NCBI GenBank assembly: GCA_947175215.1
Contig: CAMWLR010000017.1
Location: 1-35,916 of the forward strand
DNA length: 35,916 bases
Origin: an uncultured Porphyromonadaceae bacterium
GTDB lineage: Bacteria > Bacteroidota > Bacteroidia > Bacteroidales > Muribaculaceae
Reading direction: 5' to 3'
Shown: piece by piece, positions 1-35,916 of the stretch
Layout: each line of letters opens with the position of its first letter
How positions within the stretch are numbered: the first letter of the stretch is position 1
Made by a program: the position numbers and the translations under genes
The notes under the pieces: generated by a model
What the model was told of the DNA's origin: nothing
Database searches by the model: none
The model's input: the letters and a program-made list of their open reading frames with translations, nothing else

Positions 1-963
1 CCGTCGCGGCCCTTTGCTCTTCTTTGCGCCATACTTATATTTTTCTGGTGGCCAGGGTCTGCTTGTTCTCTTTCGGGGGGTTGGCGGGGTTGGGCTCACA
101 CACCGCAACCCGACTCAGCATCAGACGATAAGCCAACCATGCTTGTCATTGATGACAATGCCGATATGCGCAATCTCATAGAGTCGGTGCTGGGCGAGGA
201 ATATCAGATATATCAGGCTGCCGACGGGCGCGAAGGGCTCGCCAAGGCCGTGAGATTTGTGCCCGACATCATCATCTCTGACATAATGATGCCGGTGATG
301 GATGGCCTTGAGTTCTGCCGGCGTGTCAAGTCAGAGGTGACCACCTCACACATACCCGTGGTGATGCTCACCGCCTGCGCCCAGGATGAGCAGCGCGTCG
401 AGGGTTATGACTGCGGGGCCGACGGGTATATATCCAAGCCCTTTAGCGGCGAAGTGCTGCGTGCCCGATGCCGCAATCTGCTCGACAACCGCAAGCTCAT
501 ACGCAATCTGTGGCAGGGTGGCGAGGGTGTGGCACCGTCACACACCATAGCTGAGCAACAGGCCGAGCGGCCCGACGACACACCCGTCAAGTCTCAAAAG
601 CCCGACAAAACCGAGATAGTGGGGAATACCGATCCGGACAACGAGTTCTATAACCGTTTCCTTGCTGTCTTCAGACAGGAGATGTCTGACCCCAATCTCA
701 ATGTCGAGCAGCTGGCGGCAGCTATGGGGCTGGGCCATTCGCAATTCTACCGCAAGATCAAAGCCCTCACCAACTATTCGCCGGTAGAGCTTATGCGTCA
801 GCTGCGTCTGCGCCGTGGGCAGCATCTGCTCAAGACCTCCACTAAAACCGTGAGCGAGATAGCATATGAGGTGGGATTCTCATCGCCGGCATATTTTACC
901 AAATGTTATCGCACGGTATTCGGCGAGACTCCGTCAGAGTTGCGAGACCGGCTTGCCCTCTGA
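1..963 (+). CDS. Hybrid two-component system regulator, C-terminal part (receiver + AraC-type DNA-binding domain), 5'-truncated by window edge
   Basis: The reading frame is open from the first base to the stop at 961-963, so the gene is cut by the window start. From the Met at 139 there is a response-regulator receiver: acidic pair DD (residues 5-6), phospho-acceptor D48 in SDIMMP, a Thr in VVMLTA and a Lys in YISKPF. A linker of about 50 residues follows, then an AraC-type double helix-turn-helix ending in SPAYFTKCYRTVFGETPSELR. This order at the end of a longer protein is that of Bacteroides hybrid two-component systems, whose periplasmic sensor binds a glycan breakdown product and whose AraC domain activates the adjacent susC/susD operon. 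Oddity: the 46 in-frame residues before the receiver do not look like the end of a kinase ATPase domain and contain a hydrophobic run (FALLCAILIFFWW). By position it should regulate the locus downstream; fructose as ligand is inferred from the GH32 genes. Confidence 0.9.
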   Translation, partial: PSRPFALLCAILIFFWWPGSACSLSGGWRGWAHTPQPDSASDDKPTMLVIDDNADMRNLIESVLGEEYQIYQAADGREGLAKAVRFVPDIIISDIMMPVMDGLEFCRRVKSEVTTSHIPVVMLTACAQDEQRVEGYDCGADGYISKPFSGEVLRARCRNLLDNRKLIRNLWQGGEGVAPSHTIAEQQAERPDDTPVKSQKPDKTEIVGNTDPDNEFYNRFLAVFRQEMSDPNLNVEQLAAAMGLGHSQFYRKIKALTNYSPVELMRQLRLRRGQHLLKTSTKTVSEIAYEVGFSSPAYFTKCYRTVFGETPSELRDRLAL

Positions 964-985
964 GGCAGCTCAGCTAAATGATTAT

Positions 986-1027
986 ATCAGTATCCCCGTG
1001 GTCGTGTCAGATCGCGGGGATACTGAT
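986..1027 (+). terminator. Hairpin terminator of the regulator gene
   Basis: A perfect 13-bp inverted repeat has arms at 986-998 (ATCAGTATCCCCG) and 1015-1027 with a 16-nt loop. It starts 23 bases after the regulator stop codon. There is no long U tract after it, so efficiency is uncertain, but its position fits transcription termination before susC. Confidence 0.6.
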
Positions 1028-1036
1028 TTAATGATG

Positions 1037-1071
1037 AAAAATCCGGCATTTGATAGTAAAATTTCGGCATT
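1037..1071 (+). promoter_or_regulatory. Candidate operator: 14-bp direct repeat, 21-bp period, upstream of susC
   Basis: Two direct copies sit at 1037-1050 (AAAAATCCGGCATT) and 1058-1071 (AAAATTTCGGCATT). They match at 12 of 14 positions and are spaced exactly 21 bp start to start, about two helical turns. They lie 60-94 bases upstream of the TAnnTTTG box of susC. AraC-type regulators commonly bind direct half-sites on one DNA face, so this is a good candidate binding site for the hybrid regulator encoded just upstream. Binding itself is inference. Confidence 0.45.
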
Positions 1072-1130
1072 GCACGATTTTTATCAGCAAGTGAAATATT
1101 TGTCATACCCCCCCCGACGGGCTGTGATAC

Positions 1131-1138
1131 TATCTTTG
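1131..1138 (+). promoter_or_regulatory. -7 box (TATCTTTG) of the susC promoter
   Basis: TATCTTTG matches the Bacteroidota -7 consensus TAnnTTTG exactly and lies 31 bases before the susC start codon. A matching TTG at the usual 19-21 bp upstream is missing; that stretch is a run of eight C (1108-1115). A promoter with a good -7 and no -33 box fits one that needs an activator. Confidence 0.55.
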
Positions 1139-1169
1139 TGGCACAATTTTCAAACCAATCTAACAAGAC

Positions 1170-4100
1170 ATGAAAAAAACAATCCTGTACACGCTGCTGA
1201 TGCTCATGGCAGTCTTCAGCGTCAAAGCACAAGAGATTACCGTCAGCGGTACTGTGCTGTCAGGGTCGGACGATGAGCCTCTGATCGGGGCGACTGTCCG
1301 CTCGGTCGCAACCAATGCCGGCACGTCAACCGACATTGATGGTAATTTCACAATCAAAGTCCCTCAGGGATCAGACCTTCAGGTCTCATATATAGGATAT
1401 GAGACTCAGACAGTAAAGGCGATGCCTGAGATGACCATCACCCTTAAAGATAATGCTGCCTCGCTCGACGAGGTCGTTGTCGTGGGTTATACCACACAGC
1501 GCAAGGCCGACCTGACCGGATCGGTGGCCGTGATGAACATGAAGGAGCCTCTGAGCGAAAACTCAGGTAATATCATGAACTCTATGGCCGGCAAGCTCCC
1601 GGGCGTGAACGTAGTGCCCGACGCCGCCCCCGGCGGTACCGGCTCGATCCGTGTGCGCGGTATGTCGACCGCCAACTCCTCAAATGATCCTCTCTATATC
1701 ATCGACGGAGTGCCCACCGACAACATCAACTGCATCAACCCCTCGGATATCGAGAGTATGCAGGTGCTCAAAGATGCCGCCTCAGCCTCTATCTATGGTA
1801 GCCGCGCCGCCAACGGTGTCGTTATCATCACCACCAAGCAGGGTAAAGGTGACCGCATGAGCATCAACATCAATTATGCCGCTTCGGCCCAGACAATAGC
1901 CAAGCGTTACAAGATGCTCGATGCCAACCAGTGGGGCGTCGCTTACTGGGCAGCCTCTAACAACTCTAACATCAAGCCCTCACACGTGCTCTATGGCAAT
2001 GGCGAGGTGCCTGTGCTGCAACCCTTTGTCGACGGCAATCCCAACTTCCCCACAACCAACACCGACTGGCAGGATCAGGTTTACCACACAGCATGGACCA
2101 ACAACCTGACCGCCTCAATCTCTAACAATACAGAGAAAGCATCGGTGCTCTTCTCGCTCAACTATATCAATCAGAACGGTAACATCCGCGATACATTCTA
2201 CGAGCGTTATTCGGCACGTATCAACTCGCGCTACGACTTCAACAAATATATCAGCATCGGTGAAAACCTGATGGTGGCCCGCTGGACCAACCGTGGTATG
2301 GATGTGGCCGGCGACCGCGGTATCCCCTTCACCGCCATGAGCCAGCACCCCGCCCTCCCCGTCAAGGGTCTCAACGGTGAGTGGACCCGCCCGCTGGGGC
2401 TTATCGCCTCTGACCTGGCCAACCCCTGCCAGCTTATCGCCAATGCCGCCGACAACTCGCTGCAGTCATGGCGTGTCCTCGGCAACGCCTACCTTGAGGT
2501 GAAGCCCATCGAGGGTCTCACACTCAAGACCAACATCGGTATCGAGCACAGCCAGTATTTCAATGTCAACCTCGGCCGCGCCGTCAACCCCGGTGATGTC
2601 AACAGTGTGTCGAGTGACTATGGCCAGGGCGACACATTCACCTGGACAAACACAGCCAACTATAACAAGACATTCAACGGTGTCCATCACCTCAACGTAC
2701 TTATCGGTACAGAGGCTATCGGCTATACATTCAAAGACCTCAACGGATGGCGTCAGGGTTACGCCTTTGAGGACGCCGACTTCATGCAGGTAGGTGCCGG
2801 CACAGGTGTCCGCGGTTCAGGAGGCGGCAAGACCCAGTGGAGCGTCTTCTCACTCTTCGGTAAGGCCGATTACAATTATGCCGACCGCTATCTGGCATCA
2901 TTCACCATCCGCCGCGACTCTAACTCACGATTCGCCAAGGATTTCCGCGCAGGTGTCTTCCCCGCATTCTCACTGGCATGGCGTCCCACACGCGAGGCTT
3001 TCTTCCCCGAAAACGATATCCTCAACGATCTCAAGATCCGTTACTCATGGGGTCAGAACGGTAACGCCAACATCCCCTCGCTCTATCCCGCCTACTCGAC
3101 CTATATCTTCAACACCGGTAACGGCGCCTATGACCTCAACGGCACCAACTCGTCGACAACCTCGGGTATCACACTGGCCTCGACCGGTAACCCCAAACTC
3201 AAATGGGAGACAACTTATCAGAACAATATCGGTCTTGACATGACATTCTTCAACGGTGCCCTCAACATCAGCGCCGACTATTACATCAAGAAGACCAAGG
3301 ATATGCTCACCATTCCCCCCGCCCTCGATGTGGCCGGCGAAAATGCTGCCGTATGGCTCAACACCGGTGACATGAAGAATAATGGATGGGAGATCACCAT
3401 CGCCTATAACTCACCGCAATATGGCGACTTCTCATGGAACGGATCTATCAATCTCTCGCAGTATAAGAATGAGCTGGTGACACTCAACTCACGTCAGAAA
3501 TTTATCGGCGGCGACCAGCGTCTTATCCCCGGCGAACCGATGGGCGTCTACTATGGCTATGTATGCGACGGTATCTTCCAGAATGAGATCGAGGTGGCCA
3601 ACCACGCCTCTCAGACAGGTGCTGCCCCCGGCCGTCTTATCTATCGCGACCTCAACGGCGACGGAGTCATCGACGACAACGACCGCTGCATCATCGGCGA
3701 CCCCAACCCCGATCTGTCGATGGGTATCAACCTGGCATTCAAATATAAGGCATTCACGCTCGATATGTTCTTTGCCGGCGATTTCGGTTTCGACATCCAG
3801 AATCACATGAAGCGTCAGCTGCTGTCGATGAACTATGGCAACCTCGCCACCAACCGCGGTGCCGACATCCTCAACGCATGGACCCCCACAAACACCGCCA
3901 CCGACATCCCCGCCCTGTCGCTGACCGACGACAACAACGAGGCCCGCTTCTCGACCTATTATGTCGAAAACGGATCATACATGAAGATGAAATATCTCAA
4001 GCTCTCATACTCACTTCCCAAGAATATCGTCAAGAAATTAGGCGCATCAAATCTTGATGTCTATGGTCAGGTCGAGAATGTATTCACCATGACCAAATAC

Positions 4101-4208
4101 AAGGGGCTTGATCCTGAGATACTCCCCGGTGAGTTTGGCGCACGCATCGACAACGGTGCTTATCCCCGCCCGCGCACCTTCACCATCGGTCTTAACCTCC
4201 AGTTCTAA
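1170..4208 (+). CDS. SusC-like TonB-dependent outer-membrane transporter (fructan-type locus)
   Basis: Outer-membrane importer for oligosaccharides, working with the SusD lipoprotein encoded next. The 1012-residue protein starts with a signal peptide (KKTILYTLLMLMAVFSVKA), then a carboxypeptidase-regulatory-like β-domain (ITVSGTVLS ... LIGATV). A TonB-box-like stretch follows (DEVVVVGYTTQ, about residue 100). The plug domain carries IRVRGMSTAN, PLYIIDGVP and ASIYGSRAANGVVIITTK. The remainder is a β-barrel ending in the aromatic C-terminus LNLQF typical of outer-membrane proteins. Length is normal for SusC. The substrate is inferred as a fructan from the two GH32 genes in the same locus; levan versus inulin cannot be told from this sequence. 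Confidence 0.95.
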   Translation: MKKTILYTLLMLMAVFSVKAQEITVSGTVLSGSDDEPLIGATVRSVATNAGTSTDIDGNFTIKVPQGSDLQVSYIGYETQTVKAMPEMTITLKDNAASLDEVVVVGYTTQRKADLTGSVAVMNMKEPLSENSGNIMNSMAGKLPGVNVVPDAAPGGTGSIRVRGMSTANSSNDPLYIIDGVPTDNINCINPSDIESMQVLKDAASASIYGSRAANGVVIITTKQGKGDRMSININYAASAQTIAKRYKMLDANQWGVAYWAASNNSNIKPSHVLYGNGEVPVLQPFVDGNPNFPTTNTDWQDQVYHTAWTNNLTASISNNTEKASVLFSLNYINQNGNIRDTFYERYSARINSRYDFNKYISIGENLMVARWTNRGMDVAGDRGIPFTAMSQHPALPVKGLNGEWTRPLGLIASDLANPCQLIANAADNSLQSWRVLGNAYLEVKPIEGLTLKTNIGIEHSQYFNVNLGRAVNPGDVNSVSSDYGQGDTFTWTNTANYNKTFNGVHHLNVLIGTEAIGYTFKDLNGWRQGYAFEDADFMQVGAGTGVRGSGGGKTQWSVFSLFGKADYNYADRYLASFTIRRDSNSRFAKDFRAGVFPAFSLAWRPTREAFFPENDILNDLKIRYSWGQNGNANIPSLYPAYSTYIFNTGNGAYDLNGTNSSTTSGITLASTGNPKLKWETTYQNNIGLDMTFFNGALNISADYYIKKTKDMLTIPPALDVAGENAAVWLNTGDMKNNGWEITIAYNSPQYGDFSWNGSINLSQYKNELVTLNSRQKFIGGDQRLIPGEPMGVYYGYVCDGIFQNEIEVANHASQTGAAPGRLIYRDLNGDGVIDDNDRCIIGDPNPDLSMGINLAFKYKAFTLDMFFAGDFGFDIQNHMKRQLLSMNYGNLATNRGADILNAWTPTNTATDIPALSLTDDNNEARFSTYYVENGSYMKMKYLKLSYSLPKNIVKKLGASNLDVYGQVENVFTMTKYKGLDPEILPGEFGARIDNGAYPRPRTFTIGLNLQF

Positions 4209-4232
4209 TCACTCTCATCTTCAAACATAATC

Positions 4233-4247
4233 GCGGGAAATTCCCGC
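4233..4247 (+). other. Small palindrome between susC and susD
   Basis: GCGGGAAATTCCCGC sits in the 55-base gap between the SusC stop and the SusD start. It can form a 6-bp hairpin with a 3-nt loop. Such an element could trim or attenuate the transcript between the two genes; no U tract follows it. Confidence 0.3.
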
Positions 4248-4263
4248 CATCATAACAGCAACG

Positions 4264-5940
4264 ATGAAAAACTATAAAAACATTATAAAGAACACCCTCT
4301 GCGCAGCCGCGTTGGCCTCTATGGCTCTCGCCACGGTCTCTTGCAACGACCTGCTCGACACCAAGCCCCAGGGTTCATTCACCGATGAGCAAATCGGTGA
4401 CGAGGAGGCTCTCGACCTGATGACCTCGGCCTACGCTACTCTGCTGTGTCACTATTTCGGCAACAACGAGTCTTTTGCCGGCCCGATCAACAACTGGGTG
4501 TTTGACTTGCGCTCAGACGATGCCCTCAAGGGTGGCGACGGTGTGACAATGGAGGGTTACATGCACCAGTATGAAGTGGGCAATATCCAGAGCGACAATG
4601 ATATCGCAAACTTCAAATGGCGCAACAACTATTACTCTATCGCCAGATGCAACACCGCCATCCGCTCTATCCTCAACGCCGAGTCGATCTCAGAGGATAA
4701 CCGCGCCATATTCGTGGCCGAGATGAAGACACTGCGCGCATATTACTACTTCGATATGCTCCGCATCTTCAAGATGTTCCCCTATTTCGACGAGACCGTC
4801 ATCGACCCCTCGGGCTGCCGCGCCGACGAGTATACCCGCGATCAGATCGCCGAGTTTATCAAGACCGACCTGCGCGCCGCCTATCTCGCCCTCCCCGAGA
4901 CCCAGAGGCAGCCCGGCCGCTTCAACCGCTATGTGGCCGCCGCTATCATGGCCCGCGTTAGCCTCTTCACCTCGTCATGGGCTGAGGCCGAGCAATATGC
5001 CGGATATGTGATCGACTCAGGCCAGTATGAGCTTTATCCCAACTTCCTCGATATGTCAAAGCCCGAATACAACAATATGTATGAGTCGGTGATGGCTATC
5101 CAGTTCTCGTCGGCCAACAGCCCCGACCAGTTTAACTTCAACAACTGTCTCAACTGCACCTGGTCAGAGGGTAACCTCTATGGCAACGGCGATGACTTCT
5201 ATCTCGGGTCGCAGAATCTGGTCAACGCATTCCGCACCGACGAAAACGGTCTTCCTTATCTCGACGGATCATTTAATAATGACAATATCGACGGCCCCGA
5301 CTATCCCGGCAATGTCGACCCGCGTCTCGACTTTACATTTGGCCGCATAGGGATGCCCTGGCGCTCACACATGTATAACGAGAAATGGTGTCGCAACCTT
5401 GAGCTTTACGGCCAGTATTCAGGCAAGAAGCCTTATCCTGCACCCGAATCACCCTACGTGACCACCGGTATCGTTCCCTGGGGCGCTTCATCGCTCAACT
5501 GGTCGCTCATCCGCTATGCCGATGTGATGCTGATGAAGGCCGAGGCCCTGATCGAGCAAAACAAGAATCTCGGCGAGGCACGCGACCTTATCAACGCCAT
5601 CCGCGCCAAGGCCGCCCGCTCGGTCGACCCCTCATATACCCCTGTCGACTGCAACCCCAATCTGGCCAACTATCTCGTCAACGAGTATCCCGCCACCGGC
5701 TGGAATCAGGATTATGCCCGTCGGGCAGTGCGCATGGAGCGCCGCATCGAGCTGGCTATGGAGGGTCACCGCTGGTTTGACCTCGTACGCTGGGGTATAG
5801 CCGTTCAGACCATGAATGAGTATTATGCCTCAGAGGTGAAGATCCACTCATATTACGAGGGTGCCAATCTCACCGAAGATGAGATCTATCTCCCCATCCC
5901 CGTCAACCAGGTCGACAACGCCGGTGACCTCTATAAATAA
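4264..5940 (+). CDS. SusD-like surface glycan-binding lipoprotein (RagB/SusD family)
   Basis: Cell-surface lipoprotein that caps the SusC barrel and delivers oligosaccharide to it. The 558-residue product has a lipoprotein signal with lipobox-like ATVSC (Cys about residue 28), then NDLLDTKPQGSF, the usual mature N-terminus of SusD proteins. Typical SusD landmarks follow: TLRAYYYFDMLRIF in the helical N-terminal half, DVMLMKAEALIEQ, and RMERRIELAMEGHRWFDLVRWG near the C-terminus. It ends with IYLPIPVNQVD, also usual for the family. It follows SusC by 55 bases and is followed after 21 bases by another lipoprotein gene, so the three form one transcription unit. Confidence 0.95.
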   Translation: MKNYKNIIKNTLCAAALASMALATVSCNDLLDTKPQGSFTDEQIGDEEALDLMTSAYATLLCHYFGNNESFAGPINNWVFDLRSDDALKGGDGVTMEGYMHQYEVGNIQSDNDIANFKWRNNYYSIARCNTAIRSILNAESISEDNRAIFVAEMKTLRAYYYFDMLRIFKMFPYFDETVIDPSGCRADEYTRDQIAEFIKTDLRAAYLALPETQRQPGRFNRYVAAAIMARVSLFTSSWAEAEQYAGYVIDSGQYELYPNFLDMSKPEYNNMYESVMAIQFSSANSPDQFNFNNCLNCTWSEGNLYGNGDDFYLGSQNLVNAFRTDENGLPYLDGSFNNDNIDGPDYPGNVDPRLDFTFGRIGMPWRSHMYNEKWCRNLELYGQYSGKKPYPAPESPYVTTGIVPWGASSLNWSLIRYADVMLMKAEALIEQNKNLGEARDLINAIRAKAARSVDPSYTPVDCNPNLANYLVNEYPATGWNQDYARRAVRMERRIELAMEGHRWFDLVRWGIAVQTMNEYYASEVKIHSYYEGANLTEDEIYLPIPVNQVDNAGDLYK

Positions 5941-5961
5941 ATCAAAACACCATCCCTAGCA

Positions 5962-7152
5962 ATGAAAAAATTATCATCATATATGCTGGCCCTGATGACC
6001 GTTGTGCTCTGCGGCCTGCTCAGCTCCTGCTCAGATTATGAGCCCAAGGGGTATCCCGAAGTACCCGAGATGGCCACCGCCTCAGACCTCCAGGCCTCGG
6101 TGACCGGCCGCTCGGTCACACTTACCTGGCAGCTCCCTCAGGGGAATGTGACAGGCGTAAGGGTCACAAGCAACACCGGCGCATCTGCCTCTTATCCTGC
6201 CGGCACCACCACCTGCACTCTCAAGGGGCAGCCGATGGATCGTCAGCTCTTCTATACCGTCAAAGTCGAGTATGACAACAAGTATGTGTCAGAGGGCGTG
6301 TCGGTCAATGTCGTGGTTCCTTTCGTGCCATCAAAGATGGCCTATCTGATGACCGCGCCCACTATCGCCGATCTCCCCGACGACGATGAGCGCGCAGCAG
6401 CCACCTGGTTTGCAGCCCAGGAGAACGCCGAGTTTATCACCCCTGCCCAGATCTCATCGCTCGACCCCGACATCTGCTCGGTGATCTGGATCGAAATCGA
6501 CCGTGAGGGTCTCCCCTTCGGCTGGCAGAATCTCCCCGGCGACCTTGCTTCTGACGCCACTATCGCCGCCCTGCGCGAATATTCGGCTAACGGCGGATCA
6601 CTCTACCTCGCCAACATGGCCACCCAGCTCACTCTGCCGCTCGGATTCGTGCCCGAGGGGATGGAGCCCACAATCTTTGGCAACGGTGCCGGTGGCTCGG
6701 GTGACGATGTATGGGTCATCAACCCCTATCTCGGCTGGGACTTCCGCGACGGCGCAGATCAGGGATTCTATGACCGCACCTCTCACGCCATCTTCCAGGG
6801 CCTCACTCTCGAAGACCCCAACGGATATGGTTATCCCAACCTGCCGCTTATCGGGCCCGGCCAGCGTGAAGACCACAACTGTATGTGGGACTGCAATATC
6901 TACGGCAAGGGTAACCAGCCCGATGTAATCAAGAACTTTGAGGTCACCACCAACTCACTGGTGCTCGCCACCTGGGGACATGTGCGTGACCACTGCGTGG
7001 CCGGTCTTGTCGATTTCTCGGCAGCCGGTGACCACGGTCGCTGCATCGCCAACGGTTTCGCCGCATACGAGTGGAATCAGAACTCTGGCGCCAACCCCTA
7101 TCAGGGTAACGTCGAGAAGCTGACTCTCAATATCCTCAATTACCTTAAGTAA
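5962..7152 (+). CDS. Surface lipoprotein with FN3-like and DUF4960-like domains (SusE-position glycan-binding protein)
   Basis: 396 residues with a lipoprotein signal peptide ending in LLSSCSDYEPKG. Residues about 38-118 look like a fibronectin-III/Ig-type β-domain (VTLTWQLPQGNVTGVRV). The rest (about 122-396) is the domain I recall as DUF4960, present in four neighbouring proteins in this window. Its signature blocks here are IWIEIDREGLPFGWQNLP, REDHNCMWD (residues 302-310), LATWGHVRDHCVAGLVDF and the end NVEKLTLNILNYL. Its place directly after susD is where Bacteroides loci encode SusE/F-type surface glycan-binding proteins, so a fructan-binding role on the cell surface is the most likely job. 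An enzymatic role is not excluded, because the REDHNC block is unusually conserved. Confidence 0.85.
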   Translation: MKKLSSYMLALMTVVLCGLLSSCSDYEPKGYPEVPEMATASDLQASVTGRSVTLTWQLPQGNVTGVRVTSNTGASASYPAGTTTCTLKGQPMDRQLFYTVKVEYDNKYVSEGVSVNVVVPFVPSKMAYLMTAPTIADLPDDDERAAATWFAAQENAEFITPAQISSLDPDICSVIWIEIDREGLPFGWQNLPGDLASDATIAALREYSANGGSLYLANMATQLTLPLGFVPEGMEPTIFGNGAGGSGDDVWVINPYLGWDFRDGADQGFYDRTSHAIFQGLTLEDPNGYGYPNLPLIGPGQREDHNCMWDCNIYGKGNQPDVIKNFEVTTNSLVLATWGHVRDHCVAGLVDFSAAGDHGRCIANGFAAYEWNQNSGANPYQGNVEKLTLNILNYLK

Positions 7153-7168
7153 TCACTAAAAACAGAAC

Positions 7169-7226
7169 ACCGGGGATGTCGCCCGCACGCTGAGACACCC
7201 GCGCAGCGACATCCCCGGTCTCTTTT
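7169..7226 (+). terminator. Strong terminator after the susC-susD-lipoprotein unit
   Basis: A perfect 14-bp inverted repeat has arms at 7169-7182 (ACCGGGGATGTCGC) and 7206-7219, and CTCTTTT follows. It lies 17 bases after the lipoprotein stop and separates the binding/transport genes from the downstream secreted proteins. Bases 7227-7304 have no clear TAnnTTTG box, so the next gene is either read through or uses an unrecognised promoter. Confidence 0.75.
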
Positions 7227-7304
7227 ACCAAATAACCCCGCCATCAGATACCATAACAAATCAAAGATCACATTTTAGATATTTACCTAACGATAACATA
7301 AAAC

Positions 7305-8390
7305 ATGAAAACTTCTTTACTTTATTCAACCGCTTTATCTGTTTCGCTTCTGTTTGCCGCAGATGCTGTCGCCAACCCCCGCGCTGCCGTCATGATCGGT
7401 GCTCAGGATGTAGAGTCGATCGACAACTTTCAGGAATATGCCGCTGCCAAATACTTCACTGAGTCTAACCCCGACGGTGTGGTGATCGCTCCGGGCGAAG
7501 TATCAAAAATCAATGCCGGCAATGTCGACTGCATCTGGCTGCATATCGACCGTCTCAATGTGGGTATGGGCAATCTCCCCGCCGAATTTATTACCCCCGA
7601 GGTTATAGACGCTCTCAAGGCTTATGTTGCCGAGGGTGGTAATCTGCTGCTCACCAAGCAGGCTACCCAGATGCTTTCGCTGCTCGGGCGTATCGACTCT
7701 AAGTTTGACCCGCATATCTATGGCGACGGCGATGGTGGCTCCGGCACAGATATCTGGACAGTCAACGCACAGATCGGCTACTGGTTTGTCAACTCTAACG
7801 ATAACCCCGAGGGTCTCGACCCCTCACAATATTATGATCACCGCGGCCATGAGATGTATGCCGGGATGACCACCAATTATGACTTCCCGATGGAGACTTT
7901 TGCCCTGCTCGGCACCGGTAACGGCACTGAGATGTGGCGCGAAGACCATAACTGCTGCTGGGATCTCAACTCATATAGCTATGACGCCGCAGGCGCAAAC
8001 ACTGTCGAGAAATTTGAGAAAGACAATAATGCCGTAGTGCTCGGCACCTGGGGTCATGTTCAAGACCACGCCGTAGCCGGCATCATCGAGTTTCTCCCGC
8101 AGGCTGAGGGTCAGGGCACAGTCATCGCCAATGGCCTGGCCGCTTATGAGTGGGCTCCCCGTCAGGGTGTCAATGCTTTCCACGACAATATCGAGAAGCT
8201 TACAGACAACACCATCAGTTATCTTGCCGCCAAAAACTCAGGTGTGACCGCAATATCTACCGATGTTGACGACAACGCCCCCGCCGTTTATTACAACCTG
8301 CAGGGCATCGAGGTGTCGGCCGACAATCTCACCCCCGGTATTTATGTGATCAGCAAGGGTGGCAAGATCGTCAAGAGTGTCATCCGCTAA
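7305..8390 (+). CDS. Secreted DUF4960-like protein with C-terminal sorting-like module
   Basis: 361 residues: a type I signal peptide (KTSLLYSTALSVSLLFAADA, no lipobox), one complete DUF4960-like domain (about 27-310) and a short C-terminal module. Domain blocks are CIWLHIDRLNVGMGNLP, GGNLLLTKQATQML, WREDHNCCWDLN (residues 211-222), VLGTWGHVQDHAVAGIIEF and VIANGLAAYEW. The last ~35 residues (YYNLQGIEV ... PGIYVISKGGKIVKSVIR) resemble the C-terminal modules common on secreted Bacteroidales proteins, related in look to type A sorting domains. It lacks the FN3-like domain of the upstream lipoprotein. It is followed after 29 bases by another member of the same family, so the two are probably co-transcribed. 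Function unknown; secretion with fructan enzymes suggests a role in binding or processing fructans. Confidence 0.8.
   Translation: MKTSLLYSTALSVSLLFAADAVANPRAAVMIGAQDVESIDNFQEYAAAKYFTESNPDGVVIAPGEVSKINAGNVDCIWLHIDRLNVGMGNLPAEFITPEVIDALKAYVAEGGNLLLTKQATQMLSLLGRIDSKFDPHIYGDGDGGSGTDIWTVNAQIGYWFVNSNDNPEGLDPSQYYDHRGHEMYAGMTTNYDFPMETFALLGTGNGTEMWREDHNCCWDLNSYSYDAAGANTVEKFEKDNNAVVLGTWGHVQDHAVAGIIEFLPQAEGQGTVIANGLAAYEWAPRQGVNAFHDNIEKLTDNTISYLAAKNSGVTAISTDVDDNAPAVYYNLQGIEVSADNLTPGIYVISKGGKIVKSVIR
7932..7970 (+). repeat. 39-nt dispersed block shared by three DUF4960 genes
   Basis: The block encoding MWREDHNCCWDLN is identical over 39 nt at 7932-7970 and 9785-9823, and differs at one base at 13608-13646. 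The surrounding sequence is clearly more diverged, so this is the most conserved DNA among the copies. Strong purifying selection or gene conversion could explain it. Confidence 0.8.
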
Positions 8391-8419
8391 AATATCCTTA
8401 AACTATAACCTCAAAATCA

Positions 8420-10660
8420 ATGATCAAAATTTTCAGATTTCTGTCACTGATTCTGATCACTCTGTCGTCGGCGTTTGCCGGCAGGGCTGATCTGATCAGA
8501 TACCGCAATATGGCGATGTATATCCCCGTCGAGCGAATCGAGGATATGCAGGCCCCGCAGGAGAAAGCTGCAGCTCAATTATTCAAAAGAGAATTTATAG
8601 ATAGCGGTGAGGGTGGATTCTTTATCACTCCCAAAACTATCGACAAGATTGATATCGACCAGATCGACTGCCTCTGGATCAACATCGACAGTATCGGTCA
8701 GGTGAGAGACCACCGCAGCCGTGACGCTTATGACAGCGACATCTTTAAGAATAAAGTCAAGGCGTTTTATCAGGCAGGCGGCAACCTGTATCTGTCTAAG
8801 TTTGCCGTCGATCTTCTCAGCAGCAACGGTCTGGGCATTATCCCCGACTATATGCGTGCCAATATATTCTCTGCAGAGGAAGGTGCTATGAACAAGGATA
8901 TATGGTCGATCAACCCCGAGATCGGGCGACTGGCTTACCATAACTCAGATATAGACGGCCAATACTGGAATCGCAGCACCCACCCCATCTATGCCGGACT
9001 CCAAACAATGCAGTCAAACAAGTGGGCTGCCCCTGAGAATCATAACACCGAATATGACAACTGGATCTATGATGTATTCCCTATGCAGGGAAACAGCAAT
9101 CATAATGAAATCCATCGTGAAGACCATAACTGTATGTGGCGTCTGGCCGCTAAAGCCGAGGATAACGCTCAGGTGGGTCTATATATCGGATATGAGGGGA
9201 TCCACTCCTGGGAAGATCTGGAAATTAATCAGCAGAAGGCTGATGATGACCCATATAAAGTAAAGGGTCAGGAGCTCGCAGCCCTTAAATATCTTCTCGA
9301 TCCTAACGGGTACTATAAGAAAGAACGTCCGACGGTAAATATCGAGATTGTCTGTCCCGGTGATATCGAGCGTATAGATCCCAATAACTTTGACTGCCTC
9401 TGGATTCATATAGATCGTGTGGGACTTGAAGCAGGGTGGCAGAATCTCCCCGAAGCATTTCGCCGTGCCGATCTGATAGAGGCCATACAGAATTATATGC
9501 GTCTCGGCGGCGATGTGTTGCTCACCAAGTTTGCCACTCAGCTGGTGGTGCCTATCGGGCGTGTTCCAGGTGACCTCTACACCCCTACGGTTTTTGGCTC
9601 GGGAGAGGGCGGCGATGGCAATGATAACTGGGAGGTAAATGCCCTGATCGGCTGGTATTTTCGCGACAGCGATCCCTCATGCTATTTCAACCGCACCAAG
9701 CATGATATTTATCAGGGGCTAACGGTCAGAGATCGTGACGGACATAGTGTGTTCCCCCTCTTGGGCACGGATAATCCTGATAATATGTGGCGCGAAGACC
9801 ATAACTGCTGCTGGGATCTCAACCATATTTATAATGGCATCGAAGGCAACCGCACCCTGCTCTTTCAGGAAGATATGAAAGCACGTGTGCTCGGCACCTG
9901 GGGGCATGTGGTAGATGATGCTGTGGCCGGTATTGTAGAGTTCAGACCCACCACCGAGTTTCGTGGCCGTATTCTCGCCAACGGCTTGTCGGCCTATGAG
10001 CTTGCACCCCGCAACGGTGGCAACGCTTTCACTGAGAATACCAACCGTCTGACACTCAATATGATCCGTTATCTTGCCACCTGCAGTGACATCACCTATG
10101 TGTCTGACGGCACTGATAATGTCGATTGTTTCCAGCAGGATGCCAATGCCCGTGTGCTCGGCACGTGGGGTCAGGACTGGAATCATCAGGCTGCCGGTCT
10201 GGTGGAGTTTATGCCCAGAGGTAAGAATGGCGCCCCCGCCAGACGCGCTCCCGACAGCTCGTCTACGCTGGCCGAGCTTAACAAAGACAAGGCCCCCGCG
10301 GGCACGATCATTGCCAACGGCCTGGGATGTGTGCAGCTTTATCACGCCGACAACAACAATGATTATCAAGATAATGTAAACAAGCTGACAACCAATATCG
10401 TCAACTATCTTTCGCCTTATCATGAAAAGATTACCTCGGGTGTCGAGGCCGTGTCGGCCGAGACCACAGGACTGATCCGTTGTAAGGATGGTGTGATAGA
10501 GTGGCATAACTATGATCAGCCTGTATTACTCGAGATCTACACAATCGATGGCCGTATGGTGCGCTCTCTCATGATAGAGGGGAGCGGCTCGACCGAGGTT
10601 GGTGTCAAGGGTGTTGTGATTATCAATGCCGGCGGCACAGTGACCAAATCTATTCTCTGA
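8420..10660 (+). CDS. Secreted protein with one DUF4960-like domain nested inside another
   Basis: 746 residues with a signal peptide (MIKIFRFLSLILITLSSAFA). A first DUF4960-like domain starts at about 30 and runs to its HREDHNCMWRL block (232-242), then stops. A second complete domain follows at about 252-553, with its own CLWIHIDRVGLEAGWQNLP, WREDHNCCWDLN (457-468), VLGTWGHVVDDAVAGIVEF and IRYLA end. After it comes the missing last third of a domain (about 568-664: RVLGTWGQDWNHQAAGLVEF, TIIANGLG, NKLTTNIVNYL). The simplest reading is that the second domain was inserted into the first just after REDHNC. The last ~75 residues form a β-rich C-terminal module (EIYTIDGRMVRSL). The first domain is the most diverged: HRED instead of WRED and INIDSIGQ in the early block. 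Function unknown; its genomic setting ties it to fructan use. Confidence 0.8.
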   Translation: MIKIFRFLSLILITLSSAFAGRADLIRYRNMAMYIPVERIEDMQAPQEKAAAQLFKREFIDSGEGGFFITPKTIDKIDIDQIDCLWINIDSIGQVRDHRSRDAYDSDIFKNKVKAFYQAGGNLYLSKFAVDLLSSNGLGIIPDYMRANIFSAEEGAMNKDIWSINPEIGRLAYHNSDIDGQYWNRSTHPIYAGLQTMQSNKWAAPENHNTEYDNWIYDVFPMQGNSNHNEIHREDHNCMWRLAAKAEDNAQVGLYIGYEGIHSWEDLEINQQKADDDPYKVKGQELAALKYLLDPNGYYKKERPTVNIEIVCPGDIERIDPNNFDCLWIHIDRVGLEAGWQNLPEAFRRADLIEAIQNYMRLGGDVLLTKFATQLVVPIGRVPGDLYTPTVFGSGEGGDGNDNWEVNALIGWYFRDSDPSCYFNRTKHDIYQGLTVRDRDGHSVFPLLGTDNPDNMWREDHNCCWDLNHIYNGIEGNRTLLFQEDMKARVLGTWGHVVDDAVAGIVEFRPTTEFRGRILANGLSAYELAPRNGGNAFTENTNRLTLNMIRYLATCSDITYVSDGTDNVDCFQQDANARVLGTWGQDWNHQAAGLVEFMPRGKNGAPARRAPDSSSTLAELNKDKAPAGTIIANGLGCVQLYHADNNNDYQDNVNKLTTNIVNYLSPYHEKITSGVEAVSAETTGLIRCKDGVIEWHNYDQPVLLEIYTIDGRMVRSLMIEGSGSTEVGVKGVVIINAGGTVTKSIL

Positions 10661-10678
10661 TATCTCAGTTATAATCCG

Positions 10679-10709
10679 TATCGGCCGCCTGACTGCGAGG
10701 CGGCTGATA
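10679..10709 (+). other. Intercistronic hairpin
   Basis: A 12-bp inverted repeat with one G·U pair (arms 10679-10690 and 10698-10709, 7-nt loop) sits in the 79-base gap before the first GH32 gene. No U tract follows, so a partial terminator or RNA-processing site is likelier than full termination. Confidence 0.4.
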
Positions 10710-10739
10710 TGGAGTCATTACCTAATACCAGGAAACCTA

Positions 10740-13700
10740 ATGAAATTTAGTAAGATAAAGAATGATTGTTTATTGGCAGCAGCGGCCCTGACGGTGCTTG
10801 AGGCATCGTCGGCCGTTGTCGCTTATTACCCTCTGGATATTGACAGCTCGGGGATGGTGACCGAGATTGTAAGCGGCAACCGTTTTGAGGTGGCCGGTCT
10901 GATGGGAGCCGAGAGTACCCGTGGTGCTAAAGGAGAGGCTATGTATCTCGATGGTTATTCGTCATACGTTGGGCTGGGGCTCAACAGTGTGCCGGTGACC
11001 ACTAATATGTCAGTAAGGTTATGGGTGGCCGTGCAGAGTTATCCTATCTGTGAGGTGGATAGCCCTGACCCCGGCCGCCAGGCTGCCATAGTGAGCTGTA
11101 TCGACGATGAAGCCCGCACAGGCTTTGGTTTCTTTTTAGGGTTTGACGGCCAGTATAGCTTCCAGGTATATGTGGGCGGTGAGAAGAAGATAGTAAGTGT
11201 CTCACGGTCGCTACCGCGTTATAAATGGAATTGTCTGACTGCCGTGGTCAATGGTGATGACGGCAAACTTGAATTGTTTAACAACCGCGAGTCGGTGGGC
11301 ACGGTGTTCTATGACCGGGGAAAGCATGTAAATATGCAGCCGACAACGATACATGTGGGGCAAGACACGTGGGAAAAATGGTTTGGTGACAATGAGCTCG
11401 ACCGCTTCCGCACTTCGGCTTTTGGCGGTGTGCTCGATGAGCTGACCATTTATAATGAGGTGCTTTCGCTCGATAATATCCACTCTACAAGAGCTGAGGC
11501 AGCGCCTGTGCTGACCGTCCCTGCCGGTCGTTATGCATCTGACCGATGGCATCCCCGCTTTCACGGCTGCCCATCGGGTAACTGGACTAATGAGACGCAC
11601 GGCCTGATCATGGCTGACGGCCGTTATCATCTCTTCTTCCAGAAGAATGCGATGGGCCCCTATATGGCGCGTCTGCACTGGGGGCATCTCTCATCGGCCA
11701 ATCTTTATGACTGGCAGGAGGAGAGGATTGCTCTTACCCCCGGTGAGCCGGGCAGCACGCCGTCAAACGAGAGATTTGCTCTCGACATGAAGGGGTGCTG
11801 GAGCGGATGCGTATTTACCGATGATGAATTGACCGGCGGCCGCCCTGCGATACTTTATACGGGCGTTGATTATGGCCGCGCACGCATATTCCGCGCAAAT
11901 CCTGTGGGGCAGGATAATGCGCTTCTAAGCTGGAATAAAGATCTCACGCCGCAGATCGACGGACGTCATCCGATACTGAGCGATGACTTCCGTGACCCGT
12001 ATTTCTATCGTCACGGCAACAAGGCCCTCATGGTGGTGGGAGGCTCTCGCGAAGGACGCAGTGCGCTGGCACTCTACACCTGGCAGGATGGCCGATGGAA
12101 TCCACATCCTGACGACACCGCCTACTGGGGGTGGGATGTCGCTGCCGACGGTGTCTTTATGGAGATGCCTGTCATGATAGAAATGCCCGGCGGCAAGTGG
12201 CTTATGGCGTATAGCCCTCTGGGTACGTCGGAAGGTGTGAAGAGTCTCTATCGCACCGGCAGTATCGATGACCAGGGCCGCTTTCTGACCGACGGAGCCT
12301 CGACGACATCAAGGACACTCGATCTGTTTGGCCGCGACGGTTACGGCATGTTATCACCGTCGCTGATGAAGCTGGATGACAAAGTGGTGGCTATCGGCAT
12401 TGTCCCAGACAAGCTGGGCGGCTATGACTCAAAGCTCAACGGATGGGCTCACTGTTATTCACTTCCCAGAGAGTGGAGGCTCAACGCTGACGGCGAGCTG
12501 TATCAAAAGGCGGCCTCACAGCTTGAGGGGTTGCGCTCGGGCGATGGTGTGTCGCGTCAAGACTTCAATCTGCGCGGCAGTTACACCGTGCCCGGTGTCA
12601 GCGGTCGTGAGGCTGAGGTAAGAGCGACTTATACCTGCTCAAATGCGGCTTTCGGCATAAAGTTCTTCAAAAACCCGTCTAATCCTGACCACTCTTATGC
12701 AGCCCTGACGATCAATCCGGCCGACCACACTGTTGCCATCGACCTGCGTCATCTCCCTCGCATTGTCAATGACGGATATCCCTACGGTGGTCTTTATCAG
12801 GCGACTCTCCCCGCCGACATTGCGCCGGGTAAGGAGGTGACGGTCGACCTGTTTATCGACCGGTCGGTGGTCGATCTGTTTGTCAATGACCATTATGCGG
12901 CCTCGGTGAGGGTATATCCTCATGATCTCGACGGATTGTCGATCGAGACATACGCCGAGGGCGACACGCGCGTAAAGACACTTGAGGCGTGGAATCTCGA
13001 CAGTCACAACGCGGTGATTCCATCGGGCGCAATCGTCTCGGCTGACGCATCTCCCACCAATCGTATGGCTATCCTTATTGCCGAAAACAGTGTGGATAAT
13101 CTTAATGCCCAGGAGAAAGCGGCGGTAGATCTTTTCAAGACTCTTTATCCGGCTGGTGCTGTCGTGACCCCCTCTGAGGCTGCTGCCGAGCTCAAGATCG
13201 AAAAGTATGGGACGGTGTGGGTGCATGTCGATCGCATAGGTGTCGGCCTGCACAATCTCCCGGCATCTATGGCTGATCAGAAGGTTATCGACGCTTTACG
13301 CGACTATTATATCACCGGCGGCAATCTTATGCTGACCCAACATGCGACTCAGCTTGTGACGATGATCGACCGCATCGATGCCCGATTCCATCCGGGGCTG
13401 TTTAGTGACGGCGACGGCGCATTCGGGTCTGACACCTGGACGGTGCAGGCTCAGATCGGCTGGTGGCAGCTTAACCCTGACAACGGTAACCGCGATCTCT
13501 CGCAGTATTACGACAGGCGGTCACATCCCATTTATGCCGGTATGACTACGTCGGCCATTTATCCCTGGGAATCATTTGCGATGGAGGGAACGGGCGATGA
13601 CTCGTCGATGTGGCGTGAAGACCATAACTGCTGCTGGGATCTCAACGCATATGGTTACAATGCCGAGGGGCGTAACACGGTGGAGCGTTTCGAGCGTGAA

Positions 13701-14207
13701 AACAACTGTCAGGTGCTCGGCACCTGGGGTCATGTGCAGGATTATGCCGTGGCGGGTATCATCGAGTTTCTGCCTGCAGCCACAGGCGCTCAGGTGACAT
13801 CGCAACACCGCCGTGCGGTGGCCTCGGCGACCGGCCGTATTATCGCCAACGGCCTTGCGGCCTGTGAGCTTGCGCCCCGCTATGGCGATAATCTGTATGC
13901 CTCTAATGTGCAACGGCTACACGCCAATACACTCTCATATCTGGCCGCTCATGACAATGGCCCTGTTATCAGTGCTGCCGACGAGGTGGAGACTGATATG
14001 GATGCCCCTGTGGTTTACCCGGTCAATGGCTCGCGCATCGGTTATCGCGGAGCAGAGCCGGGCGAGACAATGACTGTGGTGTCGACTGACGGGCGTATGC
14101 TGCTCAGACATACTCTCACAGAGAGTGAGGGTGTGGTGAGTGTCAATCATACCGGAGTTGTAGTCGTGACCATAGGCAGGGAGGCATGGAAATTGCTAAT
14201 CAAGTAA
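10740..14207 (+). CDS. Secreted GH32 fructan hydrolase with N-terminal LamG/ConA-like domain and C-terminal DUF4960-like domain
   Basis: 1155 residues. After a signal sequence (about 1-28, no lipobox) comes a concanavalin/LamG-type β-sandwich (about 28-255). The GH32 five-bladed propeller follows, beginning HPRFHGCPSGNWTNETHG, with RDP (418-420, stabilising Asp 419) and MEMP (acid/base Glu 475). Then come the GH32 C-terminal β-sandwich (VDLFIDRSVVDLFVNDH), a full DUF4960-like domain (about 774-1066, with WREDHNCCWDLN at 958-969) and a C-terminal module. GH32 enzymes cleave β-fructosides such as levan, inulin or sucrose. Oddity: the position of the family nucleophile Asp (WMNDPNG) is Glu285 here (WTNETHG). 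The protein shares LamG-GH32 architecture with the next gene, a tandem paralogue without the DUF4960 domain. Whether it is active, and endo or exo, cannot be read from the sequence. Confidence 0.88.
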   Translation: MKFSKIKNDCLLAAAALTVLEASSAVVAYYPLDIDSSGMVTEIVSGNRFEVAGLMGAESTRGAKGEAMYLDGYSSYVGLGLNSVPVTTNMSVRLWVAVQSYPICEVDSPDPGRQAAIVSCIDDEARTGFGFFLGFDGQYSFQVYVGGEKKIVSVSRSLPRYKWNCLTAVVNGDDGKLELFNNRESVGTVFYDRGKHVNMQPTTIHVGQDTWEKWFGDNELDRFRTSAFGGVLDELTIYNEVLSLDNIHSTRAEAAPVLTVPAGRYASDRWHPRFHGCPSGNWTNETHGLIMADGRYHLFFQKNAMGPYMARLHWGHLSSANLYDWQEERIALTPGEPGSTPSNERFALDMKGCWSGCVFTDDELTGGRPAILYTGVDYGRARIFRANPVGQDNALLSWNKDLTPQIDGRHPILSDDFRDPYFYRHGNKALMVVGGSREGRSALALYTWQDGRWNPHPDDTAYWGWDVAADGVFMEMPVMIEMPGGKWLMAYSPLGTSEGVKSLYRTGSIDDQGRFLTDGASTTSRTLDLFGRDGYGMLSPSLMKLDDKVVAIGIVPDKLGGYDSKLNGWAHCYSLPREWRLNADGELYQKAASQLEGLRSGDGVSRQDFNLRGSYTVPGVSGREAEVRATYTCSNAAFGIKFFKNPSNPDHSYAALTINPADHTVAIDLRHLPRIVNDGYPYGGLYQATLPADIAPGKEVTVDLFIDRSVVDLFVNDHYAASVRVYPHDLDGLSIETYAEGDTRVKTLEAWNLDSHNAVIPSGAIVSADASPTNRMAILIAENSVDNLNAQEKAAVDLFKTLYPAGAVVTPSEAAAELKIEKYGTVWVHVDRIGVGLHNLPASMADQKVIDALRDYYITGGNLMLTQHATQLVTMIDRIDARFHPGLFSDGDGAFGSDTWTVQAQIGWWQLNPDNGNRDLSQYYDRRSHPIYAGMTTSAIYPWESFAMEGTGDDSSMWREDHNCCWDLNAYGYNAEGRNTVERFERENNCQVLGTWGHVQDYAVAGIIEFLPAATGAQVTSQHRRAVASATGRIIANGLAACELAPRYGDNLYASNVQRLHANTLSYLAAHDNGPVISAADEVETDMDAPVVYPVNGSRIGYRGAEPGETMTVVSTDGRMLLRHTLTESEGVVSVNHTGVVVVTIGREAWKLLIK

Positions 14208-14222
14208 GTTTTGTTAACTTTG
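14193..14222 (+). promoter_or_regulatory. Bacteroidota promoter for the second GH32 gene
   Basis: TTG at 14193-14195, a 19-bp spacer and TAACTTTG at 14215-14222 match the Bacteroidota -33/-7 consensus. The start codon is at 14251, so the leader would be about 22-25 nt. The -33 box overlaps the end of the upstream coding region. The core closely resembles the promoter at 16683-16712. It allows the second GH32 gene to be expressed separately from the first. Confidence 0.65.
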
Positions 14223-14250
14223 TAAATATCTAACCAGCTAATATCTTTTT

Positions 14251-16626
14251 ATGAAATCATTGAGATTGTCAATATTCGCGGGAATGGTGGCGATGTCGGC
14301 ACTCTGTGTCAAGGGTAATCTGGTGGCACACTTCCCGATGGATGTGAGGTCGGGCCAGATTCAGGAGTCGGTGAGCGGCAACCGTTTTACGGTCAATGGT
14401 CATTTTACCCCCGAGAATGTCAATGGAGCAGTGGGGAAGGCTCTACGTTTTGATGGTTATACCTCTTACGTTAATGCCCGCCTCAACAATATCTTGCCTG
14501 AGGGTAACAAGAAGATGACGGTGTCGCTCTGGGTGGCTGTGCCATGCTATCCGATCATCAAGATTGATGAGAATACGTCAGAAAAGACGGCGATAGTCAC
14601 CTGTGTCGATGATAATGCCAAAAGCGGTTTTGGGTTTTATATCGGCTTTGACGGCAAGTGGTTGTTTAAGACCTATATCGACGGGTGGCCGGTGGAGGTG
14701 GCTGTGAATACGCCGCTGCCTGTATATCAGTGGAATAACCTTACGGCTGTGGTAGATTGTGACAGCCGTCAGGTGACTCTCTACAATAATGGCGAGGCTG
14801 TGGGCTCGGGGCGTTGCTCGGGTAGCATCTCTTTTGCCGGTGGTGACTTCAGGATGGGGCGTGGCCAGCTTGAGAATTATATGGGCCCGTTTTTGCTGTC
14901 GTCATATAATGGGCTGATTGATGATGTGAAGATCTGGGATGAGGCTCTCGATGTAGTCACTATCAAGTCGTGGTCACCCGAGAATCCGGCCGATCTTGAT
15001 ATTCCGGCGTCGCGTTTTGCCAATGATCAGCTGCGCCCCCGTTTTCATGGTATGCCGGCTGCCGCATGGACTAACGAGTGTCATGGCATGGTGTATGCCG
15101 CTGGCCGCTATCATCTTTTCTTCCAGAAAAATGCCGACGGCCCTTATATGGCGCGTCTGCACTGGGGTCATATCTCATCTGAGAATCTGTATGACTGGCG
15201 CGAGGAGAAGATTGCGATTGTCCCGGGTGCCCCTTATGATATAAAGGGTTGCTGGAGCGGATGTGTCTTTACTGACAGCGAGATCACCGGCGGCAAGCCT
15301 GCGGCGATATATACGGCTGTCGATTATGGCCGCGCCACCATTGCCGGTGCGTCGCCCGTAGATGCGTCGCTCGATGATTGGAGCAAGTGGGGTAACAATC
15401 CGATTATCAACGGTCGCCCCGATGGCCTGTCAGACGACTTCCGCGACCCTTATTTCTTCCGCAACGGCGACAACGCCTATATCATTGTGGGTAGTTCTAA
15501 GAATGGTGTGGGCACGACGACGCTTCACCGCTACAATCCTGCGTCAAAGACATGGAGCAATAGCGGCCTGTTCTTTACCGGCCGGAGCGCGGCTGCCGAC
15601 GGTGTGTTCTGGGAGATGCCCAATATTACCCCGATGGGTGGCGGCAAATGGATCTTCACAGCCACTCCGCTCAATACGTCGACGGGTGTACGCACCATCT
15701 ACTGGGTGGGCGGTATAAATGCCGACGGCACGTTTGCTCCGGATGCCGATTTTGCGTCGGGAAAGAATGTCGAGCTTAATTCGCGTGACGGATTCGGACT
15801 GCTGTCGCCGACGATCTATAACCATGACGGCAAGACGATAGCTCTGGGTATCGTGCCTGACAAACTCTCGGGTGAGAACAACTGGAATCTGGGATGGGCA
15901 CATTGTTACTCGCTTCCCCGCGAATGGAGCCTGAGTGCCGACGGCCAGCTGCTGCAGAAACCGTTTGCGGGTCTGACAGGCATGCGCTCAGCCACAAAGT
16001 TTGAGCAAAATGGGTTTGACCTTAACGGCACACTCTCACTCAATCCGGTGGAGGGGCGCGAGGTAGAGATCGAGGCCACCTTTACTATCGGCTCATCGCC
16101 ATTTGGGTTTAAGCTCTTCAAAAACTCGTCGGCAGAGGCGACGGTCACCTATAACTATGCCTCAAGCTCAATAACGTTTGATTTCTCGCGACTGGCGCGT
16201 CTGATCAATGACGGCGGTGTATATAATGGGGTCTACACACTCTCGCTCCCCGAATATCTGCGACGTGGATCGGATGTAAAAATCAATATCTTTATCGATC
16301 ACTCGATACTTGATATCTTTGTCAATGACAAATGGGCGAGCTCGATAAGGGTATTCCCCACGGCAACCGATGCCGACGGCATAGAGGTATTCTCTAACGG
16401 ATCGACCACCGTGAAATCACTGCGTGCATGGAAACTCGACCCGACCGCTTCAAGCGGTATAGAGGCAATCACAGCCGATGAGCGCCCTGAATATGCCGGC
16501 CCGGTCAACGTATACTCGCTGACAGGTCAGCTCCTGATCGCTGATGCCGACAGTGATAACCCTCTTGCCCCTCTGCCGGCCGGCCTCTATATCGTAGGCA
16601 ACCGCAAAGTGGCCAAAACCTATTGA
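14251..16626 (+). CDS. Secreted GH32 fructan hydrolase with N-terminal LamG/ConA-like domain
   Basis: 791 residues: signal peptide (KSLRLSIFAGMVAMSALCVKG), LamG/ConA-like domain (about 24-245), GH32 propeller, GH32 C-terminal β-sandwich (INIFIDHSILDIFVND) and a C-terminal module (VYSLTGQLL ... LPAGLYIVGNRKVAK). GH32 landmarks are WTNECHG (273-279), GRYHLFFQKNADGPY, RDP (398-400, Asp399) and WEMP (acid/base Glu455). As in its upstream paralogue, the usual nucleophile Asp is replaced by Glu (Glu276). The RLHWGH and ENLYDWREEKIA blocks are nearly the same as in the upstream gene, so the two arose by tandem duplication, with gain or loss of the DUF4960 domain. The signal peptide lacks a clear lipobox, so it is probably periplasmic or released rather than a surface lipoprotein. 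It has its own promoter. Confidence 0.9.
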   Translation: MKSLRLSIFAGMVAMSALCVKGNLVAHFPMDVRSGQIQESVSGNRFTVNGHFTPENVNGAVGKALRFDGYTSYVNARLNNILPEGNKKMTVSLWVAVPCYPIIKIDENTSEKTAIVTCVDDNAKSGFGFYIGFDGKWLFKTYIDGWPVEVAVNTPLPVYQWNNLTAVVDCDSRQVTLYNNGEAVGSGRCSGSISFAGGDFRMGRGQLENYMGPFLLSSYNGLIDDVKIWDEALDVVTIKSWSPENPADLDIPASRFANDQLRPRFHGMPAAAWTNECHGMVYAAGRYHLFFQKNADGPYMARLHWGHISSENLYDWREEKIAIVPGAPYDIKGCWSGCVFTDSEITGGKPAAIYTAVDYGRATIAGASPVDASLDDWSKWGNNPIINGRPDGLSDDFRDPYFFRNGDNAYIIVGSSKNGVGTTTLHRYNPASKTWSNSGLFFTGRSAAADGVFWEMPNITPMGGGKWIFTATPLNTSTGVRTIYWVGGINADGTFAPDADFASGKNVELNSRDGFGLLSPTIYNHDGKTIALGIVPDKLSGENNWNLGWAHCYSLPREWSLSADGQLLQKPFAGLTGMRSATKFEQNGFDLNGTLSLNPVEGREVEIEATFTIGSSPFGFKLFKNSSAEATVTYNYASSSITFDFSRLARLINDGGVYNGVYTLSLPEYLRRGSDVKINIFIDHSILDIFVNDKWASSIRVFPTATDADGIEVFSNGSTTVKSLRAWKLDPTASSGIEAITADERPEYAGPVNVYSLTGQLLIADADSDNPLAPLPAGLYIVGNRKVAKTY

Positions 16627-16682
16627 TACCCCGGCAAATCATAGCAGAGTATTTATATGTAAGGTTACAATAGTGTAGCTTA

Positions 16683-16712
16683 TTGCTACATCAAAAAATT
16701 TTTATAACTTTG
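16683..16712 (+). promoter_or_regulatory. Bacteroidota promoter in the convergent intergenic region
   Basis: TTG (16683-16685), a 19-bp spacer and TAACTTTG (16705-16712) form a full consensus promoter pointing right, although the next annotated gene is on the other strand. A 6-bp hairpin TGTAGC/GCTACA (16674-16690) overlaps the -33 box and, with the following A/T run, could be a weak terminator for the GH32 gene. Confidence 0.6.
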
Positions 16713-16716
16713 CGAT

Positions 16717-16797
16717 GATGGTCGGGTCACTCACCAATCATTTCGTTAAAGTGAAGCAATAGCCACCATCAATGACCAACAGATGGTGGCTTTTGCT
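16717..16797 (+). ncRNA. Candidate small RNA of about 80 nt
   Basis: The stretch begins at the expected start point of the promoter at 16683-16712 and ends in a long hairpin. No convincing protein is encoded; the only short frame, ATG at 16718 ending after 14 codons, would start at the 5' end of the RNA. The initial GATGGTC can partly pair with the CACCATC of the terminator stem, so alternative folding is possible. Name and target are unknown. Confidence 0.4.
16755..16797 (+). terminator. Hairpin terminator of the candidate small RNA
   Basis: Arms at 16755-16770 and 16782-16797 form a 16-bp stem with one T·T mismatch and an 11-nt loop. The inner AGCCACCATC/GATGGTGGCT part is perfect and is followed by a T run (16791-16794). 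On the opposite strand no T run follows, so it works best for rightward transcripts. It may also stop leftover GH32 transcription. Confidence 0.6.
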
Positions 16798-16852
16798 AAT
16801 TCTGACTACAAACCTATGGCCGAACAATTTATCACGGCAATGAAAGGTTTAA

Positions 16853-18268
16853 TCAATTCTTAAGGGGGGTGAGGCCGAGAGAGGCGGCAAAGGTGTGCAT
16901 CAGGTCGCGGGCCGCTTCGGGCTCGTTGGGTATCTCGCCGTCAAGGATGGCGTTCTTGATACGCTCTTTGATTATCCCCACTTCGCGGCACTGGCCCAGG
17001 CCAAATGTCTGCATGATCTCGATACCGTCGACGGGTGGCTGGAAGTTGCGTATGCGGTCGCGCTCCTCGAGCTCGACCATCTTCTGCTTGACCAGCTCAT
17101 AGTTCTCGCGGTATCTGGCGACCTTGTCGGCGTTTTTAGATGTGATGTCGGCGGCGCAGAGTATCATCAGATCGTCGACATCGTCACCGGCATCAAACAG
17201 CAGTCGTCTGACGGCTGAGTCGGTTACCTCATCCTCGACAAGCGCGATGGGGCGCATATGCAGCTCTACCATCTTCTGCACATATTTCATCTTGTCGTTG
17301 AGGGGGAATTTCATGCGGCTGAATATCCGCGGCACCATCTTTGCCCCCACGGCATTGTGGCCATAGAATGTCCACCCCACGCCCGGCTCAAACCGCTTGG
17401 TGACCGGTTTGGCGATATCGTGGAGCAGAGCCGCCCATCTGAGCCAAACGTTGTCAGACTTGGCGGCGACATTGTCGAGCACGGCCAGTGTGTGATAGAA
17501 GTTATCTTTATGCCCGATGCCGTCGATGATCTCGACACCGCGCATAGCGTGCAGTTCGGGGAAGATATATTTTAGAAGCCCTGACTTAAGTAGCAGTGTC
17601 CATCCGATCGAGGGGCGCGAGGCCTTCATAATCTTCATCAGTTCATCCATGACACGCTCGCGCGAGATGATGCGTATACGCTCGGCATTGCGGGTGATAG
17701 CCTGGAATGTCTCGTCGACGATCCGGAAATCGAGCTGGGTGGCAAACCGGATGGCGCGCATCATCCTCAGGGGGTCGTCAGAGAATGTGATGTCGGGGTC
17801 GAGAGGGGTACGTATCAGGCCGTCATGAAGATCTGACAGTCCGTCATATTTATCGATAAGGCGGCCGAAATCTCCCTCATTGACACAGGCGGCCATGGCG
17901 TTGATGGTGAAGTCGCGACGCGCAAGGTCATCGTCGAGTGTGCCGTCCTCGACTATAGGTTTACGCGAGTCGCGTTTATAAGACTCTTTGCGTGCGCCGA
18001 CAAACTCGAGTTCGCAGTGGCGTGACTTGACCTGGGCGGTGCCGAAATTGCGGAACACGCTCAGGTGACTACCCTTGATCCCGCGAGCCACTGCGCGCGC
18101 CACCTCGATGCCGCTGCCGACGGTGACAAAGTCGATATCCTTTGAGGGGCGGCCGAGCAGCAGGTCGCGGACATATCCGCCGACGACATAACACTCGCGA
18201 CCGAGTGAGTCTGCGGCGTTGCCTACCTGACGGAATACTCCGTTTTGCAGCTTGTCGGATAGATTCAT
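16853..18268 (-). CDS. cca: CCA tRNA nucleotidyltransferase / poly(A) polymerase family protein with HD domain
   Basis: Adds or repairs the CCA end of tRNAs in the cytoplasm. The 471-residue protein has a class II nucleotidyltransferase head, with VVGGYVRDLLLGRPSKDIDF giving the GGxVRD motif and the catalytic DxD pair. RRDFTINAMA and the RNA/nucleotide-binding region DPLRMMRAIRFATQLDF follow. An HD phosphohydrolase domain comes next (HTLAVLDNVA ... ALLHDIAKP). This head-plus-HD architecture and length fit Bacteroidales CCA-adding enzymes. It is the last gene of the leftward housekeeping run, 39 bases after the M24 peptidase gene. Assignment as CCA-adding enzyme rather than poly(A) polymerase rests on family knowledge, as no other candidate is visible in the window. 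Confidence 0.88.
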   Translation of the reverse strand: MNLSDKLQNGVFRQVGNAADSLGRECYVVGGYVRDLLLGRPSKDIDFVTVGSGIEVARAVARGIKGSHLSVFRNFGTAQVKSRHCELEFVGARKESYKRDSRKPIVEDGTLDDDLARRDFTINAMAACVNEGDFGRLIDKYDGLSDLHDGLIRTPLDPDITFSDDPLRMMRAIRFATQLDFRIVDETFQAITRNAERIRIISRERVMDELMKIMKASRPSIGWTLLLKSGLLKYIFPELHAMRGVEIIDGIGHKDNFYHTLAVLDNVAAKSDNVWLRWAALLHDIAKPVTKRFEPGVGWTFYGHNAVGAKMVPRIFSRMKFPLNDKMKYVQKMVELHMRPIALVEDEVTDSAVRRLLFDAGDDVDDLMILCAADITSKNADKVARYRENYELVKQKMVELEERDRIRNFQPPVDGIEIMQTFGLGQCREVGIIKERIKNAILDGEIPNEPEAARDLMHTFAASLGLTPLKN

Positions 18269-18307
18269 CTGTTAACTCAGGGGTAAATCAGTAATATTTA
18301 ATCAGTC

Positions 18308-19498
18308 TTAAATCAGGGGTAAAATCGCCTCGGGGGCGTTGGTGATGCACCTTGCACCCGCGTCGGTGATGATATAGGTGTTCTCGATGCCGACAGCACC
18401 TACGCGGGGGATGACAAATTTCGGTTCGAGTGCGATGGCGTTCCCCGCCAGGAGGATGTCGCGGCTGCGCGGGGCGATAACCGGTATCTCATTTATCTCG
18501 ATGCCGACACCGTGGCCACAGAATCCGGCTTTCTGCCGGTGCCCCATGAAGTAGCGGCCAAAGCCGGCCTTGTCGGCCATGTCGCGTGCCATCTCAAACA
18601 GTTCGGAAGCCTTGACGCCGGGGAGGGCGCGACGGGCAAACTCACGGTGTATCTCTATCGAGCACTCATGTGCCTCAATGGCCTCGCGGGGGATGTCGCC
18701 GTATGCAAACACGCGGGTCATGTCGGTCATATATCCGGTGTAGTCGCCGTTGACGTCGACCGACACGGTCGTGCCGCTCTTTATCTCTTCGCCGGTAGCA
18801 CCGACGGGAAGCGAGGGATTCATACCCTTGCCGCCAAGTGCGAAATCATATGGTGAGGGGGCATCGGCGTTCTCGCCTGTGAGAACGTTACCCATAAAGA
18901 ACTCCATAGATTTGCCGGCGATGCGGAATTGTCCCAGGCAACCTCTCTGACGCGACAGGGTCTCGATGGCGACATCGAGTTCATAGTCAGTCATCCCCGG
19001 CGAAAAGAGAGAGGGGATGCGCTCATAGACATCGGTCTGTATCGCCCCCGAGCGCTCCATCATCGATATTTCGAGAGGAGTTTTGACCGAGCGTGCCATA
19101 GCGCATATCGGTGAGGCGTTATAATGGCGGGCATCAGGAAAGACAGCCTGCAGACGGGTCACGGTCGAGTAGGGGAGGGCGTCATACTCATAGCCGACGG
19201 CATCCGGGAGTGGGAGGCCGAGATCTACGATGCGCGAGGGTATCTCCTCGGGCTTGCGTATCTCGATGACATTCTCGCCTGCCATCTCGACGGGGCGACG
19301 GATAAACCACAGGGGAGGCATCGCGGGGTCGACCGGTATCAGCGCCCAGCCGCTGAATACACGGCCTGTGAGGTAATAGAGCATGGCGTTGTCGGTCAGC
19401 AGCAGTGTGCCCTTTGCGCCGATTGCCTCGGCGGCATGACGTAGGCGGCTTATCCTGAGTGAGAGTTCGTCAGCAGTGAGTAATATGAGGTTGTCCAT
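18308..19498 (-). CDS. M24 family metallopeptidase (Xaa-Pro aminopeptidase-like)
   Basis: 396-residue cytoplasmic pita-bread-fold peptidase, expected to remove N-terminal residues next to proline or a dipeptide. The N-terminal half is a creatinase-type domain (TLLLTDNAMLYYLTG). The catalytic half has all five expected metal ligands: D248 (SVDVNG), D259 (TDMTR), H329 (FCGHGVG), E358 (ALEPKF) and E372 (GIENTY). There is no signal peptide. It lies 47 bases after gldH and 39 bases before cca, so it is probably part of the same transcript. Exact substrate (Xaa-Pro peptide versus prolidase dipeptide) cannot be told. Confidence 0.9.
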   Translation of the reverse strand: MDNLILLTADELSLRISRLRHAAEAIGAKGTLLLTDNAMLYYLTGRVFSGWALIPVDPAMPPLWFIRRPVEMAGENVIEIRKPEEIPSRIVDLGLPLPDAVGYEYDALPYSTVTRLQAVFPDARHYNASPICAMARSVKTPLEISMMERSGAIQTDVYERIPSLFSPGMTDYELDVAIETLSRQRGCLGQFRIAGKSMEFFMGNVLTGENADAPSPYDFALGGKGMNPSLPVGATGEEIKSGTTVSVDVNGDYTGYMTDMTRVFAYGDIPREAIEAHECSIEIHREFARRALPGVKASELFEMARDMADKAGFGRYFMGHRQKAGFCGHGVGIEINEIPVIAPRSRDILLAGNAIALEPKFVIPRVGAVGIENTYIITDAGARCITNAPEAILPLI

Positions 19499-19545
19499 AA
19501 TCAGTCAGGTATTCAGTCGGGATTGTAGCGGATGCAGTCGGGGAA

Positions 19546-20010
19546 TCAGTCGGGGATGAAGAATATCCCTGCCTGGGAGATGCCGGTCAGGGTGTCGGTA
19601 TGCATGATATGACGCAGTTTGACGGGTGTGCCGCTGCGGTGGGTAAAGCTGTGTCTGACGGTGTCGGCCCGTTGGAATGACGCGCCGATACCTTGCCCGG
19701 TCCATGAGCCGAAACTGTCGGCCAGCGGTATCTCGAGTGTATCGGTGCGCGGGCGTCCGTTGTCAATGACGGTGGTCTCTACCCAGAGCGAAGTGTATTG
19801 AAAGGTGCCTGAATGTCTGACCCCCACCACCAACCGCCCTCGGCATATAGAGTCGGGATGCACAGGGGTATAGGTGAGGGTGTCACCATATTTCCATCCC
19901 TTGGCGGGTATATTGTGATACTCGGCATAGTCGTTGCCTGGAGCTGAGCATCCCGTCGTGATAATCAATATCATCAGCAAGAGCAGAGCCGGTAGGTGAC
20001 GCAGATTCAT
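19546..20010 (-). CDS. gldH: GldH family lipoprotein
   Basis: A lipoprotein signal (LRHLPALLLLMILIITTGCS) is followed by a ~130-residue β-rich domain (YAEYHNIPAKGWKYGDTL, SLWVETTVID, DTLEIPLADSFGSWTGQGIG) matching GldH. GldH was named for gliding motility in Flavobacterium but is widespread in non-gliding Bacteroidales, where its role is unclear. I chose the ATG at 20010, which gives a compact lipoprotein signal. A GTG at 20016 overlapping the ricT stop codon is also possible. Adjacent ricT and gldH are, from memory, a common arrangement in Bacteroidales. Confidence 0.85.
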   Translation of the reverse strand: MNLRHLPALLLLMILIITTGCSAPGNDYAEYHNIPAKGWKYGDTLTYTPVHPDSICRGRLVVGVRHSGTFQYTSLWVETTVIDNGRPRTDTLEIPLADSFGSWTGQGIGASFQRADTVRHSFTHRSGTPVKLRHIMHTDTLTGISQAGIFFIPD

Positions 20011-20012
20011 AA

Positions 20013-21392
20013 TCACTCGGGCTTATTCTCGGGGCGGGCGGGTTTGCGACCCTCGGGACGTCCTTTAGTCTGAGGTTTGCGCTCGCCGCCGGGACGCGGC
20101 TGTTGCTGGCGACGCGTCTGTCCCTGATTGGGATTGTGCGGTTGCTGTCCCTGGTTGTGTTGCTGACCTTGGTTGGGGTTGTGTTGCTTGCGCTCGCGTC
20201 CGGCCTCTCGGGGTTGAAACTCCTTAGGCTGCTCGCCCTCGTCGGCTTTCTTGCCGTTACCCTTGGGACTCTTGCGCTTCTTCTTTTTCTTGTCAAAGCG
20301 GGTGAGCGAGTCCTGGCCGAGGATGTCGGCATACTCAGACTGCTTCTTCTCGCGGCCATTCTCCTCGGCGAGCGTCAGGGGCTTCTCACCGCGATTGTTT
20401 AGGGCGATGACCTCAAAGGCGCGTGCAGCCGGCACGGTGACGAGGTTTGCGGGGATGTTGCGGTCGGTCGAGTATGTTACCTCGCGGCGGAATATGTCGG
20501 CCTTGAAGTAATGATATACATTATCGGCTGTCTCGAGCTTGACGTCTTTTGGGGGTAGCTTCTTGGATGCCTCGACGTATGTGTCGATTTCGTAGTTGAG
20601 GCAGCATTTGAGCTTGGCGCACTGGCCGGCCAGTTTCTGAGGGTTGAGCGATATATCCTGATAACGGGCCGCGCCGGTCGATACGCTCACAAAGTTTGTG
20701 AGCCAGGTCGAGCAGCAGAGCGGACGTCCGCACGGGCCGATGCCGCCGATGCGGCCGGCCTCTTGGCGCGCGCCGATCTGTTTCATCTCGATGCGGATAT
20801 GGAATGTCTCGGCCAGCACCTTTATGAGCTGACGGAAGTCGACGCGCTCATCTGCTATATAATAGAATATCGCCTTGTTGCCGTCGCCCTGATACTCGAC
20901 ATCACCAATTTTCATCTTGAGGTTAAGGTCGGCGGCGATGCGGCGCGAGCGTATCATCGTCTCATTCTCGCGGGCCTTGGCCTGCTCGTAGCGCTCGAGG
21001 TCTGAGGGTTTGGCTTTGCGGAAGACGCGGCGCACCTCGGCATCAGGCTTTATGCCGGCCTTGCGCATCTGCAATCTCACCAGGCCACCGGTGAGGGTGA
21101 CACGGCCGATGTCATGGCCGGGCTGAGCCTCGACGGCCACCATGTCGCCGATCTCGAGGGGGATATGGGCCGAGTTGAGGTAATAGCCCTTGCGGGTGTT
21201 CTTGAAGTTCACCTCGACCATGTCATCGTCGGCATAACCGCCGGGGATGTCATCCCAGTAGTTGTAGCTGTGGAGTTTGCCGCGCGGGTCGGGCGAAGCC
21301 CCGGCGCAACATCCGCCGGCGCAATCCTCGCAGTCGTGTCCGCAACACCCAGTGGCAGTCCCGGATATGTTCTTTTCGTTCTCTATCTCCAT
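20013..21392 (-). CDS. ricT: RicT/YaaT-like PSP1-domain protein
   Basis: 459 residues. The PSP1 core (about 55-320) has the conserved Cys sites of the family: GRIGGIGPCGRPLCCSTWL and CAKLKCCLNYE. The N-terminus adds a Cys cluster (GCCGHDCEDCAGGCC). The C-terminal ~130 residues are a basic, disordered tail with NPNQGQ-type repeats, which is extra relative to Bacillus. In Bacillus subtilis RicT belongs to the Fe-S-containing Ric (Y) complex that directs RNase Y to certain transcripts. Here the gene follows rny by 36 bases, which supports a link with RNase Y. No RicA or RicF partner is seen in the window. Confidence 0.88.
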   Translation of the reverse strand: MEIENEKNISGTATGCCGHDCEDCAGGCCAGASPDPRGKLHSYNYWDDIPGGYADDDMVEVNFKNTRKGYYLNSAHIPLEIGDMVAVEAQPGHDIGRVTLTGGLVRLQMRKAGIKPDAEVRRVFRKAKPSDLERYEQAKARENETMIRSRRIAADLNLKMKIGDVEYQGDGNKAIFYYIADERVDFRQLIKVLAETFHIRIEMKQIGARQEAGRIGGIGPCGRPLCCSTWLTNFVSVSTGAARYQDISLNPQKLAGQCAKLKCCLNYEIDTYVEASKKLPPKDVKLETADNVYHYFKADIFRREVTYSTDRNIPANLVTVPAARAFEVIALNNRGEKPLTLAEENGREKKQSEYADILGQDSLTRFDKKKKKRKSPKGNGKKADEGEQPKEFQPREAGRERKQHNPNQGQQHNQGQQPHNPNQGQTRRQQQPRPGGERKPQTKGRPEGRKPARPENKPE

Positions 21393-21428
21393 AACGGTAA
21401 ATGAGCATCAAAAAGTTAGCGGGGGCGC

Positions 21429-22982
21429 TTACTTGGCGAAGCTGACGGCACGTGTCTCGCGGATAACCGTGATCTTGACCTGGCCCGGATATGTCATCTC
21501 ATCCTGGATGCGTTTTGCTATTTCGTTAGAGAGGCTTTCGGTCTGGGCGTCGTCAATCTTGTCGGCACCGACGATGACGCGCAGCTCGCGTCCGGCCTGT
21601 ATGGCGTATGTCTTGAGGACACCGGGATAGCTCATGGCCAGCTGCTCGAGGTCGTTGAGACGTTTGATATATGCCTCAACGATCTCGCGGCGTGCACCGG
21701 GACGTGCACCCGAGATGGCGTCGCAGACCTGCACGATCGGTGCCAGGAGTGATGTCTGCTCGATCTCGTCGTGGTGTGCGCCGATGGCGTTGCAGATGTC
21801 GGGTTTCTCTTTATATTTCTCGGCGAGCTTCATGCCCAGGATAGCATGGGGCAGTTCGGGCTCTTCGTCAGGCACTTTACCTATGTCATGCAGCAGACCG
21901 GCGCGACGTGCCTTCTTGGGATTGAGGCCGAGCTCAGAGGCCATGATGGCACAGAGATTGGCAGTCTCGCGGGCGTGTTGCAGCAGGTTCTGACCGTAAC
22001 TCGAGCGGTATTTCATCTTGCCGATCATGCGTATCAGGTCGGGATGCAGGCCGTGGATACCCAGGTCAATGGCTGTGCGCTTGCCGGTCTCGATGATCTC
22101 CTCCTCGATCTGCTTGCGCACCTTGCCGACCACCTCCTCGATGCGGGCAGGGTGGATACGGCCGTCAGCCACGAGCTGATGCAGGGCCAGACGGGCGATC
22201 TCGCGGCGCACGGGGTCAAAGCCCGACAGCACGATAGCCTCGGGGGTATCGTCGACGATGATCTCTATGCCGGTGGCAGCCTCGAGAGCGCGGATGTTGC
22301 GACCCTCGCGCCCGATGATGCGACCCTTGATCTCGTCGCTGTCGATATGAAAGACGGTGACAGAGTTCTCGATAGCGGTCTCTGTGGCAACGCGCTGGAT
22401 AGACTGTATGACGATGCGTTTGGCCTCCTTGTTGGCGGTCATTTTAGCCTCGTCCATGATGTCGTTGATATAAGATGCGGCGGCGGTCTTGGCCTCATCC
22501 TTCATCGACTCGACGAGTTTCTCGCGTGCCTCATCAGCCGACAGACCCGAGATATGCTCGAGGGTGTCCTGGGCTGTGCGGCGCAGTTTGTCGAGTTCTT
22601 CTTTCTTTGTGGCGATTACGTTTTCCTCAGCCTGGAGTTTCTGACGGCGGTTGTCGAGCTCCTTAGACTGGCGCTGATTCTCCTGCTGCTGCTGGTTGAG
22701 CTCTATTTCGCGTTTCTTGATTTTGGCCTCGGTCGACTGTATGCGTGACAGGCGCTGGTTGGCGTTCTTCTCGGCCTCCTCTTTGATTTTCATCCCCTCC
22801 TCGCGGCTCTTGAGGAGCTCTTTCTGGCGGATTACTTCACCCTCGCGGTTGGCCTCCTCTACGATAGATTTGGCGCGGCTGATAGCTAATTTGTTTTGTA
22901 TGAATATAGTACCGAAGATACCGAGGGCGATACCCACCACGGTGATCAGGATGTAAATCAGGATGTCTATATATGCGTCCAT
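21429..22982 (-). CDS. rny: Ribonuclease Y
   Basis: Membrane-anchored endoribonuclease starting mRNA decay. The 517-residue protein has an N-terminal transmembrane helix ([20 protein letters not shown]) and a long coiled coil (about 35-150, rich in Glu/Lys/Gln). A KH RNA-binding domain follows ([20 protein letters not shown], about 215-275), then an HD domain ([19 protein letters not shown]) carrying the catalytic metal site. Length and order match RNase Y of Bacillus and Bacteroidota. It lies downstream of zapA after a 222-base structured gap and upstream of ricT. Confidence 0.96.
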
Positions 22983-23059
22983 GGGTTGTGTTATTGGGTT
23001 GTAGAGTTTGTTAACGTTTTAGCGGTTGTTTTTAAGAGTGTACGTGATAAAAAAGTTCT

Positions 23060-23204
23060 TCATGGACGCGGTGATATAATAATGCGCCCGGCCGCACCTT
23101 TGCCGGGGTATCTGCCGTGTGTGGCAGATCCCTTGCTATTGGTGACAGCTATGCGCGGAATGTGCTGAAAGATGTGGGCTTACGGTGTTTCCCGTGGTGT
23201 GAGA
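23060..23204 (-). ncRNA. Possible 6S RNA between zapA and rny
   Basis: The 222-base gap 22983-23204 has no plausible gene. Read leftward, it contains a hairpin with arms 23110-23116 and 23123-23129 (ATCTGCC/GGCAGAT), extended by GGG/CCC past one bulged base. Outside this is an asymmetric open region, then a further helix (CCGCGC with GTGCGG, one G·U), and later a T6 run near 23050. A hairpin above an internal bubble is the 6S RNA plan, and in γ-proteobacteria ssrS directly follows zapA as here. Ends are approximate. Alternatively it is only a structured rny leader. Confidence 0.33.
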
Positions 23205-23537
23205 TCAACTGTCTGTCGTCGTCGCCGGGGCTGTTCCCGTGGCGGTCTCAAAACCATGGATCATACTGTCGAGACTCTTCTCGAAATCTGCCAGCACCGC
23301 CTTTGCCTCCTCTGAGGCCCGGGTGGCGGTAAAATACAGCTCGGCAAACTGATACGCTACCATGGCGAGCACCTCGGTCGATGACTTGTCGCTGAAACGC
23401 TGACGCCAGCGGTTCCACAGACTGTTGACCTGATACTCGGCATTGCGGACTCTCTCTTCCTCTGAACGGTTGATCTTGAGCGCGACGGGCTTTTGCCCGG
23501 CAATGCGTATCGTTATATTGAGTTTATCTTCGTTCAT
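23205..23537 (-). CDS. zapA: Cell division protein ZapA
   Basis: 110 residues from ATG at 23537. The start MNEDKLNITIRIAGQKPVAL is the usual ZapA β-strand opening, followed by EEERVRNAEYQVNSLW and a C-terminal coiled coil (LADFEKSLDSMIHGFE). ZapA crosslinks FtsZ filaments at the division ring. A longer frame exists to 23750 but reads through the upstream coiled-coil gene; the ATG at 23537 overlaps that gene's stop by four bases, a normal coupled arrangement. Confidence 0.88.
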   Translation of the reverse strand: MNEDKLNITIRIAGQKPVALKINRSEEERVRNAEYQVNSLWNRWRQRFSDKSSTEVLAMVAYQFAELYFTATRASEEAKAVLADFEKSLDSMIHGFETATGTAPATTTDS

Positions 23538-23827
23538 TCTTTCAGGTCGGCAATACACTTGTCGATATCCCGCACTAATTGGGTCAACAGAGCGCGTGTC
23601 TGCTCGACGTCCTTGCGCTCGGGGGCAATGGTGGTGGCGATCCTCAGAAACTCCACTTCTTGCTCGAGTCTTGACACCTTGGTGTTGGCTGCGGCCAGCT
23701 CTGTCTCGAGTGCCGCGATCCGCTCCAAAGCCTTGTCGCGTTGATCGCATATAAGCGAGAACCGGTCTGAAACGACCAGCATTTTCGCCCTCAGGCGCTC
23801 GACGGTCTTTTGCAGATCTGCGGACAT
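23534..23827 (-). CDS. Small coiled-coil protein upstream of zapA
   Basis: 97 residues, almost entirely predicted α-helix with heptad-like spacing (LERIAALETELAAANTKVSRLEQEVEFL), no membrane segment or signal peptide. It overlaps zapA by four bases, so translation is probably coupled. In many bacteria a small coiled-coil partner (ZapB-type) works with ZapA. Similarity to ZapB is only at the level of size and coiled coil, so no symbol is given. Confidence 0.75.
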   Translation of the reverse strand: MSADLQKTVERLRAKMLVVSDRFSLICDQRDKALERIAALETELAAANTKVSRLEQEVEFLRIATTIAPERKDVEQTRALLTQLVRDIDKCIADLKE

Positions 23828-23854
23828 GATCGACTCTGTTAATCCAAATTTTTA

Positions 23855-23862
23855 CAAAAGTA
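23855..23862 (-). promoter_or_regulatory. -7 box of the coiled-coil/zapA/rny operon
   Basis: On the minus strand TACTTTTG matches TAnnTTTG exactly, ending 28 bases before the start codon at 23827. No clear TTG is seen at the usual distance upstream. It is the only such box in the 274-base gap 23828-24101. Confidence 0.5.
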
Positions 23863-23963
23863 CTAATAATTTTCGATTTGCGCGATATTACGCCTCCATT
23901 TTTTTGTCAGATACGTGGCGGCGATATTAAGAATCGTGCAAATAATAGTAAATATTCGGCTGA

Positions 23964-23998
23964 GACTGAAATGTTATCTCCGTTGACCGAAATGTTAT
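23964..23998. repeat. 14-bp direct repeat with 21-bp period upstream of the zapA operon
   Basis: GACTGAAATGTTAT (23964-23977) and GACCGAAATGTTAT (23985-23998) match at 13 of 14 positions and are exactly 21 bp apart start to start. They lie about 100 bases upstream of the zapA-operon -7 box and downstream of the terminator of the kinase cluster. The spacing fits a regulator with two half-sites on one DNA face; which protein binds is unknown. Confidence 0.6.
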
Positions 23999-24030
23999 AT
24001 GCACACCGCGCCGGTTTGATTTAAGGTTAG

Positions 24031-24074
24031 AAAAAATCCGAAGAGCATCCGCTGTGACTGCGGGTGCTCTCCGG
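24031..24074 (-). terminator. Intrinsic terminator of the kinase/FHA cluster
   Basis: On the minus strand an 11-bp stem with one mismatch (arms 24060-24070 and 24042-24052), flanked by CCG/CGG pairing, is followed by six T. It starts 28 bases after the last gene of the cluster. Confidence 0.75.
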
Positions 24075-24101
24075 CGTATGTGTGAAGTCAGAGGTCAGAG
24101 G

Positions 24102-24962
24102 TTATTTGACGGTGAAGTAGCGGGTGCCGAGCAGTTTGCCGTCAATGTAGAACTCAAAGCGGTAGTCGCCGGCCTTCCAGTGTCCGGCCGTGTTGCTGCC
24201 CCAGCCGGTGAGCTTGACGTCGTTTGTGCCGGCGCTGAGATACTTGTTGACTTTGTATGAGTATCCTGAGGGTGAGTTTGACCCGGTGGTGAGGCCGTCG
24301 GGGCCATACATCTTTATGTAGATGTCATAGTTGCCGGCTTTCTTGACGGTGACGTTGATCTTGGGTGTGAGATACTTGGTGCGGTATGAGTAGATGTTTA
24401 CGCCGTAGTCGGTGATGGCGTTACCGTCAGCGTCTTCGTTACGTACCTGCGCCGAGTTGAATTTGACGGCGGGGCCTGACGATGATGTGTCGGGGTCGGC
24501 ATCGGCATAGCGTTCAAGCATCTCGGTCTTGGCTGTCTCGAGGGCTTTGAGGTATTTATAGAATGCATACTTAAAGTCTTCGGGCGAGTTGCTGTAACAT
24601 TCGGTCGAGTATGTCACGGTCTCTTTGTTTTTAGACAGGCACACCTTTACGCAGCGATACTCGCGGTTGATGTCGTTGATGATGCGCAGGATGGTGGGGA
24701 TGTCACAGTCGGTGGTGCCGCTGCCGGCACGGTGAAATTGGATGTAGACAGGTTTGGGCCCGGTGAAGTCGATCCAGAACAGGGTGCCCTCTTTTTTGAA
24801 GCAGAGGCTTTCATCATCTGAGTCGATGTAGGGTGAGAATCCCTCTTCCTGGAGGAATGACTTGAGGTTTGAGCGGAAGCGGAGTGCGTCAGAGTCGAGG
24901 TCGGCGTATGCCCGGCTGCTGAATGCCAGGATCGCCATCAGGATAAGAAGTAACTTTTTCAT
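24102..24962 (-). CDS. Secreted protein of unknown function, YbjN-like N-terminal and Ig-like C-terminal domains
   Basis: 286 residues with a signal peptide (KKLLLILMAILAFSSRAYA). Residues about 25-150 have the α/β pattern of YbjN / secretion-chaperone-like folds (LKSFLQEEGFSPYIDSDDE, LRIINDINREYRCVKV, FKYAFYKYLKALETAKTEM). The C-terminal part (about 165-286) is all β, ending HWKAGDYRFEFYIDGKLLG TRYFTVK, like an Ig-type binding domain. These fold suggestions come from pattern only. It is the last gene of the phosphosignalling cluster, 24 bases after the large kinase, and its export suggests a periplasmic partner of the kinase's extracytoplasmic repeats. Confidence 0.7.
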   Translation of the reverse strand: MKKLLLILMAILAFSSRAYADLDSDALRFRSNLKSFLQEEGFSPYIDSDDESLCFKKEGTLFWIDFTGPKPVYIQFHRAGSGTTDCDIPTILRIINDINREYRCVKVCLSKNKETVTYSTECYSNSPEDFKYAFYKYLKALETAKTEMLERYADADPDTSSSGPAVKFNSAQVRNEDADGNAITDYGVNIYSYRTKYLTPKINVTVKKAGNYDIYIKMYGPDGLTTGSNSPSGYSYKVNKYLSAGTNDVKLTGWGSNTAGHWKAGDYRFEFYIDGKLLGTRYFTVK

Positions 24963-24986
24963 AATGATATGATTGTTTATTGATTA

Positions 24987-27900
24987 TCAGAATGAACGGC
25001 CGGCTTTGTCAAGCAGGGTGATATATACCGACACGTTTGAGGGGACAAGTGAGCTGAACTCCTGGCGCAGGTAGGTCTGTGCCGTGCGGATATCATCTGC
25101 ATTGGCCTCATACTTAGAGATATTCTTGAGTTTGAATGTCATGCTCACTGATGATGAGCTGACCGAGATGCTGATCAGGTCGACATCATTGTCGATCACC
25201 ATCGGGCACTGGCGGGCCAGGTCGCGGAACTCATCTTGCCATGACGACCCATATGATGTGGGGGCGTAGGAATAAGAGGGGGCAGACTGGCCTGCGCCTG
25301 TGAAGTGGGGTTCGCCCCACGCCTCTTTCTTTTTATCCCAGATGCAGTATGCCACGAGAGTTTTCTCATCGGTGTAAGCGCTCAGTTTTTTTGGCGTCAC
25401 GTCATCGTCTTCATACTCAAAGACAAATTTATAGAACTGGCCGTCGGGGGCTTTGCCGTCAGGGCCTTTCTGCACGGCCGACAGAGGTTTGTCGCGTTTG
25501 TTGTATGTCGTTGTGACGGTGAGCATCTTCTTATCCATGTCATAGCTCTCGGTCTTGACCTCGTTACCGTGGTTGTCATACTCATAGGTGGTCTTGGTGT
25601 AGCCCGATATCTTATCTTTGGCGGGCTTGCCGTCTTTGTCATAGAAGCTCATCTCGGTGAGTTTGTTACGGTTGTCAAACACTGACACCTGTTTGTGATA
25701 GCCACGCAGAGATGAGTTGATCGGCGTACCCTTGCCGTCAAAGAGGGTTATGACTGTCTGGTTGCCGCGTGTGTCATACTCAAATTTAGCCTCGGCGACA
25801 TTCTCGGTAGTCTCTTTGACGGCGTTGCCCGAGGTGTCATAGTTGAGCCAGTGTACGAGCTGGTTGCGGTCGTTATATTCCTTGACTATCTTGTGAACGT
25901 TTGTCGATGACATCACGGGCTGACCGGTTGTAGACCAGAATGATGACTCGGTGAGGTTGCCGTAGGTGTCATGTTTATAACGCGCCTCATGATATTTGTT
26001 GGCGGGGTGTGTCACCTTGTTGCCGCTCTGGTCGGTATACCACTCGCGGGTCTTACGGTTGTTTGAGTCATACTCAGAGTGCTCGACGGCGGTGTTGCTC
26101 TGCAACTGCCCCTTGCCGGCATAAAAGCGAGACTCGGTGATGTTGCCGCGGCTGTCATATTTATACTCCTCGCCGCTGACCTGTGTGCCGGCGGTGTTGT
26201 ATCGATATACGGCGGTATTGTAGTTGGTGACAGGGTCATAGATAAACTCGGCTTTTGACCATCCGGCCTCGCAGTTTACGGGGTCACCCTTGGTGTCGCT
26301 CAATTTCATGAGGGTATTGTTGCCTCGCTGGTCATACTCATACTCGATAACCGCATAGCGGTTGTTGTGCATGACGGGTTTGCCGTTGATATCATAGTTG
26401 GTGAGTTTGAGCATGTGGCCCGCAAGGTCATACTCATATTTGACCGAGGCATATCCGTCCTGACAGGTAATCGGTTTGTCGTTCTCGTCAAAGTAGCTCT
26501 CCTCGATCTGCTGGCCGAGATTGTTATATTTAGAGCGGATGATGGCCTGATACCCGTTGATGGGGTTGAGTTTATTCTCCTTGTCGTAGAAGCGACGCTC
26601 GGTATAGTGGCCGACACTGTCGAGGGTAAACTCCATCTTGTGGTTACCCTCAAAGGTCTCGGTGGGTTTGATGTCACGGTCAAAGAAGGCATATCCGGTC
26701 TCGAGACCGCGGTTGTTGCGGTCGATGACAATGCGGCCCACCACCATATTGCCGTCGAGGGTGGCGTTGGTGATGCTGTCGTTAATGTCGAGATATGTCT
26801 GGCTGTGCACATAGCCGTTGTCGTCATAATCAAAAGCGATAGCCGAAAAACCCTCGGCAACGGTTGTCTTTTTGCCGTCAGTGCCATATACCTCGAGTTT
26901 GATAGTGTTACCCTTGTCGTCGAGTTGATAATGATAGGCGGCAGCGTTGACATCAGATCTCAGCATCGGCTCTCCCTCGAGATTAAAGTACTCCTCAGAG
27001 AGGATGTTACCGTATTTGTCGTGAGTGTGGGTAAAGTAAGGTACGTTTGTGCCGTCGCTCGACGGTGAGCCGTCGACAGTGAGATATTTGATTGAGTTCC
27101 AGTTGTCTTGATCGTCATAGGTATAGAGCTTGGTGGCCAGGCCGCGCTTGTTGCCGCGGGGCTGTCCGTCGAGCCCGATACTTGTTTTCTCGATCATGCG
27201 ATTGCGGTCGTCATACTTAAAGATGAAGCCGTGTATCATGTCGTCGTCGGTGACGTTGACATTCTGGAAAGTGGCGAACTCGATTTTATCGAATCGTCCC
27301 TTGTCATCATACGTCACGAGATAGCGGGTAATGGCACTGGCATCGGGTGTGATGTCGGTCAATGCCAGGGCTGTCTCGGTGGTCTTACCTTTGAGGGGCT
27401 TCTCGGTGCCGTGTTCGTCATCGCTCTTAAAGATGATGGTCTTGAGGTTGGCATCGAAGTCCATCACATAGACACATTCGCCACCCTGGTTATATACCTT
27501 GACATAGTCGACATTACCGTCGTTGGTATAGAAATAGGCCGCCTCGGTGAACTTGGTCTGCAACTCTGTCTCGCCGGGGACGACGACATTGCCGTGGGCA
27601 TTTACGCGCGTGATGTGACGCAGCTTGCCCCCTTTATACTCCATTTTGTATGTATATTGGCGGTGCTTCTGGTCAAATGCCGATACTTTACCGACACCTT
27701 GGGGTACACCCCACACCTCGGTGTAGTCTTTATAATAGCGCACCTTGGTGCGGTTGTAGTCCCAGAAAAACAGGCCCACGCAGAGCAGCAGAGCGGCGAT
27801 GCCGGTGGCGATATAGGCGATCTTATTGCGCTGCACGTTGCGGTTCCATGATCCGGTCTCGCGGTAATGGTCAATCAGCGAGCGCACGGTGGCGGCTGAC

Positions 27901-28634
27901 GGACGTTTGCGCGGATCAGGGTCGAGCATATCGGTGATAAGTTTCTTGACGGGCGCCGAGAGGTTGGCCTTGATGTTTATCAGGGCCGGATTCTGGGTCT
28001 GTGCAGCTCCGCCGAGCTCGCCGTAAGGGGGCTGACCGGTGGCCAGTTCGACCGCCGTAGCACCGAGCGACCAGATGTCAGAGGCGTGTTCGGGCTTAGC
28101 CTTATACACCTCGGGGGCCATGTAGGCGCGAGTACCGCCGATAGAGTCGGCGGCATCGCGGCGCGAGATGCCAAAGTCGGTGACCATAAAGTTACAGTTG
28201 TCATCGACCAGCACGTTGTCAGGCTTGATGTCCTGGTGTGTGATGTTATGGTCATGGAGATACTCGAGACCGGCGGCGACATCGCGCAGGAAGTGGAGGA
28301 TATCCTCTTCGTCGCATCGGCCGACCATCGAGGTGGCTGACCCGTTCTCGCAGAATGCCATCACCAGATAAGGAGACCCGTTGGCGATGTCAAACCCCTG
28401 AGGATGCAGCAGGTTGGTGTGGGTCATGTTGTAGACCATCGTGAACTCGCGCTGAAACTCAGCGATGCCGGCCGAGCCGGGCCCGAGGGTGTCGGGCTTA
28501 TATATCTTGACGGCCACGAGCATATCGCCCGCCTTGGTGTCGGTGGCTTTCCATACCTCGGCCGAGGCACCGCGGCCAATCAGCTCGATCAGCAGGTAAC
28601 GACCGTCAAATAATTGGTTTTCCGAAAGTTGCAT
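24987..28634 (-). CDS. Transmembrane Ser/Thr protein kinase with ~20 extracytoplasmic YD-type repeats
   Basis: 1215 residues. A Hanks-type kinase domain (about 13-262) has the glycine loop GRGASAEVW (20-28), Lys43 in VAVK, a catalytic loop THQDIKPDN with Asp135, DFG with Asp153, and MAPE. The residue before the catalytic Asp is Gln, so it is a non-RD kinase. One transmembrane helix follows (about 271-293, IAYIATGIAALLLCVGLFF). Residues about 442-1060 form roughly 20 repeats of 30-33 residues with the plan YDxxGNxxExxYxxxxGKPxxxxxGYA. These resemble YD/RHS-type β-repeats and the GKP-type repeats I recall in other eukaryote-like bacterial kinases. The last ~140 residues form a separate C-terminal region. 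The layout is a cytosolic kinase coupled to a large envelope sensor or scaffold; the ligand is unknown. It lies 24 bases from its neighbours on both sides. Confidence 0.88.
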   Translation of the reverse strand: MQLSENQLFDGRYLLIELIGRGASAEVWKATDTKAGDMLVAVKIYKPDTLGPGSAGIAEFQREFTMVYNMTHTNLLHPQGFDIANGSPYLVMAFCENGSATSMVGRCDEEDILHFLRDVAAGLEYLHDHNITHQDIKPDNVLVDDNCNFMVTDFGISRRDAADSIGGTRAYMAPEVYKAKPEHASDIWSLGATAVELATGQPPYGELGGAAQTQNPALINIKANLSAPVKKLITDMLDPDPRKRPSAATVRSLIDHYRETGSWNRNVQRNKIAYIATGIAALLLCVGLFFWDYNRTKVRYYKDYTEVWGVPQGVGKVSAFDQKHRQYTYKMEYKGGKLRHITRVNAHGNVVVPGETELQTKFTEAAYFYTNDGNVDYVKVYNQGGECVYVMDFDANLKTIIFKSDDEHGTEKPLKGKTTETALALTDITPDASAITRYLVTYDDKGRFDKIEFATFQNVNVTDDDMIHGFIFKYDDRNRMIEKTSIGLDGQPRGNKRGLATKLYTYDDQDNWNSIKYLTVDGSPSSDGTNVPYFTHTHDKYGNILSEEYFNLEGEPMLRSDVNAAAYHYQLDDKGNTIKLEVYGTDGKKTTVAEGFSAIAFDYDDNGYVHSQTYLDINDSITNATLDGNMVVGRIVIDRNNRGLETGYAFFDRDIKPTETFEGNHKMEFTLDSVGHYTERRFYDKENKLNPINGYQAIIRSKYNNLGQQIEESYFDENDKPITCQDGYASVKYEYDLAGHMLKLTNYDINGKPVMHNNRYAVIEYEYDQRGNNTLMKLSDTKGDPVNCEAGWSKAEFIYDPVTNYNTAVYRYNTAGTQVSGEEYKYDSRGNITESRFYAGKGQLQSNTAVEHSEYDSNNRKTREWYTDQSGNKVTHPANKYHEARYKHDTYGNLTESSFWSTTGQPVMSSTNVHKIVKEYNDRNQLVHWLNYDTSGNAVKETTENVAEAKFEYDTRGNQTVITLFDGKGTPINSSLRGYHKQVSVFDNRNKLTEMSFYDKDGKPAKDKISGYTKTTYEYDNHGNEVKTESYDMDKKMLTVTTTYNKRDKPLSAVQKGPDGKAPDGQFYKFVFEYEDDDVTPKKLSAYTDEKTLVAYCIWDKKKEAWGEPHFTGAGQSAPSYSYAPTSYGSSWQDEFRDLARQCPMVIDNDVDLISISVSSSSVSMTFKLKNISKYEANADDIRTAQTYLRQEFSSLVPSNVSVYITLLDKAGRSF

Positions 28635-28658
28635 AGTATTTTCGTGATAGTCAGGTTG

Positions 28659-29570
28659 TCAAAACATGTTAGTAATCCAGGCAAAAGCCACAAACTGTAT
28701 GCAGGCACAGATGATAAAGATGACCGCGCCGATATATATCCAGGTTTTCTGAGCCTTGAGCCATACGGGGAAGGCGAGACCGCGCGAGTTACGCCATCCC
28801 AGCGGATTGCCGTTGAGACCTAAGTAGGTGCAGAGAAACAGACTAAGCACCTGCCCAACATAGGGGATCAGCGACAGCGGTATGATGATCATCGGCCAGT
28901 AAATACGGTTGGCAAGCGCCCACACCCAAGAGCCGAGGAATGCGCCGAGATTAAATTTGCGCAGTTGCTCGTCTACCTCAGACTGGGTGAGTGAGTTGAG
29001 TTGACCGGCCTCGCTTGACGACCCCATGCCTGGGTTGTAACCCTGACGGTCTGTGCCGCCCACGGGTGGCATCTCACGCCCTGTAAATTGGGGGTTGCCG
29101 AAATTCTCGCGCATTGTGCCGCCATGAGGTGGCGATTGTCGCTGTGTACCGCCCCCCGGCTGGTCCATGCCGGGTCGCCAGGCACGTGTCTTACGCTCTG
29201 CCTCGACCGTGCCTTGTTGGGATACGGGCTGTCCGGCGGGATTGGCTGACGTACCGGCGGCTGCAAATCCGGCAGCCGAATTGGCATCAAAGCGCAGGGT
29301 GCGACGTTGCAGGTCGGGGAAGAAGTTGAGCAGTACGGGCCACGCAAGCAGATAGTCGCCGGCCAGCATTATCTGATCACCGTTGGTGAGGGTGACCTGA
29401 GCCTGCTTGACAAGGTTGCCGTTTATGACTGTGCCGTTAGAGCTGTGGTCGTTATAGACCAGCACTCCGTTGACCAGCTCGATTGTCGCGTGGTTGTTGC
29501 TCACGCGGGGAAACGCCTCGCTGACAACAATTCCGCTCTCGGGGTTACGCCCGATGGTCAGGGTTTTCAT
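28659..29570 (-). CDS. FHA-domain membrane protein
   Basis: 303 residues. The N-terminal FHA domain (about 1-75) has IGRNPESG, SNNH and SSNGT, the phosphothreonine-binding loops, with SNNH in place of the usual SRRH. A Gly/Pro/Gln-rich linker follows (about 105-200). The C-terminal domain (about 205-303) has a conserved-looking FNLGAFLGSWVWALANRIYW segment and several hydrophobic helices (MIIIPLSLIPYVGQVLSLFL, TWIYIGAVIFIICACIQF). The helices place it in the inner membrane with the FHA domain in the cytoplasm. It probably recruits a Thr-phosphorylated partner made by one of the two kinases of the cluster. Function otherwise unknown. Confidence 0.82.
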   Translation of the reverse strand: MKTLTIGRNPESGIVVSEAFPRVSNNHATIELVNGVLVYNDHSSNGTVINGNLVKQAQVTLTNGDQIMLAGDYLLAWPVLLNFFPDLQRRTLRFDANSAAGFAAAGTSANPAGQPVSQQGTVEAERKTRAWRPGMDQPGGGTQRQSPPHGGTMRENFGNPQFTGREMPPVGGTDRQGYNPGMGSSSEAGQLNSLTQSEVDEQLRKFNLGAFLGSWVWALANRIYWPMIIIPLSLIPYVGQVLSLFLCTYLGLNGNPLGWRNSRGLAFPVWLKAQKTWIYIGAVIFIICACIQFVAFAWITNMF

Positions 29571-29606
29571 AAAGAAATTATGATAATGATAGGTTAAGGA
29601 TTCGGG

Positions 29607-31136
29607 TTATTTGGCTTTCTTTTTGTAGACTTTTAGCTTGGTTGTCTCGTTGATGTTATCAAAGTCTACGTCAGGATTGAGGGCTTCAAGTTGATCATAA
29701 TTCATCCCGTGATCGAGGAGGATATTTCTTAGTCCTTTCGTCTCTACGGTTATAATCTCGATTTCGGGTCCGGGGTCAACATTCAGAGGGTTAGAGTCGT
29801 TCTCAGAGATCGAATCGTGATGGGTGGTGCCGGCAGATGCCCCGGCGGGCGCACCGGCTGGAGTCCCGGCAGCGGCCCCCGGGGGATTGGTACCGATACT
29901 CAGGTTTGAGAGAATACCTGCTACGGTCTGGCTTGCGTCGGTGCCGTTACCGCCGGCATAAGTTTCGGCGGTTGTGGCCTGCTGACCGATAATCTCGTTG
30001 TCTTGATTGTCGTTAGTCGTGGTGGTGCTGTCAGTGAGGGCCTCAATATTGTCGGCGTCGGCGGTGGTTGCGTCATCACTGTTTTTTCGCAATGACAGGA
30101 TGAGCAGGGTGGTGATAACCCCGACCACCACGCAAATGCAGGCTGTAAGGATTGTTTTCTTATCTTGCAGAAATGACTGTTTGGCCGGGGGGAGGCCCTG
30201 CTGCCCGGCGGGGTTTTGGCTCGGGGCTGCCTGACCGGGAGCACCGGGCGCAGGTGGTGGCAGGGGCATTCCGAACGGTGGCGGCAGCACACGCTTATCG
30301 GCCTTGACGCCACCCGATACAACCTGTAAGAGGGCGACCGTGACGTTATCTGCGCCCGATGCTGTCAATGCTCCGTCAATAAGATTCTTGGCCGTGGCGG
30401 TGAGGTCGGCGGGGATACCGGCAGCTAAGATTGCCTCGGTCTCATAATCGCGTATCATGCCGCAAAGCCCGTCGGTACACAGCAGTATGATGTCGCCGTC
30501 GGCAACGATGATCGGTTCGGGCAGCACATCGGCCTCGGCTGCGGTGGTCGAGTCTGACAGGCAGCGGGTGATGATATTGCTCTGAGGATAGTCAAACGCC
30601 TGATCGTCGGTGAGTTTTCCGGCGTCGACCAGTGTCTGCACGTATGAGTGGTCTTTGGTCAGACGGCGCAGCCCCGTGGCGGGGTTATAGAGATATGCGC
30701 GCGAGTCGCCGCACCACCCTACGTATAGTTTGTTGTCGATCAGCCAGGCGATCACCAGGGTCGTACCCATGCCGCGGGTCTCTGGGCGGGTAGCTGCCAC
30801 GGCCTTGATACGTCGGTCTGCCTCGGCGACTGCTGCCGCTATATAGCTGTTGATGTCGGCGACTGATGAGGTGTTTACACGGCTGATGGCCTCGGGCGAA
30901 AACACCTCTTTGACAGTGTCTATGGCGATCTGCGAGGCGACCTCACCGGCATTCATGCCGCCCATGCCGTCGGCGACAACGAGCAGCGTGCCGTTCTTGG
31001 TGAGCATACAGGCCTCGTTATTGACCCACCTCATAGGCGATACCGACAGGTCACGTGAGATCTGGAAGTTATCTTCGTTGTTTGTCCGGACCAGACCCAC
31101 GTCTGACATTCCGGCAACTTTGAATCTTAACTGCAT
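29607..31136 (-). CDS. PP2C-family protein phosphatase with transmembrane helix and LysM-like C-terminus
   Basis: 509 residues. The PP2C catalytic domain (about 1-265) has NNEDNF (Asp22), VVADGMGGMNAGE (Asp56), GMGTTLV, CGDSRAYLY, CTDGLCGM and SGADNVTV, all expected metal or structural motifs. A Pro-rich linker follows, then one transmembrane helix (about 326-347, ILTACICVVVGVITTLLILS). After it comes a low-complexity Thr/Ala/Gly region. The last ~45 residues (IITVETKGLRNILLDHGMNYDQLEALNP) look like a degenerate LysM motif, a peptidoglycan-binding fold. The phosphatase would thus face the cytoplasm and its tail the periplasm. It is the natural antagonist of the two kinases in the cluster. Confidence 0.88.
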   Translation of the reverse strand: MQLRFKVAGMSDVGLVRTNNEDNFQISRDLSVSPMRWVNNEACMLTKNGTLLVVADGMGGMNAGEVASQIAIDTVKEVFSPEAISRVNTSSVADINSYIAAAVAEADRRIKAVAATRPETRGMGTTLVIAWLIDNKLYVGWCGDSRAYLYNPATGLRRLTKDHSYVQTLVDAGKLTDDQAFDYPQSNIITRCLSDSTTAAEADVLPEPIIVADGDIILLCTDGLCGMIRDYETEAILAAGIPADLTATAKNLIDGALTASGADNVTVALLQVVSGGVKADKRVLPPPFGMPLPPPAPGAPGQAAPSQNPAGQQGLPPAKQSFLQDKKTILTACICVVVGVITTLLILSLRKNSDDATTADADNIEALTDSTTTTNDNQDNEIIGQQATTAETYAGGNGTDASQTVAGILSNLSIGTNPPGAAAGTPAGAPAGASAGTTHHDSISENDSNPLNVDPGPEIEIITVETKGLRNILLDHGMNYDQLEALNPDVDFDNINETTKLKVYKKKAK

Positions 31137-31174
31137 ATATTATTATATGTGTGTTGGGTGAATTATCAGAGATG

Positions 31175-32377
31175 TCAGAGCTCAGGCTCGGTAGCGGCAG
31201 TGTCGACATCGACCGTCTCGTCTGAGTCTGTCTGCTCAGAGTCTGTAGCGGTCGCCCGGTCGTTTGCCGGGGTGTCTTCGGCAGGGGGCGGAGTTATTGC
31301 CTCGTCGGCTTTGGGAGAGTCGATTTTGCGCAGTCTTGTGAGTTTACGCTCGGGAGCCTCGGGGGCGGCAGCCTTGACCGCCTGCTCGGCGTCAAAGATC
31401 TTTGACGGGTCGGTGAAGGGGAAGATCAGCGACCAGGTGCCGTCTTTCTGCACGCCGACACCTTGCAGATAGAAGTCCACGCGCCCTACGCCGGTCACCT
31501 CGGGGGTGAGATAGAGGGCGCCGATGGCGTTAGATATGCCGTTACCCAGGTCATAGAGTTTGGCGGGGTCATCCTCGACTTTAATCGGTTTGCGGGTGGC
31601 GGTGATCACCAGATTGGTATCTTTGGTGAGATCTTGAGAGGGGCTCTTGATTATCCAAACGAGATAACCCTCGAGATCGCCGGTTTTGCTTGAGGCATAA
31701 AATCCGTCTTTGGCCAGTGGTGAGGGGTCAGGCATCGAATAGAGCAGACCGGGATAGACATTACCCTTGAGGGCAGCGTTAAATGTGCGGGGGGTATACT
31801 CGGCATCCTCCGACAGGTCTGCCGAAGTGGTCTCGCCGATAAGACTGCCGCGAATGGTGGACAGTTCGGCCTTGGCTTCATCATAAGCGGTGTCAAAGAG
31901 CCACGGTGTGAGGGCCGGCTCGGTAAAGAGATAACCGCCGCGTATGGCGTAGGCGGGGGTGTAGGTGGCGCCGAGCTCTTTGTTGTCATTCTCGAAGCCA
32001 TAGAAATCGCCTGCCTCGTCGATAACGCCGTAAGGCTGACGTATGATGACTATGCCGTACTCACAGGCAGCCTTGACCAGTGTGGCGATGTCGTTGCGTG
32101 AGTTATAAGTGACTGATGCGGGGGCTTTATCCCCCTTGTCATCGACCTCGGCTGAGGGTGCATCGATCCTCGGCGGTGTCGTTTGGTCATCGGTCTCGGT
32201 GTCGCGGTCGGTTTTACCGCCGTTGAGAAAATCCTCGGTGAATTTGTGCTGACGTGTGCCGGGGCGTTTATAGCCGTCCTCGACTTTCTTGTCAGGGTTT
32301 TGGGCCGGGGTGACGGTGGCGTTGAGCGCGGGGATTGAGAGCGCGACGGCTGCTAAGAGGCAGATTATATTTTTCAT
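31175..32377 (-). CDS. Secreted protein of unknown function in the kinase cluster
   Basis: 400 residues with a signal peptide (KNIICLLAAVALSIPALNA) and no other membrane segment. A charged, probably disordered region (about 25-85) precedes a mixed α/β region (about 90-345), which includes VKAACEYGIVIIRQPYGVIDE, YLVWIIKSPSQDL and RVDFYLQGVGVQKDGTWSLI. The tail (about 350-400) is acidic and Thr/Asp-rich. I do not recognise a family. It sits between the FHA-protease and phosphatase genes with gaps of 57 and 38 bases, so it is probably co-expressed and a candidate periplasmic substrate or ligand for the protease or the LysM-like tail. Confidence 0.7.
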   Translation of the reverse strand: MKNIICLLAAVALSIPALNATVTPAQNPDKKVEDGYKRPGTRQHKFTEDFLNGGKTDRDTETDDQTTPPRIDAPSAEVDDKGDKAPASVTYNSRNDIATLVKAACEYGIVIIRQPYGVIDEAGDFYGFENDNKELGATYTPAYAIRGGYLFTEPALTPWLFDTAYDEAKAELSTIRGSLIGETTSADLSEDAEYTPRTFNAALKGNVYPGLLYSMPDPSPLAKDGFYASSKTGDLEGYLVWIIKSPSQDLTKDTNLVITATRKPIKVEDDPAKLYDLGNGISNAIGALYLTPEVTGVGRVDFYLQGVGVQKDGTWSLIFPFTDPSKIFDAEQAVKAAAPEAPERKLTRLRKIDSPKADEAITPPPAEDTPANDRATATDSEQTDSDETVDVDTAATEPEL

Positions 32378-32434
32378 GAGTGATAATGATTAGCTGTTAT
32401 GACGGGTTTTATGATAGTGGGTATATGAGTTGGG

Positions 32435-33940
32435 TTATCTGATAGATGAGATCGGCTCGATGAATCCGGTCGAGCGGCCTGCTATCGCCGAGGTGATGCC
32501 GACCACCACCAGCCGGCCTGACGGGTCGGTGATAAATACCGGGCCTCCCGACGATCCTTTTTCATAAGTGGTCTCGGTGGTGAGGATCATCCCCTCCTGC
32601 AAGCCGTCGGCAGCCACGGTGGCTGTGCCGTAGACAGGGTTTATATCATTGTAAGAGTTTGCACCCAGGCCTAAAGGGAAACTCAGTACGGTCAGTTTGG
32701 TGCCGCGGCTGAGCGAGCGTGACGCCTCGGGGCTGAATGGCAGCCCTCCCTTACGCCCTGCGCGGAAAGTGGCGAAGTCGCCCGACCCGATAGGCGCGAT
32801 AGTGACGCGCTCGCCTGACGAGGTGCGTCTCACCTGATCACCGCTGCGATTGGCTCGACATTCGCTTGACTTAAAGAGTATCTTGTCGCCGGTGGGTGAG
32901 ACGGCGCCTAAATATGCCACGACTTTGCCGCCGTTGCTGGCGATGAGGTTGAGCGAGAGCAGTTCGGGGTCAGCCCCGTCTGCGCCGTCGAGATAATACC
33001 ACGGCTCGACCACATGGCGCGCAGTGACAAAACGGCCGTCTGAGAGCAGGAATCCCGTGCCTGACCAGCCGGGTATCTCCCCCTCGTTGTTGCCGCACTC
33101 TATCTCATAATAGTCGCCGTCAGGGGTGGTCACCTCAAAACCGAGCGACATGACGAAGTATACGCTCTTGTCGGCGACTTTCATTGCATCGGCCGAGGCG
33201 GCGCCTCCGATCGATCCTCCGCCTCCCCCTGAGAATGTCGGCCAGTCAGATGTGCTGACGGGTGACGGGTCAACGGGCAGAACCTGCGCCCTCTCGGGGT
33301 AACCTGCAGTGTTGCCGCTGCCTGGAGTCTCCGCTGAGTTGCTCTGTTGCTGCTGTTGTTCAAGACTGTGAGCCACGAGATCGCCCAGACGGCGGTTGGC
33401 CGAGGCGAGGTCGATTATCTTCCAGATACCCAGACCGAGAGCTGCCACAACAAGCAGCGCGATGACCGCAAAGAAATAGCGGCGCGGATTGCCGGTGGCT
33501 CCGGCGGGAACTCCCGCAGGGGGGATCAGTCTCTGGCTGCGGGGGTCGCGAGGATTGCTGCGGGGTCGCGGCAATATGGCCGGAGCAGGTGCCCCGGCGT
33601 TGCGGTAATCGTCTTTGCCGGGGAAGATTATGGCCAGGCGCGGGCCGTCGGTAGAGAGTCTTATCTCATCGCCGTTGTGGAGATAGACGGGGGCGGTGAC
33701 ATGATGGCCGTTGACCAGGGTGGAATTGGTCTGAGAGAGAGGTTCGAGGATAAACTGGCCGCCGCTGCAACGTATTATGGCGTGGCGACGGCTTACGGTG
33801 GGATATTCGTCATAAAAGCGCACATCCGCCCCGGGATCACGCCCCAGCAGGGTGACCTCGGTCTCGACCGGCAGACGCGACCCGAACTGGTGCATCCTGT
33901 CTGAGTCATGATATTCAAGATAATATCTTATGGGGGACAT
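32435..33940 (-). CDS. FHA domain - transmembrane helix - trypsin-like serine protease fusion
   Basis: 501 residues. The N-terminal FHA domain (about 27-105) has LLGRDPGAD, SRRH and TNSTLVNG. A Pro/Arg linker leads to one transmembrane helix (about 156-176, FFAVIALLVVAALGLGIW). A Gln- and Gly-rich spacer follows, then a trypsin-fold domain (about 255-501). The triad is intact in order: His309 (VTARHVVE), Asp388 (SGDFATF) and Ser464 (KGSSGGPV). By topology the FHA domain is cytosolic and the protease periplasmic. Phosphothreonine binding inside could therefore control proteolysis outside. It follows the kinase-FHA gene by 12 bases, so these two are tightly coupled. Substrate unknown. Confidence 0.87.
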   Translation of the reverse strand: MSPIRYYLEYHDSDRMHQFGSRLPVETEVTLLGRDPGADVRFYDEYPTVSRRHAIIRCSGGQFILEPLSQTNSTLVNGHHVTAPVYLHNGDEIRLSTDGPRLAIIFPGKDDYRNAGAPAPAILPRPRSNPRDPRSQRLIPPAGVPAGATGNPRRYFFAVIALLVVAALGLGIWKIIDLASANRRLGDLVAHSLEQQQQQSNSAETPGSGNTAGYPERAQVLPVDPSPVSTSDWPTFSGGGGGSIGGAASADAMKVADKSVYFVMSLGFEVTTPDGDYYEIECGNNEGEIPGWSGTGFLLSDGRFVTARHVVEPWYYLDGADGADPELLSLNLIASNGGKVVAYLGAVSPTGDKILFKSSECRANRSGDQVRRTSSGERVTIAPIGSGDFATFRAGRKGGLPFSPEASRSLSRGTKLTVLSFPLGLGANSYNDINPVYGTATVAADGLQEGMILTTETTYEKGSSGGPVFITDPSGRLVVVGITSAIAGRSTGFIEPISSIR

Positions 33941-33952
33941 TCGCGTGTATTG

Positions 33953-35311
33953 TTAGATGTTGGTGAGTTGAGAGAGATCGGCCTGCTCGACCCTGAGTTT
34001 GGTGTCGCCGATCGAGATGATGTCGCCGATATGCAACCATATACCCTCACGATAAGCCTCGCGCGAGTTGACAAACGTGCCGTTGGTCGAGTCATGCCAT
34101 GGCTCGTCGGGGTCGTCGGCTACCCATTGGCCGTCGCGGATAAACCAGTATCCGTTTGACGGGTCGCGCTCAAGTGTGGCGTGGCGGCGGCTGACGTATG
34201 TCGTTCCCTCCTCGAGGATGTCAATGTCGTTGGTAGTCTTGAGGTCGGGACGTCCTAAGGTCAGGTAGTCGGTGCGCAGCGCATTGGCGAGGTTGTCGAG
34301 GAAATAGAGGCGACCGAACTGATCGCCGTGTACGACCCTCAGACAGATGTTGACCGCGGGTTGGCGGTTGTTGCCGATCTCTGCGGCGTAGTTATGCGAG
34401 TTGGCCGGCAGGGTGTCGATGATCGACTGAGGTTCGTAAGGGAGGGTGCGAAACGCATCATCGGCGCTCTGTATGCGTCGGCGGAAGTCGGGATGCAGGC
34501 AACCCTCGATAAACTGACACCATAGTCTTCCCTGCCCGTCGTTGAGCAGTGTCTGGCGATCCCACTCGCCGCGCTTGGCGCGTCCGAGATAATCGACCAG
34601 ATCTGAGTCTGAGTCAAGAGGGCCAAACGGCAGTTCACCCGTGATGAGCTGATAGGTCATCACCCCTAACGAGAAGATGTCGGTGGTGGGGAGTACGGTG
34701 GCTTCGCGGCGCGGGTCGGCCTGCTCGGGGGGCATATATGCGTATGTGCCGAATATCTGGCTCGGCTTACCCCCGCGTGACGATCGGGTCATACGACGGT
34801 TACGGTCGCCGGCGATGCCAAAGTCTGTCAATGCAAATGTGCCGTCACCTTTGATGAGTACATTCTCTGGTTTGAGATCTCGGTGCACCTTGCCGTTGGC
34901 GTGCAGAGCTCTAAGTCCCATGAGAGTGCAAGCGGCTACCTTGGGCATGTCGACGGCGGTGCGGCTGGCCAGCTGCAACAGGTCACCGCCGGGGCAATAC
35001 TCCATCACGATATACGGGTTGCCGGCGACGATGCCGTGATAATGCGAGCACACGAGATAGGGCGAGTCGATCTGGCCGGTCTCAAACTCCATATCAAAGC
35101 GGGCGATCAGCGGGGGGCGTACCTCGGCGGGTACTTCCCACAATTTTAGTAGCTTTAGGGCGAACTCGGCCGAGGGGTATCCCCCCTCGGCGGGTGTTTC
35201 GACCAGATACACCAGGCCGTAACTACCCTTACCGAGCAATTTTTTCACGCGGTAATAATCGTCAATGATGTCACCGGGCCGGAAGTCAATCTGTCGGGCG
35301 CTGTAATTCAT
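33953..35311 (-). CDS. Soluble Ser/Thr protein kinase with C-terminal FHA domain
   Basis: 452 residues with no membrane segment. The kinase domain (about 19-290) has GKGSYGLVY, Lys53 in ALK, HRDLKPEN with Asp145, TDFGIA and MPPEQ, so all catalytic residues are present and it is an RD kinase. The activation segment is rich in Ser/Thr/Arg (RRMTRSSRGGKPSQIFGT), with likely autophosphorylation sites. The C-terminal FHA domain (about 345-442) has LGRPDLKTTND, SRRHATLE and STNGTFVN. A kinase bearing its own FHA domain can bind its phosphorylated partners. It is the second complete gene of the cluster and probably the main activating kinase; this last point is inference. Confidence 0.92.
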   Translation of the reverse strand: MNYSARQIDFRPGDIIDDYYRVKKLLGKGSYGLVYLVETPAEGGYPSAEFALKLLKLWEVPAEVRPPLIARFDMEFETGQIDSPYLVCSHYHGIVAGNPYIVMEYCPGGDLLQLASRTAVDMPKVAACTLMGLRALHANGKVHRDLKPENVLIKGDGTFALTDFGIAGDRNRRMTRSSRGGKPSQIFGTYAYMPPEQADPRREATVLPTTDIFSLGVMTYQLITGELPFGPLDSDSDLVDYLGRAKRGEWDRQTLLNDGQGRLWCQFIEGCLHPDFRRRIQSADDAFRTLPYEPQSIIDTLPANSHNYAAEIGNNRQPAVNICLRVVHGDQFGRLYFLDNLANALRTDYLTLGRPDLKTTNDIDILEEGTTYVSRRHATLERDPSNGYWFIRDGQWVADDPDEPWHDSTNGTFVNSREAYREGIWLHIGDIISIGDTKLRVEQADLSQLTNI

Positions 35312-35344
35312 CTTGATCTGGGTAGTTGAGAGGTATGGGGTATC

Positions 35345-35379
35345 GGTTGCTGCTTAAGTTGGGTGGGTTGCTGCCTAAG
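35345..35379. repeat. 14-bp direct repeat with 21-bp period before the kinase-FHA gene
   Basis: GGTTGCTGCTTAAG (35345-35358) and GGTTGCTGCCTAAG (35366-35379) match at 13 of 14 positions and are exactly 21 bp apart. They fill most of the 73-base gap between the FHA gene and the kinase-FHA gene, ending 33 bases before the kinase start on the minus strand. This may be a small tandem duplication or a regulator site; no TAnnTTTG box is seen with it. Confidence 0.6.
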
Positions 35380-35384
35380 CGGGT

Positions 35385-35916
35385 TTATTCTTTCTCGTGG
35401 AAGATAAAGAGACGATTGCCCAACAGGATGATGTCACCCTCAGAGAGGACGTGGCCTGATTTGGCGGGATGAACAAAGGTTGTCTGCTGGTCAGAGAGGT
35501 CGGTGATGACCCACTTGCCGTCGCGACGTGCGATGGATGCCTGCTGACGTGAGGTGATCGAGAGGTTCTCGGGATCGGTGTTCGCGCGGTTGAGAATTGC
35601 CTCCTGACCCTCAAAGCTGAGATCGGTCGGAGCAACGGGTTCGTTGACCTTCTGGATAGGTGAGAGCGAGAAAGAGGGGTTTGTGACCGGGGCGGCAGCT
35701 GTGTAAACGTTGACCGTACCGCGGTATTTGGCGGGATCTTTAGCAGCGGGGGCTGCTGACTGACCCGGCATCGGAGCGTTGGCGGGTGCAGCGGCGACAG
35801 CGGGAGAGGGAGCTTTGGGCAACTGCGGTTCGGCTACCTCGGGCAGACCCACGACTGTGGGGCGATGCACCGGCTGCACAGGGCGGGGCGGTTGTGCCGG
35901 AGCGGGGGCTGCGGGT
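35385..35916 (-). CDS. FHA-domain protein, C-terminal part (5'-truncated by window edge)
   Basis: The minus-strand frame is open to the window's right edge, so the start is missing. The visible 176 residues begin with a Pro/Ala/Gln-rich, low-complexity region. They end with an FHA-like domain (about the last 80 residues: NLSITSRQQASIARRDGKWVI, DLSDQQTTFVHPAK, LSEGDIILLGNRLFIF). The phosphothreonine-binding loops are less canonical than in the other three FHA domains (SRQQ in place of SRRH, and no NGT). This may be a diverged or non-binding FHA domain, or it may bind a different partner. It is the most upstream visible gene of the cluster, so the cluster's promoter lies outside the window. Confidence 0.75.
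   Translation of the reverse strand, partial: PAAPAPAQPPRPVQPVHRPTVVGLPEVAEPQLPKAPSPAVAAAPANAPMPGQSAAPAAKDPAKYRGTVNVYTAAAPVTNPSFSLSPIQKVNEPVAPTDLSFEGQEAILNRANTDPENLSITSRQQASIARRDGKWVITDLSDQQTTFVHPAKSGHVLSEGDIILLGNRLFIFHEKE

Follow-up and report, generated by a model that had tools for sequence, protein, structure and literature searches.

The genome of an uncultured Porphyromonadaceae bacterium (GTDB: Bacteria; Bacteroidota; Bacteroidia; Bacteroidales; Muribaculaceae) encodes side by side two Ser/Thr kinases, a phosphatase, several FHA proteins and a trypsin-like protease. Do these genes form one signalling system, and if so, what would it act on? The stretch analysed, here called the window, is contig CAMWLR010000017.1 of assembly GCA_947175215.1 (handle G000), positions 1-35,916 of the forward strand; it is the entire contig, and position 35916 is the contig end.

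The cluster and its borders

The cluster consists of eight open reading frames at 24102-35916, all on the minus strand, separated by gaps of 24, 24, 36, 38, 57, 12, and 73 bp. In the order of transcription the features are:

35385..35916, minus strand: ZF, zinc-ribbon-FHA adaptor, 3' part of the first gene (FHA, E 1.1e-5)
33953..35311, minus strand: KFHA, predicted cytoplasmic Ser/Thr kinase-FHA hub (Pkinase, E 7.5e-34; FHA, E 1.1e-11; no TM helix)
32435..33940, minus strand: FTRYP, FHA domain, one TM helix (158-176) and trypsin-like protease (FHA, E 4e-17; Trypsin_2, E 1.9e-11)
31175..32377, minus strand: SEC, predicted secreted protein, neighbour of the protease gene (N-terminal hydrophobic segment 4-22)
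29607..31136, minus strand: PP2C phosphatase, one TM helix (329-347) and predicted periplasmic tail (PP2C_2, E 6.9e-14)
28659..29570, minus strand: FHAtm, FHA protein with two C-terminal TM helices (228-246, 278-296) (FHA, E 1.4e-13)
24987..28634, minus strand: KIN2, kinase, one TM helix (272-290) and YD/RHS repeat ectodomain (Pkinase, E 2.8e-44; RHS, E 2.9e-6)
24102..24962, minus strand: YbjN-like predicted secreted protein (YbjN, E 6.6e-5)
24031..24074, minus strand: intrinsic terminator (24038-24074 folds at -25.3 kcal/mol, then TTTTTT)

A reading made earlier from the sequence alone had described eight same-strand genes with gaps of 12-73 bp, two kinases, one PP2C phosphatase, four FHA domains, a trypsin-like protease and one terminator. 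Each of these was recovered, the domains as Pfam matches and the terminator as a hairpin with a z-score of -5.8 that none of 200 shuffles equalled; a simple scan for terminators passed over the cluster end. The missing N-terminal part of ZF is found in the same genome at positions 1-396 of another contig, C13, and because it there adjoins a gene for an M18 aminopeptidase, the cluster is eight genes long. The sequence-only reading had named type VI secretion (T6SS) as a system that the right flank might reveal; it holds instead the M18 gene and an OstA/LptA-like gene. ZapA and RNase Y genes are also among the flanking genes.

Conservation of gene order, active sites and topology

The gene order is intact, with the same eight genes, in two of 13 same-genus relatives (G004 and G013), although KIN2 is split into two ORFs in G004. 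The YbjN-like gene takes the last place in both, its products being 73-74% identical to that of the window, and the full-length ZF orthologs are 323 aa (G004, in which Pfam finds zinc ribbons) and 291 aa (G013). Since the other 11 genus members do not carry the cluster, it is dispensable. G008 keeps a solo FHA-trypsin gene at the site, the neighbouring kinases being absent. The M18 gene is present in 13 of 14 genus genomes, and a clean empty site beside it was looked for and rejected because its 3' side is variable.

The sequence-only reading had suggested looking for this order in relatives, and it extends well beyond the genus. The five core genes (ZF, KFHA, FTRYP, PP2C-TM, and KIN2) share a strand in 61 of 80 related loci, and Bacteroidota titles are carried by all but two. 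Gaps between labelled genes are short (336 of 370 are ≤50 bp, median 13). When L121, which has no KFHA label, is set aside, the remaining 79 operons show the adjacencies ZF-KFHA 74, FTRYP-SEC 47, and SEC-PP2C 46 times; FTRYP is missing from 13 and SEC from 31, some contigs being cut, and FHAtm is a member of 22. These loci and the stretches with G handles overlap (L108 is G004, L109 is G013, and there are others), and as several share contigs the two sets are not independent. Outside the order, the core is present but permuted in G1047, while G1006 has a core lacking ZF and KFHA labels, KFHA having been found there in a separate search.

The catalytic residues are nearly always intact across the relatives. 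KFHA retains the catalytic lysine in 90 of 90 copies and D145 and D163 in 88 of 90, and in its FHA domain the arginine is conserved in 87 and the S/H/N residues in all 90. KIN2 keeps K43, D135, and D153 in 89/89 copies, the phosphatase D56 and D263 in 83/83, and FTRYP its triad in most (H309 76/80, D388 77/80, S464 74/80). The topology predicted from hydropathy is consistent as well: ZF has no TM helix in 84/84 copies and KFHA none in 91/92, whereas one is found in FTRYP (77/86), in the phosphatase (79/84) and in KIN2 (87/108). All 53 SEC relatives have a signal-peptide-like N-terminus (the comparison set comprised 51 of them and the window copy), and a search of PDB sequences with SEC gave nothing at E ≤ 1. 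The signal peptide of the YbjN-like protein was assigned by eye, the hydropathy scan giving no flag, and this protein had no significant match to PDB sequences. HtrA/Do proteases are defined by trypsin and PDZ domains; Pfam did not find PDZ in FTRYP, the architecture of which is FHA-TM-trypsin.

The signalling modules had been said to be joined across the membrane to YD repeats, a LysM-like module and a trypsin-like module. This stands for the YD repeats of KIN2 and the trypsin domain of FTRYP, but no LysM was detected in the window phosphatase tail (0 families), though it occurs in 6 of 40 such tails scanned (the window and 39 of 67 available relatives). Among 72 kinase-2 ectodomains (the window and 71 of 83) RHS was found in 11, Sel1 in six, FGE-sulfatase in five, and TPR in three. 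The inner core is constant; the outer repeats are swapped. When it comes to the accessory proteins (81 of 106 scanned), the commonest families are binding repeats and outer-membrane barrels, among the 25 of 76 families listed. GldL and GldM genes adjoin the type B cluster of G035. They were dropped as a motor partner because three other type B loci gave no such label and the sole GldM of G015 and of G017 is on a different contig from the cluster.

Known systems and competing explanations

Several known systems combine the same kinds of proteins. The threonine phosphorylation pathway of T6SS (PpkA-PppA-Fha, TagQRST) is described as having a membrane kinase, a PP2C-type phosphatase, an FHA reader and sensing of envelope damage (PMC10482370; PMC4348357), and a transmembrane Ser/Thr kinase, a PP2C phosphatase and an FHA protein are likewise encoded together in the window. 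The two kinases, the zinc-ribbon-FHA and FHA-TM-trypsin proteins and the conserved secreted proteins are, however, absent from those parts of its descriptions that were available (PMC10482370; PMC4348357). KKP (PfkA, PfkB, PfpC) also has two kinases, one with FHA, and a PP2C phosphatase. According to the available part of its description, it is prophage-borne, its kinases were sought as genes of 900-1300 bp next to PP2C, and PfkA has a cold-shock domain (PMC11341870). The cassette kinase genes, by contrast, are 1359 and 3648 bp and not neighbours, no cold-shock match was found by Pfam, the phosphatase has a TM helix, the flanking genes are those already named, and no relatives were found on the viral contigs searched.

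The PknB/PASTA kinase - PstP - FhaA/FhaB system serves envelope signalling in Actinobacteria. It shares with the cassette a transmembrane kinase, PP2C with envelope domains, and FHA readers, but the eight genes have no Pfam match to PASTA, RodA or PBP, the kinases score 121.6 and 111.5 bits against the PASTA kinase model (NF033483, cut-off 450), and the phosphatase scores 206.4 bits against Stp1/IreP (NF033484), below the curated cut-off of 230. The cassette also resembles the TerY-P triad and vWA-linked conflict systems. A kinase with a zinc ribbon and a PP2C phosphatase occur there too, joined in some cases by trypsin-like peptidases (PMC7159879); no vWA, MoxR or EAD domain was found by Pfam in the eight cassette proteins.

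The absence of a nearby secretion system, stated in the sequence-only reading, holds for this genome as tested: TssC was found neither here nor in three genus relatives (G004, G008, and G013). For the family it fails: five relatives, belonging to two separate clades, have the KFHA gene inside T6SSiii genes or ≤13 kb from them, a linkage that had gone unnoticed. In G651, G666, and G130 ZF-KFHA or the cluster forms one same-strand run with these genes, and in G640 and G723 it lies 8.3 and 9.4 kb from TssC. The neighbours of ZF-KFHA in G651 and G666 were also considered as a Bat (vWA/MoxR) operon, which was rejected as Pfam identifies them as T6SS genes.

The linkage suggests that the cassette could be an orphaned T6SS threonine-phosphorylation pathway of the PpkA/PppA/Fha type, its proper job being the triggering of a T6SSiii that is lost or unassembled here. 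TssC is also enriched: it occurs in 5/30 genomes selected for their type A genes (a non-random sample) and in 4/149 order genomes (Fisher p 0.007), and FGE-sulfatase, seen in 5/72 ectodomains, is the domain class of TagR of Pseudomonas. We nevertheless find this origin unlikely. Searches for TssC were negative in 25 of the 30 type A genomes, including G004 and G013 (both 99% complete), and in 23 of another 24 that have matches to related FHA-trypsin or kinase proteins, yet the active sites are intact. Moreover, the T6SS-linked KFHA copies are split over two clades of the tree, one on a long branch, and G130 has both T6SS-linked and stand-alone copies. An anti-phage or conflict system analogous to KKP, in which repeat-bearing receptors would sense infection at the envelope and the kinases or protease shut the cell down, is about as unlikely. 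Such a role would agree with the swapped receptor domains, the patchy distribution (the FHA-trypsin model in 32/397 family and KFHA in 13/393 order genomes), a same-strand tyrosine recombinase upstream of ZF in 4/80 loci, kinase matches to PADLOC models such as mad6 and PD-T4-6, a DUF6036/AbiEii-like nucleotidyltransferase gene with an 80 aa ORF in the G052 cassette, and an AbiEii match in one accessory protein elsewhere. The PADLOC matches are, however, confined to the kinase domains, five of the other six proteins having none and one a weak match in the trypsin region; nucleases and pores are not among the commonest of the listed accessory families; and KFHA relatives were found on none of 20 viral stretches, plasmid and phage matches being kinase-domain only at <60% identity. 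Prophage or plasmid origin was rejected, no specific relatives being found on viral contigs, plasmids or phages. A tRNA-borne island was likewise rejected: of 34 loci examined (29 from the set of 80 and five others), 33 were free of tRNA genes and L131 had one tRNA-Phe. That unrelated signalling genes became neighbours by accident is highly improbable: the left flanks do differ among relatives, but the order is conserved in the genus and the core adjacency recurs in the 79 operons and outside the order, far beyond chance.

A probable transmembrane relay with a protease as candidate output

That the cluster is a dedicated, co-inherited transmembrane phosphosignalling unit, as had been proposed, is well supported by its conserved order, intact active sites and consistent topology; the earlier proposal had not considered a T6SS-like use in relatives. 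We put the probability at roughly 0.6 that it is, more specifically, one operon, presumably transcribed as a unit, for a modular transmembrane Ser/Thr phosphorylation relay with an FHA-gated periplasmic protease, and we read this relay as working like the threonine-phosphorylation pathway of T6SS. The sensor would be KIN2, whose periplasmic repeat domain varies (in the window it consists of YD repeats), and the signal would be the state of the envelope. KFHA, the second kinase, fused to FHA, would act as the cytoplasmic hub, while ZF and FHAtm may read phospho-threonine and assemble partners, and the membrane PP2C with its periplasmic tail would reset the signal. Phosphorylation may recruit or switch FTRYP, and the periplasmic protease would therefore be gated from the cytoplasm. 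SEC, encoded next to FTRYP, would be its likeliest partner or substrate.

Regulated periplasmic proteolysis, suggested earlier as a possible output, fits the FHA-TM-trypsin fusion, and the stand-alone form probably acts through this FHA-anchored protease. Proteolysis would not always be the output, since the G197 copy has lost all three triad residues, and in some relatives the KFHA unit may be wired to the T6SSiii apparatus, instead or as well. The operons that lack FTRYP or SEC, the solo FHA-trypsin gene of G008 and the absence of the cluster from most genus members also weigh against the relay reading. Tentatively, and with somewhat less than even confidence, the cassettes may make up an undescribed Bacteroidota family of plug-in type, in which the two-kinase/PP2C/FHA core stays constant, the envelope receptors are interchangeable, and the unit is wired to different envelope machines: an FHA-TM-trypsin protease gated from the cytoplasm, a channel of the ExbB/MotA type together with a coiled-coil protein as its partner, or T6SSiii.

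A literature search did not find a Bacteroidota receptor-kinase unit or phospho-control of T6SSiii of this kind; the words kinase and FHA are absent from the main text of the Bacteroidota T6SS literature searched, and a review of T6SS regulation has no word starting with Bacteroid. The cluster is a compact, recurrent signalling unit that is present in named Bacteroidota strains, among them Bacteroides faecis MAJ27 (locus L184) and Bacteroides sp. 519 (L136), and a single strain would suffice to test its candidate output, a membrane protease that a phosphothreonine-binding domain addresses. From the link to T6SSiii comes a concrete hypothesis on the control of this apparatus in some Bacteroidota. 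If the plug-in reading is true, it would give the Bacteroidota both a receptor-kinase signalling unit and phospho-control of T6SSiii.

Layout of the cluster

The window covers contig C17 (35,916 bp) entirely, in an assembly of 2.19 Mb with a completeness of 92%. The sequence-only reading had placed the cluster on one strand with a closing terminator, and this stands: the eight minus-strand genes lie in transcription order, with a terminator after the YbjN-like gene. A simple terminator scan did not flag this terminator.

Genes of the cluster (24102-35916), in transcription order
Gene 1, minus: zinc-ribbon-FHA protein (ZF), truncated at the contig end
Gene 2, minus: kinase-FHA (KFHA)
Gene 3, minus: FHA-TM-trypsin (FTRYP)
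Gene 4, minus: secreted protein (SEC)
Gene 5, minus: PP2C-TM phosphatase
Gene 6, minus: FHA protein with two TM helices (FHAtm)
Gene 7, minus: kinase-TM-YD repeats (kinase 2, KIN2)
Gene 8, minus: secreted YbjN-like protein, last of the cluster

The ZF orthologs of two relatives of the same genus, G004 and G013, are full-length (323 or 291 aa) and preceded by an M18 aminopeptidase gene; the G004 copy contains zinc ribbons and FHA according to Pfam. Contig C13 of the window genome starts with the N-terminal part of ZF, followed by M18, an OstA/LptA-like gene and one more gene, ordered as in G004. The matching ZF halves and the shared gene order suggest that C13 adjoins C17. Since the N-terminal part of ZF and the M18 side are found on C13, the cluster consists of eight genes. 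No secretion gene was recognised among the next three genes rightward, on C13, in agreement with the earlier claim that no secretion-system gene lies nearby.

Distribution and arrangements among relatives

The gene order is kept in relatives, as the same reading had required: the cluster is complete in two of 13 relatives of the genus, G004 and G013, kinase 2 of G004 being two ORFs. The M18 site of G008, also of this genus, holds a solo, inverted FHA-TM-trypsin gene (L079:9001-10398) that has no neighbour from the cluster.

An FHA-trypsin model matched 32 of 397 family genomes, in 13 of 30 genera. Three arrangements were seen in the part of these 32 whose neighbourhoods were inspected. Type A is that of the window. 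Type B (G015, G017, G035, G149, G165, and G187) comprises FHA-FHA-TM-trypsin, FHA, PP2C, kinase, small FHA, and kinase-YD, the last being 27-29% identical to the window's across 1,000-1,200 residues. Type C comprises FHA, two kinases, PP2C, and FHA-trypsin; in G023 and G201 a small FHA separates PP2C from FHA-trypsin, and in G136 it does not occur there. The type B cluster of G035 is adjoined by a second, short GldL/GldM pair and an OmpA-like protein (L043:14533-17474), while the canonical GldM is found elsewhere in that genome.

Using the C-terminal half of KFHA as query and one genome per species, 170 relatives were found in 180 pattern stretches. The best 80 of the 170 were kept, and these carry Bacteroidota titles except for two MAGs labelled Clostridia. 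Among the relatives not labelled as MAGs are Bacteroides faecis MAJ27, Bacteroides sp. 519, Barnesiella sp. An22, and Phocaeicola sartorii; in the P. sartorii JCM 17136 copy (L138) both kinase-FHA and FHA-trypsin are broken into two frames. When an operon was defined by a common strand and gaps of ≤200 bp, and one locus lacking a kinase-FHA label was omitted, 79 operons were obtained. They contain ZF (75), FHA-trypsin (66), PP2C (64), and kinase 2 (63), and further SEC (48), FHAtm (22), YbjN-like (20), coiled-coil (7), and ExbB-like (6) members. ZF is the first gene in 57 of the 75 operons having it. In 61 of the 80 loci the five core genes (ZF, KFHA, FTRYP, PP2C, and KIN2) are all encoded on a single strand; the remaining 19 include many short contigs.

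At E ≤ 1e-90, KFHA has matches in 13 of 393 genomes of the order and in 4 of 395 of the phylum, the window genome being counted each time. Two positive genomes lie outside the order: G1047, arranged ExbB-coiled coil-FTRYP-PP2C-ZF-KFHA-KIN2, and G1006, arranged ExbB-coiled coil-FTRYP-PP2C-KIN2, where KFHA was found by search and missed by the ORF picker, and no gene is labelled ZF. A MotA/TolQ/ExbB-family channel and an N-terminally anchored coiled-coil partner occur inside the cassette in several lineages.

ExbB-family channel and coiled-coil pairs
L046:11651-13332
L088:11338-12988
L196:14565-16135 (G1047, outside the order)
L203:8794-10421
L197:15179-16812 (G1006, outside the order)

Type VI secretion, mobility and defence

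Excerpts of two papers describe a threonine-phosphorylation pathway of type VI secretion (T6SS) with kinase, phosphatase, FHA, and envelope sensing (PMC10482370, PMC4348357). The cluster likewise has kinase, phosphatase, FHA, and, as proposed, envelope sensing, but no T6SS linkage was found for the window copy, which is not classed as a member. TssC, a gene of the T6SS subtype T6SSiii, was not found in the window genome, G004, G008, or G013. It was found in 5 of 30 type A carriers versus 4 of 149 genomes of the order (Fisher p 0.007). The 30 are a non-random sample picked for type A genes, and two of them, G008 and G052, have partial or split sets. Of 24 additional genomes that matched related FHA-trypsin or kinase proteins, one has TssC. 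TssC lies 8.3 kb (G640) and 9.4 kb (G723) from the type A cluster.

In G651, ZF-KFHA-kinase stands in a same-strand run with TssC, TssD, a VgrG-like protein, a ClpB-type ATPase, an M23 peptidase, and a weak TssK. G666 has a run with orthologs of several of these genes, TssK being barely above and TssF below their own cut-offs; its TssC fragment ends a contig other than that of the ZF-KFHA run. The G130 run, labelled by similarity to G651, has type C genes, ClpV, TssB, TssC, Hcp, VgrG, TssK, and TssF, then ZF, KFHA, a kinase, and a WG protein. The T6SSiii runs with kinases and ZF-KFHA are on G130 contig C35 (L221-L223), G651 contig C1 (L198, L210), and G666 contig C1 (L205), and those of G130 and G651 also hold same-strand PP2C and FHA-trypsin genes. 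T6SSiii of these three genomes is a candidate for a phospho-regulated system. In a tree of kinase-FHA the copies linked to T6SS split into two distinct groups, each with support 100/100: the first has three rows and sits on a long branch (1.99), the second has two rows.

The distribution of the cassette is patchy. Four of the 80 loci have a tyrosine recombinase gene on the strand of ZF, 276-353 bp upstream of it, identified by Pfam in one and by BLAST group in the remaining three; these genes, of about 400 aa, are at L110, L113, L114, and L147. Barnesiella sp. An22 and a MAG titled Bacteroides share 88% identity in kinase-FHA. No kinase-FHA relative was found on the viral contigs searched, and among the matches listed, those to plasmids (2 records) and phages (25 records) stay below 60% identity, with query coverage of no more than 48% and 62%, respectively. 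It is conceivable that the cassette is a defence system, as a DUF6036/AbiEii-like nucleotidyltransferase gene, together with an 80 aa ORF, lies within the cassette of G052, where it separates the SEC-like gene from PP2C (L046:8227-9011).

Titles and abstract starts of the papers listed by searches of the open literature, a scope outside which most subscription journals fall, gave no description of the cluster; this does not imply absence from print. Related work, seen in excerpts, is found in PMC7159879, PMC11341870, PMC10781749, PMC4714493, PMC8195603, PMC12088040, PMC4348357, and PMC10482370.

Conserved core, variable outer domains and a proposed relay

Residues were counted with the window as one row of each set, and their roles are assumed. 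The kinase part of kinase-FHA keeps the catalytic Lys in 90/90 and both Asp in 88/90, and its FHA part keeps Arg in 87/90 and Ser, His, and Asn in 90/90. The PP2C motif Asp is found in 83/83, and Lys, HxD Asp, and DFG Asp of kinase 2 each in 89/89. The FHA-trypsin triad residues are kept in 76, 77, and 74 of 80; in the G197 protein (L097:7956-9734) all three are replaced. Hydropathy scans, used for TM and signal calls in place of a trained predictor, gave no TM helix for ZF (84/84) and KFHA (91/92), a single helix for FTRYP (77/86), PP2C (79/84), and KIN2 (87/108), and a signal-peptide-like N-terminus for SEC (53/53).

The outer parts vary. Kinase-2 ectodomains (n=72, the window's plus 71 of the 83 from other loci) contain RHS/YD (11), Sel1 (6), FGE-sulfatase (5), and TPR (3), with BACON, MORN, and others once each. 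The accessory proteins (81 of 106) contain BACON (11), Sel1 (7), WG (5), and outer-membrane barrels (4), among the families listed (25 of 76). Of 40 phosphatase tails scanned (the window's plus 39 of the 67 from other loci), 6 contain LysM; none was detected in the window's tail, earlier read as LysM-like. With its constant inner core and exchanged outer repeats the cassette looks like a receptor system.

Beyond sequence and topology, we infer the following scheme. The periplasmic repeats of kinase 2 would sense an envelope state, and kinase 2 and kinase-FHA would phosphorylate one another and FHA-binding partners. Zinc-ribbon-FHA and the membrane FHA protein would bring the complex together, and PP2C would reset the signal. 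FHA-TM-trypsin, with SEC as its probable partner, would be recruited or switched, placing periplasmic proteolysis under cytoplasmic control. Judged from its parts, the cluster is likeliest to be an envelope-sensing kinase/PP2C/FHA relay that gates a periplasmic protease.
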